Below, piece after piece: positions 1-64,000 of a DNA stretch of 64,000 nt (positions are counted from its first letter, which is position 1; each line of letters starts with the position of its first letter). The position numbers were made by a program, and so were the translations under genes. The notes under the pieces were generated by a model, which worked only from the letters and a program-made list of their open reading frames with translations, searched no databases and had not been told where the DNA came from. This stretch comes from Chitinispirillaceae bacterium (GTDB taxonomy: Bacteria > Fibrobacterota > Chitinivibrionia > Chitinivibrionales > Chitinispirillaceae): NCBI GenBank assembly GCA_016929595.1, contig JAFGIN010000049.1:62001-126000 (forward strand). The letters run 5' to 3'.

Positions 1-2110
1 GTTGCTTGATGATGAATCTGATGGAATGAAGGTGCAGAGTAAAGTAGCTATTACCGATTACGGTAAGCTCGATACAAACTGGAAGTACTTCATGATTCCG
101 ATGAAAAGTTTTCAGGATCAGGGTAAATACTGGGACGAGAATAAAAAAGCTGAAGTGCTTGGTGATGTGATGTGGAATCAGATTAACGAAATCCGTTTCT
201 CGACTAACAAAAGTGAGAACAAGGTGTCGGGTGATTCAGTCGTTTTCTACATTGATCAAATTTCTTTCATCGATAGCATTCCAGGATATGTAGATCCCGA
301 TGAATACTGGGCTGCATTTAACTCAAAACTGCCGGATGTACTCATCGATGATTTTGAGGATGATACAAAAAACAAATTCTGGGAGGGGAATCAGGGTCCG
401 AAATCCGAGATCCGTGGTGAGATTGTAAAGAGTGGTGCAGAGAATGGCGGGAAGAATGCTCTTGCAGTCATATACAGAATGGGTGACTATTGTGATATGG
501 TTTTCGATTTTCAGAAGACCTCTTCACCTGCGGAATTTCGTGACTGGACAAAGCACTGGGGCATTAAATTTGATATGTATACGGACAAACCGTATCAGGG
601 TATCAACGTTCAGGTCAATGATGCCGGTATGGAGGTATTTATAGCCACTGCGGGATGTGCAAAGGGGTGGCATGAAGTTATTGTTCCTTTTAAGGCTTTT
701 TACAAGTTTCCCTACTGGCAGCCACCCGAAGCTGTACAGAACGGAAAGTTTGATATGGAAAATATTATAACGATGGACTTTAAACCATCAGGTGAAGGAA
801 CAAGCGGTACCTATCTGATTGACAATATTCGTCTCACAAATGACAGGGAGGCAAAGAAAGTGGCGGCTCCCGAAAAAGTTGCCTTGAAACTCACTGCTGA
901 TCCTTCAGTAGTAGTAACAGAAAAGATTAATGATGGTGTCTTTGGTATTAACGCAGCACTATGGGATGGTGATATGTTAAAACCGGCAACCATTCAGTAT
1001 GTTAAAGACGTAAATCATGCTGTTTTGAGATATCCGGGGGGATTGAGAGCTGATGATGATCATTGGGAAGAGATCCTCAATAAAAAGGACTGGATGGTCG
1101 ATGTCGATGAATTTTTAGAATTCTGTAAACAAACGAATACAACGCCTATGTTTACAGTCAATTTCGGCTCAGGTACTCCTGAAGAGGCTGCAAAATGGGT
1201 AAAGCATGTCAATGTTGATTTGAAAGCGAATGTCAAATACTGGGAAGTCGGAAATGAACTTTATGGAGACTGGCATCCATTCCATTGCACCGGTGAAGAA
1301 TATGGTAAAAAGGCTGCAGAATTTATCAAGGCTATGAAGGCTGTTGACCCAACTATAATTGTTACAACGGTCTGGGTTCTTGAAGGTACATGGAACAAGG
1401 ATGTTTTCCAGTACACAAAAGAGCTTGCAGATGGAGTCAATGTGCATCATTACCCGCAGCATGCCGGTGAAGAAAATGATGCCGGATTACTTGCTGCTCC
1501 CAATAGCCTTGATGAGATCATTCCAGGTGTTAAAAAGCAGTTGGAGGAGTGGGGTGTGCCTGGGAAGAAGTATGAAATATGGCTTACAGAGTGGAATTCT
1601 GTCGATTTTAAACCAGGTCCGCAGACTCTTGGGATAGTCAATGCGCTTTTTGTAGCAGACTACCTTGGAAAACTTGCGGTGCACAATATCGAGCAGGCAT
1701 CCTACTGGGATATACATAATGATATCACCGAGCAGGGTGGCGACTATGGGTATCTGTCAAGGACTGGAGCTCCCGATGGTGATAATATTCCTCGTCCGTC
1801 ATATTGGGCATTTAAACTTGCCAGTGAAAGTCTCAGAGGTAAGTTGTTAAAATCTTCAAGTGGTAATGAAGACGTTTCGACCTATCTTACAGAGAAAAAT
1901 GGAAAGAAAACGCTCATGATCGTTAACAAAAAGCCGGAAACAAAAGCTGCTATTACAATCTCTGTACCGGGTTTCACGGGTAACGCAGTTGTTAAACAGC
2001 TGAGAAAAGATAATATGAAACAGGGTTACACCAGTGAAAACGTAACCATATCAAAAAATCATGTGATAACAGTACCGGCATATTCTGTTACTTCTATTTC
2101 GCTGCAATAA
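1..2110 (+). CDS. Secreted glycoside hydrolase with carbohydrate-binding modules, GH51-like (5' truncated)
   Basis: The frame is open to the left edge, so the N-terminus, including any signal peptide, is missing and the first visible codon is not a start. About residues 1-95 and 110-280 look like two CBM11-like beta-sandwich modules, each ending in an 'IDxI' strand. Residues about 300-620 form a TIM-barrel hydrolase of the clan A type. The motif 'WEVGNE' gives the probable acid/base Glu419 and 'WLTEWNS' the probable nucleophile Glu530 (counted from the visible start). The pattern fits alpha-L-arabinofuranosidase-like GH51 or related families; the exact family and substrate cannot be read by eye. 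A small beta domain closes the protein. It lies just upstream of a GH94 phosphorylase but is separated from it by a terminator, so the two are functionally related rather than one transcript. Confidence 0.75.
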   Translation, partial: LLDDESDGMKVQSKVAITDYGKLDTNWKYFMIPMKSFQDQGKYWDENKKAEVLGDVMWNQINEIRFSTNKSENKVSGDSVVFYIDQISFIDSIPGYVDPDEYWAAFNSKLPDVLIDDFEDDTKNKFWEGNQGPKSEIRGEIVKSGAENGGKNALAVIYRMGDYCDMVFDFQKTSSPAEFRDWTKHWGIKFDMYTDKPYQGINVQVNDAGMEVFIATAGCAKGWHEVIVPFKAFYKFPYWQPPEAVQNGKFDMENIITMDFKPSGEGTSGTYLIDNIRLTNDREAKKVAAPEKVALKLTADPSVVVTEKINDGVFGINAALWDGDMLKPATIQYVKDVNHAVLRYPGGLRADDDHWEEILNKKDWMVDVDEFLEFCKQTNTTPMFTVNFGSGTPEEAAKWVKHVNVDLKANVKYWEVGNELYGDWHPFHCTGEEYGKKAAEFIKAMKAVDPTIIVTTVWVLEGTWNKDVFQYTKELADGVNVHHYPQHAGEENDAGLLAAPNSLDEIIPGVKKQLEEWGVPGKKYEIWLTEWNSVDFKPGPQTLGIVNALFVADYLGKLAVHNIEQASYWDIHNDITEQGGDYGYLSRTGAPDGDNIPRPSYWAFKLASESLRGKLLKSSSGNEDVSTYLTEKNGKKTLMIVNKKPETKAAITISVPGFTGNAVVKQLRKDNMKQGYTSENVTISKNHVITVPAYSVTSISLQ

Positions 2111-2134
2111 AAAAAAAAGTTGAAAAAACTCAGG

Positions 2135-2172
2135 AATGCTTCTGTCATGAATATGGCAGAAGCATTTTTTTT
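2135..2172 (+). terminator. Rho-independent terminator after the glycoside hydrolase
   Basis: A perfect 10-bp stem (2135-2144 with 2157-2166) and a 12-nt loop are followed directly by a run of eight T. It lies 25 bases after the hydrolase stop codon. Confidence 0.85.
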
Positions 2173-2340
2173 CGAGTACATATGAGGTAAGAAATTAACA
2201 GAAAATCCTAACTTCATCACAGTTATTATTTATTTTCATACATGTTTCAATCTCTGGATAATAACTAAATAAAATAAAAACTAACACCAGTGAGTGATGC
2301 CGCATCACTCATTGGAAATTTTACAGAAAGGGTCTATACA

Positions 2341-4749
2341 ATGAAATACGGTTATTTTGATGATGCAGCCCGGGAGTATGTAATAACCAACCCGAAAACC
2401 CCGGTTAAATGGATCAATTACATTGGTACACTTTCATTTGGCGGTTTTGTTGACCATACCGGAGGTGCCCTTGTCTGTAAAGGTGACCCGTCACTGAACA
2501 GAATTACAAAATATATACAGCAGATGCCATCATCGGATTTCAAAGGTGAGACGCTCTATGTAAGAATTAAAGATGGCAGCTCTTACAAAATTTTTTCACC
2601 GTTTTTTGTGCCTACACTGGATAACTACGATAAGTATGAATGTCATGTGGGTCTGGGTTATAACCGGATTGTATCTGAGTTTTATGGAGTGAGAACAGAA
2701 TGTACCATTTTTATTCCCGTAGATAATGAAGTAGAGATCAGGGATATCAGGGTTACGAATATTTCTGGTAAACCACTTGAAATTGATCTTATTCCGGTGA
2801 TAGAGTACACTCACTTTGATGCTGTAAAGCAGTTTAATAATGCTGACTGGGTACCGCAGACAATGCAATGTCGCCACAGCTCTGATAAGAACGGTCATTG
2901 TGTTCTTATTCAGTATCCGTTCATGATGCGTGATATTCGTGTAAACTATTTTACATCAAATCTTGAAGCTTCTTCGTTTGAGACAGATCGTAAAAGATTT
3001 TTAGGAGAAAATGAATACGGCACCTGGGTGCACCCTGTTTCTCTGGACGGTGAGGAACTCAGCAGCAAAGAAGCTGAACGCGGTGATATCATCTCTGCAT
3101 TGATGCACCATCTTGGAATACTGAAACCGGGTGAGCAGAGACGTTGTATCACGCAGTTGGGACAGAAAGCAAGTCTTGAAACGGCAATGCCCGAGATTAA
3201 ATTTTTCAGGGATCCTTTGAATGTCGATGCTGCACTAGGAAAGATGGCTGCTTTTTACCAGGAAATGCTTGCGACAATGAAGGTAACAACGCCGGATGCC
3301 GGAATGAACAGTATGCTTAACGTCCACAATCCACGTCAGTGTTTCATTACGTTTAACTGGTCAAGGTACTTATCCTACTATCAATTAGGAATGGGCAGTC
3401 GCGGTCTTGGATTCCGGGACAGTTCACAGGATGTAATGGGAGTAATTGACAGAATCCCTGAGCGTTCAAAAGACCTGCTGGTAAAGTTGTTGTCAGTGCA
3501 GAATCCGCAGGGTAATGCGATGCATCAGTTCAATCCTTTAAGTATGGAGGCTTCTAACGGTGATGCGCATGAAATGCCGGACAGACCACAATATTATGGT
3601 GATGATCATTTGTGGATTGTTTATGCTGTTATAACCTACCTCAAAGAAACCGGAGATATGGAGTTTCTTAATCAGATCGTACCCTTTTACAAAGGAAAAA
3701 AGGATCCTGTTCAGGAAAAAGGTACGGTTCTGGAGCATTTAACCAGATCGCTTGCGTTTACTAAGGCAAATACCGGTAAGCATGGTCTGCCCCTGCTTGG
3801 GTTTGCAGACTGGAACGATACGGTAAACCTTCCTACTGGTGCAGAATCGATATTCAATGCGTGCCTTTACGGAAGAGCTCTTCAGGAAATGATTGACCTT
3901 GCAAAAAAACTGGGGAAAAACGATTGGGTTGAACAGTACTGCAACGATTATGAAGCTATGAAAAAAGTGGTTAATGAAAATGCATGGGATGGTGAATGGT
4001 ATGCACGTTATTACACGGCTGAAGGGACACCTCTTGGTTCAAACAGCAACGAACATGGAAAGATCTATCTTAATGCACAATCCTGGCCGGTTTTTGCAGG
4101 TTTTGCAACTCCTGAAAAAGCAACTAAAGCACTTGAATCTGCAAGGGCAAAACTCAATACAAAGAATGGTCTGAAACTAAGCTGGCCTGGTTTTAACGGC
4201 TTTGATTCAACAAAAGGTGGCATTACCACGTATCCTCCGGGAGCGAAAGAAAATGGTGGAATATTCCTTCATACAAATCCCTGGATGATGATTGCTGAAA
4301 CATTGATGGGTAATGGTGATCGGGCTTTTGAGTATTACGATCAGATTAACCCTGCAAAGAAGAATGAAATTATTGATGAGTATGAGTGTGAGCCTTATGT
4401 GTATGCACAGAATATTCTTGCCGATGAACATCCATTGTTTGGTCTTGGACGGAACAGCTGGCTCTCAGGAACATCGTCCTGGACATATCAGGCATCAACT
4501 AAATATATCCTTGGAATACAGCCGGCTTTTGAGGGATTGAAAGTTGACCCATGCATACCATCATCGTGGGATGGTTTCAAGGTAGAAAGAAAGTTTCGTA
4601 ACGCGACATATGCAATCAATGTGAAAAATCCTTCACATGTTTGCAAGGGAGTAGCGTCTATATCTGTCAATGGTGAGCAGGTAAAAGGAAACGTTATACC
4701 TTTTGTAAATGATGGCCAGACGGCTGTTGTTGAAGTGGTTCTTGGGTAA
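2341..4749 (+). CDS. GH94 disaccharide phosphorylase (cellobiose/chitobiose phosphorylase type)
   Basis: This 802-residue cytosolic enzyme has the family's hallmark N-terminus 'MKYGYFDDAAREYVITNP'. The start at 2341 is preferred over the in-frame GTG at 2290 because AGAAAGGG sits just upstream and the family normally begins here. GH94 enzymes split a beta-linked disaccharide with phosphate into a sugar 1-phosphate and a free sugar. The motif 'ADWNDT' places the predicted general acid at Asp490, the same number as in Cellvibrio gilvus cellobiose phosphorylase, and 'YGDDHLW' is another conserved block. The length matches the family (about 800). Cellobiose and diacetylchitobiose phosphorylases are close relatives and cannot be separated with confidence here. 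There is no signal peptide, so it would act on an imported disaccharide and save ATP. Confidence 0.9.
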   Translation: MKYGYFDDAAREYVITNPKTPVKWINYIGTLSFGGFVDHTGGALVCKGDPSLNRITKYIQQMPSSDFKGETLYVRIKDGSSYKIFSPFFVPTLDNYDKYECHVGLGYNRIVSEFYGVRTECTIFIPVDNEVEIRDIRVTNISGKPLEIDLIPVIEYTHFDAVKQFNNADWVPQTMQCRHSSDKNGHCVLIQYPFMMRDIRVNYFTSNLEASSFETDRKRFLGENEYGTWVHPVSLDGEELSSKEAERGDIISALMHHLGILKPGEQRRCITQLGQKASLETAMPEIKFFRDPLNVDAALGKMAAFYQEMLATMKVTTPDAGMNSMLNVHNPRQCFITFNWSRYLSYYQLGMGSRGLGFRDSSQDVMGVIDRIPERSKDLLVKLLSVQNPQGNAMHQFNPLSMEASNGDAHEMPDRPQYYGDDHLWIVYAVITYLKETGDMEFLNQIVPFYKGKKDPVQEKGTVLEHLTRSLAFTKANTGKHGLPLLGFADWNDTVNLPTGAESIFNACLYGRALQEMIDLAKKLGKNDWVEQYCNDYEAMKKVVNENAWDGEWYARYYTAEGTPLGSNSNEHGKIYLNAQSWPVFAGFATPEKATKALESARAKLNTKNGLKLSWPGFNGFDSTKGGITTYPPGAKENGGIFLHTNPWMMIAETLMGNGDRAFEYYDQINPAKKNEIIDEYECEPYVYAQNILADEHPLFGLGRNSWLSGTSSWTYQASTKYILGIQPAFEGLKVDPCIPSSWDGFKVERKFRNATYAINVKNPSHVCKGVASISVNGEQVKGNVIPFVNDGQTAVVEVVLG

Positions 4750-4798
4750 AAGAAAATTTATCCTGAACCCCAGGCTGGCTGCAGGGTACTAAAATATG

Positions 4799-4831
4799 AG
4801 TCTGAAAAATGCTCGCTGCGTTTTTCAGACT
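4799..4831 (+). terminator. Hairpin downstream of the GH94 gene
   Basis: An 11-bp perfect stem (4799-4809 with 4821-4831) encloses an 11-nt loop. The ends of the stem are A- and T-rich, but the following tract is only TTT then C-rich. It may act as a weak terminator or an mRNA-stabilising 3' hairpin. Confidence 0.5.
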
Positions 4832-4844
4832 TTCCCCTCTGATA

Positions 4845-4931
4845 CGCGAAAATGAGAGGGTGTAAGAATATAGATCTGATAACCCTGTACCTGTCCTTGT
4901 AGTTTATTTCTTACAACCCTCTTTTTTCGCG
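4845..4931. repeat. 24-bp near-perfect inverted repeat in the 4750-5194 intergenic region
   Basis: The arms are 4845-4868 and 4908-4931, matching at 22 of 24 positions, with a 39-nt spacer. The right arm runs into a T-rich stretch (GTTTTTTT), so the structure could end the phosphorylase transcript. The rest of 4750-5194 is AT-rich and shows no convincing gene; it presumably holds the promoter of the sensor-phosphatase gene. Confidence 0.65.
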
Positions 4932-5194
4932 TTTTTTTACACCAGATAGTTCAATTTTTTTGTTTAATTCCACGCCTGATTCAAAGTCCCCGCACTTTAT
5001 TACACATAAAAGGTTTGCTCACTGGAACGTTATTAAAAATGTAATTATATTTTATTAATAGTGAGGCCAGGAGAGTGAGCATTACTATTTTTGTGTACAG
5101 GGCCTGTTATGTACTATGTATTTAAAACGCATGTAATGACAGGGCTGTTACTACAGAATCCTTTTGAAACAACAAATATGAAAGAATAAATGCG

Positions 5195-7798
5195 ATGGAT
5201 GAGATTGGAAATGTTTTCAGCTCTGAAGATATGCCAAATAAGAGTAGTCCAGCAATTGGTTTCCTGACTGAAAGTTTGAACAGCTTTTATCAGTCTTATA
5301 TCTGGATGGGTGCTTCAGAGGAGGCAGTGAAGCGTGGATATACATTACAATGTTTTGCTGGTGGTTCTCTGAAAAATTCTCCGTGGGATCAATTTGAACC
5401 ACAGCGCAACACCATTTATAATTTCATAAATACCAGACAGTTGAAGGGCTTGATCGTTGCGGGGTCGCTGGGGAATTTTGTCACTGAAGAGGAGTTTGCA
5501 CAATTCTATTCACGGTTTACCAGCATTCCGATGGTTTGCCTTGGACCTGAAATAAAATCTGTACCTGCGATAGTTGTTGACAATGTTAAAGGTATGCGCG
5601 ATCTTGTCGCGCATCTGGTTGAGGTACACTCATGTTCGAAGATCGCTTTTTTAAGAGGACCGCAGGGAAATCAGGAAGCTGAGCAGCGGTATCAAAGTTT
5701 CAGAGACGCTTTACTTAAGCATGGAATACAACCAGAAGAACGGCTGATTGTTCCGGGCGATTTCAGCAGAGAAGCAGGCGTAAAAGCTGTTCAGTACCTC
5801 TATAACAGCAAGTTACATTTTGATGCACTTGTATGTGCAAATGATGATATGGCGCTCGGTGCGCTGAAAATGTTTCATGAACTGCATATCAAAGTACCCG
5901 ATGAAGTTCTTCTTGCCGGATTTGATGACATTGAGGAGTGTTCGTTTTCATCGCCTCCTTTGACAACGGTACACCAGCCGCTTTTTGAAATGGGTGCCCG
6001 GGCAGTTGATGCGATTATCGAGCAGATTGATTCGGGAAAGATTCAGGAGTCAATTGTTGTTCCTGCGACAATAGCAGCAAGGCATTCCTGCGGATGTTAT
6101 CAACGTAGCGCCAACCCTGCAGGATTATTCGATTCCGTCGGGGATAGAATCGATGAAACCTCGAAAAGTGCGATAAAAAAAGAACTTGTATCAATTATCT
6201 GCTCTATCAGTAAAAATGGCCGGAAATTGATTGAAGAGGCACAGGTTTCCGATATCGCTGAACTGTTTTGTAATGTTGTTGAAACATCCGGGCATGGCTC
6301 AGGGCGGCTGTTACAGTTACTTTCAAGAACGGCCTGGGCGCTTGCCTTGCTTGGTGGAGATGTGACCCGACTGGTTCATGCGGTTGCAGTGATGCGGCAA
6401 TTTATTTCATCACTATACAAACAATCGGTACTACCGGTGTATCTTGAAGATCTCATTCAAAATGCAGAGCTCGCTATTGTCGATGCTGTTACCAGGGCTC
6501 AGGCACACCGAAGGATGGATGTTGACCGGCACTCGATTCTTCTGCGTGATGCAGGTCAGTCGATTGCTTCTGCTTTTGACCTTGACTACCTGCTGGATGT
6601 AATTGCCACCGAAGTTATAAAAATGAATATCTCGGGCTGCTGGGTTGCTCTTTATGATAACCCTGAGCGTTCATTGCGAAATTTGAGACTGGCTCTTGAA
6701 GTCGTTGATGGGAGGAGGCTCTCTATCAACCCCATTCAGTCAGTATTTACAATTCCCGATATCTGTCCGGATAACTCCATACTTACAGATATCCCGCGTT
6801 CGCTTTTGATTGAGCCTCTCTTTTTCAGGGATGATCAGATCGGGATAATCATTTTTGATGTTAAAAACTGTATGATCGGATACACGTATGAGGTGTTGCG
6901 GTTGCATTTAAGTAGTGCTCTCAAAGGTGCGCTTCTTGTCAGAAAAGTACAGGAGCAGGCACAGGCGCTTGAGATCGCAAACCGTCAGTTGCAGAAATTA
7001 AGAGATTCTGAGCATGCCTATCTTGAAGGGATAAAGCATGAACTTGAACTGGGACGGGAAATTCAGGCAAGCTTTCTGCCCCGTGAGATGCCCAATATTA
7101 AAGGGTGGGAACTCTGTCCTGCGTTTCAGCCGGCACGCGCGGTCTCTGGAGATTTTTATGATGTGTTCATGATGCCGGATGGAAAACTGATACTGGTCAT
7201 CTCGGATGTCTCGGGAAAAGATGTCGGAGCTGCACTGTTCATGGCCCTTATCAAGACACTTATACGGGCACTGGCAGAGCAGGCGCTTAGTGGTGCTGCG
7301 CATCCGCTTGATGCGATTCAATTAACAAATCACTATCTGATAAATCATCACTACGGAAACAATGGCCGTTATATGTATGCTACCTGTTTTATGGCACAGC
7401 TTGACTTTGAAAGAAACAGAGTCACCTATGTAAATGCAGGCCATAACCCGCCTGCGTTGATTACCAGTGATGGAGTTGTTCGCCACTGGATTGAACCTAC
7501 AGGGCCGGCAGTCGGTATTATCCCCGAAGGAAAATTTGAAATGAAAGAAATTGCCATGGAACCGGGAGAGCTGCTGTTTTGTTATACTGATGGAATAACC
7601 GAGGCCAGGAGTCCTGATGGATCACTGTTTTCCAAAAAGCGCCTTGCATCAATTCTCTCTCAGAAAATTATTTCTGCTTCAGATATTGTCAATCAGGTTG
7701 ATGAGGCTGTCAAGATACATGGCGCAGGAAAACCGCCCTTTGATGACATTACCATTCTTGCTTTGCGAAGAAAAGGTCTCGGTGAGGATGACGGATGA
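5195..7798 (+). CDS. LacI-type sugar-binding sensor fused to SpoIIE/PP2C-like phosphatase
   Basis: This 867-residue protein has three parts. Residues about 20-305 match the periplasmic-binding-protein-like effector domain of LacI/GalR regulators ('AFLRGP', 'FDALVCANDDMALGAL', 'LLAGFDD'), but there is no DNA-binding HTH and no signal peptide or membrane segment. The part ends in 'RHSCGC', seen in related sensor fusions. A middle region (about 320-600) looks helical then GAF-like. A coiled coil leads into a PPM/SpoIIE phosphatase (about 635-865) with the metal-binding blocks 'SGDFYD', 'SDVSGKD', 'YTDGITEAR' and 'FDDIT'. The likely role is a cytosolic sugar-sensing Ser/Thr phosphatase acting on an anti-sigma-antagonist-like partner not seen in this window. 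It lies downstream of glycan-degradation genes. The following small gene overlaps its stop by four bases. Confidence 0.85.
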   Translation: MDEIGNVFSSEDMPNKSSPAIGFLTESLNSFYQSYIWMGASEEAVKRGYTLQCFAGGSLKNSPWDQFEPQRNTIYNFINTRQLKGLIVAGSLGNFVTEEEFAQFYSRFTSIPMVCLGPEIKSVPAIVVDNVKGMRDLVAHLVEVHSCSKIAFLRGPQGNQEAEQRYQSFRDALLKHGIQPEERLIVPGDFSREAGVKAVQYLYNSKLHFDALVCANDDMALGALKMFHELHIKVPDEVLLAGFDDIEECSFSSPPLTTVHQPLFEMGARAVDAIIEQIDSGKIQESIVVPATIAARHSCGCYQRSANPAGLFDSVGDRIDETSKSAIKKELVSIICSISKNGRKLIEEAQVSDIAELFCNVVETSGHGSGRLLQLLSRTAWALALLGGDVTRLVHAVAVMRQFISSLYKQSVLPVYLEDLIQNAELAIVDAVTRAQAHRRMDVDRHSILLRDAGQSIASAFDLDYLLDVIATEVIKMNISGCWVALYDNPERSLRNLRLALEVVDGRRLSINPIQSVFTIPDICPDNSILTDIPRSLLIEPLFFRDDQIGIIIFDVKNCMIGYTYEVLRLHLSSALKGALLVRKVQEQAQALEIANRQLQKLRDSEHAYLEGIKHELELGREIQASFLPREMPNIKGWELCPAFQPARAVSGDFYDVFMMPDGKLILVISDVSGKDVGAALFMALIKTLIRALAEQALSGAAHPLDAIQLTNHYLINHHYGNNGRYMYATCFMAQLDFERNRVTYVNAGHNPPALITSDGVVRHWIEPTGPAVGIIPEGKFEMKEIAMEPGELLFCYTDGITEARSPDGSLFSKKRLASILSQKIISASDIVNQVDEAVKIHGAGKPPFDDITILALRRKGLGEDDG

Positions 7799-8115
7799 AA
7801 ACTCATGCCAGTATCGATAAGAAGAGTATTTTGCTGGCACAGGCTGTTGTTAAAAAAATCGATGCTGATCCAGAGCATGGTGGTATTGTAAAAGCACGAT
7901 TAAACTGTCAGAGGTGGTTAAAAAACGGACAATCTGCTGCAATTCAGGAGTGGCTCCAAATCCTGAACGGACCATGGGAAGAGATTCGTTCTGTGCTGCT
8001 TGATCAATCAGAAAATGGGTGCAGGCTCAGGCAAAGTAATCCTTTTTGTGGTATTATAAGCAATCGGGAACGTTGGAAAATCTATAAGGAATATCAGCAC
8101 CATGAAAATTTATGA
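7795..8115 (+). CDS. Small protein resembling the partner of DUF6036-type nucleotidyltransferases
   Basis: This is a 106-residue soluble protein whose ATG overlaps the previous stop (ATGA). The C-terminal half has the pattern 'AIQEWLQIL-GPWEEIRSVLLD-SE-G-RLRQSNPF-GII--RERW-IYK', recalled from small genes placed directly upstream of AbiEii/DUF6036-like nucleotidyltransferases in toxin-antitoxin-like pairs. The gene itself looks intact. Its 3' end overlaps the start of a truncated reading frame matching the N-terminus of such a nucleotidyltransferase. The family link is from memory of the pattern, not from a search. Confidence 0.6.
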   Translation: MKTHASIDKKSILLAQAVVKKIDADPEHGGIVKARLNCQRWLKNGQSAAIQEWLQILNGPWEEIRSVLLDQSENGCRLRQSNPFCGIISNRERWKIYKEYQHHENL

Positions 8116-8200
8116 GCTTGAGTATATAATTCGTGCTGCTGGAGCAATTACCGGCTCAAAAGAGATAATAATTATTGGAAGTCAGGCAATCCTGGGTTGA
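8102..8200 (+). pseudogene. Truncated nucleotidyltransferase (DUF6036/AbiEii-like), N-terminal remnant
   Basis: An ATG at 8102 opens a frame overlapping the previous gene by 14 bases. It reads as 'MKIYELEYIIRAAGAI' and then '-EIIIIGSQAILG' before a TGA at 8198-8200. 'IIGSQAILG' matches the GSQ-type start of the nucleotidyltransferase fold. The rest of the protein, including the catalytic Asp residues, is absent, and downstream DNA belongs to an unrelated gene. The overlap geometry is typical of an intact two-gene pair, so this looks like a deletion remnant. Confidence 0.6.
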
Positions 8201-8245
8201 TAGAAAAATCAAATAATTAAGGTGTTTACAGAGTGAGGTGGTATC

Positions 8246-8521
8246 ATGATCAATGCAATTGTGCTTATAAATACGGAACGGGATAAGGTTAATCTGGTTG
8301 GAGAAAAGCTGGCGAGTATTGAGGGGGTCAGCGAAGTGTACTCTGTCAGTGGGAGGTTTGATCTGGTTGCAATTCTGCGATTGGCTGAAAATGAGGATCT
8401 GTCAGATCTTATAACTGATAAAATGACAAAAATCGATGGGATCACTAAAACAGAATCGATGATCGCGTTTAAAACTCTTTCAAAATATGATCTGGAGAGA
8501 ATGTTTGGAATCGGTGAGTGA
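8246..8521 (+). CDS. Stand-alone Lrp/AsnC ligand-binding (RAM) domain protein
   Basis: This 91-residue protein consists only of the alpha/beta RAM domain usually found at the C-terminus of Lrp/AsnC regulators. 'AIVLINTERDKV' forms the first strand, 'IEGVSEVYSVSGRFDLVAILR' the central signature, and 'IDGITKTESMIAFKTL' the last strand. There is no DNA-binding domain. Stand-alone RAM proteins bind amino acids and can oligomerise, sometimes modulating full-length Lrp proteins. The start is supported by GAGGTGG just upstream of the ATG. Confidence 0.85.
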   Translation: MINAIVLINTERDKVNLVGEKLASIEGVSEVYSVSGRFDLVAILRLAENEDLSDLITDKMTKIDGITKTESMIAFKTLSKYDLERMFGIGE

Positions 8522-8525
8522 CAAT

Positions 8526-8712
8526 CGCCGCGCGTCCCCCCTGAATTATGCTTAGGCCTTAACATAACGCTGCTCCCGCCTTCGGGATGACACATTCGAC
8601 AAGCTCAGTGCACCGCACATTCGACAAGCTCAGTGCACCGCACATCCAACAGGCGCAGTGCACCGCCCGGACTGATGTCATTAGCTCCATATTGTTTATG
8701 TATCATCGGGAA
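8526..8712. repeat. Dispersed intergenic repeat, copy A, with a 25-bp tandem triplication
   Basis: A GC-rich non-coding stretch contains about three tandem copies of a 25-bp unit (about 8588-8665) with core TTCGACAAGCTCAGTGCACC; the third copy is diverged. The flanks (CTGAAT-ATG, GGCCT, GCTCCCGC-CTCGGGATGACA-ATTCGACAAGC, then TTAGC-CCA-ATTGTTT) recur in order at 14188-14330, so both belong to one repeat family. No coding potential was seen. Confidence 0.7.
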
Positions 8713-8740
8713 CAGCAGTTTCTCAAATGACAATCTGGGA

Positions 8741-8770
8741 TAAAATAAAAAGGGGACTTTCGTCCCCTTG
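8741..8770 (-). terminator. Terminator of the 200-residue secreted protein gene
   Basis: An 8-bp GC-rich stem (8750-8757 with 8762-8769) and a 4-nt loop are followed, on the minus strand, by a T-rich tract. It lies 22 bases after the stop of the minus-strand gene. Confidence 0.85.
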
Positions 8771-8791
8771 ATTAACATGTCAGATTCGTGA

Positions 8792-9394
8792 TTACTGAGC
8801 TTGAGCATCAATTGCAGCCTGAGCTTTTTTTGCACGGTTGATACCATCTTTGGACAGAACAATTACCGCCAGAGGAATCTCAGTAGACCCCTCTTTGAGG
8901 ATCTCTTCACCAAAATAATTGGTTAGTTTGTATTCACGCATCAAAAACTTCTTCGGCATTGTCTTCGTACCTTCAATATCCATATAAAATTCTCCGTTTT
9001 CACCATTGAGCATGGCTACTTTGCTGCCGAAATCGTAAATGTAATCAATGCTATCCATATCAATTTTTCTTTCACCGTTGGCATTGTTGATTACCATTGC
9101 AGGTTTTGCATCAATTTTTCCTTTTGCAGAATATCCATTTCCTTCGATATAACCACTGGAAAGAAGCTGGTAATTAACACTGGCGTCAATGAGACCCTCT
9201 GGTTCTCCAGGAAACTTCCTTGTAAGTTTGCCATCATAGTTTCCAAGAAAGACAACCCAGAAACGTGCCTGTCCAACTTTGCCTTTGTTGTCGATATACT
9301 GAATCTTTTTTTCCAGGATGTTACGTGCAAATCCTGATGATGCTGAAAGCAATAAAAATGAAATAGTACAGAACAACACAGATCTTCGAAGCAT
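8792..9394 (-). CDS. Hypothetical secreted protein
   Basis: This 200-residue protein begins with a clear signal peptide (hydrophobic 'SVLFCTISFLLLSASSGFA', cleavage likely after the Ala). The mature part is beta-rich and mentions no recognised domain; it reads like a small periplasmic or surface-associated protein. The C-terminus is helical and Ala-rich. The start is supported by AAAGGAG just upstream. It is a single-gene unit with its own terminator. No family is recognised. Confidence 0.75.
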   Translation of the reverse strand: MLRRSVLFCTISFLLLSASSGFARNILEKKIQYIDNKGKVGQARFWVVFLGNYDGKLTRKFPGEPEGLIDASVNYQLLSSGYIEGNGYSAKGKIDAKPAMVINNANGERKIDMDSIDYIYDFGSKVAMLNGENGEFYMDIEGTKTMPKKFLMREYKLTNYFGEEILKEGSTEIPLAVIVLSKDGINRAKKAQAAIDAQAQ

Positions 9395-9526
9395 TACAAA
9401 CTCCTTTTATTTGTTTTGGTGAATTGTTTCTACTTTTTGTCCGAACACATCTTTGTATAAATCAGACTGGATCAACGTTAATATACCCTATTTAGTGATC
9501 CGATGCCTGAAGTGAGTTGTAAAAAA

Positions 9527-10582
9527 TTACTTTTTGTGTCGCAAGGGAACTTCCTTCCAGAAACCGCTTGATGGATCTTTAATGAGCTTGATATGGGGTG
9601 TTTCTCCTCCATCAAAAACCATCAGCTCTTTTTCTGACAAAACGGTTTTTCCAATAATCGTGAAAGACATTTTTTTGATGGCGCGATATTGAACGATCAG
9701 AAAATTCTTAATTTTTTCAAAATCCTCGCGGCTCTCATTGAAAGTAAAAAATAGAGACCCGATACCTTCTTCTTTTAATCGTTCATAAATCATTATCGGA
9801 ATCTCTTTTATCTGCCGGAATCTGTTTGTTTTGGACCGGCTGTAGACAGAATATTTATCGGTAAATAGAATATAATGGAACTGTGCTTCCGGAAAAAGGT
9901 GTCTTAACGGGTTGAAAAGGTTATTAATCAGATCATTGCAATCGACATTGATTTTTTCCAGCTTACTCTCAAGAACGAGGATATGGCGCTTCGACATGAA
10001 CCGGTAATCAAAAAAGCCATCGAGCTCTTTAATGTTTTCATACCCGAATTTTCCCCTTTTAGAGCGTTTAAGGATAATAAGGTTTGGGTACCGGAGAATT
10101 TTCAGGATGTAATCGCTGGTATTGGCAACAATGAAATCATCACGGTTTTTTGGATCGAAACGTTGATCGAAAATGCCGCCTGTTTTTCCACGCTTGTCCC
10201 AATGTTGAAGGAAGTATTTCGTAACTCGTCTGGAAATTCTCTCTGCCAGATCACCAAGGATGTTTCCTTCTCCATTGGAATCAATGGGATACGTTTGGCT
10301 TAAAAGGTTTCCAACAGTGAAAATCGGGTAGTGGCAATCGTTGATGACATACTCGACGAGCACTTTATCATAGAGGGGCATATCATCATTGATTGCATCG
10401 TTAAGGTTATGCAGCTTGTACTGGCCGTTAACTCCATGATTTCTTCGTATGGAATAGATCTGCCTGCCGGTTTCACCTTCAGTTTTAGAAGGTACCCAGA
10501 CGGCGGGCTGCAGATCGGGGAATGGGCTGTGAGATGTAAGCCTGGCTTTTGACGGAAGGATTGTATCTTTTTCTAATGTCAT
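9527..10582 (-). CDS. Hypothetical protein with a possible PD-(D/E)XK nuclease-like motif
   Basis: This 351-residue soluble protein is rich in Lys and aromatic residues and has no signal peptide. The central segment 'ELDGFFDYRF' followed eleven residues later by 'ILVLESKLE' resembles the D...ExK core of PD-(D/E)XK nuclease-fold proteins, with the strand 'HILVLESK' in the expected place. A second half (about 240-330) has alternating strands and helices. The gene is isolated, so context gives no help. The ATG at 10582 has only a weak ribosome-binding site. Function is unknown and the nuclease idea is an inference from one motif. Confidence 0.7.
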   Translation of the reverse strand: MTLEKDTILPSKARLTSHSPFPDLQPAVWVPSKTEGETGRQIYSIRRNHGVNGQYKLHNLNDAINDDMPLYDKVLVEYVINDCHYPIFTVGNLLSQTYPIDSNGEGNILGDLAERISRRVTKYFLQHWDKRGKTGGIFDQRFDPKNRDDFIVANTSDYILKILRYPNLIILKRSKRGKFGYENIKELDGFFDYRFMSKRHILVLESKLEKINVDCNDLINNLFNPLRHLFPEAQFHYILFTDKYSVYSRSKTNRFRQIKEIPIMIYERLKEEGIGSLFFTFNESREDFEKIKNFLIVQYRAIKKMSFTIIGKTVLSEKELMVFDGGETPHIKLIKDPSSGFWKEVPLRHKK

Positions 10583-10929
10583 ACGTTACAGGAATATACT
10601 CAAAATCATAACATTTGCGTAGTGTGACAGAATAATGTTAAAATTCAAAATATAAACATGCCATAGTATTAAAAATGTTCGTTAAAATAATCAACAAGTT
10701 AGATACAACAAGTGTTATTTTCATGTTAGATTGCTGTTTTTAGATTTTATAACAGGGTAATTCGGTGACACAATGATGCGTAGTTGTGTAAAAAATACAC
10801 AAAAAGTGGCTGTTTTACCTATTGTGAGATGAAATCCGTTGCGTAGGCATCAGATAAATATGTATCTTCTCGTATTGCCTGAAATCGGTCGACGCATGGG
10901 TTTCAATACCTTTTCATTGGATACAGACT
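10583..10929. other. Intergenic region between divergent genes
   Basis: These 347 bases are AT-rich and separate the minus-strand hypothetical gene from the plus-strand receiver gene, so they should hold both promoters. No gene, stable hairpin or repeat was recognised. Confidence 0.5.
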
Positions 10930-11352
10930 GTGACTGACCAGAAACCGTTTCGGATTTTATTAGTTGATGATGAGCCGGGAATTCGAAAAATTCTGAGACT
11001 CTTTCTTGAGTTGGAAGGTTTCAGTGTTTTCGAAGCAATTACAGCTAATCAGGCTATTTCGGTAATCAAAAAAGAAAAACCACATCTTGTCATACTGGAT
11101 GTGATACTCTGTGGGCAGACAGGGTTTGATGTGTGTGAATGGATAAAAGGTAATCCCGAAACCAGAGATATCATCGTATTTCTTTTCACGGCTCTTAATC
11201 AGGAGCATGATTACCGTGAGGGTGTGAGGGTTGGTTGTAATCTTTATTTGACCAAACCGAAAAATCCGAAAGACATAGTTGAAAAAGTACATGAATTTCT
11301 TCGCCTTAAGTCAGAAGAAAGCCAGGTAAACAGTAATACTGCCAAAGAATAA
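10930..11352 (+). CDS. Single-domain response regulator (CheY-like receiver)
   Basis: This 140-residue protein is a receiver domain with no output domain. It has the acidic pair in 'LLVDDEPG', the phosphoacceptor Asp in 'LVILDVIL', Thr in 'LFTAL', and the conserved Lys in 'YLTKPKNP'. The 20-residue tail is polar. The start codon is GTG. It lies 67 bases before secD, but the functions are unrelated and co-transcription is only possible. The partner kinase is not in this window. Confidence 0.85.
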   Translation: MTDQKPFRILLVDDEPGIRKILRLFLELEGFSVFEAITANQAISVIKKEKPHLVILDVILCGQTGFDVCEWIKGNPETRDIIVFLFTALNQEHDYREGVRVGCNLYLTKPKNPKDIVEKVHEFLRLKSEESQVNSNTAKE

Positions 11353-11419
11353 CTTTATATTTCATTATCGTTGATATAGTCAGGATTTATAATACTTTAG
11401 AAAGGATTTCCTGTTACAT

Positions 11420-13111
11420 ATGAAAAGAAACAGTGTATTTAATGCAGTGCTGATTTTAGCAGTGATCGCACTAGCAGTCTATTTTCTGATCCCTTCCGTT
11501 ATCTATTATTCAAAATCACCTGAAGACAGGGAGCTGTATCTTCGCGACAATCCGACAGTGATACGCAAGATATTGAATCTTGGACTGGATCTTCAGGGCG
11601 GAATGAGATTAGTACTTGAAATTGACAGGTCAAAACTCGAAAAAGCTGATGATAAAGATGTTCTTGATCGGGCGTATGCGATTATCGAAAACCGTATCAA
11701 TGCTCTCGGTGTAGCTGAGCCTTCTATACAAAAACAGGGCAAAGACCGGTTGATTATAGAACTTCCCGGACTTAAAGATGAAGGTACTGCAAAAGGCGTT
11801 ATAGGTCGTACCGCACAGCTTGAGTTTAACCTTCTTCGGGAACCGGCGCAGCTTGAACGCGCGATTTCGGTTATCGATAATGCCGTTGCCGGGAAACTTG
11901 AGAAATCCTCCGATGCAGAGAAGAAAGACAGCGCTGCTGTGAAAGAAAAAGAGCAGCAGGAATTGGGAGAAAAACTTTTCAAAGGTGAAGATTCAGATTC
12001 TGCCAGGGCAGAAGCCGATACAAACGCAAAGGTAAAAAGTCCTTTTGAAACAGCCAAAGGGTTCAAGGACTATCTTGTTCAGTTAGGAGACCAGATCGGT
12101 GTCAAAGTAGAAGATGTCGGTAAGGTTAAGGTATTGCTGGCAAGAAATGATGTTCGCCAGGCGGTTGACCGTGCGGGGCTTGGTGGAAACAGCTTCCTGT
12201 GGGCACATGATACAACTCAGATTCAGGGCCATGTCTTTAAAGTGCTGTACTACGTTAAGAGTTCTCCGGAAATGCGTGGTGATGTCATTAAAGATGCGCG
12301 TGCGTCGATTGATCAGGGTGGTATGAATGCGGGAAAAGCCAAAGTCGATATAGAGATGAATACAAAAGGTGCCAAACGTTTTTCATCCGTTACAGCCGCA
12401 AATGTTAACAAGTTTCTTGCGATAGTTCTTGATAGCACCGTCTATTCGGCACCAAGAATTATTCAGAAAATTCCTCTTGGAAAAGCGGAAATCACCGGTA
12501 GCTTTTCAATGATTGAAGCAAAAAATCTTGCGATCGTTCTTCGCGCTGGAGCTCTTCCGGCACCAGTTAATATCATTGAAGAGCGCACCGTTGGACCATC
12601 GCTGGGCCAGGATTCCATCGACAAGGGTTTCTTCGCAGGTCTTATCGGTACAGCCATCGTTATTTTATTCATGCTTTTTTATTACAGAATGAGTGGTTTG
12701 ATAGCGATTATTGCTCTCACGCTCAATATTATCATTGTTCTGGCGGTTATGGCTGGTTTCAATGCAACACTTACTTTGCCTGGTATTGCAGGTATCATTT
12801 TGCTTATCGGTATGGGTGTTGATGCGAACGTTATCATATTCGAGCGTATCCGTGAAGAACTGCAACTGGGGAAAACGGTTCGCAGTGCTATCGATTCCGG
12901 GTATGCGACTGCATTTGTAACCATTATGGACTCCAACCTTACAACACTGATCACCGCAGCTATCCTGTTATGGAAAGGTACCGGAGCTATCCGCGGATTT
13001 GCGATAACACTTATCTTCGGTCTGCTGGCATCACTGTTTACCGCGCTGTTTGTCTCGCGTGTCATGATGGATGTTTTCTTTCAGAAAAATAAAAACAAAC
13101 TGAGTATTTAA
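11420..13111 (+). CDS. secD: Protein translocase subunit SecD
   Basis: This 563-residue inner-membrane protein works with SecF, using the proton gradient to help Sec-exported proteins leave the channel. An N-terminal membrane segment is followed by the signature 'LGLDLQGGMRLVLEID', the P1 periplasmic domain, and five C-terminal helices with 'GMGVDANVIIFERIREE'. Residues about 160-215 form a charged, Ala/Lys/Glu-rich insertion that is not part of the core fold. The gene is 21 bases before secF, forming the usual pair. Confidence 0.97.
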   Translation: MKRNSVFNAVLILAVIALAVYFLIPSVIYYSKSPEDRELYLRDNPTVIRKILNLGLDLQGGMRLVLEIDRSKLEKADDKDVLDRAYAIIENRINALGVAEPSIQKQGKDRLIIELPGLKDEGTAKGVIGRTAQLEFNLLREPAQLERAISVIDNAVAGKLEKSSDAEKKDSAAVKEKEQQELGEKLFKGEDSDSARAEADTNAKVKSPFETAKGFKDYLVQLGDQIGVKVEDVGKVKVLLARNDVRQAVDRAGLGGNSFLWAHDTTQIQGHVFKVLYYVKSSPEMRGDVIKDARASIDQGGMNAGKAKVDIEMNTKGAKRFSSVTAANVNKFLAIVLDSTVYSAPRIIQKIPLGKAEITGSFSMIEAKNLAIVLRAGALPAPVNIIEERTVGPSLGQDSIDKGFFAGLIGTAIVILFMLFYYRMSGLIAIIALTLNIIIVLAVMAGFNATLTLPGIAGIILLIGMGVDANVIIFERIREELQLGKTVRSAIDSGYATAFVTIMDSNLTTLITAAILLWKGTGAIRGFAITLIFGLLASLFTALFVSRVMMDVFFQKNKNKLSI

Positions 13112-13132
13112 GTTCAAGGGGATATAAATTTT

Positions 13133-14047
13133 ATGGTGCAGATTTTTAAAAATACGAATTATGATTTTATCAAGTACAAAAAAATTGCCCTGGCAGGATC
13201 GGCGATATTCCTGCTGATAAGCCTGATCTTCGGTTTCATCTATGGTGGCCTGAATTTCTCGATCGACTTTGCAGGTGGAACCCTGGTCCAGCTTAAGTTT
13301 GAGAAACCGGTTACCGATCAGCTCGGTAAGATCCGTTCTGCAGTCAATAGTCTCGGCTTCGGATCTCCCGAAATTAAGACAATCGGTGCGGTTGAAAATA
13401 ATGAAATTCAGATTACCGTTACAAAGCAGGCTGATGGCTCAACTGTGACAGACGAAATCAGGAGTGTTATCGCTAAAGAGCTTCCCGACAACAAGGCTGA
13501 GATGCGTCGCGTTGAAAAGGTTGGACCCAAAATTGGTAGTGAGCTGAAAACTAATACAATAATTGCCGGAATCCTCTCTCTTATTGCGATTCTTATTTAT
13601 GTCAGTTTTCGGTTTCATCTTCCTTTTGCTGTGGCATCAACAATTCCACTTTTTCATGATGCACTTGTAACCCTTGGAGTCTTTGTTGTTCTTGATCGTG
13701 AAATTTCACTCCCTTTTATCGCTGCAATCCTGACAATCATCGGATATTCGCTCAATGATACGATCGTTATTTTTGATAGAATTCGTGAAAATATGCGTGG
13801 AGGTTTGCGAGGAAAAGATTTTCCGACGCTGGTTAACAAAAGTATTAACCAGACTCTGGGGCGTACAATTATAACGTCAATTACCACTGTCGTGGTTGTG
13901 CTTGCACTATTCATCCTCGGTAGTGAAGCGATCAAAGACTTTGCGCTGGCGTTGCTTGTTGGTATATCAGTAGGTACTTATTCAACTGTTTACATTGCAA
14001 GCCCGGTCCTGCTTTATTGGCACAGCAAGAAGCCGATAATTAAATAG
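13133..14047 (+). CDS. secF: Protein translocase subunit SecF
   Basis: This 304-residue inner-membrane partner of SecD has the typical order: one membrane helix, the signature 'GLNFSIDFAGGTLVQLKF', a small periplasmic domain, then five helices including 'YSLNDTIVIFDRIREN'. The length is normal for SecF. It is in an operon with secD and is followed by a strong terminator. The ATG at 13133 follows an AAGGGGAT ribosome-binding site. Confidence 0.97.
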   Translation: MVQIFKNTNYDFIKYKKIALAGSAIFLLISLIFGFIYGGLNFSIDFAGGTLVQLKFEKPVTDQLGKIRSAVNSLGFGSPEIKTIGAVENNEIQITVTKQADGSTVTDEIRSVIAKELPDNKAEMRRVEKVGPKIGSELKTNTIIAGILSLIAILIYVSFRFHLPFAVASTIPLFHDALVTLGVFVVLDREISLPFIAAILTIIGYSLNDTIVIFDRIRENMRGGLRGKDFPTLVNKSINQTLGRTIITSITTVVVVLALFILGSEAIKDFALALLVGISVGTYSTVYIASPVLLYWHSKKPIIK

Positions 14048-14082
14048 TTTTTTATTAGTATAAAAAGTAGAAAATTTTTCTA

Positions 14083-14111
14083 AAAAAGCCTCTGTTACAG
14101 AGGTTTTTTTT
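14083..14111 (+). terminator. Terminator of secDF
   Basis: A CCTCTG/CAGAGG stem with a 3-nt loop, extended by A/T pairs, is followed by a run of eight T. It lies 36 bases after the secF stop. Confidence 0.9.
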
Positions 14112-14187
14112 ATTTTTGATGATAATGGAATCTATCATTTCCTTTCCTCACTAATAAGATAGAGTCAAATGTGTCCAATAACCAACC

Positions 14188-14330
14188 GCCACGCGGGTTC
14201 CACCTGAATATGTTTTGGCCTGTATAAGATGCTTCTTCCGCTCCCGCACTCGGGATGACATATTCGACAAGCACCGCCCAAAAAGAAGCCTTTAGCCCCA
14301 GATTGTTTTGTAACTTTTCTGAGAAATTTG
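14188..14330. repeat. Dispersed intergenic repeat, copy B
   Basis: This diverged copy of the element at 8526-8712 keeps the same order of blocks (CCTGAATATG, GGCCTGTA, GCTCCCGCACTCGGGATGACA, ATTCGACAAGC, CACCGCCC, then TTTAGCCCCA-ATTGTTT) but has only one, shortened, tandem unit. It is non-coding. The rest of 14112-14504 is AT-rich without a recognisable gene. Confidence 0.65.
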
Positions 14331-14504
14331 TTGGTAGTTACACGGCTACCCTCTGATAGTCTTACGTAATAAAATCGATTTTTTTTCTGATTCTGTAGGG
14401 ATCAAATATTTATAGAAATAGTAATATTTAGAATCGGAATTCTCGTATCGTAAGATAACATTTTCATTCCGATTGGTTTACAGCATAAATATAACGATTG
14501 TGGC

Positions 14505-14536
14505 AAAAAGAAAAAGCCGCTACAGAACGCAGCGGC
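14505..14536 (-). terminator. Terminator of the fatty-acid/polyketide-like operon
   Basis: A GCCGCT/AGCGGC stem (14516-14521 with 14531-14536) is followed on the minus strand by a T-rich tract. It lies 14 bases after the ACP stop codon and closes the minus-strand operon. Confidence 0.8.
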
Positions 14537-14549
14537 AAAGTTGAAAAAA

Positions 14550-14810
14550 TCAGCTTTTAGCGACGAGATATTTTTCTACGGTATCAGTACACTGATTAAT
14601 AGAGGTGATATTCGGAAATTCGGTTTCTGGAATCGATACTCCGAATTTTTTCTCCATTGTGGCAAGTACTTCAAGCAGAGCCATTGAATCAAGACCCATG
14701 TCACTGACAAATTTCGCATCATCAGTGATAGCTTCTTCATCGATATCCATGTCTTCTGCGATTTCAATAATCATCCCGCGAATAGCTTCTTTGATCTCTT
14801 CTTTGTTCAT
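14550..14810 (-). CDS. Acyl carrier protein
   Basis: This 86-residue acidic protein has the carrier-protein fold and the phosphopantetheine attachment Ser in 'MGLDSMALLEVLATME' (the usual motif is DSL; here it is DSM). It is the last gene of a minus-strand locus with two ketosynthase-type proteins, a dehydratase and a ketoreductase, so it probably serves this locus rather than housekeeping fatty-acid synthesis. The DSM motif supports a specialised ACP. AGGAG lies upstream of the start. Confidence 0.92.
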   Translation of the reverse strand: MNKEEIKEAIRGMIIEIAEDMDIDEEAITDDAKFVSDMGLDSMALLEVLATMEKKFGVSIPETEFPNITSINQCTDTVEKYLVAKS

Positions 14811-14859
14811 TAAAAATGTCTCCTCACATCATTTGAGGTTGTATGGTTAATAGTAGTTT

Positions 14860-16068
14860 TTATTCAACATTCTTTATAAGGACAGCACTGCAGTTTCCAT
14901 CACATGAAACAGAGTTTACAATACAGAATGTGTTGTCTTTTTTGATGGGGGAGAAGACAAGTGGGATACTGTTAAAGCAGGAATAGGAATTACCGATTCC
15001 ACTGATCTGACCGTTTTTGAGATCTGTTATTGCGCATGCAAGGTTCAATGCACCAGATACACCATAACACTCGCCGGTAAATGCTTTGTATGCGGTAACC
15101 GGAACATTTGTATCGAAAACCTTTTTGATCGCGGCAGCTTCAATGCTGTCGGTAAGGCGATTACCACTTGCAGATGATGCAATAAACCCGACATCGTTGG
15201 TTGAAATACCGGCATCATTGCAAACTTCTGAAAGTACGTGTGCGGCTACATCCCCATCTGACTGACCATTTTGAGCAAGAGAGGGATCAAAGGCTGAAGC
15301 TGTGCCAACTACCTCAACAACAGGTGTCCGATTGTTTGTTTTCATTGATTCTTCAGTGTCAAAAAGAAAAAGGGCACATCCCTCACCCGGAACAACTCCA
15401 TCAGCTTCTTTTGAAAACGGCAATCCTTTACCAGTTGAAGAGATCAGACCCGTACGCTGTAATCCTAACATCGAGTAGTAACTTAACTCCTCAAGTCCAC
15501 CTGCAACGATTGCTTCTATATAGCCGCGCTGCATATAATTGAATGCATAGATTAACGCATCAATCCCGGAATTGAAACCTGTAGAAACAGTTGTACTGAG
15601 ATTGCGGGCAACAAACTTGATATTGGTGTTTCCGGTTGGCGAGTTGATAACAGTATTTGCAAACGCCTGCGGATTAACAATGTTAACACCATTTACAATA
15701 GAATCGCTGAGAAAATCGCCGATGCTCTGAACACTTCCAAATGCGGTACCAACACAGATACCTGGCCGGTTGTCATCATCTGTATGTTCCATAATTTCTT
15801 TAAGTCCCTGCTCGAAAGATCCAAGGATCAGTTTGGTCGCATGATCTTTGAGTCGAAGCCCTTTTTTACCGAGAACAGCAACAGGATCGAAACCATTGAC
15901 TGTGATGCAGGATATCGCCGGGTCCAGTGAATGAAACTCAAAATCTTTAAATGCACTTGTTACAGGAGGCTTAGACAGACCCTCTTTGAATGCATTTAAA
16001 CCAATACCAAAGGAACTGATAATTCCTGATGAAGTGATATATATTTTTTTTGAATGCATCGTGCCCAT
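14860..16068 (-). CDS. Ketosynthase-like protein lacking catalytic residues (chain-length-factor-like)
   Basis: This 402-residue protein has the thiolase-fold outline of beta-ketoacyl synthases, but every catalytic residue is replaced. The Cys position in the usual 'STACASG' is Phe165 in 'STGFNSG'; the first His (HGTGT) becomes Ser299 in 'ASSASGN'; the second His (GHT) becomes Glu333 in 'TGECYG'. It therefore cannot act as a standard condensing enzyme. In type II polyketide and aryl-polyene loci such proteins pair with an active ketosynthase and influence chain length. Its ATG directly follows the stop of the active ketosynthase gene, as expected for a heterodimer. Role by analogy only. Confidence 0.85.
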   Translation of the reverse strand: MGTMHSKKIYITSSGIISSFGIGLNAFKEGLSKPPVTSAFKDFEFHSLDPAISCITVNGFDPVAVLGKKGLRLKDHATKLILGSFEQGLKEIMEHTDDDNRPGICVGTAFGSVQSIGDFLSDSIVNGVNIVNPQAFANTVINSPTGNTNIKFVARNLSTTVSTGFNSGIDALIYAFNYMQRGYIEAIVAGGLEELSYYSMLGLQRTGLISSTGKGLPFSKEADGVVPGEGCALFLFDTEESMKTNNRTPVVEVVGTASAFDPSLAQNGQSDGDVAAHVLSEVCNDAGISTNDVGFIASSASGNRLTDSIEAAAIKKVFDTNVPVTAYKAFTGECYGVSGALNLACAITDLKNGQISGIGNSYSCFNSIPLVFSPIKKDNTFCIVNSVSCDGNCSAVLIKNVE

Positions 16069-17295
16069 CTATCCTTTGTATTTCCTGAGTACCAGTGATG
16101 AACAATTGCCGGCAAATGCGTAAGCATTCGAGATAACTGTGTTCAGTTCTTTTTCTTTTGGAATATTTGGAACACAGTCAAGGTCACATTCCGGATCGGG
16201 ATCTTTGTAATTTATTGTGGGTAGCATCACATTATTTTGGATCATCAGAGCACACGCAGCAGCTTCAATAGCAGAGGCTGCGCCCATTGTATGCCCAATC
16301 ATTGATTTAATTGAAGACATTGGGGTCTTGCAGGCATGTTCTTTCAGAATTTCCTTAACTATTAATGTCTCGATCTTATCGTTTTCCACGGTACCGGTTC
16401 CATGCGCACTGATATAATCAATATCTTCCAGAGCAATGCCAGTATTATGGATAGCTTTTTTAAAAGCCATGATTCCACCACTACCTGCAGGGTCTGGAAT
16501 AGTCATTTTATAGGCATCGCATCCAAGACCATATCCAAGAATTTCAGCGTAAATTTTTGCACCACGGGCAAGTGCGTGTTCAAGTCGTTCAAGAATCAGA
16601 ATACCTGCTCCCTCACTCACTGCCATACCATTACGGTTAAGATCAAATGGACGACACACATCGGAGGTAGTTGCTAAAAGCCGATTAAAACCGGTAAACG
16701 CTATTCCTGAAAAAGGATCACTTCCGCCTGAAACTACAACATCAACTTTTCCAAGCTGGATGAGATCGTACCCATACCCGATCGCGTAGTTACCGGCTGC
16801 ACATGCAGTCGGGGTGATAATTATCGGACCTTTGGTTTTGAGTGTACGTGCAACATTTGCTGGAATAGTACCGCAGGGATATTGACGGGGGAGATCTGAT
16901 GGTATATCTGATGCGTCGCCCGTTTTGTATTTGATTTTAACACCTTTTTCAAGAATTTGCGGTTCTCCCATAGTGGTTCCCATACAGACAGCAAACTTGT
17001 AGGGGTTCTCTTCTCCAATGGAAATACCTGCATCTTCTACTGCCATTTTTGCTGCTGATACAGCGAACTGGCTGGAACGTCCCATTCTCTCAATCTCTTC
17101 ATCAGTAAGGTAAGATGAAGGATTGAAATCTAAAACTTCTCCCCCAGTTTTCGTTCTGAATTCTGTTGGATCAAATTGAACCAATGGTCGAACCCCATTT
17201 TTACCAGCAACGGCAGCTTTCCAGAAGGTATCATTGCCAATACCAATTGGGGTTACCAATCCTAACCCGGTAATAACTACTCTATTTTGACTCAT
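16069..17295 (-). CDS. Beta-ketoacyl-ACP synthase II-type ketosynthase (active)
   Basis: This 408-residue condensing enzyme has an intact Cys-His-His triad: the nucleophile in 'TPTACAAGN', the first His in 'SAHGTGT' and the second in 'IGHTMGAA'. It elongates an ACP-bound acyl chain with malonyl-ACP. The length and order fit FabF. It abuts the degenerate ketosynthase gene and follows the dehydratase after 163 AT-rich bases. The presence of dedicated dehydratase and ketoreductase neighbours suggests a specialised pathway. A housekeeping fabF elsewhere in the genome cannot be excluded or shown. Confidence 0.92.
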   Translation of the reverse strand: MSQNRVVITGLGLVTPIGIGNDTFWKAAVAGKNGVRPLVQFDPTEFRTKTGGEVLDFNPSSYLTDEEIERMGRSSQFAVSAAKMAVEDAGISIGEENPYKFAVCMGTTMGEPQILEKGVKIKYKTGDASDIPSDLPRQYPCGTIPANVARTLKTKGPIIITPTACAAGNYAIGYGYDLIQLGKVDVVVSGGSDPFSGIAFTGFNRLLATTSDVCRPFDLNRNGMAVSEGAGILILERLEHALARGAKIYAEILGYGLGCDAYKMTIPDPAGSGGIMAFKKAIHNTGIALEDIDYISAHGTGTVENDKIETLIVKEILKEHACKTPMSSIKSMIGHTMGAASAIEAAACALMIQNNVMLPTINYKDPDPECDLDCVPNIPKEKELNTVISNAYAFAGNCSSLVLRKYKG

Positions 17296-17458
17296 ATCCT
17301 TTTTCTATCCGTACAGGGATTTTTAGTTTTAGCAGATAGGTAAATATAGTTAATAAAAGCAGAAAAAACCAATATTGTTGTACACCAATTGAACAATAAC
17401 ACAAAAAAACAGGTCATTATTCTGGATTATTTACCACTGAAAACGCTCTATATTATTA

Positions 17459-17896
17459 TCAGGATAGACGTTGCATCCCAAAAAGCAATTCGCTTTTAGC
17501 TACGAGGTTTTCATCTACATAAGCCCGGCCCGTAACTGCCATAGTATCACCAAATATTTTATCGACAGTGATCTTTGTAATGAGCTGATCACCAGGGATA
17601 ACCGGTTTTTTGAATGTTGCTTTGTTTACCTTACCAAGGTAGTACACAACATTTTCATCGATCCCGCCGGATGATTTTGAAAACAGGAAGCATGCAGCCT
17701 GAGCCATATTTTCAATGATTAAAACACCTGGCAGAACAGGATTCGCAGGGAAATGTCCCTGAAACTGCGCTTCATTGATAGTAACATTTTTTAATACCGT
17801 TACCGATTCATTGGAAACAAACTCAGTCACACGATCGATCAGTAGAAAGGGAAAACGATGCGGGACATTTTTCATTATTTCTTGAATGTTAAACAT
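17459..17896 (-). CDS. FabZ-like 3-hydroxyacyl-ACP dehydratase
   Basis: This 145-residue hot-dog-fold enzyme has the catalytic His in 'FQGHFPANPVLPG' and the downstream Glu in 'LIIENMAQAA', plus the N-terminal 'VPHRFPFLLIDRV'. It removes water from 3-hydroxyacyl-ACP to make the trans-2-enoyl form. The length is typical of FabZ. It lies 25 bases after the ketoreductase gene, and GGAG precedes its start. No enoyl reductase is seen in the locus, so the product may keep double bonds. Confidence 0.92.
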   Translation of the reverse strand: MFNIQEIMKNVPHRFPFLLIDRVTEFVSNESVTVLKNVTINEAQFQGHFPANPVLPGVLIIENMAQAACFLFSKSSGGIDENVVYYLGKVNKATFKKPVIPGDQLITKITVDKIFGDTMAVTGRAYVDENLVAKSELLFGMQRLS

Positions 17897-17921
17897 GCTA
17901 TTTCTCCGAAAACTTTAAGAA

Positions 17922-18659
17922 TCAGGCTGTTAATCCACCGTCAATCGAAAAGACCTGTCCTGTGATGTATCGTGCTTTTTCTGATGCAAGGAACGAGACA
18001 AGATCTGCAACTTCATCGGCTTTTCCCATTCTCTGCATGGGGATCATTTTTACAAGTTCTGCAAGATGCTTTTCGGGCATAGCCCTGGTCATCTCGGTTT
18101 CAATATAGCCGGGTGCGATACAATTAACGGGTATACCCAACTTGGCCGCCTCTTTGGCCAGTGCTTTGGTGAATCCGATAATACCTGCTTTTGAAGCACA
18201 GTAGTTTGTCTGGCCTGCTATTCCGGAGAGCCCGCTTACTGAAGAGATATTTACAATACATCCGCGCTTATTTTTAAAAAAATAACCAACGATATGGCGT
18301 GTGACGTTAAAATTTCCCGTGAGGTTGGTATTGATCACATCGTTCCACTCTGCCTGTTGCATGATAAAAAGACTGCGATCTTTTGTGATGCCGGCGTTGT
18401 TTACGAGAAGGTCGACATCACCGCCAAGAAACTCTTTTGCCTGAGTTACGAAATTTCCTGCAAACTGAAAATCGGATACATCAGCTTTGAATGCTGCAGC
18501 TTTTGCACCCTTTTCAATCAATGATGCAACGAGTGCCTCAGCCTCATCTTTTCTTGAAGAGTAGTTGAATGCTACATCATACCCTTCAGATGCAAGCTTT
18601 AAAACGATTGCAGCCCCGATACCCCGGGATCCACCTGTGATAATAGCCTTTTTGCTCAC
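17922..18659 (-). CDS. FabG-like 3-oxoacyl-ACP reductase
   Basis: This 245-residue short-chain dehydrogenase has the nucleotide-binding 'GGSRGIGAA', 'NNAG', and the catalytic Ser-Tyr-Lys in '[22 protein letters not shown]'. It reduces the keto group made by the ketosynthase using NADPH. The start is a GTG preceded by AGGAGA. It heads the fabG-fabZ-KS-KS-ACP run on the minus strand. Confidence 0.92.
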
Positions 18660-18991
18660 TCCATTCTCTCCTGACCCGTACCCAATTGTGAGTACTTATG
18701 TTTAGTCGTTATTATAAATGTATAGTTTTGTGACTATTCAGGTAGTATAACCTTTTACCGGTTTTTCGCACCCTAAAATCACCCGTAAGGGAACCTGGAG
18801 AACAAAAATCCCACATATTAGGTCTTAAAGTCCCCCTGCGGGGGATTTTGGGGGAGTACCTAAATAGTCACAATTTCTTACATCAATTTAATCAGCCAGA
18901 TTCTTTTAAGCACAAAGAGACCTGCCAGATTCAGCGTTCAGAACATTAAATTCAAATAAAAGTAATCTTATGAGCACAGGTTCATTGAAGA
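18660..18991. other. Intergenic region with GC-rich hairpin, between exporter pair and fabG-like gene
   Basis: These 332 bases contain a TCCCCC/GGGGGA hairpin (18831-18845) inside a C/G-run block of a kind often dispersed between genes. The region likely holds the promoter of the fabG-to-ACP operon on the minus strand. No gene was recognised. Confidence 0.5.
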
Positions 18992-19423
18992 CTACTTTTT
19001 TCCTTTGGAATTTGGAATAACGTTTTTTTCAACCTTTGGTGTAGTCGTTGAATGGATCTTACAACGGGCCATATCCATCCATTCCGTCGGGACCTGTACG
19101 GAATCTCCATCAACGAGAAAATAGATAGCCTGAGCACTTACCGTATCGGTGCTTTTTGATAGGTATCGGTATTTCATTTCCATAGTTATATCACCGTTTT
19201 TTACCATGGCTGAAAATGTTGAGTCTGTACGTTTGTAGACTCCGTATCCTTTTACACTTTCATCAGAGGTGTTGCCGACCTGAAGAGAATCCTGAGCAAA
19301 AAAAGTTAAAATCAGCCCATCAGATCCAGTGCACCAGGATCCATTGAAGTCTACTGATTTTCCTCCTGAAAAAACCGCAGAAAAGAAACCAGACACCAGC
19401 AGAATAACAGTTAGAATTTTCAT
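18992..19423 (-). CDS. Small secreted protein encoded with the MMPL exporter
   Basis: This 143-residue protein begins with a signal peptide ('ILTVILLVSGFFSAVFSGG'). The mature part starts 'FNGSWCTGSDGLILTFFAQDSL', which resembles small lipocalin-like beta-sandwich proteins ('GxW...dg..l.f'), and the C-terminus is a polar, basic tail. Its start overlaps the stop of the MMPL gene by four bases, so the two are translated together. A role helping the exporter or binding its lipid product is inference. Confidence 0.75.
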   Translation of the reverse strand: MKILTVILLVSGFFSAVFSGGKSVDFNGSWCTGSDGLILTFFAQDSLQVGNTSDESVKGYGVYKRTDSTFSAMVKNGDITMEMKYRYLSKSTDTVSAQAIYFLVDGDSVQVPTEWMDMARCKIHSTTTPKVEKNVIPNSKGKK

Positions 19424-21693
19424 AGAGACTTTCCTTTCGCGTCGATTGCGCTTCCGATTCCAAAATATCTTATAAGAATAGGTAACATCAAGAGTGAAAA
19501 AAATGCACTCACCATCATGGAAATAAATACAAGAACTCCAAAATCCCGCACCGGTGGAAATCCTGAAAAAGCGAGAATCAGAAAACCTATGCCAACAATG
19601 AGGGTGTTGAGCAGTATGGGAGTACCTTTACTGCGAATAGTATCCTGGAGCGCCTGAAACCGGCTGGAGGATCTCTTTCTTGTGTAAATGTATCCGCTGA
19701 CAAAATGTATGGAGTAATCGATTCCGATACCGACACAGGTGTTCATGATGATGACTGTTACCAGATTTATTGTAACTCCCAGAACACCCATCGATGCGTA
19801 TACAAATCCGGTAGCTGCAATGATCGGAATGACAGCAAACACGCCAGTACGTAAAGATCTGAAAAAGAGTATCAGGCATAGTACTACCGGAAGAAATGTA
19901 GTAATGAGACTGCTGATCTGCGTATTGATTAACACCAGTGACATCGCTTCAGTAAGCACGGCCTGTCCGCTGACTACCGCTTCCCATCCTGCACAGGAAT
20001 CCTTAACAAAAAGCTCGATATTTCTGGCAATGGCAGTCGGCTTGATATCAGGATCATTCGTGCAGGTTACACCGATGCGAACCTCTTTTCGGTCTTTACT
20101 TAAGAAGGTTTTGAGCAGGTTGCTGTAATTTTTTCCGAAAATACCACTCGATGAAGTGAGCATCGATACAGCTGGCCTGGAGATCTCTTCACCGGAAAGT
20201 AATTTGCTGACACGTGTCAGAAGCGGCAGTAGTGTGGTGACATTTCCAACACCGTCTAAAGACTCAATATGGGAAGAGATGCGGTTGATTGTTTTCCAAT
20301 CTTCCACAGTACGGATCTCTTCGTTTTTTCGTATGACAGCAGAAAAAAATCTGGTGCCGCCGAAATGCTGTTCGATGAATTTATCCGACTTTCTCAAAAG
20401 GTTCTCTTCAGGCAACATCATAATTGGATTACTTTCAACATGAACCATCCTGAATCCAATGACAAAGAATATTGCAAGAACAGGAACGAGTATAACCCAT
20501 CTTCTGGTTTTAAGAGAAATAGTATCGATGAAATTCCATAACAAACCGAAAAATTTCTCCTCAGGTGGATTCTCAGGGGCAAACGATTTTACGTTCCCGT
20601 GTTCGATCGACAGGAAAATGGGGATAAGCAGAACGTTAAAAATATAGGCACATACAACTGCAATGCCGGTAAACAGACCAAAGATGCTTGTCCAGAGGAT
20701 CGGAGAAAAGACGAAAGAAGCAAATCCGAAAAAGGTGGTCAGTGATGTAAGGAGACAGGGGGTGAGTTGTTCTTTGTAGGTCGAAATCAGAGCCTGTTCA
20801 ATATTTCCCCCATTTTCCCTGTAACGCAGGATGTAGGTCTTAATAATATGAATGGCATCTGCCACACCAATTGGAAAGAGAATAATTGGAATAACTGATG
20901 TAACAACCGAGAATGGTGTATTGGTCAGTCCCATAAGGCCGAATGTCCATATAAGAGCGAATGCATTTACGAGTAATGCAGCGAGGACATACAGGACTCT
21001 GCGGAATATACGGTACAGCAGCAACGCAATTATGAGGAAACAGATCGGAAGAAGCATCTTGAAATCGTGCTTCATCGAGATGTCGGTAATGTAGGAGACC
21101 GCAGCTTCACTGGTGAAATATGCTTTGACGTTACCGAAACGGTTGATTGAATCGGTAAGTGCTGTCATCTCTTTAAAAAAAGATGTTCTGTTAACCGTGT
21201 CTGTGAGATTTATCATCATGCCGAAAACGGTTTCATCATCAGAAACCAGAAGCTGCGTAAACTCCCGGTTTTCCTTGATACGCGCACGTATAATCGTATC
21301 ATTATCAGCATGTTCTCCGGGAATTATGGCAACACTGTTGATCCCGAGAAAACCACCTTTGACTGGCACCTGCATGGTTGAGATGCTTGATACATTTGCG
21401 ACATATTTCAGACTACGGTATTTTTCACTCCAGGCGCTGACCGAGTCCACTTTCTGACTGAGTGTTCCTGATGAAAACTCGAACAGACACAGAACCGATA
21501 TTGAAGTGGTGAACTCTTCTTTTAATTTATCGTATTCGATTTTTTCTTTAAGTGATGCAGGTATCGCCTTATAGGTATCGTTATCTATCTGAATTTTTGT
21601 CAGAAAAAAGCCAAAAAAAAGTGTTGTAAGAATGAGCACAACACTCAGCGGTATGCGATACCTGAGGATGTTTTTAACGAGAAACTCTGCCAT
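19420..21693 (-). CDS. MMPL/RND-family lipid exporter
   Basis: This 757-residue inner-membrane protein has the RND duplication: a helix, a large periplasmic loop, five to six helices (about 210-360), then the same again. 'SVIPIILFPIGVADAIHIIKTY' and 'IMNTCVGIGIDYSIHFVSGY' are the repeated helix-4-like segments; the acidic residues there are the probable proton-relay sites. MMPL/HpnN-type proteins move lipids or lipid-linked products across the envelope. Placement beside a dedicated synthase locus suggests that it exports the product. The 757 residues are shorter than multidrug RND pumps, as expected for this group. Confidence 0.9.
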   Translation of the reverse strand: MAEFLVKNILRYRIPLSVVLILTTLFFGFFLTKIQIDNDTYKAIPASLKEKIEYDKLKEEFTTSISVLCLFEFSSGTLSQKVDSVSAWSEKYRSLKYVANVSSISTMQVPVKGGFLGINSVAIIPGEHADNDTIIRARIKENREFTQLLVSDDETVFGMMINLTDTVNRTSFFKEMTALTDSINRFGNVKAYFTSEAAVSYITDISMKHDFKMLLPICFLIIALLLYRIFRRVLYVLAALLVNAFALIWTFGLMGLTNTPFSVVTSVIPIILFPIGVADAIHIIKTYILRYRENGGNIEQALISTYKEQLTPCLLTSLTTFFGFASFVFSPILWTSIFGLFTGIAVVCAYIFNVLLIPIFLSIEHGNVKSFAPENPPEEKFFGLLWNFIDTISLKTRRWVILVPVLAIFFVIGFRMVHVESNPIMMLPEENLLRKSDKFIEQHFGGTRFFSAVIRKNEEIRTVEDWKTINRISSHIESLDGVGNVTTLLPLLTRVSKLLSGEEISRPAVSMLTSSSGIFGKNYSNLLKTFLSKDRKEVRIGVTCTNDPDIKPTAIARNIELFVKDSCAGWEAVVSGQAVLTEAMSLVLINTQISSLITTFLPVVLCLILFFRSLRTGVFAVIPIIAATGFVYASMGVLGVTINLVTVIIMNTCVGIGIDYSIHFVSGYIYTRKRSSSRFQALQDTIRSKGTPILLNTLIVGIGFLILAFSGFPPVRDFGVLVFISMMVSAFFSLLMLPILIRYFGIGSAIDAKGKSL

Positions 21694-21924
21694 TTTGCCC
21701 CATAGCCCAGATTTTAAAATAGTTTTCTAATATAATATTTCACACCCGGATAGTTCGGGGTTATGTACTATGCCATGTTTGATATAGGGACGTTTTGATT
21801 CTGTTGAAGCGCTCAAACAGGGAATCCATCGTAGTGCATCAGAGGAGTTCTGCAATTTCCACAAATTCTGAAAGTATATTCCTGACCAATTCTCAATAAT
21901 TTTCTAAACGGGGCATCATAACAA

Positions 21925-22821
21925 ATGTGGCTTCTGCTAAGTCTGATTTCAGCATTTTTTCTCGGAATGTATGATGTTTCCAAAAAACATGCAGTTAATG
22001 GTAATGCTGTGTTCCCGGTACTTTTCTTTTCGACCACATCAGGTTTTCTTTGCACTCTTCCTGTCCTTCTTATCTCACATTTTTCCCCTGGAACCGCTCA
22101 AAAATGGCATATATATGCTGGTACCCAACCCCCCGCTGATCATCTGCTTATTATTGCAAAGTCGGTGATTGTAGGGACTTCGTGGGTATTATCATACTTC
22201 GGTCTCAAGCATCTTCCGATTACCGTCGCTTCCCCTTTGCGTGCCACAGCTCCACTATTTACTGTTCTTGCCGCTGTCACTCTATTTGGCGAACGTCCCA
22301 CAGTTTTACAAACTGGAGGTATCGCACTGATACTTGTTTCCTATTTTCTCTATTCGTTGTCATCTCGAAAAAGTGCTTCATCAAAAACACCTGTAATCTG
22401 GATTCTTTTCATGATTTTTTCTGCCATTACCGGAGCGGTCAGTGCCGGGTTCGATAAATTTCTACTTCAGTCCAGAGCCATGCCCCCGATGTTTGTCCTT
22501 GCCTGGTTTCTGTTCTATTTGTCGATTATATATGGATGTATATCAATGATTTTCTGGTTTCCGCAGCGAAAAAAACTGACCCCGTTATCGCTACGCCCAT
22601 CGATCGGTCTTATCGGTTTTTTACTTGTGATTGCTGATACTGCTTATATGAACGCGCTTGCTGATCCAGTTGCAAAACTGGCCCTGGTATCTGCGATAAG
22701 GCGCTCTAATGTGCTGATCTCATTTGCAGGTGGTATGCTTCTGTTTCGTGAAGGCGACCTGGGAAAGAAGGCTATCCCATTTACCGGAATAATCGCAGGA
22801 TTGATTCTGATCATGATTTGA
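21925..22821 (+). CDS. EamA/DMT-superfamily transporter
   Basis: This 298-residue inner-membrane protein has about ten helices in two EamA repeats. The first repeat ends with 'PLRATAPLFTVLAAVTLFGERPTVLQTGG', the typical motif; the second has 'LVSAIRRSNVLISFAGGMLLFREG'. Family members move metabolites or small amphiphiles; the substrate is unknown. It is transcribed away from the MMPL gene across 231 bases that should hold both promoters. Confidence 0.88.
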   Translation: MWLLLSLISAFFLGMYDVSKKHAVNGNAVFPVLFFSTTSGFLCTLPVLLISHFSPGTAQKWHIYAGTQPPADHLLIIAKSVIVGTSWVLSYFGLKHLPITVASPLRATAPLFTVLAAVTLFGERPTVLQTGGIALILVSYFLYSLSSRKSASSKTPVIWILFMIFSAITGAVSAGFDKFLLQSRAMPPMFVLAWFLFYLSIIYGCISMIFWFPQRKKLTPLSLRPSIGLIGFLLVIADTAYMNALADPVAKLALVSAIRRSNVLISFAGGMLLFREGDLGKKAIPFTGIIAGLILIMI

Positions 22822-23006
22822 TGATTCTTTTTATCCATAAAGTATATTTCAACGAACGAATTGTAGAAAGTGCTACACATTCATACTGTAATTCCCCGTG
22901 ATAATTTTTAAGCATATGAAAGCGAACTACTGATAAAGCTTTTCTTGCTTGCAACTGTTCCGGAGGCGGGAACGTTTATAGTAAATCACAATTTCAAGGA
23001 ACATAA

Positions 23007-23759
23007 ATGATTGTTGATAACCTTGACCTGACATTCATCGCCGCGAAACTTGAAGCGCTTGAAGAAACTATTATTGCCAAACTGATTGATAGAGCACAGT
23101 TTCTGGCGAATACTGATATTTATAAAAAAGGAAGCAGTGGTTTTTCTGAAGATAGATCACACTCGCTCTTTGAGATCCGTCTGATTCAACAGGAGCGTCT
23201 TGATGCACGGTTTGGTAAATTTTGTGCACCTGAAGAGAGACCTTTTACGAGAAATCTGCCAACTCCCAAGCGAATTGTCCGTATGCCGGAAACAGGACTT
23301 AAAATCAAAGATTTCGATTTGATAAGCCAGTCAAAAGAGATTATCAAGCGCTATCTTGAGCTTATACCAAAAATGTGTAACGATGGCGATGCGCGTGATG
23401 ACGGACAGTATGGGTCCAGTGTTGAACTAGATGTTTATTCAATTCAGGCAATTGCACGACGAATACATTTCGGTTCATTATATGTTGCTGAATGCAAGTA
23501 TCTTGCTGATCCAAAAGGGTATGGAACATTGATTCTGGAAAAAAATGCAGCCGCTCTGATGGAGAAGCTGACAAGAGCTGAAGTTGAGAAGCAGATCATC
23601 ATTCGAATCAGAGAAAAAACTGCATCAGTGCAGCAACTTGTTAATAGATTGATCAGAAATGTTATAGATCCTGATGTCGTAGCTGAATTTTATAAAACGT
23701 GTATCATTCCTCTTACAAAAAATGGCCAGATTGCATATCTTCTGAACAGGGTTATTTAG
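23007..23759 (+). CDS. Chorismate mutase of the eukaryote-like AroQ type
   Basis: This 250-residue all-helical protein resembles the yeast/plant chorismate mutase family rather than the usual 90-residue bacterial AroQ. Matching landmarks are 'LEETIIAKLIDRAQFLANTDIYK' at the N-terminus, the 'PEERPFTRNLPTPKR' block, and C-terminal 'LYVAECKYLADP' and 'RVEKQIIIRIREKT'-like helices. It converts chorismate to prephenate for Phe/Tyr synthesis. The length equals that of the eukaryotic enzymes, which contain a regulatory domain. The start is preceded by AAGGAA. No other aromatic pathway gene is beside it. Confidence 0.8.
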   Translation: MIVDNLDLTFIAAKLEALEETIIAKLIDRAQFLANTDIYKKGSSGFSEDRSHSLFEIRLIQQERLDARFGKFCAPEERPFTRNLPTPKRIVRMPETGLKIKDFDLISQSKEIIKRYLELIPKMCNDGDARDDGQYGSSVELDVYSIQAIARRIHFGSLYVAECKYLADPKGYGTLILEKNAAALMEKLTRAEVEKQIIIRIREKTASVQQLVNRLIRNVIDPDVVAEFYKTCIIPLTKNGQIAYLLNRVI

Positions 23760-24014
23760 CTTTTTGAACTGTCATAGCCCTCTTTTTTATATTTTCCAGG
23801 AGGTACAAAATGGGCCGCATACACTTTCGCAATGTATTCTTCCCCATATTTTGATAATTTCAGCGGAATTTTTCTGCCTTTTCCCCATGACTTGTAGTCT
23901 ATATATAAGTTTTTAATCTTAATGCTTCGACATTGGGTAAGAAGATGTACATGAGTTATATTTATCAGAATAAAGACTCTTTCCTGGCACTACAATCATT
24001 TAATAGCGTATAAC

Positions 24015-24425
24015 ATGGATCAGAAACAAATATATCGGGTACTTGATGCTAATTGTAACCGTTTGAGAGAGGCATTTCGTATCATTGAGGAATATTTCAG
24101 GTTTATTCAGAATGATGAGCAAATAAGTGTGTCGTTAAAGCAGATGCGACATTCACTTATCGATATTGAAGCCACTCTTGGGCACACGGTACTTCTTGAT
24201 GCCCGTGAAACTGAAACCGACTGTTTTGCAAATAAAAACAGACCGGAGGAGATGGTTCGTTCCTCCGGAAAAGACATTGTTATTGCAGGATTTAAGCGTG
24301 CTCAGGAGGCTGCCCGGGTCATTGAAGAGTATATTAAAATAACTGATGCTGCAGAGTGGTCTGAGCGGGCAAAGGTGATTCGATTCTCTCTGTATAATCT
24401 TGAAAAACAACTTCTTACGACATAA
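24015..24425 (+). CDS. Stand-alone ThiD2-like protein
   Basis: This 136-residue helical protein carries 'LDANCNRLREAFRIIEEYFRF' and later 'KRAQEAARVIEEYIKI', the double pattern of the ThiD2 domain normally fused in front of thiamine-phosphate synthase (ThiE). ThiD2 is reported to supply HMP-phosphate kinase activity in thiamine synthesis. Here there is no ThiE domain and no thi gene nearby. It ends one base before ftsK begins. Confidence 0.75.
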   Translation: MDQKQIYRVLDANCNRLREAFRIIEEYFRFIQNDEQISVSLKQMRHSLIDIEATLGHTVLLDARETETDCFANKNRPEEMVRSSGKDIVIAGFKRAQEAARVIEEYIKITDAAEWSERAKVIRFSLYNLEKQLLTT

Positions 24426-24426
24426 T

Positions 24427-27054
24427 ATGGCACGAAAAAAGAAAACCGGAAAAAACGAAAAAAATGAGAAAGTCAAAGACAAGTCTTCATCTGACTTTGG
24501 TCACGAGATATGGGGACTGATCTATTGTGCTATCGGCATTCTCATGCTGATCTCTCTTATTTCACATTTTTTTAACAGCTCATCAAATCTGTTAGGCACC
24601 TATTTCGGTACCAGTTTTTCGCTCGGATTGATCTGGGTTTTTGGTGTAATCCCTTCATTTTTCTTCCCCTTAGGTGTTCTCTCTTTTGGCTGGCTGCGTC
24701 TAAAAGGGGGTGCTCTTAAAATCCGCAGTCTTTTTTTCTGGACAGTGACAACATTTGAACTGTGTGTTCTTTTATCGGTCTTTCATTTGCCGCATATTGT
24801 TGAAAATCCGGGATTTGCACCAATTCAGAATCGATTGGGGTTTTCAATTGTTGAGTCGCTTTTCCTGCCGATTTTTGGAGTTCATCAGTTCGGGCCTTAT
24901 TTCATCACCGGAGCTGCACTTCTGGTGACACTGCTTGCTTTTTTTAGAATATCACCGCAGATTATTACCAGGTGGATCAGTGAGTTAGTGGTGATCCTTT
25001 CCAACAGGTTTGCAAGGATGTTTGAAAGTATGAAGGCATCCTGGGAAGAGGAACGACGGCTACGTGAGGAAGCCGCTGCGCGTAAAAGAGAGGAGCAACT
25101 TCTTCGCAGGAAGGAAAAGGAGAACGAAAAGAACCAGTCCAGAGAAATTCAAAGAGAAGAAAACACTGCTGTTGTTGAAAAGAAACCGAAGAAATCAAAG
25201 AACGTATCTGATAAGGAACCTATTGAAAAAACGTCAGTTACAGGGCCTGATGATCTACTGGGAATAGAAGCGTCTGCTGCTGCCGTGATTACAAATGGAC
25301 CCAAAAATACTCCTGTTATCGAAAGTATGTCCGAAGAAGAATCGGTGGAAGATGAGGCCCGGAAACGACTTGATGAAGAGCTTGCGGCTTTTCGGGCCAA
25401 GAAAAAAGAGCCTATCAAAATAATGACGATAGAAACTGCTGAAGTTGAAGCCGAGGGGACTGATGTTGAGGATGATGAAGGGGAAGTCGACATTGATGAA
25501 CTACCCGAACTTTCAGGACGTATTCCGGATCACTCTGATTTTGAAGGAGTTACTGCGACAGTACCGGAGCAGCCGCCACAAAAACCGTATCAGCTCCCCG
25601 ATCCGTCAATCCTTCCTGAACCACCACCAGTCTCAAGCATGGTGGATAAAGAGGCTATTGAACGTAACTCAATGATTCTTGAAAAAACGTTGATGAATTT
25701 CGGGGTTGAGGGAAAAGTTGTTTTTGTCAGCCCCGGTCCGGTTGTGACCCGATATGAAATCGAGCTTGCGCCAGGGATAAAGGTAAGCAGGGTTTTAAAT
25801 CTCCATGATGACATCTCGATGGCGGTGAACGGACAGCGGATTCGAATTGAGGCTCCTATCCCCGGTAAATCGGCTGTCGGTATCGAACTTCCCAACGCTG
25901 AGCGTCAGGTTGTTCATTTTAAAAATATTCTGATGTCGGACATATTCAAAAAGTCAAAGGCAAAGCTGCCGATTGTTGTAGGTACCAACATTTCGGGGGC
26001 GCCATATGTTACTGATATTGCAAAGATGCCTCATGTCCTCATTGCAGGGCAGACCGGATCCGGAAAAAGCGTATGCATCAACTCATTGATATGCAGCCTT
26101 TTAATGACAAGAAGCCCTGAAGAGCTTCGGCTTATCATGATCGATCCCAAGAAGGTGGAACTGGCATTTTATGAACGCATTCCTCATCTGATGTCCCCTG
26201 TTGTTACCGAGTCAAAGGAAGCGGTGAAAGCGCTTCAGTGGGGTGTTGTCGAAATGGAGCGCCGCTACCGGATGCTCGCTAAAGTAGGTGCCCGTAATAT
26301 AGACTCTTTCAATTCCCGGCTCGAAAGCGGAAAGCTTAACGGGATTCTTTCAGATCAGGACAATAAACCACTCCCCTTTATCGTTATCATTGTCGATGAG
26401 CTCGCTGATCTGATGATGACTGCATCAAAGGATGTTGAAGGGTTGATTCAGCGTATTGCTCAGCTTGCACGTGCTGTTGGTATTCATCTGATAGTTGCTA
26501 CACAGCGTCCATCTGTGGATATCATAACAGGTCCGATTAAGGCAAATTTAACTTCCAGAATCGGATTCCGAACCATCCAATCGACTGATTCCAGGACAAT
26601 TCTGGGGCATGTCGGCGCTGAAAAACTTCTCGGGATGGGGGATATGCTTTTTCTTCGCAATGGTGCTCCCGAGATAGAACGTTTCCATGGGGCATTCATA
26701 TCTGAAGAAGACGTTGAGAAAATTGTCGAAGATATCAGAAAACAGGATTATCATATTGAGAAAATTGATAGTTTCATGGATGAAGATAACAGCGAAGGAG
26801 ATGATGATCTTTTTGGAGGCGGCGGCGGTGACAGGGATGAGCTCTTTGAAGAGGCCGCCCGAATTATTGTCAGTATTGGTCAGGGATCAACATCACTGCT
26901 CCAGAGGCGTATGAAGATCGGATATGCCAGGGCAGGACGTCTTATGGATGGGCTTGAGAAAGCGGGATTCGTTGGTCCTCCCGATGGAAGCAAAGCTCGT
27001 GAAGTGAGGGTGCGACCAGATGAACTTGAAGAGTACCTGATGAGTTTGCGGTAA
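24427..27054 (+). CDS. ftsK: DNA translocase FtsK
   Basis: This 875-residue protein couples chromosome segregation to cell division. Four membrane helices lie in residues about 25-180, followed by a charged coiled-coil and acidic linker (about 200-400), then the RecA-like motor with Walker A 'GQTGSGKS' near 541-548 and Walker B 'FIVIIVDELADL', and a C-terminal winged helix (about 810-870, 'ASLLQRRMKIGYARAGRLMD'-like). The ATG at 24427 is chosen over the upstream TTG at 24400, which lies inside the preceding gene. It is followed by lolA, a common neighbour. Confidence 0.96.
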   Translation: MARKKKTGKNEKNEKVKDKSSSDFGHEIWGLIYCAIGILMLISLISHFFNSSSNLLGTYFGTSFSLGLIWVFGVIPSFFFPLGVLSFGWLRLKGGALKIRSLFFWTVTTFELCVLLSVFHLPHIVENPGFAPIQNRLGFSIVESLFLPIFGVHQFGPYFITGAALLVTLLAFFRISPQIITRWISELVVILSNRFARMFESMKASWEEERRLREEAAARKREEQLLRRKEKENEKNQSREIQREENTAVVEKKPKKSKNVSDKEPIEKTSVTGPDDLLGIEASAAAVITNGPKNTPVIESMSEEESVEDEARKRLDEELAAFRAKKKEPIKIMTIETAEVEAEGTDVEDDEGEVDIDELPELSGRIPDHSDFEGVTATVPEQPPQKPYQLPDPSILPEPPPVSSMVDKEAIERNSMILEKTLMNFGVEGKVVFVSPGPVVTRYEIELAPGIKVSRVLNLHDDISMAVNGQRIRIEAPIPGKSAVGIELPNAERQVVHFKNILMSDIFKKSKAKLPIVVGTNISGAPYVTDIAKMPHVLIAGQTGSGKSVCINSLICSLLMTRSPEELRLIMIDPKKVELAFYERIPHLMSPVVTESKEAVKALQWGVVEMERRYRMLAKVGARNIDSFNSRLESGKLNGILSDQDNKPLPFIVIIVDELADLMMTASKDVEGLIQRIAQLARAVGIHLIVATQRPSVDIITGPIKANLTSRIGFRTIQSTDSRTILGHVGAEKLLGMGDMLFLRNGAPEIERFHGAFISEEDVEKIVEDIRKQDYHIEKIDSFMDEDNSEGDDDLFGGGGGDRDELFEEAARIIVSIGQGSTSLLQRRMKIGYARAGRLMDGLEKAGFVGPPDGSKAREVRVRPDELEEYLMSLR

Positions 27055-27177
27055 TAACCCTGATTCATTCCATACTTAACAAGATTGCAAGGGTGGATGA
27101 TCTGTAGATTCGTTATTATATTTGTAAATTGTTCCGGTATAAGGTTTATTTAGTAAATCCGTTGTTTTTGGATTAAA

Positions 27178-27804
27178 ATGAAAAAAAATGTAACCGCTAC
27201 TATAGTGCTATTGCTTTCAGGTTTACTGATGGTGGGCTGGGCACAGTCAAAAACTGATGTATTATCACTTCTTAGAAAGAAATACTCGTCTGATGTAACG
27301 ATTAAAACGGATATTCAATTAAAGGTCTGGTGGCAGGTACGGGAAAAAGAAGAGACTAAAAAGGGCACACTTCTGTTATCAGCTTCAGATAAGTTCAGGA
27401 TCACTCTTGGGAATGAGACTTATGTCAGTGATGGCTCGAGCGTGTATCAATACCATTCTGTTACTAAATTACTTCAGATAAGACATCTGCGTGATGTCGA
27501 TCGTTCAATGCTCCCTTCGCATGTGATTACTTCATTTATCGCAAATTATCCATTGAAGGAAACATCTCGTACAGACAAGGAGACAATCCTCTTCTGGAGC
27601 CCAGATTCTGCCTCTTCATCTGCATACAAGAGCATAGAGGTTACTTCAGACAAAAAAAATTGTATCCGGATATTGAAACTTACCGACAATAATGGAAATG
27701 TATTTACTTACACATTTACAAAAACCGAGTTCGGTGGCACTGTTTCAAAAGGAGCTTTTAAATTTGAAATACCATCTGACGCACAGGTTAACGATGCGCG
27801 CTGA
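27178..27804 (+). CDS. lolA: LolA-like outer-membrane lipoprotein carrier
   Basis: This 208-residue periplasmic protein has a signal peptide ending near 'GWAQS' and the open-barrel LolA pattern ('VWWQVREKEETKKGTLLLSASDKFRITLGNETYVSDG'). LolA shuttles lipoproteins from the inner to the outer membrane. The ftsK-lolA order is widely conserved and supports the call. The stop codon overlaps the start of the next gene, so these are probably co-translated. Confidence 0.88.
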   Translation: MKKNVTATIVLLLSGLLMVGWAQSKTDVLSLLRKKYSSDVTIKTDIQLKVWWQVREKEETKKGTLLLSASDKFRITLGNETYVSDGSSVYQYHSVTKLLQIRHLRDVDRSMLPSHVITSFIANYPLKETSRTDKETILFWSPDSASSSAYKSIEVTSDKKNCIRILKLTDNNGNVFTYTFTKTEFGGTVSKGAFKFEIPSDAQVNDAR

Positions 27805-29350
27805 TTTCTGGCTGGTACTTGCGGGTGCGCTTTTGTCTTTCAGTCGTATTCATGCCCAGGAGTGCACATCTCTTAAGGGCATTGCATCCAATCATGCTGT
27901 TCTTCTCTCCGGCAGTTCAGACACTCTCTGGGCGCTCACCAGGGAGGAGCCGGATCGTTATGCAATCAATACTGTAGCTGGTGATGGAAATTTAAACGCT
28001 AAGATCACTGACGAGAGTAAGTGGAATGCGCTGTATTTGTGTAAAACACCGGATGTGCATTCAATGTCATATGGTGCGGGTATTCTGGTAGTCCTTCATG
28101 ACACTCTCAAGAACAATTTTTCGACCTTTTCAAGAGCGGCTGACGGTTCTATCAGAAGGAAGGCACACTCATTTCCCTGGTCTGCACGTGTCATGCAGAA
28201 TGACAGTATTATGCAGATAAGTGCTGTCAGTGTAACCAACGATGGGAAAAGGTTCTTCTTTGCCTGTCAGGATGGAGGGGTTGTCCAGTGGGATCCTGTT
28301 TTGGATAAAATGAGCATGCTTATTCCAGGACAGGCAGAAAAAACACTCGAGTCTCTTAATTCAGATACTGTTACATCACCCGATAAAAGGATTAATGCTG
28401 TATCGGTAAATAAGAATGGGTTGCTGGTTACAACGCCGGAGAAAGTCTGGAAATATTCTTTTTCAGATTCATCATGGGACTCTTCTATCACCGCATCACT
28501 TAACGAAAGTTCTTATACGCTTAAAAAGTTTGTTTCTGTTTTTTCGAGAAATGACACTCTGCGTCCATCACTTTACGGTTTAATTAATGTAAGTGGTAGT
28601 GTACATGAAGAAGATTCTGTCATACTTTGCAAGTATGACACTGTTTCCAGCATCTGGCAGGTGTTGATGGATAACGGACCGCAGGTAATCTCGTTTGGTC
28701 ATGGCGGGGTTGTATATGTTGTATCGGGAAAAAATAAAATAGAAGCATTTCTGGATACTCTTGTATCATCAGTAAGTGAACGTAATCCCCGTGCACTTGT
28801 TGGGAGCGCTGTTTTTCAGGATAGTATGATAAGGTCTTTAAGTATTGAATATCCAGAGTATGTTAATGACATAATGTACTCACCGGTTACTGATTCCACC
28901 GGAAATCTATGGATAGCAACCTCCGGGGGACTGTTTTTTTCCGGGAATGTCAGTCCGGATGAGGTTGTTCGTTCGTGCTTGATTGTAAAGAGAGCACCTT
29001 CGCTGGCATCTGGTCTCGAAAAAACGTATGCACGTCCGGGAATACTGAAATCTGGAATATATGATTCAAAGGCCTCCCGTACTGTTTTTGTTTATAATTT
29101 GTCAAAGGATGCGAAGGTAACTATACGAATCTACGATTACAATATGGATCATGTCAAGACCGTGATCTCAGGAAAGTTTAGAAAAGCCGGGAAAAACGGT
29201 GGTCCGATGGGGCGTAGTACCGTTGAAGCTGAAGATAGCTGGGATGGAAGAAATGAGAATGGTAAAATGGTAGCACCCGGAGTGTATTACTATAAAATAA
29301 CCGCAGATTCCGGTGAACGTGCTTTTGGCAAGTGTATCGTTGCTAAGTAA
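27794..29350 (+). CDS. Secreted propeller protein with FlgD-like C-terminal domain
   Basis: This 518-residue protein starts at the ATG at 27794, where a signal peptide ('LVLAGALLSFSRIHAQ') begins; the longer open frame upstream lies inside lolA. The body has repeated strand patterns typical of WD/Kelch-like propellers ('LWALTREE', 'FFACQDGGVVQWDP', 'GLLVTTPEKVWKY', 'LWIATSGGLFF'), the last resembling two-component-regulator propeller blades. Residues about 425-518 match a FlgD-like Ig module ('VTIRIYDYN---VKTV', 'SWDGRNENGKMVAPGVYYYKI'), common at the C-terminus of secreted FCB-group proteins. The partners downstream are PorV/PorQ-type proteins. Confidence 0.8.
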   Translation: MRADFWLVLAGALLSFSRIHAQECTSLKGIASNHAVLLSGSSDTLWALTREEPDRYAINTVAGDGNLNAKITDESKWNALYLCKTPDVHSMSYGAGILVVLHDTLKNNFSTFSRAADGSIRRKAHSFPWSARVMQNDSIMQISAVSVTNDGKRFFFACQDGGVVQWDPVLDKMSMLIPGQAEKTLESLNSDTVTSPDKRINAVSVNKNGLLVTTPEKVWKYSFSDSSWDSSITASLNESSYTLKKFVSVFSRNDTLRPSLYGLINVSGSVHEEDSVILCKYDTVSSIWQVLMDNGPQVISFGHGGVVYVVSGKNKIEAFLDTLVSSVSERNPRALVGSAVFQDSMIRSLSIEYPEYVNDIMYSPVTDSTGNLWIATSGGLFFSGNVSPDEVVRSCLIVKRAPSLASGLEKTYARPGILKSGIYDSKASRTVFVYNLSKDAKVTIRIYDYNMDHVKTVISGKFRKAGKNGGPMGRSTVEAEDSWDGRNENGKMVAPGVYYYKITADSGERAFGKCIVAK

Positions 29351-29375
29351 AAGGTGTCCCGTGAGGGGAGGGTTG

Positions 29376-30422
29376 GTGAAAAACAGCATAAGAATAATTG
29401 CTACCTGGTCGGTTCTGTGTATCGTTGTGACGTTTTTTTCTGTTCAGGGATCACAAACCGGAGGATTGCCGGGAGCGTATCTGCAACCATCAATGGGGGC
29501 AAGTGCTCTGGCAATGGGTGGTGCCTACTCGGCATCACCAGAATCGTTTACGGCATGGTGGAATCCCGGAATGCTTGCGAATCTGCGTGGGAAAAGAGCT
29601 TCAGGTGGTATTGGAATGCGGTCGCTTGGGCGATCCGATGCGTATGCATCATTTGAATTCAGGGTTCCTCCACGTTTGGGAATGGGGTTGTTGTTTCTGT
29701 ATAGGGGAGATCCTTTCGTCAACGATCTCTATGATGAAAATGAGAAACCCCTTGGTGATGCAAACTTTTCCACTTTTACCGGTAAAATTACCCTGAGTTA
29801 TATTCTCACCCGGAAACTTGGAGCTGGTATCAACATCAACATGTTTCATCAGCGGTTGCCAACTTCATCCAGCGATGGGGATGTCAATTATTCAAGCGCA
29901 ACCTCTATCGGTGCAATCGATATTGGTCTTTCGTATAAAGCATCCGATAAGCTTTCGCTTGCCCTGACAGCACGAAATCTTGGTGCGTCTTTTACATGGG
30001 AAACAGAAAACGGGTACTATATCTCAGCAGAGGACAAGCCCCTTCCGAAAATTACTGCCGGGGCGAAGTACGATGGGGCATTGCTTAAAAAACCGTTACT
30101 CTGGCGTGCTGATCTGATGGGGCAGCTTTTTGATGGAGAGTTTAACAAACTGGATCGCCCACAGGCGCAGCTTTGTCTTGGCTGGGAGTGGCAGTACTGG
30201 GAGACGTTTTTTATTCGTGCCGGTGTTGGTGATATTCTTTTTAATGGTGATATGGTTAAAGATTCAAAGGAATACCGGGATCAATCCAGTATGCGGATAT
30301 CACTGGGGTGTGCTTTTGATGTTTCAAAATATATTAAAGGTATGAAAGTCAACTATGGTGTTTCTACCGACAAGGTATGGGCGGGACTGGATCACCAGCT
30401 TGACTGTATTTATACCTTTTAG
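29376..30422 (+). CDS. PorV/PorQ-family outer-membrane protein
   Basis: This 348-residue beta-barrel starts at the GTG at 29376, behind GAGGGGAGGG, with a signal peptide ('WSVLCIVVTFFSVQGSQ'). The family signature is 'PSMGASALAMGGAYSASPESFTAWWNPGMLA'. FadL-like PorV proteins sit in the outer membrane and, in type IX secretion, shuttle cargo. Here it lies just after a propeller/FlgD-type secreted protein, but no other type IX core gene is in the window, so the role is open. The upstream open frame to 29313 is not needed. Confidence 0.85.
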   Translation: MKNSIRIIATWSVLCIVVTFFSVQGSQTGGLPGAYLQPSMGASALAMGGAYSASPESFTAWWNPGMLANLRGKRASGGIGMRSLGRSDAYASFEFRVPPRLGMGLLFLYRGDPFVNDLYDENEKPLGDANFSTFTGKITLSYILTRKLGAGININMFHQRLPTSSSDGDVNYSSATSIGAIDIGLSYKASDKLSLALTARNLGASFTWETENGYYISAEDKPLPKITAGAKYDGALLKKPLLWRADLMGQLFDGEFNKLDRPQAQLCLGWEWQYWETFFIRAGVGDILFNGDMVKDSKEYRDQSSMRISLGCAFDVSKYIKGMKVNYGVSTDKVWAGLDHQLDCIYTF

Positions 30423-30446
30423 ATTTTAAAGAACAGGACTGTTTGA

Positions 30447-31853
30447 ATGAGACTCAGAAAAAGTGGTTTTGCATGGAATTTGACAGCAATCTGGATTGTA
30501 TTTGTGCTGTCAATACCTTCATACTCTGGCACCGGTTTTTACGATTTTCTTCAGGAACCGGTTGCATCGTCAATAATTGGCATGGGAGCTGCCGGAACAG
30601 GATCTGGAATGGGAGGATATACTTTTTATAATCCTGCGGGTCTGGGTTTGAGGGAAAATTCATTCGTTTCTTTTGACTTCTCAAAGATAGACGATTTCGG
30701 CCGTGGTTATATAGAAAGCGGCTGGGTATTTCCAACCTGGTTTGTCGGCGGTTCTTTTCAGACTCAGGCAATAAATGATATTCTGCGTGCTGATATAACA
30801 GGTGTTCTTGATGGTGCGTATGCTCCCGTACGCGGTACAATGCTTTCAATTCTGACAGGTATCAAACGGGATCGGTACTCACTTGGGATAACCCTTAATG
30901 GCGTTCAGGAGGTTATTGGAGATTATAAATCATATGGTTTCAGTGGAAGCGCAGGACTTATCGTTAATGTAATCCCGGAACATTTAACTTTTGGTATTGC
31001 AGGAATTCATGCGGCAGGCCGGCATAACAGTTTCATGGATGAAAAAGAAAAACTTAAATTAGAACGTTTTCCCGCAACAGTCAGAGCCGGGGTGTGTCTG
31101 AAGGATTCTCTCCTGGACAGATTCCCGACAACGGTCAATGTTGACGTTGTCTATAACGATAATGATGAAATCGTTACAGTTCCGGTTGGTATAGATTTTC
31201 AGATTCTTCCTCCGGTCACAATACGCATTGGCAAAAGGATCAATTTTGAGGCGGAGCCGTTTACTGCTGGAGTAGGTTTACAATGGAAAAACATCAAATT
31301 CGATGCATCATTTACACCGTTCAAACTTAGATCTGATTATTTCTGGAAGCGGTCAGTTGCTTTGACCTATTCATTGCCATCTGTACGAAAAGCAGCTGAG
31401 AGAGAGAGAGGTGTTTCATCAGGTCAGAAGAGTGAGACCCTTAAAGAGGATACTACTGTCATTGAGGTGATTGTTCCGGATACATCTGTTCCAGAAGTGA
31501 AGAAGAATACTGTGATATCTGATACTACTGGAAATCAACAGGAGGATTCGATCGCAGTAACCGATACGCTTTCGAATGAAGATACTGTTGATACAACTGG
31601 CCATAGTGTTGCCGATACTTCAGATAACTTGACTGCTCAGGAACAGGATTCAACAGCCACAGTCGCTGATCAGATCAGCACACCGGTTGACGCTGTCGAA
31701 AATACACCGACTGCATCAGACAGCACTGTAAATGTTCCTGCACAGGCAGAAGTTCAGGAGACCATTCCAGTTCCTGATCCCGGGGCTGTAAAGAAAACTG
31801 TTCCGGATACGATGGTTGTCCCGGTCACTGAAGATACGCTGAAAGTGCCCTGA
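30447..31853 (+). CDS. Second PorV/PorQ-like barrel with long acidic Thr/Val/Asp-rich tail
   Basis: Residues 1-310 are a PorV/PorQ-type barrel (signal peptide, then 'SSIIGMGAAGTGSGMGGYTFYNPAGLGL'). Residues about 320-468 are a low-complexity, disordered tail rich in D, T, V, P and Q with recurring 'VPDT/TVDT' patterns and few charged-positive residues. The tail is unusual for the family and could sit in the periplasm or at the surface. It lies 24 bases after the first PorV-like gene, in an apparent operon from lolA. Confidence 0.8.
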   Translation: MRLRKSGFAWNLTAIWIVFVLSIPSYSGTGFYDFLQEPVASSIIGMGAAGTGSGMGGYTFYNPAGLGLRENSFVSFDFSKIDDFGRGYIESGWVFPTWFVGGSFQTQAINDILRADITGVLDGAYAPVRGTMLSILTGIKRDRYSLGITLNGVQEVIGDYKSYGFSGSAGLIVNVIPEHLTFGIAGIHAAGRHNSFMDEKEKLKLERFPATVRAGVCLKDSLLDRFPTTVNVDVVYNDNDEIVTVPVGIDFQILPPVTIRIGKRINFEAEPFTAGVGLQWKNIKFDASFTPFKLRSDYFWKRSVALTYSLPSVRKAAERERGVSSGQKSETLKEDTTVIEVIVPDTSVPEVKKNTVISDTTGNQQEDSIAVTDTLSNEDTVDTTGHSVADTSDNLTAQEQDSTATVADQISTPVDAVENTPTASDSTVNVPAQAEVQETIPVPDPGAVKKTVPDTMVVPVTEDTLKVP

Positions 31854-32084
31854 TAGTAAGGTTGCCCGTCTTATCTCCCTGGGAAACGTTGTTTTTCTCA
31901 ATGGATAATCCGGGTTAAGTCTGAGATTTTTCAGGTGTTGCTTTAAACAAAAAGCTTTTACCCCAGACCGGTGTTCATCACCCTGGTGTTGCCAGCTGGC
32001 AACAAAAAATGCTCCCCGAATTTGCTGCATTAAGCTCTCACCAGCTAATTTTAAAGGAGATTGCAGATGTAATTTCGAATTAAA
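31854..32084. other. Intergenic region with an 18-bp palindrome
   Basis: A perfect palindrome, TGTTGCCAGCTGGCAACA (31987-32004), lies in an AT-rich region and is followed by AAAAA. It could be an operator-like site or a weak terminator. No gene was recognised. Confidence 0.4.
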
Positions 32085-32933
32085 ATGGGGGTACCAAAAA
32101 TTAAAACAAAAGTTGGTTTAATTGTATGCACAATTTTTATGACTAGTTGTACGTCATTCAGGATTGTTTCGCGTAAAGAGGTATCTGAATTTATAAAAAG
32201 TCCTCAGATTAACCGCATTGATCCTGGATATACTGGAGAGAGAAAGGAAACGAGGATAAACGGGTATCTACGTTATGCAATAACTCCAACCAGTGGGTTT
32301 ACCTATAACGATACTGTAAGCAGCTTTTACAGTGATTATCGCCAGAAGGAACCACAACAGGTATGTTATTATAGTGGTAAAGCTCTTGAGCCGGAATTTT
32401 CATTTGGTGGTGAATTGACCCATTGTATCACCGATCACATTGGCATTGGTGGTCATTTTGATATAGCCCATTACTGGATTGTTAAAAACACACCACAGGC
32501 TTTTGGTGAATATAATGATAATTACTATGGCTTTTACCAGGCTGGTTTCCATATGAGATTTACTAAAACTAAAGGAATTGTTACAGTTGGGTATCGACCG
32601 GAATGGTCTTTGGGGCAAATCAGCGGATACAGAACTATCATAAAAGAATACGAATGGAATAACACCGCTGTGAAATCTGATACAACAATAACAAGTGGTA
32701 AATTTTCACGATTTCACTCTTCTTTCTGCCACAGTTTATTCTGTCGAGTTGACCCATTAAAACCTGTTGGGGTTTTTGCGGGATTGCAGCACAGGGTAGA
32801 TCCTTATAAAGCATTTGAAAAAGAACGCATTGTGCATCATTCATTCAATTTTTATGCTGGTGCAGGATTGGAAATTGCTGATCTGATTTCAATGAGTTCA
32901 GGTATCCTGATGCTCCGGGTTCTGTCGGTTTAG
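32085..32933 (+). CDS. Lipoprotein with outer-membrane beta-barrel-like body
   Basis: This 282-residue protein has a lipoprotein signal with lipobox 'MTSC'. The mature part has alternating aromatic strands ('FSFGGELTHCITDHIGIGGHFDIAHYW', 'YYGFYQAGFHMRF', 'GIVTVGYRPEWSLG'), like small barrels. It is probably anchored in the outer membrane. No named family is recognised. It stands alone with a start at the ATG at 32085. Confidence 0.7.
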   Translation: MGVPKIKTKVGLIVCTIFMTSCTSFRIVSRKEVSEFIKSPQINRIDPGYTGERKETRINGYLRYAITPTSGFTYNDTVSSFYSDYRQKEPQQVCYYSGKALEPEFSFGGELTHCITDHIGIGGHFDIAHYWIVKNTPQAFGEYNDNYYGFYQAGFHMRFTKTKGIVTVGYRPEWSLGQISGYRTIIKEYEWNNTAVKSDTTITSGKFSRFHSSFCHSLFCRVDPLKPVGVFAGLQHRVDPYKAFEKERIVHHSFNFYAGAGLEIADLISMSSGILMLRVLSV

Positions 32934-33145
32934 CGGCAGGATTGATTTTCTGAAGTATTCTGCGGAATTCAGGGTAAATTAAAGGGTGTACTAAGCTTTT
33001 TCTGAAATATGCTTCATCCAGCCTTCATACACTTTTCACGTAGCCTTCATCACTTCTCCAAACTGCGTTTGTATTATTATAATGTCCGGCCAGACAAAAC
33101 TATCCCGAATTTTACAAATGTTTAATGCTCAGACAGGAGAACCGT

Positions 33146-34507
33146 ATGGATACAGTATCACTGGCAGAAAAGATCTCATCATGGATACGTAACTCGATCT
33201 TACTTAAGTCGACAGGTATTGGAATTATTATCCTTTTACTTCTTATACCCACATCAATGCTTCAGTCGCTTATTTCAGAAAGAAATGCTCTTCAGAACAG
33301 TGTCGTAAATGAAATAAGCCAGAACTGGGCTAATAGTCAGACAATAAGCGGTCCGGTTCTGACTATACCGTATATTGTTGTAATGAAAGATCATAATAAC
33401 CAGCAGCGTAAAGAAACAAAATATGCACATTTTTTACCTGAAAAGCTATCGATAACCGGGGATCTGACACCGAATACCCGCAAACGGGGTATTTACAGTG
33501 CATCACTGTATGAATCATCCCTTTCAATATCAGGTGCCATCGATATTCCGGTTTTAAATGCTGAACAACTTGGCGCGGATCAGATACTCTATCAGGATGC
33601 GTTTTTGCAGTTAGGAATTCCCGATATGCGTGGTCTTACAAAAAAGGTAAACATCACCTGGGCGGGTGAAGAGAAAAACGCAGAGCCCGGGTTACCGGTT
33701 TATGAGGTAGTACGTTCAGGTATTCATGTGCCGCTACATCTTAAGAGGGCAGTAACAGAAACATCCGTACCATTTAACATCTCACTTACATTGAAAGGAA
33801 GTGACACCATTTTTTTCACTCCAGTAGGTAAAGAGACCAGTGTAGAATTATCCTCATCATGGAGTTCACCCTCATTTTGTGGCGCATTCCTGCCGGAAAA
33901 ACATTCAATTTCAGAAAAAGGGTTTACAGCGAATTGGAATGTACTACACTTTAACAGAAATTTCCCACAAAGCTGGCTCGGTTCTGGATATGATTTCTCA
34001 TCATCGACGTTCGGCGTCAAAATGATCACCCCGGTCCAGCACTACCAGATGGTAACCCGATCGGTAAAGTATGCTGTGCTGATTATATTCTTTACATTTA
34101 TGATATTTTTCATGGGTGAGATAACCCGGAAACAAAAAGTACATCCTTTTCAGTACCTGTTAATTGGTGCAGCTTTGATTTTGTTCTATGCTCTTTTGCT
34201 TTCGATCTCTGAACATATGACATTCCGGATAGCTTATTTGACAGCTGCTGCAGCGACATCACTGCTGTTATCTTTTTATACATGGTCAATAATGAAAAAA
34301 GTGGGAACTGTTATTGTGTTCGGGTTACTGTTTGCAGTCATGTATGGGTTTCTTTATATAATTTTACAATCTGAAGATTACGCGCTTCTGCTCGGTAGTA
34401 CCGGATTGTTTGCGCTGCTTGGTACGATTATGTATCTGACACGAAAAATTGATTGGTACAGGAAGGGTACTGCAACCACCGGGCAATTTCTTAATGATGA
34501 TGACTGA
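33146..34507 (+). CDS. creD: CreD-family inner-membrane protein
   Basis: This 453-residue protein has one N-terminal membrane helix followed by the family signature 'ISQNWANSQTISGPVLTIPY', a large periplasmic domain, and five to six C-terminal helices ('ITRKQKVHPFQYLLIGAALILFYALLLSISEH'). CreD proteins are linked to envelope stress and are controlled by CreBC in enterobacteria; no CreB or CreC gene lies here. The ATG at 33146 is preferred over the one at 33125 because AGGAGA precedes it. Confidence 0.92.
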   Translation: MDTVSLAEKISSWIRNSILLKSTGIGIIILLLLIPTSMLQSLISERNALQNSVVNEISQNWANSQTISGPVLTIPYIVVMKDHNNQQRKETKYAHFLPEKLSITGDLTPNTRKRGIYSASLYESSLSISGAIDIPVLNAEQLGADQILYQDAFLQLGIPDMRGLTKKVNITWAGEEKNAEPGLPVYEVVRSGIHVPLHLKRAVTETSVPFNISLTLKGSDTIFFTPVGKETSVELSSSWSSPSFCGAFLPEKHSISEKGFTANWNVLHFNRNFPQSWLGSGYDFSSSTFGVKMITPVQHYQMVTRSVKYAVLIIFFTFMIFFMGEITRKQKVHPFQYLLIGAALILFYALLLSISEHMTFRIAYLTAAAATSLLLSFYTWSIMKKVGTVIVFGLLFAVMYGFLYIILQSEDYALLLGSTGLFALLGTIMYLTRKIDWYRKGTATTGQFLNDDD

Positions 34508-34594
34508 TCAAAAATAGTTGTGGTGTTTACCTTCAGTCTTATTGAATTCTAATGTGTTATAGTGTAGAATTTATGAACCGAACAGGAGTTTAAA

Positions 34595-34804
34595 GTGGTT
34601 CAACTGACAATACTCATTATAACACTTGTTTTTGTAAGTGATGTCTGGGGGTATCTGGATCCCGGTACTGGAAGCTACTTTTTCCAGATCCTGATAGGGG
34701 TGCTGGCAGGCATTGGTTTTTCATTGAAGCTTTTCTGGAAAAAAATCATAACTTTCATTACAAGCAATTCAAAAAGAAATTGCAGTGATGAAAAACCGGA
34801 ATAA
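34595..34804 (+). CDS. DPGTGS-motif micro membrane protein
   Basis: This 69-residue protein has a hydrophobic N-terminal segment, the motif 'YLDPGTGSYFFQILIG', then a second membrane helix and a Lys-rich tail. The GTG start follows AGGAG. Proteins with this motif are known as small conserved partners of envelope glycan/membrane phosphatase-superfamily genes; the role is unknown. The next gene overlaps its 3' end by 17 bases, so they are translationally linked. Confidence 0.8.
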   Translation: MVQLTILIITLVFVSDVWGYLDPGTGSYFFQILIGVLAGIGFSLKLFWKKIITFITSNSKRNCSDEKPE

Positions 34805-36155
34805 TATACGGCTGCCATCCTCTTTCAGAGATCCTTCTGGTTATGTATTCATGACGGATTCTGTGATTTTCAGAGAAATACACGAATCATATATTCCCAT
34901 TTTTAATCATCTGCAATCCACGGGTATCTATTCTAAGTTGTTTGATCTCAAACTCTTATGTCCTCACGAAATCGTCGAAGCCAGTGACAAGACGATAACC
35001 ATACAACCGGAAAAAATTCCATTCATCTCTTATCCATATGAATGGTGCTTTTCACAATTAAGAGATGCTGCAAAATGTACTCTTGAGATACAGAAGTTGT
35101 TACTGTGTAATGAGATGTGTCTCAAGGACGCAAGTGCCTATAATATACAATTTGTAAATGGCAAGCCTCTGTTTATTGACTCTCTTTCATTTGAGCGATT
35201 CATCCCCGGGCAGCCGTGGGCTGCGTATCATCAGTTCTGCAGACATTTTATAGCACCTCTGGCACTGATGTCTTATACTCATGTAAATCTTCACAAATTG
35301 CTGATTGGTTTTATTGATGGCATTCCGCTTGATCTTGCAGTGAGTATTCTTCCATTGCGTGCATTTCTAAGGCCCTCACTTTTTCTGCATTTGTACCTGC
35401 ACTCCAAATTCAGCTTACGATATTGGGGAAGCAAAACTATGCAATCATCGAAAAACATCTCCAGAAACGCATCATTCGGATTACTTGACAGTATCTGTTC
35501 AGCTGTAGATGCCTGCAGGCTGCGTCCGGCAAAAAGTTTGTGGAGCAGTTATTACAGCTCCGGTACTCATTCAGATGCGTACCTTTTATCAAAAGAGAAG
35601 ATTGTCTCTGACTTTGTTACATATGCTGATGTTGATACAGTCTGGGATCTGGGAACAAATACCGGACGCTTTGCAAAATTGTGTGCTGAACTCGGGTTGA
35701 ATACTGTAGCTTTTGATTCAGACTTCCTATGTGTGGAAAATCTATACAAAGATCTGACCCTGTCAGGAAAACCCAATATTCTGCCACTTGTAGGTGATGT
35801 TGCCAATCCAAGTCCATCACTTGGATTTAACAATCAGGAACGCGACTCGCTTACTCAACGAGGTCCAACAGGTCTGGTTCTGGCCCTGGCGCTTATTCAT
35901 CATATTGCAATTGGAAATAACGTTCCCTTGAATATGATCTCATCATATCTGGCAAGGCTTGGGAAATGGCTTATTCTGGAATTCGTGCCTAAAGATGATC
36001 CTCAGGTGAAAGAGATGCTTTCTATACGAAAAGATATATTTACAGAATACTCCCGGGAATGTTTTATTGAAAGTTTTCAGAAAGATTTCATGATCCATAA
36101 AGAGGCAGACGCAGGAAATTCCGGACGAACTATTTTTTTGATGGAAAAGAGATGA
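34788..36155 (+). CDS. NoeA-like SAM-dependent methyltransferase
   Basis: This 455-residue cytosolic protein has an N-terminal domain with 'LKDASAYNIQFVNGKPLFIDSLSFE', a block typical of NoeA-like proteins. It ends with a methyltransferase domain whose SAM-binding motif is 'VWDLGTNTGRFAKL'. NoeA was defined in rhizobial nodulation; homologues modify envelope glycans or their carriers. An in-frame GTG three bases earlier is a possible start. It sits between the DPGTGS protein and a membrane phosphatase-superfamily enzyme and overlaps both, which suggests a single functional unit. Confidence 0.85.
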   Translation: MKNRNNIRLPSSFRDPSGYVFMTDSVIFREIHESYIPIFNHLQSTGIYSKLFDLKLLCPHEIVEASDKTITIQPEKIPFISYPYEWCFSQLRDAAKCTLEIQKLLLCNEMCLKDASAYNIQFVNGKPLFIDSLSFERFIPGQPWAAYHQFCRHFIAPLALMSYTHVNLHKLLIGFIDGIPLDLAVSILPLRAFLRPSLFLHLYLHSKFSLRYWGSKTMQSSKNISRNASFGLLDSICSAVDACRLRPAKSLWSSYYSSGTHSDAYLLSKEKIVSDFVTYADVDTVWDLGTNTGRFAKLCAELGLNTVAFDSDFLCVENLYKDLTLSGKPNILPLVGDVANPSPSLGFNNQERDSLTQRGPTGLVLALALIHHIAIGNNVPLNMISSYLARLGKWLILEFVPKDDPQVKEMLSIRKDIFTEYSRECFIESFQKDFMIHKEADAGNSGRTIFLMEKR

Positions 36156-37687
36156 AACTCAAAAAGCAATATATTGTTATCGCTCCGGTTTTCTTCAGCA
36201 TTCTACCAGTTTTTTCGTTATATAATCAGAACAGTAACTTTTATGAGCCAGAAGTGGTTGTATGGCCCTTAATTATATCGACCCTGAGCGCGTTTATCAT
36301 TACAGGAATTCTCTCGCTGCTGACATCAAACGTACATAAGGCATCTCTGATTTGCTCTATCTTTTCGATCATGTTTTTCTCATACAGTAGTGTAGTAAAT
36401 GTGATTGAAGGAGTTTATTTTAGATTTGGTACTGTTGAAATAGGCGCAAATAAGATTGCGTTTGCATCAGGAATTTTCCTTGCTGCAGCTGTATTCTGGT
36501 TTGTAAGAAAATCAAAGTTTAATTTTCAAAGATTAACTTCTTTTCTTCTGGTTAGCTCCACTGTTTCTCTGCTGCTTCCATCAATTACTTCTGCAGTTCA
36601 CTTGATACAGCAAAAACAGAGTAAGAAGAGCTTTGCAGAAGAAACAGAACAAAAGACGTTGCAGAATCACAAGCCTGACATTTATTACATACTGCTTGAT
36701 GGCTTTGCCCGTAAAGACATTTTTCAGGACCGCTATGGCGGTAACGATTCTGTTCTGGTTCCATATTTGAAAGAAACAGGTTTTTTCGTAGCAGAATGGG
36801 CAACATCCAATTATTGTCAGACGTTGCTTTCACTTTCTTCTTCACTGAACTATGACTATCTTGATAAATTGACTAAGTATGCTGGTACTCACAGTGAAGA
36901 CAGACGTCTTCTGAAAAATCTGATATCTAATAACAGGCTCTTGAATTTTTTGAAAAAATCAGGATATACAACAGTATCCTTTAATACAGGATACTGGCCT
37001 ACAACTATTAAAACTACAGATCTGAGATTTTCAGAAAGCTGGTCTATGGATGATTTTAGTAATGGTATACTGCTGCTTACTCCGATTCCGGCTTTACTAA
37101 AATGGAAGAATACTGATCAATTCGATCAGCATAGAAAAAGGATTCTTTACACTTTTGATCAGTTAGGGCGGTTGCCAAACTACGTTGGTCATCCATTTTT
37201 TGTCTTTGCCCATCTTGTCGCTCCGCATCCGCCGTTTGTGTTCAACAGTGATGGAAGTAAACCGATACAGAAAAGAGGATATTCTTTTTCAGATGATTGG
37301 TATACCATGGATGAGTATCGGGCGCAGTACAAGAATCAACATATATTTATTGCCGTAAAGACAAAAGAGATGATAAACACCATTCTGGAAAATTCACCTG
37401 AACCACCGGTAATTATACTTCAATCAGACCATGGCCCCGCATCGGGAACGGATTTTGAAGATGTTGAAAAGACTGATATAGTAGAAAGAATGAGTATTCT
37501 GAATGCTTTATACATTCCAAAAGGGTGCAGCACCTGGGCTGAGATGAGCCCTGTCAATACTTTCAGGGTAGTTTTAAACACTCTTTTCAATACCGATCTT
37601 GAACTGCTGGAGCACAAAAGTTACTTTTCAACCTGGTCCAAACCTTACATGTTTATCGATGTTACAGAAAAAGTACGTGTGCGGTGA
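36152..37687 (+). CDS. Membrane-anchored alkaline-phosphatase-superfamily (sulfatase/phosphotransferase-like) enzyme
   Basis: This 511-residue protein has five N-terminal membrane helices (about 1-160) then a periplasmic domain. The metal-binding motifs are 'DIYYILLDGFARKDI' (Asp), a nucleophile region 'YCQTLLSLSSSLN', and the C-terminal 'ILQSDHGPASG'. This arrangement resembles LtaS-, EptA- and sulfatase-type enzymes that move phospho-groups onto glycans or lipids. Its ATG overlaps the upstream stop (ATGA). The predicted product site is the outer face of the inner membrane. Confidence 0.82.
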   Translation: MKLKKQYIVIAPVFFSILPVFSLYNQNSNFYEPEVVVWPLIISTLSAFIITGILSLLTSNVHKASLICSIFSIMFFSYSSVVNVIEGVYFRFGTVEIGANKIAFASGIFLAAAVFWFVRKSKFNFQRLTSFLLVSSTVSLLLPSITSAVHLIQQKQSKKSFAEETEQKTLQNHKPDIYYILLDGFARKDIFQDRYGGNDSVLVPYLKETGFFVAEWATSNYCQTLLSLSSSLNYDYLDKLTKYAGTHSEDRRLLKNLISNNRLLNFLKKSGYTTVSFNTGYWPTTIKTTDLRFSESWSMDDFSNGILLLTPIPALLKWKNTDQFDQHRKRILYTFDQLGRLPNYVGHPFFVFAHLVAPHPPFVFNSDGSKPIQKRGYSFSDDWYTMDEYRAQYKNQHIFIAVKTKEMINTILENSPEPPVIILQSDHGPASGTDFEDVEKTDIVERMSILNALYIPKGCSTWAEMSPVNTFRVVLNTLFNTDLELLEHKSYFSTWSKPYMFIDVTEKVRVR

Positions 37688-37904
37688 GGGCACTTGCCCA
37701 TTTCTTCCATTGTCTGAACGGTGATTTTCGTGAATAGCCAGATTTAGCGACAGATGGGCATGCTTTGAAACCGCAGATTTGTAGGAACCAATAATCGATG
37801 ACAGGGAATTTTTTCCGGGGTTTTGAAATCGTCGTTTTCCCGCAGGTAATTGCGATTTTTCGGTTTCCGATTGTTGTTCGATCAATGGTGATGGTTGTTG
37901 ACCG

Positions 37905-38296
37905 TTGGTGATGCCGATTCCGCCGCCGACCACGCCCCCGACCACGCCGCCGACCACGCCCCCGACCACGCCCCCGTTTACCGTACGTGACGGTAGAGAC
38001 AAGGCATGCCTTGTCTCTACCGGGGATAATGGTGGATTATGGCGTAATAGCGGTAACGATTACGTCGCATTGACAATGGTTGATATGGACGTGGACGGGA
38101 CCACGGAATTATAAAACCGATCGGTTTCAATGGGCCCACCGGCGGAATCGCCGGTTTCCGTTTTTGCCCTGAAGGAGGAGGTACGATAGATGTGGTCCCG
38201 GTTAATTATGGGGACACAGTGCCTTTGCCTGCACCACCGTCAAAAATGGAGTTATATTTTCTATTATTTCCATATAACGTGGGGACCTTCCATTGA
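37905..38296 (+). pseudogene. Possible frameshifted remnant with Pro-Thr repeats
   Basis: A GC-rich stretch encodes 'PPTT' repeats from a 12-bp tandem repeat (about 37917-37976), a short 'DMDVDGTTEL' segment typical of FG-GAP/VCBS-like surface repeats, and a stop at 38112. A second frame (from about 38084 to 38296) reads on as 'IGFNGPTGGIAGFRFC' and onward to TGA. The two fragments could be one frameshifted surface-protein gene, but neither has a good start, and the repeat may simply be non-coding. Confidence 0.3.
37991..38022. repeat. 32-bp perfect palindrome
   Basis: The 16-bp half CGGTAGAGACAAGGCA is followed directly by its exact reverse complement. Palindromic sequences with this GTAGAGACAAGG-CCTTGTCTCTAC core are recalled as dispersed intergenic elements in bacterial genomes. 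It forms a full hairpin without a loop and sits within the GC-rich island. Confidence 0.9.
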
Positions 38297-38365
38297 AAAG
38301 GGTGGATCAAGTACTCGATGCCCTGCGTAACCGGTGAATGTTCTATTCAAGAAAGAAGTAATACA

Positions 38366-39598
38366 ATGCACTCATTTAAATGGTTATCTTCATTGCTAGT
38401 TACTGTTGTCTCATTTCATTTTATTAAGCCTGCATCAGCAACAGAGACTTATGCAGCATATCTTTTTGCGTATTTTAAAGGAAATGCAACTGTAGATGAG
38501 GCTATCCACTTCGCCCTCAGCGATGATGCCCATACTTTTAAAACTCTAAATAAAGGGAAACCAATACTTGACTCAAAGAAAATCAGTTTAGAAGGAGGGG
38601 TTCGCGATCCTCATATCCTTCGCGGAGAGAATAATGATTACTACATGGTTGCAACCGATATGGTTTCCGCAAAGGGGTGGGCTTCCAACAGTGGTATAGT
38701 CATGCTGCGATCAACAAATCTTGTCGATTGGAAATCCAGTACTGTAGATATTCCTACTGTATTTTCTCAATATAAAAATGCAGACCGTGTCTGGGCACCT
38801 CAAACGATCTACGACCCTGAAGTAAAAAAATACATGGTTTATTTCGCAATGCGAATAGGGTCAAATGATATTGATAAACTCTATTATTCGTATGCAGATA
38901 GCACATTCACAAAACTGGAAACTGCTCCGCAACTACTTTATAAATATGGCAACAATGCTGCGATCGATGCGGATATCATCTATAAAGACAGCCTCTATTA
39001 TCTTTTTTTCAAAACGGAACAAAGCGGCAACGGTATTAAATCTGCTACTTCTAAAAAACTTACTGAAGGATATGTTTTGTATAACAAATACCTGCAGCTG
39101 ACTACTGAGGCAGTGGAAGGTTCCTGTGTTTTCAAACTGAACAATTCAAACACCTGGATTCTCATGTATGATGTGTACAATTCCGGGAAATACGAATTCG
39201 CTGCAAGTACCGATCTGAGGAACTTTACAAAAGACCCCAAACCGATCTCTTTTGATTTCAAACCTCGTCACGGAACTGTCATGCCGATTACTGATGCCGA
39301 GAAAAAAGCATTACTTGCCAAGTGGAATCCTACAGAAATCGCGGAGAGCAGGTCTGCAATGGTGATACCGTCTTTGACATTTAGTGTACGGGGAGATGTG
39401 CTTGAACTGGTGTTTCCGAAAAAAATTACAAGCGCGACAGTGTTGCTCGTGGACCCTTCAGGAAAAACAGTTCACCGGCAGATTGTTTCCGGATTATCGG
39501 TAACGTGTGATATATCAGGTGTTTCTTCAGGGGTGTATCAGCTTTTTTGCAGAACTTGTGCCTGCGATATAGCAGGCACAAGGCTGATTGTCAGGTGA
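38366..39598 (+). CDS. Secreted GH43-like glycosidase
   Basis: This 410-residue protein starts at the ATG at 38366 with a signal peptide ('LSSLLVTVVSFHFIKPASA'). The five-bladed-propeller pattern of GH43/GH62-type enzymes is present: 'GVRDPHILRGENNDYYMV' (catalytic base Asp), 'RVWAPQTIYDPEVKKYMVYF', 'IDADIIYKDSLYYLFFK', and 'EAVEGSCVFK' (acid Glu). Substrates are usually arabinan or xylan side chains. The last about 75 residues form a small beta domain ('SGVSSGVYQLF') like C-terminal secretion modules. It fits the glycan-degrading lifestyle seen at the left edge. Confidence 0.85.
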   Translation: MHSFKWLSSLLVTVVSFHFIKPASATETYAAYLFAYFKGNATVDEAIHFALSDDAHTFKTLNKGKPILDSKKISLEGGVRDPHILRGENNDYYMVATDMVSAKGWASNSGIVMLRSTNLVDWKSSTVDIPTVFSQYKNADRVWAPQTIYDPEVKKYMVYFAMRIGSNDIDKLYYSYADSTFTKLETAPQLLYKYGNNAAIDADIIYKDSLYYLFFKTEQSGNGIKSATSKKLTEGYVLYNKYLQLTTEAVEGSCVFKLNNSNTWILMYDVYNSGKYEFAASTDLRNFTKDPKPISFDFKPRHGTVMPITDAEKKALLAKWNPTEIAESRSAMVIPSLTFSVRGDVLELVFPKKITSATVLLVDPSGKTVHRQIVSGLSVTCDISGVSSGVYQLFCRTCACDIAGTRLIVR

Positions 39599-39613
39599 TC
39601 GTTGTAAAAAAAA

Positions 39614-40384
39614 CTAAGTCCCGTTTCGTATGTTGACTTCAACACTGTCTGAAATAATGGAATAGCTGTTGCCTGATTTCAAGCGGCTGGCGATGTAGAC
39701 CTGAAGCACTGCTGCCTGTTTTCCCATATTTCCCAGAACGGTGCCTGTAAGGGATTTCGGAACGATTTCCAGTGTTTCGATACTGTTTCCAAGAGGTGTA
39801 TTTGTTCCATTCATCGATCGTACCAGTCCGCGAGGATTTGTGATTGAGTACGTGACACGCTTTGCCGGATAAATTCTGGTCGCTGATGAGAGATTTAAAG
39901 CCAGGTTCTGGTAAAGATAGATTGTGTCAGCTCCATTTGCATTCATCCCTACGCGCAATATCTGACGGTATACTGTGTCAGTGGAAGGAATGTTAAGGCA
40001 CAGCCAGTGTCCCGAATGCATTCCTGAGCCGTCTTTGACTCGAAATTTTTTGTCAGAATAACCAGGAACAGCTTCAAGTAATGTCATATGGCCGGAATCG
40101 TTTGTGTAAATTTCCATCTGGTCATTGGCGTTGTTATTGAGTGTAATACGAATTCCGTTTCCTGGTAGATTTAATCCGGACATTCTGATGTCTTTTGTAA
40201 GAAAATCGCTGACAATTATTATATCCTTTTGAAACGATGCTTTGGCCGTTTCGTGCATTGTGCCTTTAGTAAAGAACTGATTCGCTTTATAAGCTGATGT
40301 AAGAAGAATTGAGCTTATAAACAGTCCCACGGTTATTTCTACCATTGAAAAGCCATTACAGTTTAGAACGTTCCTGATTTTCAT
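39614..40384 (-). CDS. PilW-like pseudopilin/type IV pilus assembly protein
   Basis: This 256-residue protein starts with a prepilin leader; the cleavage motif 'CNGFSMVEITVGLFISSILL' has Gly at -1, Phe at +1 and the conserved Glu at +5. The globular part is a pseudopilin-like beta domain. It lies 7 bases after a second prepilin gene, so the pair likely forms minor pilins of a type IV pilus or type II secretion-like system whose core is not in the window. Confidence 0.8.
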   Translation of the reverse strand: MKIRNVLNCNGFSMVEITVGLFISSILLTSAYKANQFFTKGTMHETAKASFQKDIIIVSDFLTKDIRMSGLNLPGNGIRITLNNNANDQMEIYTNDSGHMTLLEAVPGYSDKKFRVKDGSGMHSGHWLCLNIPSTDTVYRQILRVGMNANGADTIYLYQNLALNLSSATRIYPAKRVTYSITNPRGLVRSMNGTNTPLGNSIETLEIVPKSLTGTVLGNMGKQAAVLQVYIASRLKSGNSYSIISDSVEVNIRNGT

Positions 40385-40391
40385 TGCTACC

Positions 40392-40826
40392 TCACGGTTT
40401 TGCTATTATTGTTGATAAAGAAATACTATGTTTCGGGTTTTGTGAAGATGCCGGCCAGCGTATCTCCAGCTCCACTTTTTTTTGTGTTGAACTACCTGTT
40501 ACATATCTGTTAACCAGATAGTTTCCCTCCTGTAAACCGAGCGCAACCTCGATGTCTTCATAGCTGCTGCGTCGAAGCTCTTCAAGTTTTTCATAACCGA
40601 AATTAGATGCCGCTGAGATCTCTTTAGACGATTTGTTGGTGTTTACAAGAGAAATAACACCGGCATTGAGTCCCGCAACTAACATAGTAAGAATTACCAT
40701 GCCAACAATAATTTCAACAAGCGTCATGCCCGCATTGTTGGAAATCCCCAGGCAGCGGGAAACGGATGATTTTTTACTTTCACAGTACCAGAGTTTAATT
40801 AAACGTTTAACATTAAAATTATTCAT
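40392..40826 (-). CDS. PilV-like prepilin
   Basis: This 144-residue protein has a 33-residue leader followed by the prepilin peptidase site 'AGMTLVEIIVGMVILTM' (Gly/Met with Glu at +5). The mature part is short and beta-rich. The leader is longer than usual; a later start is possible. It is the upstream member of a two-gene pilin operon with the PilW-like gene. Confidence 0.8.
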   Translation of the reverse strand: MNNFNVKRLIKLWYCESKKSSVSRCLGISNNAGMTLVEIIVGMVILTMLVAGLNAGVISLVNTNKSSKEISAASNFGYEKLEELRRSSYEDIEVALGLQEGNYLVNRYVTGSSTQKKVELEIRWPASSQNPKHSISLSTIIAKP

Positions 40827-40926
40827 AAAACCTCCAGATTAAATTCCCGAGGGTAATCAATAATTAGTATATCCGATACCAGATACAGATTTCCGGAAAT
40901 GTGGTTTCCGTTCTGACTTTTTTTAA

Positions 40927-41661
40927 TCAGGATAACAGAAACGTGATAATTTCAGCATTCGATTTGAAATAGCTGTGAAGCCTCTCTTCATGCAGAGACT
41001 TTAAAAACTCATCATGCTGCTGTGCGGATTCAAATTGAAGTGTGTGATAATAGGAGAATGCACTGTGGAAAAGAGTATAAAGGTACAGTGTATATTTTGC
41101 GCTGGTCCCGGATCCATTGTGCCAGAGATTTCTTAACTGGCGGTCACTGATTCGCATATAATCAGCCCATTCTGTAACGGATGCGGGTTTTTTTTCAAAT
41201 AAAATCTTGATTGCAAGATTTATTGTATCGATGTTGTTTTCGTTGAATCGATGGTTAATTATACTGATCAGCGTGTTCAAATGGATTGATTGCAGTAATT
41301 CTTTCAAGTTCAGAGCGCTGCCTTTTTCGAAGACTCCCCTTGCACCCAGTTTGATGCAGGTCGCACCTTTGTAGGGAGAACTGGAGCCGGTGAGTACAAT
41401 AATTGAGCAGTGGTGCGCATATTGTTTGAGAATGAAAAATTCATCATTCTGGATATCGCTTAACCCAAGGTCCATAATCAAAAGATGAAATCTTAACCCG
41501 GACTTTAGAAGTTCAAGTGCTTTCTGAGATGATTCGGCTGAATAAACAGTATAAACAGGTTCTGCACAAAGGAGATCTTCCAGAAGGTCTTTCGAAATCG
41601 GGTCATCTTCGATGATCAGAATATTCAAAATTCCATCCAGAAATGAAAATGGTCTGTTCAT
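40927..41661 (-). CDS. Response regulator with short helical C-terminal domain
   Basis: This 244-residue protein has a receiver domain ('LIIEDDPISKDL', phosphoacceptor in 'LLIMDLGLSD', Thr/Ser in 'IVLTGSS', and Lys in 'FEKGSAL'). The C-terminal part (about 145-240) is helical and contains 'VTEWADYMRISDRQLRNLW', like one helix-turn-helix of AraC-type regulators. The DNA-binding role is likely but not certain. A membrane protein gene lies 5 bases upstream, probably in the same operon. Confidence 0.75.
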   Translation of the reverse strand: MNRPFSFLDGILNILIIEDDPISKDLLEDLLCAEPVYTVYSAESSQKALELLKSGLRFHLLIMDLGLSDIQNDEFFILKQYAHHCSIIVLTGSSSPYKGATCIKLGARGVFEKGSALNLKELLQSIHLNTLISIINHRFNENNIDTINLAIKILFEKKPASVTEWADYMRISDRQLRNLWHNGSGTSAKYTLYLYTLFHSAFSYYHTLQFESAQQHDEFLKSLHEERLHSYFKSNAEIITFLLS

Positions 41662-41666
41662 AGTAT

Positions 41667-42194
41667 TTATTTTGCTCTGGATGTAAAATTATTTACCCGA
41701 TATTCTTTTAAATGGTGTTCAAGTTTTGGCAGGTCTTTAAGAAGCTGTTGTCTGTTTTTCAAATCAATTCTGGACCAGATTACACTTAGCGAATCATAAA
41801 CATCCTGTGTTCGGAGATCTGGCATGGCCGGACGATACTGTTGTGGCAATGAATCATAACGGATAAGCATATCTCTCAAGTAAAATGCATACTGGTTGAA
41901 TGTGATAGCTTTATTTCTAAGGTCATTAGCTAAAAGCCCAAGTGAATTGATTTTCAGGTTGTCTGAATTGTCAGCTTTTTCACTGGATAAATCCTTGTCC
42001 GGTGCTTTAGAGTACAAAATGATAGCGATTATCAGAAATAGCAAAACGGTGGATGCAGAATAAACAACAACTTGTAACTTCTTTTTCTTTCTGGCAGTAG
42101 CGATGATCTCAAGGCCGTTGCCTGTAGCGAGTTTGCTGGCCATCGATTTAACCAGTTTTTCGCGATCTTCCATCTTTTTTTGTTCACGATACAT
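41667..42194 (-). CDS. Hypothetical single-pass membrane protein
   Basis: This 175-residue protein has a charged N-terminus, one central membrane helix ('VVVYSASTVLLFLIIAIILY') near residue 50, and a helical, soluble C-terminal part. It is encoded just before a response regulator, so it could be a signalling partner, but it has no kinase motif. AGGAA precedes the ATG. No family is recognised. Confidence 0.7.
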   Translation of the reverse strand: MYREQKKMEDREKLVKSMASKLATGNGLEIIATARKKKKLQVVVYSASTVLLFLIIAIILYSKAPDKDLSSEKADNSDNLKINSLGLLANDLRNKAITFNQYAFYLRDMLIRYDSLPQQYRPAMPDLRTQDVYDSLSVIWSRIDLKNRQQLLKDLPKLEHHLKEYRVNNFTSRAK

Positions 42195-42669
42195 TAAACG
42201 GTTCCTGCCTCAATACTTAGGATTATTCAAAGATTATACAATTATGATTAAAAAATTGCTACTATCACCGCCTGCCAGAGAAGGGAAAAACAGATGTTTC
42301 TAAACTCCCCTTCTCTGATTGGAGAAGCGTTGCTGTGAGTCCCGATTTTGTCGGTATCGAACGGGATTGGGGGATGATGTTAAAACGCGAAGCATAAGGA
42401 GTTAAACGTGGGATTAACAAACGTTCAAGCTTGCAGATGGCTTTGAGCTGTGAAAAGTTCAGCCGTAAAATATTGTTATCCAATTAAATACCAGTGAACT
42501 GATCAGGTAAAAATGTTCCCGCAGGTTTTATGGACAAATGTATAATTATACAATTGTACGGTGAATATCAAAAATGACGGTATGTCCTGCACCATTACTG
42601 TATGCATACTCTGTTAGAAAAAACTGAAAAGACAATGCAATAATACGGCAAATTCTGCGTCTGAATAGT
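42195..42669. other. Intergenic region between divergent regulatory units
   Basis: These 475 AT-rich bases separate the minus-strand regulator operon from the plus-strand ECF sigma gene and should hold both promoters. Short A/T-rich stretches resemble -10 elements, but nothing firm can be called. No gene was recognised; a minus-strand frame at 42265-42483 has no support. Confidence 0.5.
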
Positions 42670-43227
42670 ATGTCAAAAACTTCACGTTGGAATCAGATTA
42701 AGGAGTTCCTGGCTAATGAGCACAAACAGCTCATACTCTTTGTGCGCGGGCTTATTGATGATACCGCTGACCGTGATGCAGAAGATATTATTCAGGACGT
42801 TATATTTCATCTTTTTGAAAAAGGCGATATCAGCGAACCGATTGAACATATTGGTGCTTATATTTACAGAGCTCTTCGTAATCGGGTAATTGACACATTC
42901 AGGAGGAAGCGGCCTGAAGTGTCACTTGAAGAGCAGGTGGTTGAGGAAGATGAGTTTTGTCTTGCAGATGTTATAGCCGATACAAAAGATGATTTAACCG
43001 AAAAAATTGAACGGAAAGATCTGTTGAAGCAGGTTATGGAATATATAAAAAAGTTGCCTCTACGTGAGCAGACGCTAATAATTGCGACAGAGGTTGAAGG
43101 GTATACATTTGCGGAGCTTTCGCAAATATGGGATGTACCTGTCGGGACACTTTTATCTCAAAAATCAAGAGCTCTGAATAAAATAAGAGATGCATTGAAA
43201 AAAAAGGAAATAAAATACAATCGTTAA
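42670..43227 (+). CDS. ECF-type RNA polymerase sigma factor
   Basis: This 185-residue sigma factor has region 2 ('ADRDAEDIIQDVIFHLFEKGDISEPIEHIGAYIYRALRNRVIDTFRRKR') and region 4 ('LPLREQTLIIATEVEGYTFAELSQIWDVPVGTLLSQKSRALNKIRD'). It redirects RNA polymerase to a specialised set of promoters. The following gene, 14 bases later, codes for a membrane protein, the usual position for a regulator or partner, though no anti-sigma domain is visible. Confidence 0.92.
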   Translation: MSKTSRWNQIKEFLANEHKQLILFVRGLIDDTADRDAEDIIQDVIFHLFEKGDISEPIEHIGAYIYRALRNRVIDTFRRKRPEVSLEEQVVEEDEFCLADVIADTKDDLTEKIERKDLLKQVMEYIKKLPLREQTLIIATEVEGYTFAELSQIWDVPVGTLLSQKSRALNKIRDALKKKEIKYNR

Positions 43228-43241
43228 CAGAGGAGTCGATT

Positions 43242-43706
43242 ATGGATGCAGAAATGAGACATAGATTCAGAGAGCATCGGGAAGTTAAGGTTTTCAGGAT
43301 ACTTATAGCTGTTTTGGCAGGATTGTCATTTGCTTCGCTTTTCGCGGCGGTGTTCGGCTGGATTGTCATGTTGTTATGGAACTGGCTGATGCCCTCGATT
43401 TTTGATCTGAAAGAGATTACCTATTGGCAGGCTTTCGGTATTACAGTGCTGTCAAAGATCCTGTTATCAGCACATAATGGGATACCGCATCATGGCAAAT
43501 ATCACTCAGATAAAATTCACAGCAAAGTAGACGAACGCTGGCATAGATGGCTTGGAGTTGAAAGTAAAGAATCCTGCCTTGACCACTTTTCTCCTGAAGA
43601 TCTGAAGTATTATAAAGATTTCTGGAGAGAAGAGGGAGAAAAAGCGTTTGAAGAATATGTGAAGAATGTGAAGAATGTGAAGAATGTGAAGAATGTGAAG
43701 AAGTGA
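43242..43706 (+). CDS. Hypothetical membrane protein paired with the ECF sigma factor
   Basis: This 154-residue protein has two membrane helices (about 20-48 and 65-85), then a soluble His-rich segment and an acidic 'FSPEDLKYYKDFWREEGEKAFEEYVK' region. It ends in 'KNVKNVKNVKNVKK', produced by a 9-bp DNA repeat at 43659-43706. The position right after an ECF sigma gene suggests that it regulates the sigma factor, but it lacks known anti-sigma motifs. AGAGGAG precedes the ATG. Tail length may vary between strains. Confidence 0.75.
   Translation: MDAEMRHRFREHREVKVFRILIAVLAGLSFASLFAAVFGWIVMLLWNWLMPSIFDLKEITYWQAFGITVLSKILLSAHNGIPHHGKYHSDKIHSKVDERWHRWLGVESKESCLDHFSPEDLKYYKDFWREEGEKAFEEYVKNVKNVKNVKNVKK
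43659..43706 (+). repeat. 9-bp tandem repeat at the end of a coding sequence
   Basis: The unit GTGAAGAAT is repeated about five times, the last copy ending in the stop codon. Each unit adds VKN in frame, so copy-number changes would lengthen or shorten the C-terminal tail without frameshift. Confidence 0.85.
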
Positions 43707-43725
43707 CTGGTTACTTAGTCACTAA

Positions 43726-44667
43726 TTACAATCGGCTCTGTGTCGAATCCTTGATAGTACTCTTACCTGCTATTTCGATTTGTGCAGGTTTTCGGACAAC
43801 GATTTTTCTTCCTATTTTCAAAATGGTAGTCGATTTAATACCATTGAGTGCACAAATGGACCTTACTGATGTTCGGTAGCGGCGTGCAATCGCGCCCAGA
43901 TTATCACCTTTGCGAATGGTATGATAAATCGTTTTTCGCAGTTCTGTCAGGTAACTGAAATGATTTTTCGCTAATAAGAGTGTGTCGTTTAAAAGGGATG
44001 CCTTTTCAAAGTCAATTATACAGGCTGGATTAAATGGCTCACCACAATATCTCACTTCCAGATGCAAGTGGCTTCCGGTGGAGCGCCCTGTATTTCCTCC
44101 AAGACCAATCACCTCACCGGAACAGATGGTATCATTGGTCTTAACAAGCGTTTTTGAGAGGTGGCCGTAAAGAGTTTCCAGACCGTTATGGTGTCTTACA
44201 ACAACCACTTTCCCATATCCACGTTTGTCATTTTGAATGATTCTCACAAGTCCATTGAAAACACATCTGATAGTATCACCGACTTTTACTTTGATGTCGG
44301 TTCCAAAATGCCAGAACCCGTTTCTGGGCCCAAATGGTGACGTAATGTATCCATTACAGGGAAGTGTAAAAACTCGGCTGCAACTGGAGTCGACAAGTGG
44401 AATAGCAATAGTTGTATCCATAGTACGGTAATCGAACCACACTGTATTAATCTTTCCATTATTCCAGCTGGTTGTATCGATTCCTGCAATAGAGGGGTCA
44501 AATAGCTGATTAACATTTTCCTGAAAAGCCTGTTCGTCGGTATCTTCGGAAGCCGCCAGTAAAGGTTCGGTGCTTTCTTGAGATTCCGCTGTTTTTGATC
44601 CATGAATTAAGGTGGTGAAACCAAGAAGTGAAAGTGATATAGTAAATAGAATTTTTTTTATGTGCAT
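43726..44667 (-). CDS. Secreted M23 peptidase with LysM domain
   Basis: This 313-residue protein has a signal peptide ('ILFTISLSLLGFTTLIHG'). The M23 domain has its zinc ligands in 'HFGTDIKV' and 'HLHLEVRY' together with 'TLYGHLSK'; the LysM repeat ('HTIRKGDNLGAIARRYRTSVRSICALNGI') lies after it, near the C-terminus. It would cut peptidoglycan peptide bridges or be a factor acting on the cell wall. The order M23 then LysM is less usual than LysM first. The downstream end abuts the ECF partner gene convergently. Confidence 0.9.
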   Translation of the reverse strand: MHIKKILFTISLSLLGFTTLIHGSKTAESQESTEPLLAASEDTDEQAFQENVNQLFDPSIAGIDTTSWNNGKINTVWFDYRTMDTTIAIPLVDSSCSRVFTLPCNGYITSPFGPRNGFWHFGTDIKVKVGDTIRCVFNGLVRIIQNDKRGYGKVVVVRHHNGLETLYGHLSKTLVKTNDTICSGEVIGLGGNTGRSTGSHLHLEVRYCGEPFNPACIIDFEKASLLNDTLLLAKNHFSYLTELRKTIYHTIRKGDNLGAIARRYRTSVRSICALNGIKSTTILKIGRKIVVRKPAQIEIAGKSTIKDSTQSRL

Positions 44668-45127
44668 AGTATACTTTCTTATTAATGTATTTAAGTGTTT
44701 AAATAACTTTAATCACTTTTCCCATTCTTAGGATAACTGTTGACTTTTGATTTATCTGGTAGTCAGGTTGTAATGGTGGAGTGTGGTAGTAGCCCTGAAG
44801 ATATGAGTGTACCGGGTGTGTAATTGCCATTAAACGTTTAAGCAATAACGTACCAGTTACACCCGAAGTTTTCAAAGATCATCTTCTCCAATAAATATAT
44901 AATCATGGTCTTTTTCTTTCCTATTGGTTTTTTTAGGCTCAGTGGAGCAAACAAAGTGTGGTTTTTTAATGAGTTTAAAAAAGAATTCTGGAATCGGAAC
45001 AGAACAAACTCTTTTAATCCGGGTAAGTTATCTTATTGACAATTTGAAATGGCGAAATAAAACATCTTCAGTTTCTGTTTGACTTCAAATGTCACCTGCA
45101 TTATTTTGATAATCAATTAAAAACCAG
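44668..45127. other. Intergenic region upstream of the cobalamin riboswitch
   Basis: These 460 AT-rich bases hold no recognisable gene. They should contain the promoter of the B12 operon ahead of the riboswitch and the promoter of the minus-strand M23 peptidase. Nothing else was seen. Confidence 0.5.
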
Positions 45128-45372
45128 GGTTTTCAGGAGCCAGGGAATTCCGGTGTGAATCCGGAGCGGACCTGCCACTGTAATTCACTTTCTGATGTAA
45201 ACAGTTGTTCATCAGTTACCTCACCCGATCGCACTCGCATGGGAGCGAAAGGGGGGAGCTGTCAAACCAGGCCACTTTTTCTACCGTACCCTATGAATGT
45301 TACAATTGTCCGGGTAATGTAGAAATGGGAAGGCGACAGTACTGTGAGAGCCAGGAGACCTGCCTGAATTAA
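45128..45372 (+). ncRNA. Cobalamin (B12) riboswitch
   Basis: The leader carries the conserved class-I features: a GGAATTCCGGTGTGAATCCGG-type block followed by GACCTGCCACTGTAA (about 45145-45185), a long variable arm, and the B12 box GAGCCAGGAGACCTGCC (about 45348-45364). Binding of adenosylcobalamin is known to shut off expression of such operons. It lies 35 bases before btuB and probably controls the whole import operon. Confidence 0.92.
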
Positions 45373-45407
45373 ATCCTTTCTGTTGAGCCCTCAGGGATTC
45401 AGGGCCC

Positions 45408-47624
45408 ATGGAGTATCTTTGCGTGATGTCAGGTCTATTTTTTAGAAAAGCCGTGTTTTTTGGCTGTATGATACTATTTTTGTCATATGCTGATGAATCG
45501 ATGATTATTGCATCCGATTCATTGTGTAATGGTTTTGTAAATGAAATGATACTGACCGAAGCTAATAAACAGCCCCGGAATGAACAGGCGTACGATGGGG
45601 TTAAGGATACCTCAATTTCACAACTTCAGAAGATCGTGATAACATCGGGCCGGAGAATGCGGCGTTTTGAATCCAATCGTTCCCTTCTGATTATTGGGCC
45701 ACAAGAGTGGATTGGAACAAATAAGAGTGTCGCTGATGTCTTAGCGGAGCATACCGGAATACAAACGCGCAAGTATGGCGGGATGGGCAGTTTCCAGACG
45801 GTATCGATTCGCGGAGTTAAGGGAAGTGAAATCCTTGTGCTGCTCGATGGGGTACCGCTCAATTCTGCTATGGGTGGGGCTGTTGATCTAGGTGCAATAA
45901 ACCCGATACACCTGCAGGAAATAGAAGTTTACAAAGGCGTAGTTTCATCAATGATGGGGGGTAACAGTCTTGGTGGTGTAATCAATCTGAAAACAAAACC
46001 TGTTACAAAAAAGTCATCATTCGATTTGAGTACAGAAATTGGCAGTTTTGGTAAACAGCGAATTACATCAGGAGTATCAAAAGGGTTTAATTCCGATCTC
46101 TTTTTGTATGGAGCAGTATCATTTGGCCATTGTGAAAATAATTTTCCTTATCTTGACAGAAACAACACTCTGTGGGGTACATCAACAGATCCTCGCAATG
46201 ATGATACAATCAGGACGTTAAAAAACGCGCAGTTCAGATCTTTTGATTGTACAATACATCCGACAGTGATCATACCGCAATTAAAAAAGAGAGTTGTAAG
46301 CAATATCTATTTTTCAGACATTATCCGTCATGTTCCAGCACAGGAAACCAAAGAGAACGAAACTGCCCGGTATTGTGAAAAAAAAGTAGTTGCATCCTTT
46401 TCGCTTCAGAATGAAGACAGTACACGTTTTCAGCTAACCCCACGGATCGGGTATGTATTTACAGATGGATTGACTGAATGGCATGGTAGTAAAAAAGATC
46501 AGGGATTCGGGTCATCTCACGGTGAAACAGTTGGGTATACATCATCGGGAATGGCAGAAAACTCTCTTGATGGTAAACTTGAGATGAAATATTATCCGTG
46601 CAGTACTCTTCAACTGCAGGGATTATTCTACTGCCAGGCTGGAGATGCGCATCCCCGCTATGCCAGAGGCGATGCCATGCATGGCGACTGGCACAGCCGA
46701 AGAGCTCTTGGGGGAGTTGCTGCCGATGTAACTGCGCTTGCCGGATTGTTTGCATTTGCAACTGGTGGCAATTTCAGTGGTGTATACGATGAAACGGATG
46801 GAGGCGTTGATGTAGTATCGTCGAAAGTTATCAAATCATCCGATACAATTACGCTCCTCTGGAACGCTGAAGCTGGAATCTCTTTTACCCCTTTTGAAAA
46901 ACTGAAACTTTATGTAAATGGAGGACGGTACAGCAATCAACCATCGTTGAGAGAACGATTTGGTGCTAAAGGTGCTGTCATGGCCAATCCAGAACTAAAA
47001 ACCGAGTATGTCAAAAATGCAGAAGCCGGCCTGAAATTCAATTCACGCTGGTTGTTCCTTGAATGCAGCGCATTTTATATTCGTTGTAAAAATACAATTG
47101 AATTCAGTTCTGATGGTTACCTTACAAAGCCGGTAAATAATGAAGGTAGCAGGATTTATGGTCTGGAGTTCAGTTCGATGATTGATCTGACAAAATATGT
47201 GTCAGTTGATCTTTCTTCGACATGGCAGAAATCAAAAAATCTTGATATAACATACCGTCGGAAAACGCGGATGATGCCTGATGAACCGGAATGTTCAATT
47301 AACAGTAGTTTAAAAGTTAAGCCACTTGCCGGTATTTCACTATCGTATTCGTTTGGGTTCAAATCGTTGTATTATCACGACCTGGCTAACACTGATTCAT
47401 ATCGGGTACCTGCTTTTGTTACAACCAGTTCAAAAGAGTATGGGAGCTTCTCGAACGACCTTCTTCTTGTGTGGAAAGTTAACAGAAACTTTGATATAAA
47501 AGTTTCTGTGGAAGACATATATTTCGGTAAGAACCATTCTATGGCAAACAGTATCGAGAAAGGCTACGGAACGGTCGTTACACCTGCAACATGGTGGAAT
47601 TTCGCTGCCGGATATTCATTTTAA
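45408..47624 (+). CDS. btuB: TonB-dependent cobalamin receptor BtuB
   Basis: This 738-residue outer-membrane receptor carries a signal peptide, a TonB-box-like 'KIVITSGRR', a plug domain ('SVADVLAEHTGIQTRKYGGMGSFQTVSIRGVKGSEILVLLDGVPLN') and a 22-strand barrel ending in an aromatic residue ('WWNFAAGYSF'). It takes up cobalamin using energy from TonB. It lies immediately behind the riboswitch. An alternative ATG at 45426 has a clearer GGAG upstream; the start is uncertain by six residues. Confidence 0.93.
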   Translation: MEYLCVMSGLFFRKAVFFGCMILFLSYADESMIIASDSLCNGFVNEMILTEANKQPRNEQAYDGVKDTSISQLQKIVITSGRRMRRFESNRSLLIIGPQEWIGTNKSVADVLAEHTGIQTRKYGGMGSFQTVSIRGVKGSEILVLLDGVPLNSAMGGAVDLGAINPIHLQEIEVYKGVVSSMMGGNSLGGVINLKTKPVTKKSSFDLSTEIGSFGKQRITSGVSKGFNSDLFLYGAVSFGHCENNFPYLDRNNTLWGTSTDPRNDDTIRTLKNAQFRSFDCTIHPTVIIPQLKKRVVSNIYFSDIIRHVPAQETKENETARYCEKKVVASFSLQNEDSTRFQLTPRIGYVFTDGLTEWHGSKKDQGFGSSHGETVGYTSSGMAENSLDGKLEMKYYPCSTLQLQGLFYCQAGDAHPRYARGDAMHGDWHSRRALGGVAADVTALAGLFAFATGGNFSGVYDETDGGVDVVSSKVIKSSDTITLLWNAEAGISFTPFEKLKLYVNGGRYSNQPSLRERFGAKGAVMANPELKTEYVKNAEAGLKFNSRWLFLECSAFYIRCKNTIEFSSDGYLTKPVNNEGSRIYGLEFSSMIDLTKYVSVDLSSTWQKSKNLDITYRRKTRMMPDEPECSINSSLKVKPLAGISLSYSFGFKSLYYHDLANTDSYRVPAFVTTSSKEYGSFSNDLLLVWKVNRNFDIKVSVEDIYFGKNHSMANSIEKGYGTVVTPATWWNFAAGYSF

Positions 47625-47667
47625 AAAAAAGTGACTGAGCATTACAAATATTAATCAGGGAGAAACT

Positions 47668-49263
47668 ATGGCTGATAGTATCAAACGTATGTTGATTTGT
47701 GTGTTGATATCAGGATTGTTCCTGCTATGCGGATGTTTGAATGATCCGGAAGATGGTGAGGATCTACCCCCGACGATTCTTGTTGAACCTCAAAGTAAAG
47801 CTGCAATGTATGGTGACACAATCGCATTCAAGGTCTCTGTCGCTTACGATCCGCTCGTTGATTTTCAATGGTTCAAATCAGATACCATGATCTCGTATGC
47901 AAAGGATTCAGTGCTGGTTTTGACCAATGTGACATTCGCCGATACTGGTGAATATTTTGTGTTTGTAAGCAATAGGAGCGGTTATGTTCTCAGCAGACGG
48001 GTACGTGTTTTTGTCAGTGGCGGGCAGCCGGTTGTTGCAAATCTACCAGCTTACAACGCACTTAATGTAAAGGACTCAATCGCTCTGACTGCCCAGGTTG
48101 CAGGGTATCCGCCATTTCAGTATCAATGGTACAGGAATCAAATTTCCATACCAGGTGCTGTTGATTCTGTCTATACTATATCCTCCTTTACCGAGATTGA
48201 TTCCGGGAGGTATTCTGTAGTAGTAAAGAACTCAATTGGTGTTGATACCAGTAATGTCGCCAGGGTTTATAAAGGTGGTATATTATTCATTGCTGAAACA
48301 GATTTTAATTCCGGGTATGTAGAATGGATGTCGATAAAAACAAATAAGATTACATCAGGTAGTCTTGCTGTTCACCATGACATGGTAATCAGATCATTCG
48401 GTGGTTACGTCTATATTCTTGAATGTCTCGGGACAGATAATGTCATAAAATATGATCCATCGAAAAACAGCATAACAGGTATTCTTTATCAAAAGAAGCT
48501 TGGTGACAACTGGAATCCTCAGGACATAGAGTTTGTAAGCGAAACAAAAGCCTATATCTCCAACATGAATGAACCAAAGATTACAGTGTTTGATCCTTCA
48601 ACGGGTACCTTTTCGGGTAATATAGACATTTCAGAATATACATTTATGCCCGACAGCAATGTCAGTCCGTATGCAGGTGATCTGCAGCTGGTAGGAACGG
48701 ATCTTTATGTGCTGCTTCAGAGACGTAACGGATTTTCTCCTGGTGGACAGACAGTACTGCTGAAAATTAACACGGTGACTAATGAGATAACCGACTCGGT
48801 TACACTTAAATATAGAAATGGTTATGCAATGCGATATAATGATGGGGCACTTTATATTACTAATCCAGGAGATGGTTATACTATTGGAGATGGTGGAATC
48901 GAAAAGGTGGATCTGGCAACAAAACAGGTAACGGAGCTTTTTTCTGAAACGTTACTTGGTGGGAACCCGAATGAAATTGTTTACAAATCTAAAGACCGTT
49001 TTTATATAACAAATTATATCGGCTGGATGAATGTTAAAGTTCTTGAGATCGATGTTGCTACAAGAACAATTGTGGATACCCTCGATGGTGTGAAAGATGC
49101 ATTTGGTGGTATCTGTTATGATGCGGTAAGTGAGCGCTTGTTTGTGGGAGAACGGGATGATGTTGAAATGGGAGTCAAAATTTTTGAAAACAACAAGCAG
49201 ATCGGATCAACAGTGAGAACCGCTAACACACTTGCGCCATCAGGATTTGCAATTGTAAGATAG
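47668..49263 (+). CDS. Lipoprotein with two Ig-like domains and a beta-propeller (BtuG-like position)
   Basis: This 531-residue lipoprotein has the lipobox 'LLCGC'. Two Ig-like domains follow (about 35-115 and 120-200; 'FQWFKSD', 'YQWYRNQ', 'DTGEYFVFVSN', 'DSGRYSVVVKN'), then a propeller region (about 205-530) of repeated blades ('VYILECLGTDNVIKYDPSKN', 'KITVFDPSTGTFSG', 'LYITNPGDGYT', 'FYITNYIGWMNVKVLEID'). It sits between btuB and btuF under the riboswitch. In Bacteroides, BtuG is a surface propeller lipoprotein that captures B12 and hands it to BtuB. This protein fits that role by position and fold; the Ig domains are a difference. The binding role is inferred. Confidence 0.8.
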   Translation: MADSIKRMLICVLISGLFLLCGCLNDPEDGEDLPPTILVEPQSKAAMYGDTIAFKVSVAYDPLVDFQWFKSDTMISYAKDSVLVLTNVTFADTGEYFVFVSNRSGYVLSRRVRVFVSGGQPVVANLPAYNALNVKDSIALTAQVAGYPPFQYQWYRNQISIPGAVDSVYTISSFTEIDSGRYSVVVKNSIGVDTSNVARVYKGGILFIAETDFNSGYVEWMSIKTNKITSGSLAVHHDMVIRSFGGYVYILECLGTDNVIKYDPSKNSITGILYQKKLGDNWNPQDIEFVSETKAYISNMNEPKITVFDPSTGTFSGNIDISEYTFMPDSNVSPYAGDLQLVGTDLYVLLQRRNGFSPGGQTVLLKINTVTNEITDSVTLKYRNGYAMRYNDGALYITNPGDGYTIGDGGIEKVDLATKQVTELFSETLLGGNPNEIVYKSKDRFYITNYIGWMNVKVLEIDVATRTIVDTLDGVKDAFGGICYDAVSERLFVGERDDVEMGVKIFENNKQIGSTVRTANTLAPSGFAIVR

Positions 49264-49274
49264 TCTACCTATAT

Positions 49275-50165
49275 ATGTATAAAATAATAGCACGAATAGA
49301 TAAATATATCTTATTGGCTTTTCTGATAGTATCCTGCAGCAGTCAGAAACAGAGTTCTTCGGATAAGATACCAATGCGGATAGTATCGCTTGCGCCAAGT
49401 ATTACCGAAACACTCTTTGCACTGGGGATTGGAAACCGGGTAATCGGGGTTACATCGTATTGTAGCTATCCTGAAGAAGTAAAAAAGATAGAAAAAACAG
49501 GTGGATATACTGATGCGAATATTGAAAAGATAGTGTCTCTTCATCCGGATATCGTAATTATTACCCGTGAACATTCTCATCAGAAAGAGTCACTTGAAAA
49601 ATTTGGTGTGCGAACGTTAACTGTTGATCATTCAGATGTTTCAAAACTCTGTAGTTCATTCGTAATAATAGGGAAATTCTGTGGTGTCAGTGATGCATCA
49701 GATAGTCTTATCACTATTTTCAACACAATGATAACAACTGAAGATACAACGGGTACTTTGAAGCCAAGAGTACTGCTGTGCATCGGTAGAGATTCTCCGG
49801 GATCTGGCACCATAAAGTCCATATTTTCTGTTGGGCGTTCCACAATTTACGATCAGATTATCAGAGCTGCAGGGGGGGTAAATGCTTTCAGCGATTCTTT
49901 CCCGATGTATCCCTCACTATCTTATGAGGGAGTGATCGCATTGCAACCGGATATTATTATTGATGCTGCAGCTACCATGAGTGATTTTGACTGTCAGGAA
50001 CTTGTAGGAGACTGGAGCTCTCTGGATCGTGTAAATGCTGTAAAACTTCACCATGTTTTCTGCGTTCAAAAAGAATATGCAACAATTCCGGGTCCGCGGA
50101 TACCTTTACTTGTCAATGACTTTCGGAGTATAATCAAATCCGTGTCTGAAGGCCCGGTGAGATGA
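49275..50165 (+). CDS. btuF: Cobalamin ABC-importer substrate-binding lipoprotein BtuF
   Basis: This 296-residue protein has a lipoprotein signal ('LIVSCSS') and the helical-backbone two-lobed fold of metal/B12-binding proteins, with 'RIVSLAPSITETLFALGIGNRVIGVTSYCSYP' at the start and 'LQPDIIIDAAA' in the second lobe. It binds B12 in the periplasm and delivers it to BtuCD. It overlaps the next gene by four bases. Confidence 0.9.
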   Translation: MYKIIARIDKYILLAFLIVSCSSQKQSSSDKIPMRIVSLAPSITETLFALGIGNRVIGVTSYCSYPEEVKKIEKTGGYTDANIEKIVSLHPDIVIITREHSHQKESLEKFGVRTLTVDHSDVSKLCSSFVIIGKFCGVSDASDSLITIFNTMITTEDTTGTLKPRVLLCIGRDSPGSGTIKSIFSVGRSTIYDQIIRAAGGVNAFSDSFPMYPSLSYEGVIALQPDIIIDAAATMSDFDCQELVGDWSSLDRVNAVKLHHVFCVQKEYATIPGPRIPLLVNDFRSIIKSVSEGPVR

Positions 50166-50968
50166 TCGAAATACGCTATGCTGTGGAGATCAGAAATGTC
50201 AGGGTTTCTATTGACAAAAATGAAATTCTTGATAGTGTTTCACTTTCTATAAGAAAAAATGAACGCTGGGCTGTAATCGGACCCAATGGTGCCGGCAAAT
50301 CGACATTAATAAAGGTGATCGCCGGGTTACTACGTCCTGTTAACGGTACGGTACTTCTCGAGGATAATGATTTGCGAAGTTATAATCCGCGAAAACGTGC
50401 GCTTGCAATGTCGTATGTTCCTCAAAAGCCTGATGGTGTTATTCCTTATACCGTCTATGATTTTATCATGCTCGGAAGATATGCGTCAATGGGGCTTCTC
50501 GGGCAGGCTACTGATGAAGACCGAAGAATGATTGAAACTGCAGCAGGTATCTGCGATGTAAAACATCTGATGATGCGGACGATGAATACACTTAGTGGTG
50601 GTGAACTACAGAGAGTCCTTCTGGCTGGTGCTGTAGCCCAGAATTCTTCGATACTGCTTATGGATGAACCCACGACATTTCTGGATCCTGCTCATGAACG
50701 GCTCTTTTTTGATGCGCTCGAACGGCTCCACGAAAACAAGCAATTGACTACTATAATGGTTACACATGATATAAACAGCGCAATATATCAATGCAGCCAT
50801 ATAGCAGCATTATGTAATGGTAAACTGTCATTCGCAGGGGGCACTGAAGAATTCAGAAGTAAATGTCCCGAAATTCTTGAAGATGTTTTTGGAATACCAT
50901 TCAAACGGTTTACATGTAATCAGAAAGCAGAGAGTGTTTTCGGGTCATGGGGTGTTTCATGCCATTGA
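50162..50968 (+). CDS. btuD: Cobalamin ABC-importer ATPase BtuD
   Basis: This 268-residue ATPase has Walker A 'GPNGAGKST', signature 'LSGGELQRV', Walker B 'ILLMDEPT' and the switch His in 'TMVTHDIN'. It powers B12 import. Its start overlaps btuF (ATGA) and its end overlaps the permease gene. Confidence 0.94.
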   Translation: MIEIRYAVEIRNVRVSIDKNEILDSVSLSIRKNERWAVIGPNGAGKSTLIKVIAGLLRPVNGTVLLEDNDLRSYNPRKRALAMSYVPQKPDGVIPYTVYDFIMLGRYASMGLLGQATDEDRRMIETAAGICDVKHLMMRTMNTLSGGELQRVLLAGAVAQNSSILLMDEPTTFLDPAHERLFFDALERLHENKQLTTIMVTHDINSAIYQCSHIAALCNGKLSFAGGTEEFRSKCPEILEDVFGIPFKRFTCNQKAESVFGSWGVSCH

Positions 50969-51954
50969 GAAAAAAAACAGTTGTATCCATTATAGCCCTT
51001 GGTGTGGTGACATTTGCCTCAATAATAATTTGTCCTATGATCGGAATTGTCACTATTGGTCCGCAGCGGATACTGAATGATGAAAATCTGAGATTTATAT
51101 TCTTTATGATCAGAATTCCTAGAGTGCTTGTGGCACTTTTTGCCGGCGGAGGTCTTGCTGTTGCAGGAATGATCTGTCAGGGGATTTTCCGTAATCCACT
51201 TGCCGACCCTTATACATTGGGTGTATCAAGCGGAGCATCTCTTGGCGCTGCGCTGTGTATCCTTGCTGGTGTTGGTGGATCGGTTTTGGGATTATCCGTA
51301 GTTGCTGCCGGTGCTTTTGCAGGTGCACTCTGTTCAATTGTAATTATATACAGTTTTGCATGGTCACGGGAGTCAAATTCCAGTACAATTCTTCTTGCGG
51401 GAGTCATTGTTGCGACACTATGCTCCGGATTGATCATGTTTGTTCATTTTGTCGGAGGCCTTCATAAATCATTCCAGATTGTCAGGTGGATAATGGGAGG
51501 GGTTGATGGAGTAAACTATTCTCTGCTCATTATGATGTGTATACCTTTACTGATATTTTTCATTATTGCATGGATATTCATGCCCCAACTCGATCAACTT
51601 TTAACTGGTGATAATATTGCTCATTCCCGTGGCGTTGATGTTCGCATGAGCAGAAATGTATTTATAGCAATTGTTGTACTGGCTGTAGGGGGAATCGTCG
51701 CAGTATGCGGACCTATTGGATTTATTGGCATACTTGCTCCGCATGCATGTAGAATGCTCGTACCAGGTATCCGTCACCGTTTACTCTTATTTTGTTCATT
51801 TTTATCAGGAGGTACATTTCTGGTACTTGCTGATACCCTGGCAAGGAGCCTTGTACCGCCATCGGAAATCCCTGTGGGAATCATAACTTCTTTGATGGGT
51901 GGACCATTTTTCCTTTTTGTATTATTCAGAAATAAAAAACATCTCCTAATTTAA
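50947..51954 (+). CDS. btuC: Cobalamin ABC-importer permease BtuC
   Basis: This 335-residue FecCD/BtuC-family permease has about ten helices and the family motifs 'GGGLAVAGMICQGIFRNPLADPYTLGVSSGASLGAAL' and 'GPIGFIGILAPHACRML'. It forms the transmembrane channel for BtuD. The gene overlaps btuD by 22 bases; an internal ATG at 50959 is an alternative start. Confidence 0.94.
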   Translation: MGCFMPLRKKTVVSIIALGVVTFASIIICPMIGIVTIGPQRILNDENLRFIFFMIRIPRVLVALFAGGGLAVAGMICQGIFRNPLADPYTLGVSSGASLGAALCILAGVGGSVLGLSVVAAGAFAGALCSIVIIYSFAWSRESNSSTILLAGVIVATLCSGLIMFVHFVGGLHKSFQIVRWIMGGVDGVNYSLLIMMCIPLLIFFIIAWIFMPQLDQLLTGDNIAHSRGVDVRMSRNVFIAIVVLAVGGIVAVCGPIGFIGILAPHACRMLVPGIRHRLLLFCSFLSGGTFLVLADTLARSLVPPSEIPVGIITSLMGGPFFLFVLFRNKKHLLI

Positions 51955-51966
51955 GGAAACAAAATA

Positions 51967-52662
51967 GTGAAAAATAATGAATCGGTATCTGGTTATAATT
52001 TTTTCAGCTCATGGAGTGGAGGTAAGGACTCCTGTCTGTCTCTTTACAGGATGATTCAAAAGGGTAACTACTGTTCATCACTGTTTACCATGCTTGATGA
52101 GACCGGGCTGCATTCCCGATCACACGGATTAACGCATGAGACATTACTGGTTCAGGCACAGGCTATGGGAATACCACTTGTAATCAGTAAGGCGGCCTGG
52201 GGTGAGTATGAGGCTCAATTTAAAATGTTGACAACTCAGTTTAAAAGAAACAATGTTGAGCATGGAGTTTTTGGTGATATCGATCTTGAGCCGCACAGGG
52301 AGTGGATTGAACGGGTCTGTAATGAAACAGGAATTGCTCCACATCTGCCGCTGTGGAAAGAAAACCGACGTAAAATAGTTGAAGAATTTATAGACCTTGG
52401 ATTCAAGGCGTTGATCGTTGTTGTAAATTGCAATTTAATGCCTGAGCGGTTCCTCGGGCGGATTATGGATATGGAACTGATTGAAGAACTCGAAGCTGAG
52501 GGTGTTGATGCTTGTGGTGAGAATGGAGAATTTCACACGTTTGTTTATGATGGACCGTTGTTTAAAAAGAAGATTACACTTTCGAAAGGAACTGAAATCC
52601 ATTTTGACTGGTACACATTTTTGCCCGTTCATGCATCACTTATCGAAGAAAGAAGTAATTGA
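51967..52662 (+). CDS. DUF71/COG2102 ATP-binding protein, B12-associated subgroup
   Basis: This 231-residue PP-loop protein begins with 'SSWSGGKDSCLSLYRMI', the ATP-binding signature SGGKDS. Family members include diphthamide synthetase in archaea and eukaryotes; a bacterial subgroup found in B12 operons has been predicted to take part in B12 salvage, probably by amidation. Its place between btuC and btuR under the riboswitch supports the latter. The start codon is GTG. Its stop overlaps btuR. Confidence 0.85.
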   Translation: MKNNESVSGYNFFSSWSGGKDSCLSLYRMIQKGNYCSSLFTMLDETGLHSRSHGLTHETLLVQAQAMGIPLVISKAAWGEYEAQFKMLTTQFKRNNVEHGVFGDIDLEPHREWIERVCNETGIAPHLPLWKENRRKIVEEFIDLGFKALIVVVNCNLMPERFLGRIMDMELIEELEAEGVDACGENGEFHTFVYDGPLFKKKITLSKGTEIHFDWYTFLPVHASLIEERSN

Positions 52663-53177
52663 TGAATAGTTATGTTCATGTTTACACTGGTAATGGTAAG
52701 GGAAAAACAACTGCGGCGATAGGGCTGGCGGTCCGGGCTGCAGGTGCCGGATTAAAAGTTCTCTTTACGCAATTTATTAAAGGAATGAAATACAACGAAA
52801 TAAAGGCTCTTGAAAGATTTAATGATGCCATAACAATAAAACAGTTCGGACGTGGCTGTTTTATTGTACGTGAGGCAGAAGCTGAGGACAAAAAAATCGC
52901 AGGTGAAGGAATAAATGAAATCAGAGGGGACCTGTCCTGTGGAAAATATGACCTGGTTATTCTTGATGAAGCCTGTATTGCACTTTATTACAAGATGTTT
53001 ACAGTTGAGCAACTTATAAGTATCATAAGGCAAAGGAACGAAAAAGTGGAGGTTGTGATTACAGGACGCTATGCTCCTTCTGAACTGATTGAATTCGCGG
53101 ACCTTGTTACCGAGATGAAAGAGATACGACACTATTATAACAAAGGTGTTGAAGCCAGAGATGGTATCGAACGGTAA
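52662..53177 (+). CDS. btuR: Cob(I)yrinic acid a,c-diamide adenosyltransferase (BtuR/CobO)
   Basis: This 171-residue enzyme has the Walker A motif 'GNGKGKTTAAIGLAVRAAG' near the N-terminus and 'YDLVILDEACIAL' as Walker B. It transfers the adenosyl group from ATP to cobalt, making the active coenzyme form. It is the last gene of the riboswitch-controlled operon, and its ATG overlaps the DUF71 stop codon. It links import to the form that the riboswitch senses. Confidence 0.92.
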   Translation: MNSYVHVYTGNGKGKTTAAIGLAVRAAGAGLKVLFTQFIKGMKYNEIKALERFNDAITIKQFGRGCFIVREAEAEDKKIAGEGINEIRGDLSCGKYDLVILDEACIALYYKMFTVEQLISIIRQRNEKVEVVITGRYAPSELIEFADLVTEMKEIRHYYNKGVEARDGIER

Positions 53178-53235
53178 CAAAAATAAATCTAAAAAAGATA
53201 GAGCCTTTAGAAATTATTGATGAGTTATGGAGATG

Positions 53236-53265
53236 CGTGTGATAGTACTATAGTAATATCACACG
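53236..53265. terminator. Bidirectional terminator-like inverted repeat
   Basis: CGTGTGATA (53236-53244) pairs with TATCACACG (53257-53265), and the spacer is itself nearly self-complementary (TACTATAGTA). It sits between the convergent B12 operon and the beta-barrel gene and is followed by an A/T-rich tract, so it could end both transcripts. Confidence 0.5.
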
Positions 53266-53316
53266 TGCCTAAAAAATTATAATAAAGAGCTGTTTCTAAT
53301 CAATTAGCCGTGATAG

Positions 53317-54258
53317 TTAGAATAATTTCCTGCTGTATTTTAACCCTAACATATATCCTCTGTTGAAAGCGTCACCCTCAATCCCGGATGCTAAGGATTC
53401 GCTCCCCCACAGATATCGGCCAACAAACAGCAGCCCATTATTTTTAAACCAGTAACCGGTTTCTAATCCAGCAACCAATACAAAGCCCGTTTCGTTTATA
53501 TTAACCGCTGGAAGAATGGTATTCTCGTCCACATCTCTACCATCAACTTTCCATTTGATATTTGAACTGTAGGCATATGATGGAATACCGCCACCATGTA
53601 CGAAAATACTGAAGTTACTTTTTTTAACACCACATTTAACCAGTAAAGGTACGCCAACATAATTTAATTCAGAAAAGGTTTCTAACCTGTGTTTAAATAT
53701 GTTGTCATTGAAAAAGACACTTGTTTCTTCTGTCTTCTGGCCAAGGTTAAAATAGGTTAAACCAGTACCAAGTGAAACGTAGTCTCCCAGAAAAATATCC
53801 ATTGCTATTTCGAATACTGGTGCAGTCCGGTTACTACGTTCTGCCGGCTCGAAATAATAGTTAAGCAAGCCACGGCTTTTTATATGGGAATTTGACACTC
53901 CGATAAATGTACCCAATGCTAAATGAGTAAAAGATTTTCGTTTGTTTTTAAATACTGATCTATTCGATTCTGGTGTTTTAGTTTCTCTTGTTTCTTCTGT
54001 AATTGTTTCCAGGTTTGTTGTTGAATGTACTTGATAATCGTCGTTTTGAAGTTCAAAAGACTCTGAACTGTCGATCATTGAAGAATCAACTTTTGTTTCA
54101 ATTTCAGCAACAATGTGATCTCTCATTATATGAACGGTATCATTTTTTAAAGAATCAGACGAATTCATCAAATCGGCTGCATCCAAAAGTGTATCGATGT
54201 CAGAAGAGTATGTTGCGCTTACAATAATTCCGGTAATGATAAATGAAAAGATTTTCAT
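53317..54258 (-). CDS. Outer-membrane beta-barrel protein (PorT-like)
   Basis: This 313-residue protein has a signal peptide, a disordered acidic Ser/Thr/Glu-rich stretch (about 20-105), and a C-terminal barrel domain of about 200 residues ('THLALGTFIGVSNS', 'LGDYVSLGTGLTYFNLG', 'NYVGVPLLVKCGV', 'FVHGGGIPSYAYSS', ending 'GLKYSRKLF'). The phrase 'YVGVPLLVK' is characteristic of PorT-type small barrels. Its start overlaps the stop of the preceding secreted-protein gene, so the two are likely partners. Confidence 0.8.
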   Translation of the reverse strand: MKIFSFIITGIIVSATYSSDIDTLLDAADLMNSSDSLKNDTVHIMRDHIVAEIETKVDSSMIDSSESFELQNDDYQVHSTTNLETITEETRETKTPESNRSVFKNKRKSFTHLALGTFIGVSNSHIKSRGLLNYYFEPAERSNRTAPVFEIAMDIFLGDYVSLGTGLTYFNLGQKTEETSVFFNDNIFKHRLETFSELNYVGVPLLVKCGVKKSNFSIFVHGGGIPSYAYSSNIKWKVDGRDVDENTILPAVNINETGFVLVAGLETGYWFKNNGLLFVGRYLWGSESLASGIEGDAFNRGYMLGLKYSRKLF

Positions 54259-56396
54259 CTCAAGCCTCCGATATCGATAGAAAAAGTTTGAGTTGAACTT
54301 CCGATAAGTATACCCAATAGTTTTCTTTTTCCAAATTTTTGTAAAAGGGCAGCCAATGGAATTGAATATGCACCATTTACTGTTTTGTATTTTTTCAGAT
54401 CTATTGAAAGAATAACTTTTCCTGATAGATCCATTATTTTTAATATCGAATAATCTTTCACGGCTTCAATAGTCAGTACTCCTTTCCTCAAAATTATGGA
54501 TGGTTTAAAATGTGTAATTTTTGTTTTAACAACTCGTGTTCGTGGTGCATATATTTCTTCATCACTAAGAAAGGGAATGGAACTTTGATCCAAATCTGAG
54601 ATGTTTTCTACTGTTGCCTGGAAATAAGTTGCTTTTGTAAGAATTCCAAAGGTACCACCAGGGTAAACCTCATCTTTTTCGGCGATATGATTTTCATCAT
54701 CTGCCCACAATTTAGCAATTCCTGAATCGGCATGGGATTTAAAAAGGTATGGTTTTTCTTCAATGGTTGCTGTTGAAATACCAGCGTCGTCAAAACCTGT
54801 CCAGCTGAAAACTGTATCCCAGAGAGACATTACACGTGCACTTAGAGTATATGGTTGACCCCAGGTGTTCTGATTGATTGAAAAACTGAATGGTTGTATT
54901 GCACTTTTAATTCGAAGTTGAATAAGTACCGGGCTGAAGGAGGGAAACATATATCCTCGCCAAAGGAACAAACCTTTCTGAGAGAAAGTATTCTGGAGAT
55001 CGACTCCATACCAGGCTGCGCTTTTAAACGTAAATGTGACTGAGTCTGTTATCGCATTTAGTTCATCAGAATAACTTTTTAAGGTACCATTCTTTGCGGA
55101 ACCGGCAGTAATAAGAACAATATGCTTGTACTGAGAGCTGGCACTGTTTGATAGAAGCGATTTTGCGGTAGTAAAAGTTGATAGAAAGTCATTTCTTGAT
55201 AGTTCCAGAGGTGAACTGTTGCCTTGATTGGGAATCCATGAGGGAAGTATTTCTGATGATTTCTTAACATATGTATCATACAGTGTAGATTCTGTAAAAG
55301 AGTTGAGGTAGTCAAAAATGAGTGAGTCGTTTTTGTCATCAAATGCTGATGTTAAATATATTGGTCCACTTCTGCCTTCAATACAGTGAATGAGTCCTGA
55401 ATGATTTCCAAGCTTTTTAAGTTCTTTGATAATGGTTGTTAATTCCTGAGCCTGGGCAATTATTGACCTTGCATATCCGGATAGGTTTTTCATCTGATTA
55501 ACATAGGTTATCATCCCTTCAGAATTATTCCACCGCCAAATAAACATTGTCGAAATCGGCTTTGAAAGTTTTGTCACTATAGAATCATTGACACCAGTAT
55601 TAACCAGCATGTAATGACCTCTGTAGGGGTCAGATGTAAATTCAGTAATGTTCATTGTTGAAGAATTCGATTTTTCAAGCTGTAGATTAATTGCTGTATG
55701 ATAAGGAATAATATTGGTACTTGTATCTGAAAGAATAATTTTCGATTCACCTGATATCATTACGAATTTATTGTAGAAATTATCTGCATATACCTTGAAT
55801 TTTATGTTTTTGGGCGTTTTACCATATACACTGTGAAATAGTACAGGAATGACGTATGTCGAACGAGTGCTTCCTATTCGAAGCAGATAACGTAATCGAA
55901 CATGTGTTTTTTCGCCGAGACCAATCCTTGTAAGTGTAAGCTCATAATGTACATCGGTGTGCTTCTGTAACAAAGCGATTCTGGAATCGATCGACTTTTT
56001 CAAGGCTGTACTGTCTGTATAACTGAAATCTGTAATGTATTTTGTTTCATGTAAACCTGCCCTATACATTGTAAGGCCTCTCCAGGTTTGCAGACCAACG
56101 ATCGTAGCCTCCTGTGGAACAGGAATCGATCCTTTCATGAGATAATCACCAGTTAAACCAAGCAGATTAAGCTTAGTAACATCGCTGCTGATCCAGCCAT
56201 CTTCTATAACATCAAGATACGATCCTCTCGGAGTAACAGTAATCTCAGAATTTTCCAGTTCTGTGGTGCCAAGCAAAACCTGATTGTACTGAATCAATGA
56301 ATCATTTACTACAGTTTCTTTGTAGCCGTAAAAATCCATGGAAGCTTTTACGGAAATTGCGCATGTAATAAGATAGATTAAAAACACCCTATGCAT
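54255..56396 (-). CDS. Large secreted protein with VIT-like N-terminal half
   Basis: This 713-residue protein has a signal peptide ('VFLIYLITCAISVKA'). Residues about 75-190 resemble a VIT domain: 'GDYLMKGSIPVPQEATIVGL', then 'SRIALLQKH--VHYELTLTRIGLGEKTHVRLRYLLRI'. A following Rossmann-like stretch occupies the place of a vWA domain, but the MIDAS motif (DxSxS) is not visible. The last 80 residues form a compact beta module typical of C-terminal secretion domains. It is co-transcribed with a PorT-like barrel. No specific function is recognised. Confidence 0.7.
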   Translation of the reverse strand: MHRVFLIYLITCAISVKASMDFYGYKETVVNDSLIQYNQVLLGTTELENSEITVTPRGSYLDVIEDGWISSDVTKLNLLGLTGDYLMKGSIPVPQEATIVGLQTWRGLTMYRAGLHETKYITDFSYTDSTALKKSIDSRIALLQKHTDVHYELTLTRIGLGEKTHVRLRYLLRIGSTRSTYVIPVLFHSVYGKTPKNIKFKVYADNFYNKFVMISGESKIILSDTSTNIIPYHTAINLQLEKSNSSTMNITEFTSDPYRGHYMLVNTGVNDSIVTKLSKPISTMFIWRWNNSEGMITYVNQMKNLSGYARSIIAQAQELTTIIKELKKLGNHSGLIHCIEGRSGPIYLTSAFDDKNDSLIFDYLNSFTESTLYDTYVKKSSEILPSWIPNQGNSSPLELSRNDFLSTFTTAKSLLSNSASSQYKHIVLITAGSAKNGTLKSYSDELNAITDSVTFTFKSAAWYGVDLQNTFSQKGLFLWRGYMFPSFSPVLIQLRIKSAIQPFSFSINQNTWGQPYTLSARVMSLWDTVFSWTGFDDAGISTATIEEKPYLFKSHADSGIAKLWADDENHIAEKDEVYPGGTFGILTKATYFQATVENISDLDQSSIPFLSDEEIYAPRTRVVKTKITHFKPSIILRKGVLTIEAVKDYSILKIMDLSGKVILSIDLKKYKTVNGAYSIPLAALLQKFGKRKLLGILIGSSTQTFSIDIGGLR

Positions 56397-56854
56397 CGTT
56401 CCTCCTTAATTAAAGACCTTTTTTTTGATGCAGTTCTTAACTTAAAATATACAACGGTATAGTATTCTTTTGATCGTACAATATCGGGAAACTGTTTTCT
56501 GACAGAAAACAACCCAGGTAGAAAAAACTGTTTTATATGTGAAGTAAAACGATCTGTCCAAGCTTATGAATAATAGCCTTTGAACGCTGTTTCTTAAAAA
56601 AACCTGTTTTTGGCTATTATAATCTAAAAAAATAGAACTCTTGAAAAAACCAATTAAAAGATTTCTTGTAAAAAATATGGAATTTAACGCTTTCAGTTTT
56701 TTATGCTCATGATTATTTTTTACTTGCATCAGGTTCAACTACCCGGTGAACCTGAGGACCTTACTATTTTGATACGGATACACGTTACTGGGCCGGATTG
56801 AGTAGAGGTTTTTCAGGTACAATTCAAAATTTGTTTAAATAGAGAAATTCATCG
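56397..56854. other. Intergenic region between divergent genes
   Basis: These 458 AT-rich bases lie between the minus-strand VIT-like gene and the plus-strand acyltransferase and should hold both promoters. A 98-codon minus frame at 56442-56738 has no start signal or recognisable composition and is not called. Confidence 0.5.
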
Positions 56855-57739
56855 ATGATTAAATTTTTTAATTATATCTCATATCTGTTTTTACTGCTTA
56901 CCGAAAAGCTCCTTACGCTGTTACCTAGAAAAGCCGCACTGTTTATGGGTAGAATCGGTGGTTTTATACTTTATATTACTGGTTTCAGGAAAAAAACAGT
57001 AATTAACAATATGATACATGTTGCGTTGTGCACACCTGAAATGATGGAGCCATTAATAAAAGATCTGTATTGTATGATGGGCATGTATGCAGTTGACTTT
57101 GTAAGAAAGAAAACCCCTCCAATCCATGAAATCAAAGGTCTGGAGATCTTAAGAAAGCTGCTGGAAAACAAAAAAGGGTTAATTCCAATACTTGCACACC
57201 TTGGCAACTGGGAACTACTTGCTTCGCTGTTCGGAAAAGAGTTTTCGAGGCTTTGTGTAATTGCAAAAAAAATGAACAACACCTATGTTAATGCATGGCT
57301 GGAAAAAAAACGTACAGATTCTCATGTGGAAGTAATTTACAGAGAGCATGCTCTCCGTAGGATGCTGCAGGTACTCTCTGTTAATGGTCTTGTCGCAATT
57401 CTTATAGATCAAAGGGGTGGAGGTCACGGTACTGAGGCGCTCTTTCTTGACAAACCCGCGAGCACGGTCAAGACCGTTGCCGGAATAGTCTATAAAACCG
57501 GTTGTCCTGTAGTTTCGACCTATGCTCTTATGCGTGATGATCTTTCCTACGATGTTTTCATTGAAGAGGTGCCTGTGATCGATACTGATGGAATGAGTCA
57601 GGAAGAAGCTATAAAAGCGTATCAGAATCTTCATAATGCTGTACTTTCTTCTATAATACGAAAGAATCCCAAGCACTATTTCGGATGGTTTCATAAACGT
57701 TTTAAAGGTAAAGTCAACTATCGTTTATCGCACAAGTGA
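56855..57739 (+). CDS. LpxL/HtrB-family lipid acyltransferase
   Basis: This 294-residue membrane-anchored enzyme has the family's catalytic motif in 'PILAHLGNWELLA' (HxxxxE). An N-terminal helix anchors it at the inner membrane, and 'DQRGGGHGTEALFLDKPASTVKTVAGI' is the second conserved block. LpxL-type enzymes add secondary acyl chains to lipid A; in this group of bacteria the substrate might also be another lipid. It stands alone. Confidence 0.9.
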   Translation: MIKFFNYISYLFLLLTEKLLTLLPRKAALFMGRIGGFILYITGFRKKTVINNMIHVALCTPEMMEPLIKDLYCMMGMYAVDFVRKKTPPIHEIKGLEILRKLLENKKGLIPILAHLGNWELLASLFGKEFSRLCVIAKKMNNTYVNAWLEKKRTDSHVEVIYREHALRRMLQVLSVNGLVAILIDQRGGGHGTEALFLDKPASTVKTVAGIVYKTGCPVVSTYALMRDDLSYDVFIEEVPVIDTDGMSQEEAIKAYQNLHNAVLSSIIRKNPKHYFGWFHKRFKGKVNYRLSHK

Positions 57740-58099
57740 TCAGGCAGCCTGTTCTAAAATTAGCCGTATTCTTTCAATCTATCCCTCCGGTTTCATATCA
57801 TAAAGAGCAATTTTTAAAACTGCTCAGGAGTCAGAATCCGGAATTCATCCCAAGCCCGGGAAGAATAAAAAGCATCAAGAAACCTGATATTCCATTATAA
57901 TAATATATTTCAGCTGAAAATGTGTCCTGCTTTAAGATGGCCTATGTTTATAGCTTCTGGACTCTGTCTTCTGAATTCTGGGTACCTGAGTAGCAGCGTT
58001 TTTTTTGGGGGGGAATATAGGGATTATTTTTTTAATTGCCGCTCTATATTTTTATTGATACCATAAATACTGTGACCTTAAACTTTTTCCGGACAAAAT
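57740..58099. other. Intergenic region without recognised features
   Basis: These 360 bases contain no convincing gene or hairpin. The stretch includes a T7-G7 homopolymer pair near 58001-58013. It likely includes the promoter of the zinc-ribbon gene. Confidence 0.45.
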
Positions 58100-58795
58100 A
58101 TGCCTAATTGTAAAACATGTGCGGCACCACTGCCGCCTTACTCTTCCAGGTGCGAGTATTGTGGAGCGAAGAGTGATGTCGATCTTAAGGGAATTCAGGA
58201 GTATACCATAACACAGGCGTATTCTCAGCGTCATTGTCCTCTTTGTTCTCTACCGATGGAAAGTATTACACTCAATGAGATCCCCGGTTTCACTATTGAA
58301 CGATGTCCGAAATGCATGGGGCTTTTCTTCGATCCTGAAGAGCTCAATGCGCTCCTTGATGCATCAGTTAATCAGGTGTACAGTATCAATCTGCGCAAGA
58401 TCTGGGAGATGAACCAGATGGCGGGGCAGGATAATGAGCGGACTGCAGTGTACATACAATGTCCGGTGTGCAAGGGGCTTATGAACCGGGTAAATTTTGG
58501 AGCCCGAAGCGGAGTAGTTATTGATAAGTGTATTCATGGTATATGGCTTGATAATGGTGAGCTGAGAAAACTTCTGGAATGGCGCAAAGCAGGAGGACAG
58601 TTATATCATGAAACAGTAGTAGCTGAGAGGCTTAAACAGGAAGAATTGATTAGAAAGAAAAAGGAGGAAGAAAAAAATAAAGTAGCTTCATCCATGTATT
58701 TCACTGATAAATCGTCTCAGAAGAGTCCAGCTGATATTGATCTGGAAAAATTATTTGGAACCGTAGCGAAAGCAATCTGGCGATTGTTTGTGTGA
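58100..58795 (+). CDS. Multi-zinc-ribbon protein with two zf-TFIIB-like domains
   Basis: This 231-residue soluble protein has three zinc-ribbon-like sections: 'CKTCAAPLPPYSSRCEYCG' at the start, 'CPLCSLPMESI' with 'CPKCMGLFFDPEEL', and 'CPVCKGLMNRV' with 'CIHGIWLDNGELRKLLEW'. The last two match the zf-TFIIB family pattern. A charged coiled-coil and a short C-terminal helix follow. The function is unknown; roles in nucleic-acid or protein binding are only guesses. Confidence 0.82.
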   Translation: MPNCKTCAAPLPPYSSRCEYCGAKSDVDLKGIQEYTITQAYSQRHCPLCSLPMESITLNEIPGFTIERCPKCMGLFFDPEELNALLDASVNQVYSINLRKIWEMNQMAGQDNERTAVYIQCPVCKGLMNRVNFGARSGVVIDKCIHGIWLDNGELRKLLEWRKAGGQLYHETVVAERLKQEELIRKKKEEEKNKVASSMYFTDKSSQKSPADIDLEKLFGTVAKAIWRLFV

Positions 58796-58993
58796 TTCCC
58801 TTCTTGATGCTAATCATTAGAAAAATGCTGTTTTTTTTCTTGCCGATACTGGAAATCGGAACCTGTGGTCGTGAACAGCTGAGGGTGATTGATGATATCA
58901 ATCGATACATCTTTGCAACAGTTTTATGAATCGATTATTTTTTCAATATTCTGTATACAAATATCTACACCTGTCGTTTTTCAGGAGCACACC

Positions 58994-59836
58994 ATGAACA
59001 CCGAACTCTACTATTATTCAGGAACTGGAAATTCGCTACACATAGCACGGGAGTTGCAGAAGAGAATTCCCGGATCGAAGCTGATTCCCATCATCAGTAT
59101 TTTGGACAACGATGTTATAAAAACCGAAGCCAAAACGGTAGGTATTGTGTTCCCCATTTATCTGGCTTCTATGCCGATTCCAGTATACCATTTTCTTGAT
59201 AAGATCGATACTGGTTCTGTGCAATACCTGTTTGCGGTGGCGACACGGATCGGCACGTTCCATAGTGCGGATGTCACAATTGCGAAGATTCTGAGAAGAA
59301 AAGGCGCAGCGCTCAACGCTTTTTTCAACTTGAACATGGCATCCAATTCTCCCTGTGGACTTGTACCGAAAGTGCCGGGATTCGAAAAAATGGTTAACGG
59401 CTGGATCGACAAAATATCGCCTGAAAAGGTAACGCGGCTGGAAACCGTGGTCCAGGAACGCATCGGCTTTATTATCGATACGGTCAGAAAATGCAGGAAA
59501 CACCGTGACGAGGGGTCGCTCCTGCAACTATTCATCAAACATCTGGCATCGGTAGTTATCAGAAAAACATACTCGGACAACCCCATTCCTTACTATACTG
59601 ATGAGACATGTACCGGATGCGGGATATGCGAAAAGGTTTGTCCGTCGGGAAAGGTAAAAATTGTTGATAAACTGCCGACATGGAAAAAAGAGATTCCTTG
59701 TTATGTATGTTTCGCCTGTTTCAATTGTTGTCCGCAGCAGGCGATTCTCATTAAAAACAGGTATACGATGAAAAAGGGACGGTATATCCATCCGGAAATA
59801 TCCGTCGATGACATCGCCCGGCAAAAGGCGTGCTGA
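58994..59836 (+). CDS. EFR1-family flavodoxin/ferredoxin protein
   Basis: This 280-residue protein starts at the ATG at 58994, behind AGGAG. The flavodoxin-like start 'YYYSGTGNSLHIAREL' binds a flavin phosphate; two 4Fe-4S motifs ('CTGCGICEKVCPSGKV' and 'CYVCFACFNCCPQQA') lie in the C-terminal third. It probably passes electrons between flavin and iron-sulfur partners. The upstream open frame from 58889 is not used. Confidence 0.9.
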   Translation: MNTELYYYSGTGNSLHIARELQKRIPGSKLIPIISILDNDVIKTEAKTVGIVFPIYLASMPIPVYHFLDKIDTGSVQYLFAVATRIGTFHSADVTIAKILRRKGAALNAFFNLNMASNSPCGLVPKVPGFEKMVNGWIDKISPEKVTRLETVVQERIGFIIDTVRKCRKHRDEGSLLQLFIKHLASVVIRKTYSDNPIPYYTDETCTGCGICEKVCPSGKVKIVDKLPTWKKEIPCYVCFACFNCCPQQAILIKNRYTMKKGRYIHPEISVDDIARQKAC

Positions 59837-60013
59837 AGTATTGCGAGCCTACTACCATGGCCGGAGGTCGCGGGCCCTCTTTTTCTGATGCCATTTTGCT
59901 CCCTCCCAGTATCATGTTATCCCGCCTGTTTCCATTGACACCCCTGTTCACAGGACTTATTTTGTTTATCATCACAATTACAGTCCGCTGTATTCTCGTC
60001 GAAAGAGGTAAGT

Positions 60014-60709
60014 ATGATTTACTTTATTCGTGCATTTCTGTTGTTGATAGTTTTTATCGCTCTCATTTGCTGTGGTTGTTCATCTCCGACAGAAACTAAA
60101 GATGGAACTGTTACTCCGCAATTTTCCTACAGCGAAATAAAAGGGGGTTCCGGCAATAAAGTTGACATGTCGGGGAGTGTCTCAGTCAATAATGGCGTAC
60201 AGACACTTAGTGTTAATAAAACCGACGGGCTATGGAGGAACTGGGAGGAAATCGGGTTCTGTTACACGGAAGTGCCCGTAACCGTTTTTACCATCAGTGC
60301 TGTTTACAAGGGAATGTCAGGGGGGGATTCCATCCTGCAGGGTGGGCTCATGGTACGTGGATCGCTTGATTCAATAAGTCCTTATGCTGCATTACGCCTG
60401 GTACAAAACAGATATGATCCTGTTGTACGGACTGGTGCAGACAAGGATGCTTCAGCATCGGGCTCAACGTTATCGTATCAGGTTGGTGATGTTCTTTATA
60501 TTAGTTGTATAGGGGTATCAGTTGTTGATTCTTCACACAGCACTTTAACAGTTGAAGTTGGTGCAAAACGCAATGGAAGTGTGATTGTTTCAAAAATATT
60601 TAACGTAAACACTTCCGGAAATAAACTTTACGCAGGATTTTTCGGGGCAAATCACTCATCGACGGTAAGCGGTTCTTTTTCGGTATCAGATTTAAAAATT
60701 TTGTATTGA
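60014..60709 (+). CDS. Small lipoprotein with beta-sandwich-like body
   Basis: This 231-residue protein has a lipoprotein signal ('IALICCGCSS'). The mature part is beta-rich and Gly/Ser-rich, with 'DGLWRNWEEIGFCYTEVPVTVFTISAVYKG' resembling laminin-G/concanavalin-type sandwiches and 'LYAGFFGANHSS' near the end. GAAAGAGGT precedes the ATG. It may bind surface carbohydrate, but no family can be named. Confidence 0.7.
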   Translation: MIYFIRAFLLLIVFIALICCGCSSPTETKDGTVTPQFSYSEIKGGSGNKVDMSGSVSVNNGVQTLSVNKTDGLWRNWEEIGFCYTEVPVTVFTISAVYKGMSGGDSILQGGLMVRGSLDSISPYAALRLVQNRYDPVVRTGADKDASASGSTLSYQVGDVLYISCIGVSVVDSSHSTLTVEVGAKRNGSVIVSKIFNVNTSGNKLYAGFFGANHSSTVSGSFSVSDLKILY

Positions 60710-61048
60710 AGATTTTATGTGCCGGCAGTTTTTATAGGAGAAAGATATGATTAAATTGTTTCAGCAGTGCTGTCATTCTTCATTCCTAATTCTTCATTTT
60801 TCAAAACCTTCCGGAGATATCAAAAGCTTCAAAGTGTGGTATCACTGATGTTGCGGTGTACCACGATACTCACTAACCCACACTAAATCGTCTACCATCC
60901 GTAGTTTTATCGAAGGCTGGCCTCGGGCGCCTATATCCAGCTATAATACTATCGCGATCTATTTATTTCTGCACAAAAAAACATGAGCGGATTTTCAGAA
61001 TCGGGAAGTCTATTATACGGAAACAGAAAAATAACCGAAGGAGTTACT
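60710..61048. other. Intergenic region with a possible short reading frame
   Basis: A frame at 60747-60848 (about 33 codons, 'MIKLFQQCCHSSFLIL' to stop) has AGGAGA upstream, but its content resembles repeat-rich spacer (CTTCATT units) rather than a gene. The rest is spacer with the promoter of the next gene. Nothing firm was seen. Confidence 0.35.
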
Positions 61049-61780
61049 ATGAAAAACACACTTTTTAGCAGTCTTGTAATGGGAAGCGCAATCATTGTGC
61101 TTGCATCTGCATCTGTAATGGACACTTTTGGCGATAACCACAAAAATAAGGGTGGTCATGAGCTTAAAAAAAATAATAAAAATACTCACAGGGTATATAC
61201 ATATAGCCCGAAAGGAAAAAGTCACAACCACAATCAACCTCACAAGTATCATGAACAGAAAGTTCATCATCGGGGGAGAGAATACATATACAGAGACAGT
61301 CGTTTCTATCACAGGGACAGGGGTGGAAAACTGGTAATTACAACAGCTCCACTAGGTGCGGTCGTATTGTCGCTTCCACGGATTTTTCACAGTGTGACAA
61401 TAGGCAAAGCTTCTATATTTTTCAGTGGCGGAATCTATTATAAAAGATGCAATGGTGGCTATGTGGTTGTTGACAGACCCCGTTTCAGAAGGCCTCCTGA
61501 ACATGCACGACGGGTGATTGTAAGAGAACGTGAATACTATGTTTATAATAACACATATTACTGCAAAGATGGAAGTGATTATACTGTTTGTGAGCCACCG
61601 GAACAGGTAATTGTCCAGAATTCATCTAATGATGTAACAGTCATGGTGGAGAACAGCAATGGGTCACGTACACCGGTGACACTCAGCCCGATTGGAGCAA
61701 ACCAGTGGAAAGGTCCAAGAGGAGAGATTTACAATGGCCTCCCTGACAATAGACAATTATCAAGTGTGTATGGATTTTAA
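61049..61780 (+). CDS. DUF6515-like secreted protein
   Basis: This 243-residue protein starts at the ATG at 61049, behind GAAGGAG, with a signal peptide. A His/Lys-rich region (about 30-90) is followed by 'TTAPLGAVVLSLP', 'IFFSGGIYYKRCNGGYVVVDRP' and 'YYVYNNTYYCKDGSDYTVCEPP', the tandem 'YYxxG-YY-GYVVV-P' pattern of DUF6515. It is a cell-surface or periplasmic protein of unknown role. A strong terminator follows. Confidence 0.8.
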   Translation: MKNTLFSSLVMGSAIIVLASASVMDTFGDNHKNKGGHELKKNNKNTHRVYTYSPKGKSHNHNQPHKYHEQKVHHRGREYIYRDSRFYHRDRGGKLVITTAPLGAVVLSLPRIFHSVTIGKASIFFSGGIYYKRCNGGYVVVDRPRFRRPPEHARRVIVREREYYVYNNTYYCKDGSDYTVCEPPEQVIVQNSSNDVTVMVENSNGSRTPVTLSPIGANQWKGPRGEIYNGLPDNRQLSSVYGF

Positions 61781-61812
61781 AGGAAATTAAAAAAAACGGG
61801 AGCTTCATCAAC

Positions 61813-61848
61813 AATCGCAGGGGGCGGGTCTCCTGCGATTTTTTTTGT
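61813..61848 (+). terminator. Terminator of the DUF6515-like gene
   Basis: A 9-bp stem (61813-61821 with 61832-61840) and a GC-rich loop are followed by a T run. The remaining 61849-62274 holds no convincing gene; a ten-codon frame near 62107 with GAGGAG upstream is too short to call. Confidence 0.9.
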
Positions 61849-62274
61849 AACTTTTTTCTGATAAAAATACAGTAAATGGTCGCTTATGTTTCATCCCTGG
61901 CACGGGATCAACCCGAGCTTCCAATAAATGTTGATGGTAATGTGCCTGCAAAAAGAAATTTTTTTTAGCAGAGAACAAGGTTGTTTCCGCTCTGTTTAGG
62001 CACAAGGTGTCCCCGAAGATCGAAATATTTTAAACATCCGAGGGAATTATTCTGTGATAATTCGATACTGTTTTGGCAGGTGATATTGACAAAATGAGGA
62101 GTTGCGATGTCGTTTACACTTCAGATTGGGTCAGATTGAGTTACTACTGCCAGAAACCAGATCCTGTACTTCTGAATATAGAAATGAATGCAGGAACCAG
62201 CTTGAAAAAGGGTTAAAGGCACTGCTCTTGCAGTAATAAAAATAAAATGCCTGCACCTTAAAAAGGGGATGCTC

Positions 62275-62715
62275 ATGAAGTTGCGTTGTCCTGCATTTCA
62301 AAATGATGGATTAATCCCGGAGAAGTTCAGCTATAATAATGAAAACATCAATCCATCTCTGTTGATATCGAACTACCCGTCACAGACTAAGAGCTTTGTA
62401 TTGATAGTTGATGATCCTGATGCTCCAAATGGCGTCTGGCTTCACTGGCTTGTGTATGACATTCCAGTGAGAGAGGTTATTGAGCAAAATAGTGTGCCTG
62501 GAAAACAGGGAATCAATGATTTCGGTAATCTACGTTATGACGGACCATGCCCGGGTTCCGGTACTCATCGATACTATTTCAGGGTATTTGCACTCGATTC
62601 ACCGCTTAACCTTTCTGATGGAATGTCAAGAAATGAGATTGAGGATGCCATGGAACATCATATTCTTGATGTTGCTGAAGTTTGTGGTCTTTATTCTGCC
62701 AGAGAAAATATGTAA
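62275..62715 (+). CDS. YbhB/YbcL-family PEBP-like protein
   Basis: This 146-residue protein is a bacterial member of the phosphatidylethanolamine-binding/Raf-kinase-inhibitor family, with the hallmarks 'VLIVDDPDAPNGVWLHWLVYDIP' and 'YDGPCPGSGTHRYYFRVFALD'. It binds small anionic ligands; the cellular role in bacteria is unclear. The start at 62275 is chosen because GGGG lies 6 bases before it; an ATG at 62269 is possible. Confidence 0.92.
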   Translation: MKLRCPAFQNDGLIPEKFSYNNENINPSLLISNYPSQTKSFVLIVDDPDAPNGVWLHWLVYDIPVREVIEQNSVPGKQGINDFGNLRYDGPCPGSGTHRYYFRVFALDSPLNLSDGMSRNEIEDAMEHHILDVAEVCGLYSARENM

Positions 62716-62740
62716 TTTATAGAGCTGAATTTACTCAGGA

Positions 62741-62788
62741 AAAAAAGAGAGCGCTTGTGAAATTTTCATGAGCGCTCTCTTTTTTTTG
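62741..62788 (+). terminator. Terminator of the PEBP gene
   Basis: A GAGAGCGCT/AGCGCTCTC stem (62747-62755 with 62771-62779), extended by A/T pairs and followed by eight T, lies 25 bases after the stop codon. Confidence 0.92.
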
Positions 62789-62972
62789 AGTGTGTTTAGA
62801 AGTAATTTAACCAGACTTAAATCGAAATGATAAAATAAACCGGATTGGACATGTCCTGAAGACTGCAGGCTGTAATCAGTGTAGATATCATATATTATTC
62901 AGGACTTGAAATGATACGGCACAAAAAAATAATTTTTATAGGTACTGCTAAAGAAGACAGTGGATAATAGTA

Positions 62973-63458
62973 ATGGTTGAACTGAGTAAAAGTGAATTGA
63001 AAATCGGAGTTATATCCGACACGCATGGTTTGTTCCGGAATCAGATTACTCATTATTTTAAAAATGTTGATTGCATAATTCATGCAGGAGATATCGGTAC
63101 ACCGGAAATAATAGAAATGCTGTCAGCAATTGCACCGGTTTGTGCGGTATTAGGCAACACCGATCTTCCATTTGTGTTTACAGAATATAATTACGATGAA
63201 ATCGTTGAGACTCCGGATCATAAATTATTCATAATACACAATCTAAGTGATATCGATTTTGATATTAAAACGGTTGGGTTTACTGTTGTGATTTCCGGGC
63301 ATACGCATCTGCCGCTGATTACAACAGAAAATGATGTTCTTTATATTAATCCGGGCAGTGCTGGTCCGTTACGGTCAAACCTGCCAGTTTCCGCAGCCTT
63401 GTTGCATATAAATAATAAAGTACTCCGCGCAGAGCTTCTCGGATTTGATTGTACGTGA
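62973..63458 (+). CDS. YfcE/MJ0936-family metallophosphoesterase
   Basis: This 161-residue enzyme has the calcineurin-like metal-binding set: 'ISDTHG', 'HAGDIG', 'LGNTD', 'SGHTH' and 'NPGS'. It probably splits phosphodiesters; the substrate is unknown. The length is typical of this family. It is convergent with the partial gene at the right edge. Confidence 0.92.
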   Translation: MVELSKSELKIGVISDTHGLFRNQITHYFKNVDCIIHAGDIGTPEIIEMLSAIAPVCAVLGNTDLPFVFTEYNYDEIVETPDHKLFIIHNLSDIDFDIKTVGFTVVISGHTHLPLITTENDVLYINPGSAGPLRSNLPVSAALLHINNKVLRAELLGFDCT

Positions 63459-63460
63459 AT

Positions 63461-64000
63461 TCAAAAGTTAGTTCTATCCACAAAGTGAGCTTTCCTGACA
63501 AGAACAGCCTTGTCGCCTTCTGAAAGTTCATTGTGAAGAAGTGAAACAAGAATTACTGATGAAGTGGATTTGTTTACGTACAGAGTAATTCCCACTGCGG
63601 ACAGTTTCCATGTAGTAATTTTCTTTTTTGTAGAATACAAACCGAAAATATCCCCCTTCTGAACACCGTCGCCTTCACCTTTGTCCACGATAACTGTTTG
63701 ATATGGATACGGACTTGGGGTTGCTTCAGCACGGGTTATGATACTACCGGTGATCGAAATCGATGGTGTTGTAATTGTATCCACAACACCGGGATGACAC
63801 TGTGCATATTTGTCAACTCGTTCGTTTCCGGTGATAGCATCCCATTGTTCGCTTACAACAGCAGTAATTTTTTTTGGTGCTGTTTCAAGAACTATACACC
63901 TGCCCGACCGTTGGATTAGATTTGCTGTTTGTTCATTAATTTCCAAAAAACGGAGTGGTTTGTAAATGTCAAGAGTGTCGCCAACTGAAAAATAGTTTTC
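63461..64000 (-). CDS. Hypothetical envelope protein, 5' part outside the window
   Basis: On the minus strand the frame is open from the right edge to the stop at 63461, so the N-terminus is missing (the TTG at 63946 is not needed as a start). At least 179 residues are visible. The segment 'VIVDKGEGDGVQKGDIFGLYS' resembles the C-terminal small-barrel domains found in LysM-bearing envelope proteins, and 'YFSVGDTLDIYKP' reads like another such strand pair. The function is unknown. Confidence 0.65.
   Translation of the reverse strand, partial: ENYFSVGDTLDIYKPLRFLEINEQTANLIQRSGRCIVLETAPKKITAVVSEQWDAITGNERVDKYAQCHPGVVDTITTPSISITGSIITRAEATPSPYPYQTVIVDKGEGDGVQKGDIFGLYSTKKKITTWKLSAVGITLYVNKSTSSVILVSLLHNELSEGDKAVLVRKAHFVDRTNF

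Follow-up and report, generated by a model that had tools for sequence, protein, structure and literature searches.

The closest described systems to the locus reported here are the extended fatty-acid synthesis clusters of Kuenenia stuttgartiensis and Desulfotalea psychrophila. In Kuenenia a "non-canonical FabF", Kuste3606, is among the ladderane candidates, and Rattray proposed that the CrtI-like homologues of both organisms act in desaturation or isomerisation (PMC2649909). When the Kuenenia genes were expressed heterologously, ladderanes were not detected (PMC4790861). Desulfotalea, which carries syntenic clusters, makes polyunsaturated hydrocarbons of the C31:8/C31:9 type and no detected ladderanes (PMC2649909). 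Among non-anammox phyla, Fibrobacterota included, clusters that antiSMASH classes as 'ladderane' are on record as well, and no product is assigned to them in the sections of the survey that list them (PMC9902471).

The window analysed here is a stretch of 64,000 nucleotides from an anaerobic, Chitinispirillaceae-like bacterium of the Fibrobacterota, and the locus within it consists of seven minus-strand ORFs in one small operon. The initial annotation had taken these for a complete mini-pathway with its own exporter, and Pfam and NCBIfam searches confirmed the families of all seven except the small protein. We think it likely that the locus is a reduced and split member of the Kuenenia/Desulfotalea-type family of extended fatty-acid ('ladderane-type') clusters, making an unsaturated chain for an envelope lipid. 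The features are as follows.

14516-14536, minus strand: intrinsic-terminator-like hairpin with T run, a 9-bp stem followed by TTTTTCTTTT, called by a consensus scan alone
14550-14810, minus strand: dedicated acyl carrier protein (ACP), 86 aa, with a GLDSM site (Pfam PP-binding, 2e-12)
14860-16068, minus strand: ketosynthase-like protein (KS-like) of the chain-length-factor (CLF) type, 402 aa, F165/S299/K328/E333 (Pfam ketoacyl-synt N and C; best PDB match 9s5h_C)
16069-17295, minus strand: active ketosynthase (KS), 408 aa, C165/H298/K330/H335 (Pfam ketoacyl-synt N and C; best PDB match 9s5h_B, 52% identity)
17459-17896, minus strand: FabZ-type 3-hydroxyacyl-ACP dehydratase (exceeds the NCBIfam fabZ cut-off)
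17922-18659, minus strand: FabG-type 3-oxoacyl-ACP reductase (TIGR01830, 303 bits, cut-off 298)
18728-18873, no strand assigned: MITE-like repeat, 146 bp, with 17-nt terminal inverted repeats that are 94% complementary
18992-19423, minus strand: small secreted protein, 143 aa, with a signal-like N-terminus
19420-21693, minus strand: MMPL/HAE3-family lipid exporter, 757 aa (Pfam MMPL, 2e-32)

The hairpin sits directly past the ACP stop codon and probably marks the end of the operon. The exporter that had been claimed for the operon is borne out by the MMPL match. Database searching gave an unspecific match for the ACP, whose orthologue comes after KS-like in nearly all relatives, and singled out no Kuenenia enzyme for FabZ. 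The small secreted protein, to which Pfam and NCBIfam assigned no family, is kept after the MMPL gene in relatives. Its model predicts an 8-stranded beta protein (pLDDT 78, about 90 in the core), and avidin- and lipocalin-like folds were among the Foldseek matches, none of them at E<=0.001; a calycin/lipocalin-like fold is weakly suggested.

The pair of ketosynthase proteins is the centre of our reading. An alignment to E. coli FabF shows Cys165, His298, Lys330 and His335 all intact in the KS, and Phe165, Ser299 and Glu333 with a retained Lys328 in KS-like. That KS-like keeps the fold with Cys>Phe165, His>Ser299 and His>Glu333, as first described, is confirmed by this alignment and by an AlphaFold model in which the entire FabF fold is present (pLDDT 86, TM 0.90 to FabF), and its ATG does directly follow the KS stop codon, with zero spacer. 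Orthologues of KS-like occur in 26 of the 40 genomes of the window's order at 38-60% identity, and among the 168 Fibrobacterota genomes searched the clear ones are confined to that order, the named records being Chitinispirillaceae, Chitinivibrionales and 'Fibrobacter sp.' MAGs. Twelve Fibrobacterota copies were tabulated: at the Cys site 11 have Phe and the other Leu, all 12 have Glu in place of the last His, the Lys is retained in 11 and replaced by Arg in one, and each copy is paired with a KS whose catalytic set is intact (12/12). A copy placed in the Myxococcota (L120) has residues identical to those of the window. Since KS-like is conserved so widely in the order, it is not a product of chance decay. 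The alignments support the proposed conserved pair of the KS-CLF type, and by analogy an active KS with a dead, conserved partner is the KS/CLF architecture of 9S5H and of the aryl polyene (APE) and ishigamide pairs. An aromatic type II PKS KS/CLF was also considered and rejected, as Cys>Gln is expected in its CLF and Phe was found, and there is no cyclase at the locus.

A more ordinary explanation would be a duplicate FAS II operon in which KS-like, as a degenerate paralogue of FabF, has no separate role, and FabG and FabZ do score like ordinary FAS II enzymes. However, the KS-like substitutions and the neighbouring residues are conserved across the order, KS-like closely co-occurs with an acyltransferase and a desaturase, and the genome has a separate housekeeping-type FabF on contig C34. 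KS-like does not cluster with FabF, and forcing the two together is rejected (AU p 9e-6). Together, the conservation and the AU test rule out a decaying FabF paralogue, and we hold the duplicate operon to be very improbable.

KS and KS-like share their best PDB match, the entry pair 9S5H/9S5I (466 bits for KS and 171 bits for KS-like), and 9S5I contains an ACP besides the KS chains. The KS is 52% identical to 9s5h_B, 37-39% to FabF and 31-35% to ApeO/ApeR, and KS-like is 35% identical to 9s5h_C. In the alignment the inactive chain 9s5h_C has V163, N298, Y300, G302, K328, E333 and Q342, the same seven residues as the Kuste3606 row in Table 2 of Rattray 2009 (PMC2649909), a match of 7/7 over the residues of that table which the alignment shows. 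Because of this agreement we infer that 9S5H is Kuste3605/3606; a literature search for a paper describing the entry found none. Kuste2805, a further non-canonical protein of Kuenenia, resembles the window's KS-like in having Phe163 and Glu333 (PMC2649909). The KS tree places the window KS with Kuste3605 and the KSs of other anaerobes (support 98/90 and 97/97), apart from FabF and ApeO/ApeR, with two NBC Streptomyces KSs nested within the clade. The KS-like proteins and Kuste3606 do not form one clade in the best tree, and forcing that grouping is not rejected (AU p 0.165). As judged from sequence, the nearest kin of the pair are the Kuenenia/Desulfotalea "ladderane-type" clusters and not the aryl polyenes.

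This kinship bears directly on the undescribed, reduced aryl-polyene variant suggested by the initial annotation. In a rival reading along these lines, KS/CLF, ketoreductase (KR), dehydratase (DH), ACP and MMPL would form a polyene lipid of the outer membrane with a different starter. The locus is indeed reduced, and it has common parts with the set of E. coli CFT073 (MMPL, acyltransferase, KS/CLF, KR, DH, ACP), so that the working principle may be similar. The family assignment did not hold, as the KS is only 31-35% identical to ApeO/ApeR and clusters with Kuste3605, and ApeC has 240 aa as compared to the 402 aa and full fold of KS-like (PMC8358021). AMP ligase and glycosyltransferase (GT2), already reported as missing, are absent from the locus and its immediate neighbours, as are thioesterase and LolA, and neither the CrtI-like desaturases nor the B12-radical-SAM enzymes found in relatives belong to the APE gene set. 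The size of the CLF, the KS tree and the genes that are missing rule out APE membership as such, and a reduced system built along aryl-polyene lines is improbable.

Comparison of gene order shows the gene set retained in relatives; of the two refuting conditions named at the outset, clustering of KS-like with FabF and lack of conservation in related genomes, neither was found. The relatives' operon runs MMPL, secreted protein, radical-SAM, FabG, FabZ, KS, KS-like, ACP, acyltransferase, desaturase(s) and radical-SAM, with local variation. The additions to the window's set are B12-radical-SAM enzymes, CrtI-like desaturases and a lipid-A-type (HtrB-like) acyltransferase, and these further genes rule out a complete stand-alone pathway. 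Within the order the acyltransferase is found in 26/26 genomes with KS-like and 1/14 without, the desaturase in 25/26 and 1/14, MMPL in 22/26 and 0/14, and either radical-SAM enzyme in 23/26 and 0/14; these are raw counts under hand-set thresholds, uncorrected for shared ancestry, in which 'absent' in an incomplete MAG may be a gap. Against NCBIfam TIGR04072 (rSAM_ladder_B12) the relatives' radical-SAM enzymes score 47 and 55 bits and those of a planctomycete MAG (L121) 58-61 bits, below the cut-off of 360. The order in this MAG is ACP-FabZ-KS-KSL-desaturase-rSAM-rSAM-KS-KSL-FabG (KSL, KS-like), which by sequence reads as the content of kuste3603-3608 and then that of 2803-2805. One genome that carries the operon, apparently in a fuller form than the window's (G005, L048), is probably Chitinispirillum alkaliphilum, a cultured anaerobe.

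Several related arrangements were seen in passing. Single-chain fusions of about 1250 aa join a B12-radical-SAM enzyme, an active KS and a dead KS-like domain (Cys>His/Pro, His>Ala, His>Tyr) in the order of genes kuste2803-2804-2805; examples are L097:6357-10112 (-) and L099:5872-9618 (-), similar ORFs occur in many relatives, and none was found in the window's genome. About 20 kb of Desulfobacteraceae SURF_4 (L122:672-20720) holds four genes for active KSs and three for KS-like proteins, with HemN/HutW-like and B12-type radical-SAM genes. Streptomyces plasmids carry ACP-KS-KS-like-FabG cassettes (L129:4661-8139, L130:3699-7186) flanked by tryptophan halogenase and NRPS-type genes, and the KSs of these cassettes nest inside the anaerobe KS clade.

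Neither an enoyl reductase nor an acyltransferase nor a phytoene-desaturase-like FAD enzyme is present at the window locus. The initial annotation was therefore right about the missing acyltransferase as far as the locus goes, but searching the rest of the genome with chosen proteins found an HtrB/LpxL-like orthologue on another contig (G000:C12:30799-31677) and the desaturase orthologue on a third (G000:C182:43129-44544), adjoining the gene of a second CrtI-like protein. Members of the same set thus lie elsewhere in the genome, and the locus on its own is incomplete. Orthologues of the two radical-SAM enzymes were not found in this 95%-complete genome, where the best matches reach 30-34%, and G025 and G027 are likewise without either. 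The slot between the secreted-protein and FabG genes, which holds a radical-SAM gene in relatives, is occupied here by the 146-bp repeat (18728-18873), with ends TTGTGACTATTCAGGTA and TACCTAAATAGTCACAA and about 10 further copies in the genome at 72-81% identity across most of its length. Type I PKS and PKS-NRPS hybrid genes lie on contigs C134 and C199 (L092-L094), other than that of the locus, and additional KS matches on contigs C15 and C182.

Taking the observed genes, substitutions, conservation, co-occurrence and kinship to Kuste3605/3606 together, a route can be sketched. KS and the catalytically dead KS-like would form a heterodimer that acts as a KS/chain-length-factor pair and extends a chain carried by the dedicated ACP, with FabG reducing and FabZ dehydrating each added unit. 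Since the locus lacks an enoyl reductase, the double bonds would stay in the chain and give a polyunsaturated product. The unsaturated chain suggested at the outset is supported as the simplest product of FabG and FabZ under these circumstances, though a housekeeping enoyl reductase could act and the product is to that extent our inference. By analogy with the role proposed by Rattray, the two CrtI-like FAD enzymes on C182 may desaturate or isomerise the chain and so probably adjust its double bonds. The HtrB/LpxL-like acyltransferase on C12 would then transfer the chain from the ACP to an envelope lipid, and MMPL with the small secreted beta protein would convey this lipid to the outer membrane; acyltransferase and exporter together suggest an envelope lipid. 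In the relatives the B12-radical-SAM enzymes would modify the chain, and as these are missing here the product of the window's organism is probably the unmodified unsaturated chain.

That the window's genome, G025 and G027 all lack the radical-SAM enzymes would also fit long polyunsaturated hydrocarbon or fatty-acid chains of the C31:8/C31:9 type, stored or membrane-bound, with no rings and no dedicated envelope lipid, as the products and syntenic clusters of Desulfotalea might lead one to expect. The acyltransferase and MMPL point instead to an esterified envelope lipid, and the link between cluster and hydrocarbon in Desulfotalea is correlative only, so we consider such a product unlikely while keeping it in view. 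True cyclobutane ladderanes could be expected from the kinship of KS and KS-like and from the B12-radical-SAM and CrtI-like enzymes of the relatives, but the radical-SAM orthologues were not found in the window's genome, and ladderanes are known solely from anammox bacteria (PMC2649909 and the relevant sections of PMC9902471). The published PLFA profile of C. alkaliphilum has as main acids ai15:0, 16:0, 14:0 and i16:0, which are ordinary saturated or branched acids, and lists no ladderanes. Given this profile, of a strain that is probably G005, the major phospholipid chains are unlikely to include a ladderane under the profiled conditions, though a minor or lipid-A-bound one may occur, and ladderane synthesis by this locus is most improbable. 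The literature on Chitinispirillum pigments held nothing bearing on the cluster.

We thus return to our main reading, that the locus is a reduced and split form of an orphan cluster family already known, here in another and partly cultured lineage. Ladderane-type clusters in Fibrobacterota have already been reported, as the listing in PMC9902471 shows. A bolder and rather doubtful extension is that the envelope lipids of Chitinispirillaceae and related Fibrobacterota include an undescribed class whose acyl chain, either polyunsaturated or carbocyclic, comes from a ladderane-cluster-type KS/KS-like pair, with HtrB-like esterification and MMPL export; the window's genome would be a natural radical-SAM-minus version of this system, ending at the uncyclised chain. 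The pair, which is conserved across the order and seems to occur in a cultured anaerobe, offers a tractable route to ladderane-type products outside anammox, and because the B12-radical-SAM enzymes are found in some natural versions but not in others, the radical-SAM step is isolable.

Compared with known systems, the locus is most like kuste3603-3608 of Kuenenia (PMC2649909, PMC4790861) and 9S5H/9S5I, with an ACP, a FabZ and a KS adjoining a KS-like protein that has lost the Cys and both His, kept the Lys and gained a Glu. Kuenenia also shares CrtI-like desaturase and radical-SAM partners with the relatives of the window's genome, and an Mmp-like transport protein was reported by Rattray for the wider Kuenenia and Desulfotalea clusters (PMC2649909). 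Unlike Kuenenia, the window operon includes FabG and MMPL, the desaturases and HtrB-like acyltransferase lie elsewhere in a genome without a radical-SAM orthologue, KS-like is only 35% identical to 9s5h_C, and the phylum is another. Desulfotalea psychrophila, which we liken through its published description (PMC2649909), is similarly an anaerobe outside the anammox group that has ladderane-type genes but is not known to contain ladderanes; it makes polyunsaturated hydrocarbons, and no acyltransferase is described for its extended FASII clusters. The aryl polyene clusters (E. coli CFT073) follow a like logic of KS/CLF, KR, DH, ACP, MMPL and acyltransferase, but have a half-size CLF, a KS of another clade, and AMP ligase, GT, LolA and thioesterase. 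Actinobacterial KS/CLF pairs (the S. camelliae type II PKS; NBC_01351 and NBC_01243 beside NRPS genes) also have a dead KS partner, although with Cys>Gln or Ser/Ala and no FabZ, MMPL or desaturase context seen; the NBC pairs share the 'LGxKGxR' stretch of KS-like and have KSs that belong to the window KS clade. The antiSMASH 'ladderane' clusters of Fibrobacterota MAGs from the Cariaco Basin (PMC9902471) have the same phylum and predicted cluster class, and beyond what those sections report we describe here the operon layout, the conservation of KS-like and the loss of the radical-SAM enzymes.
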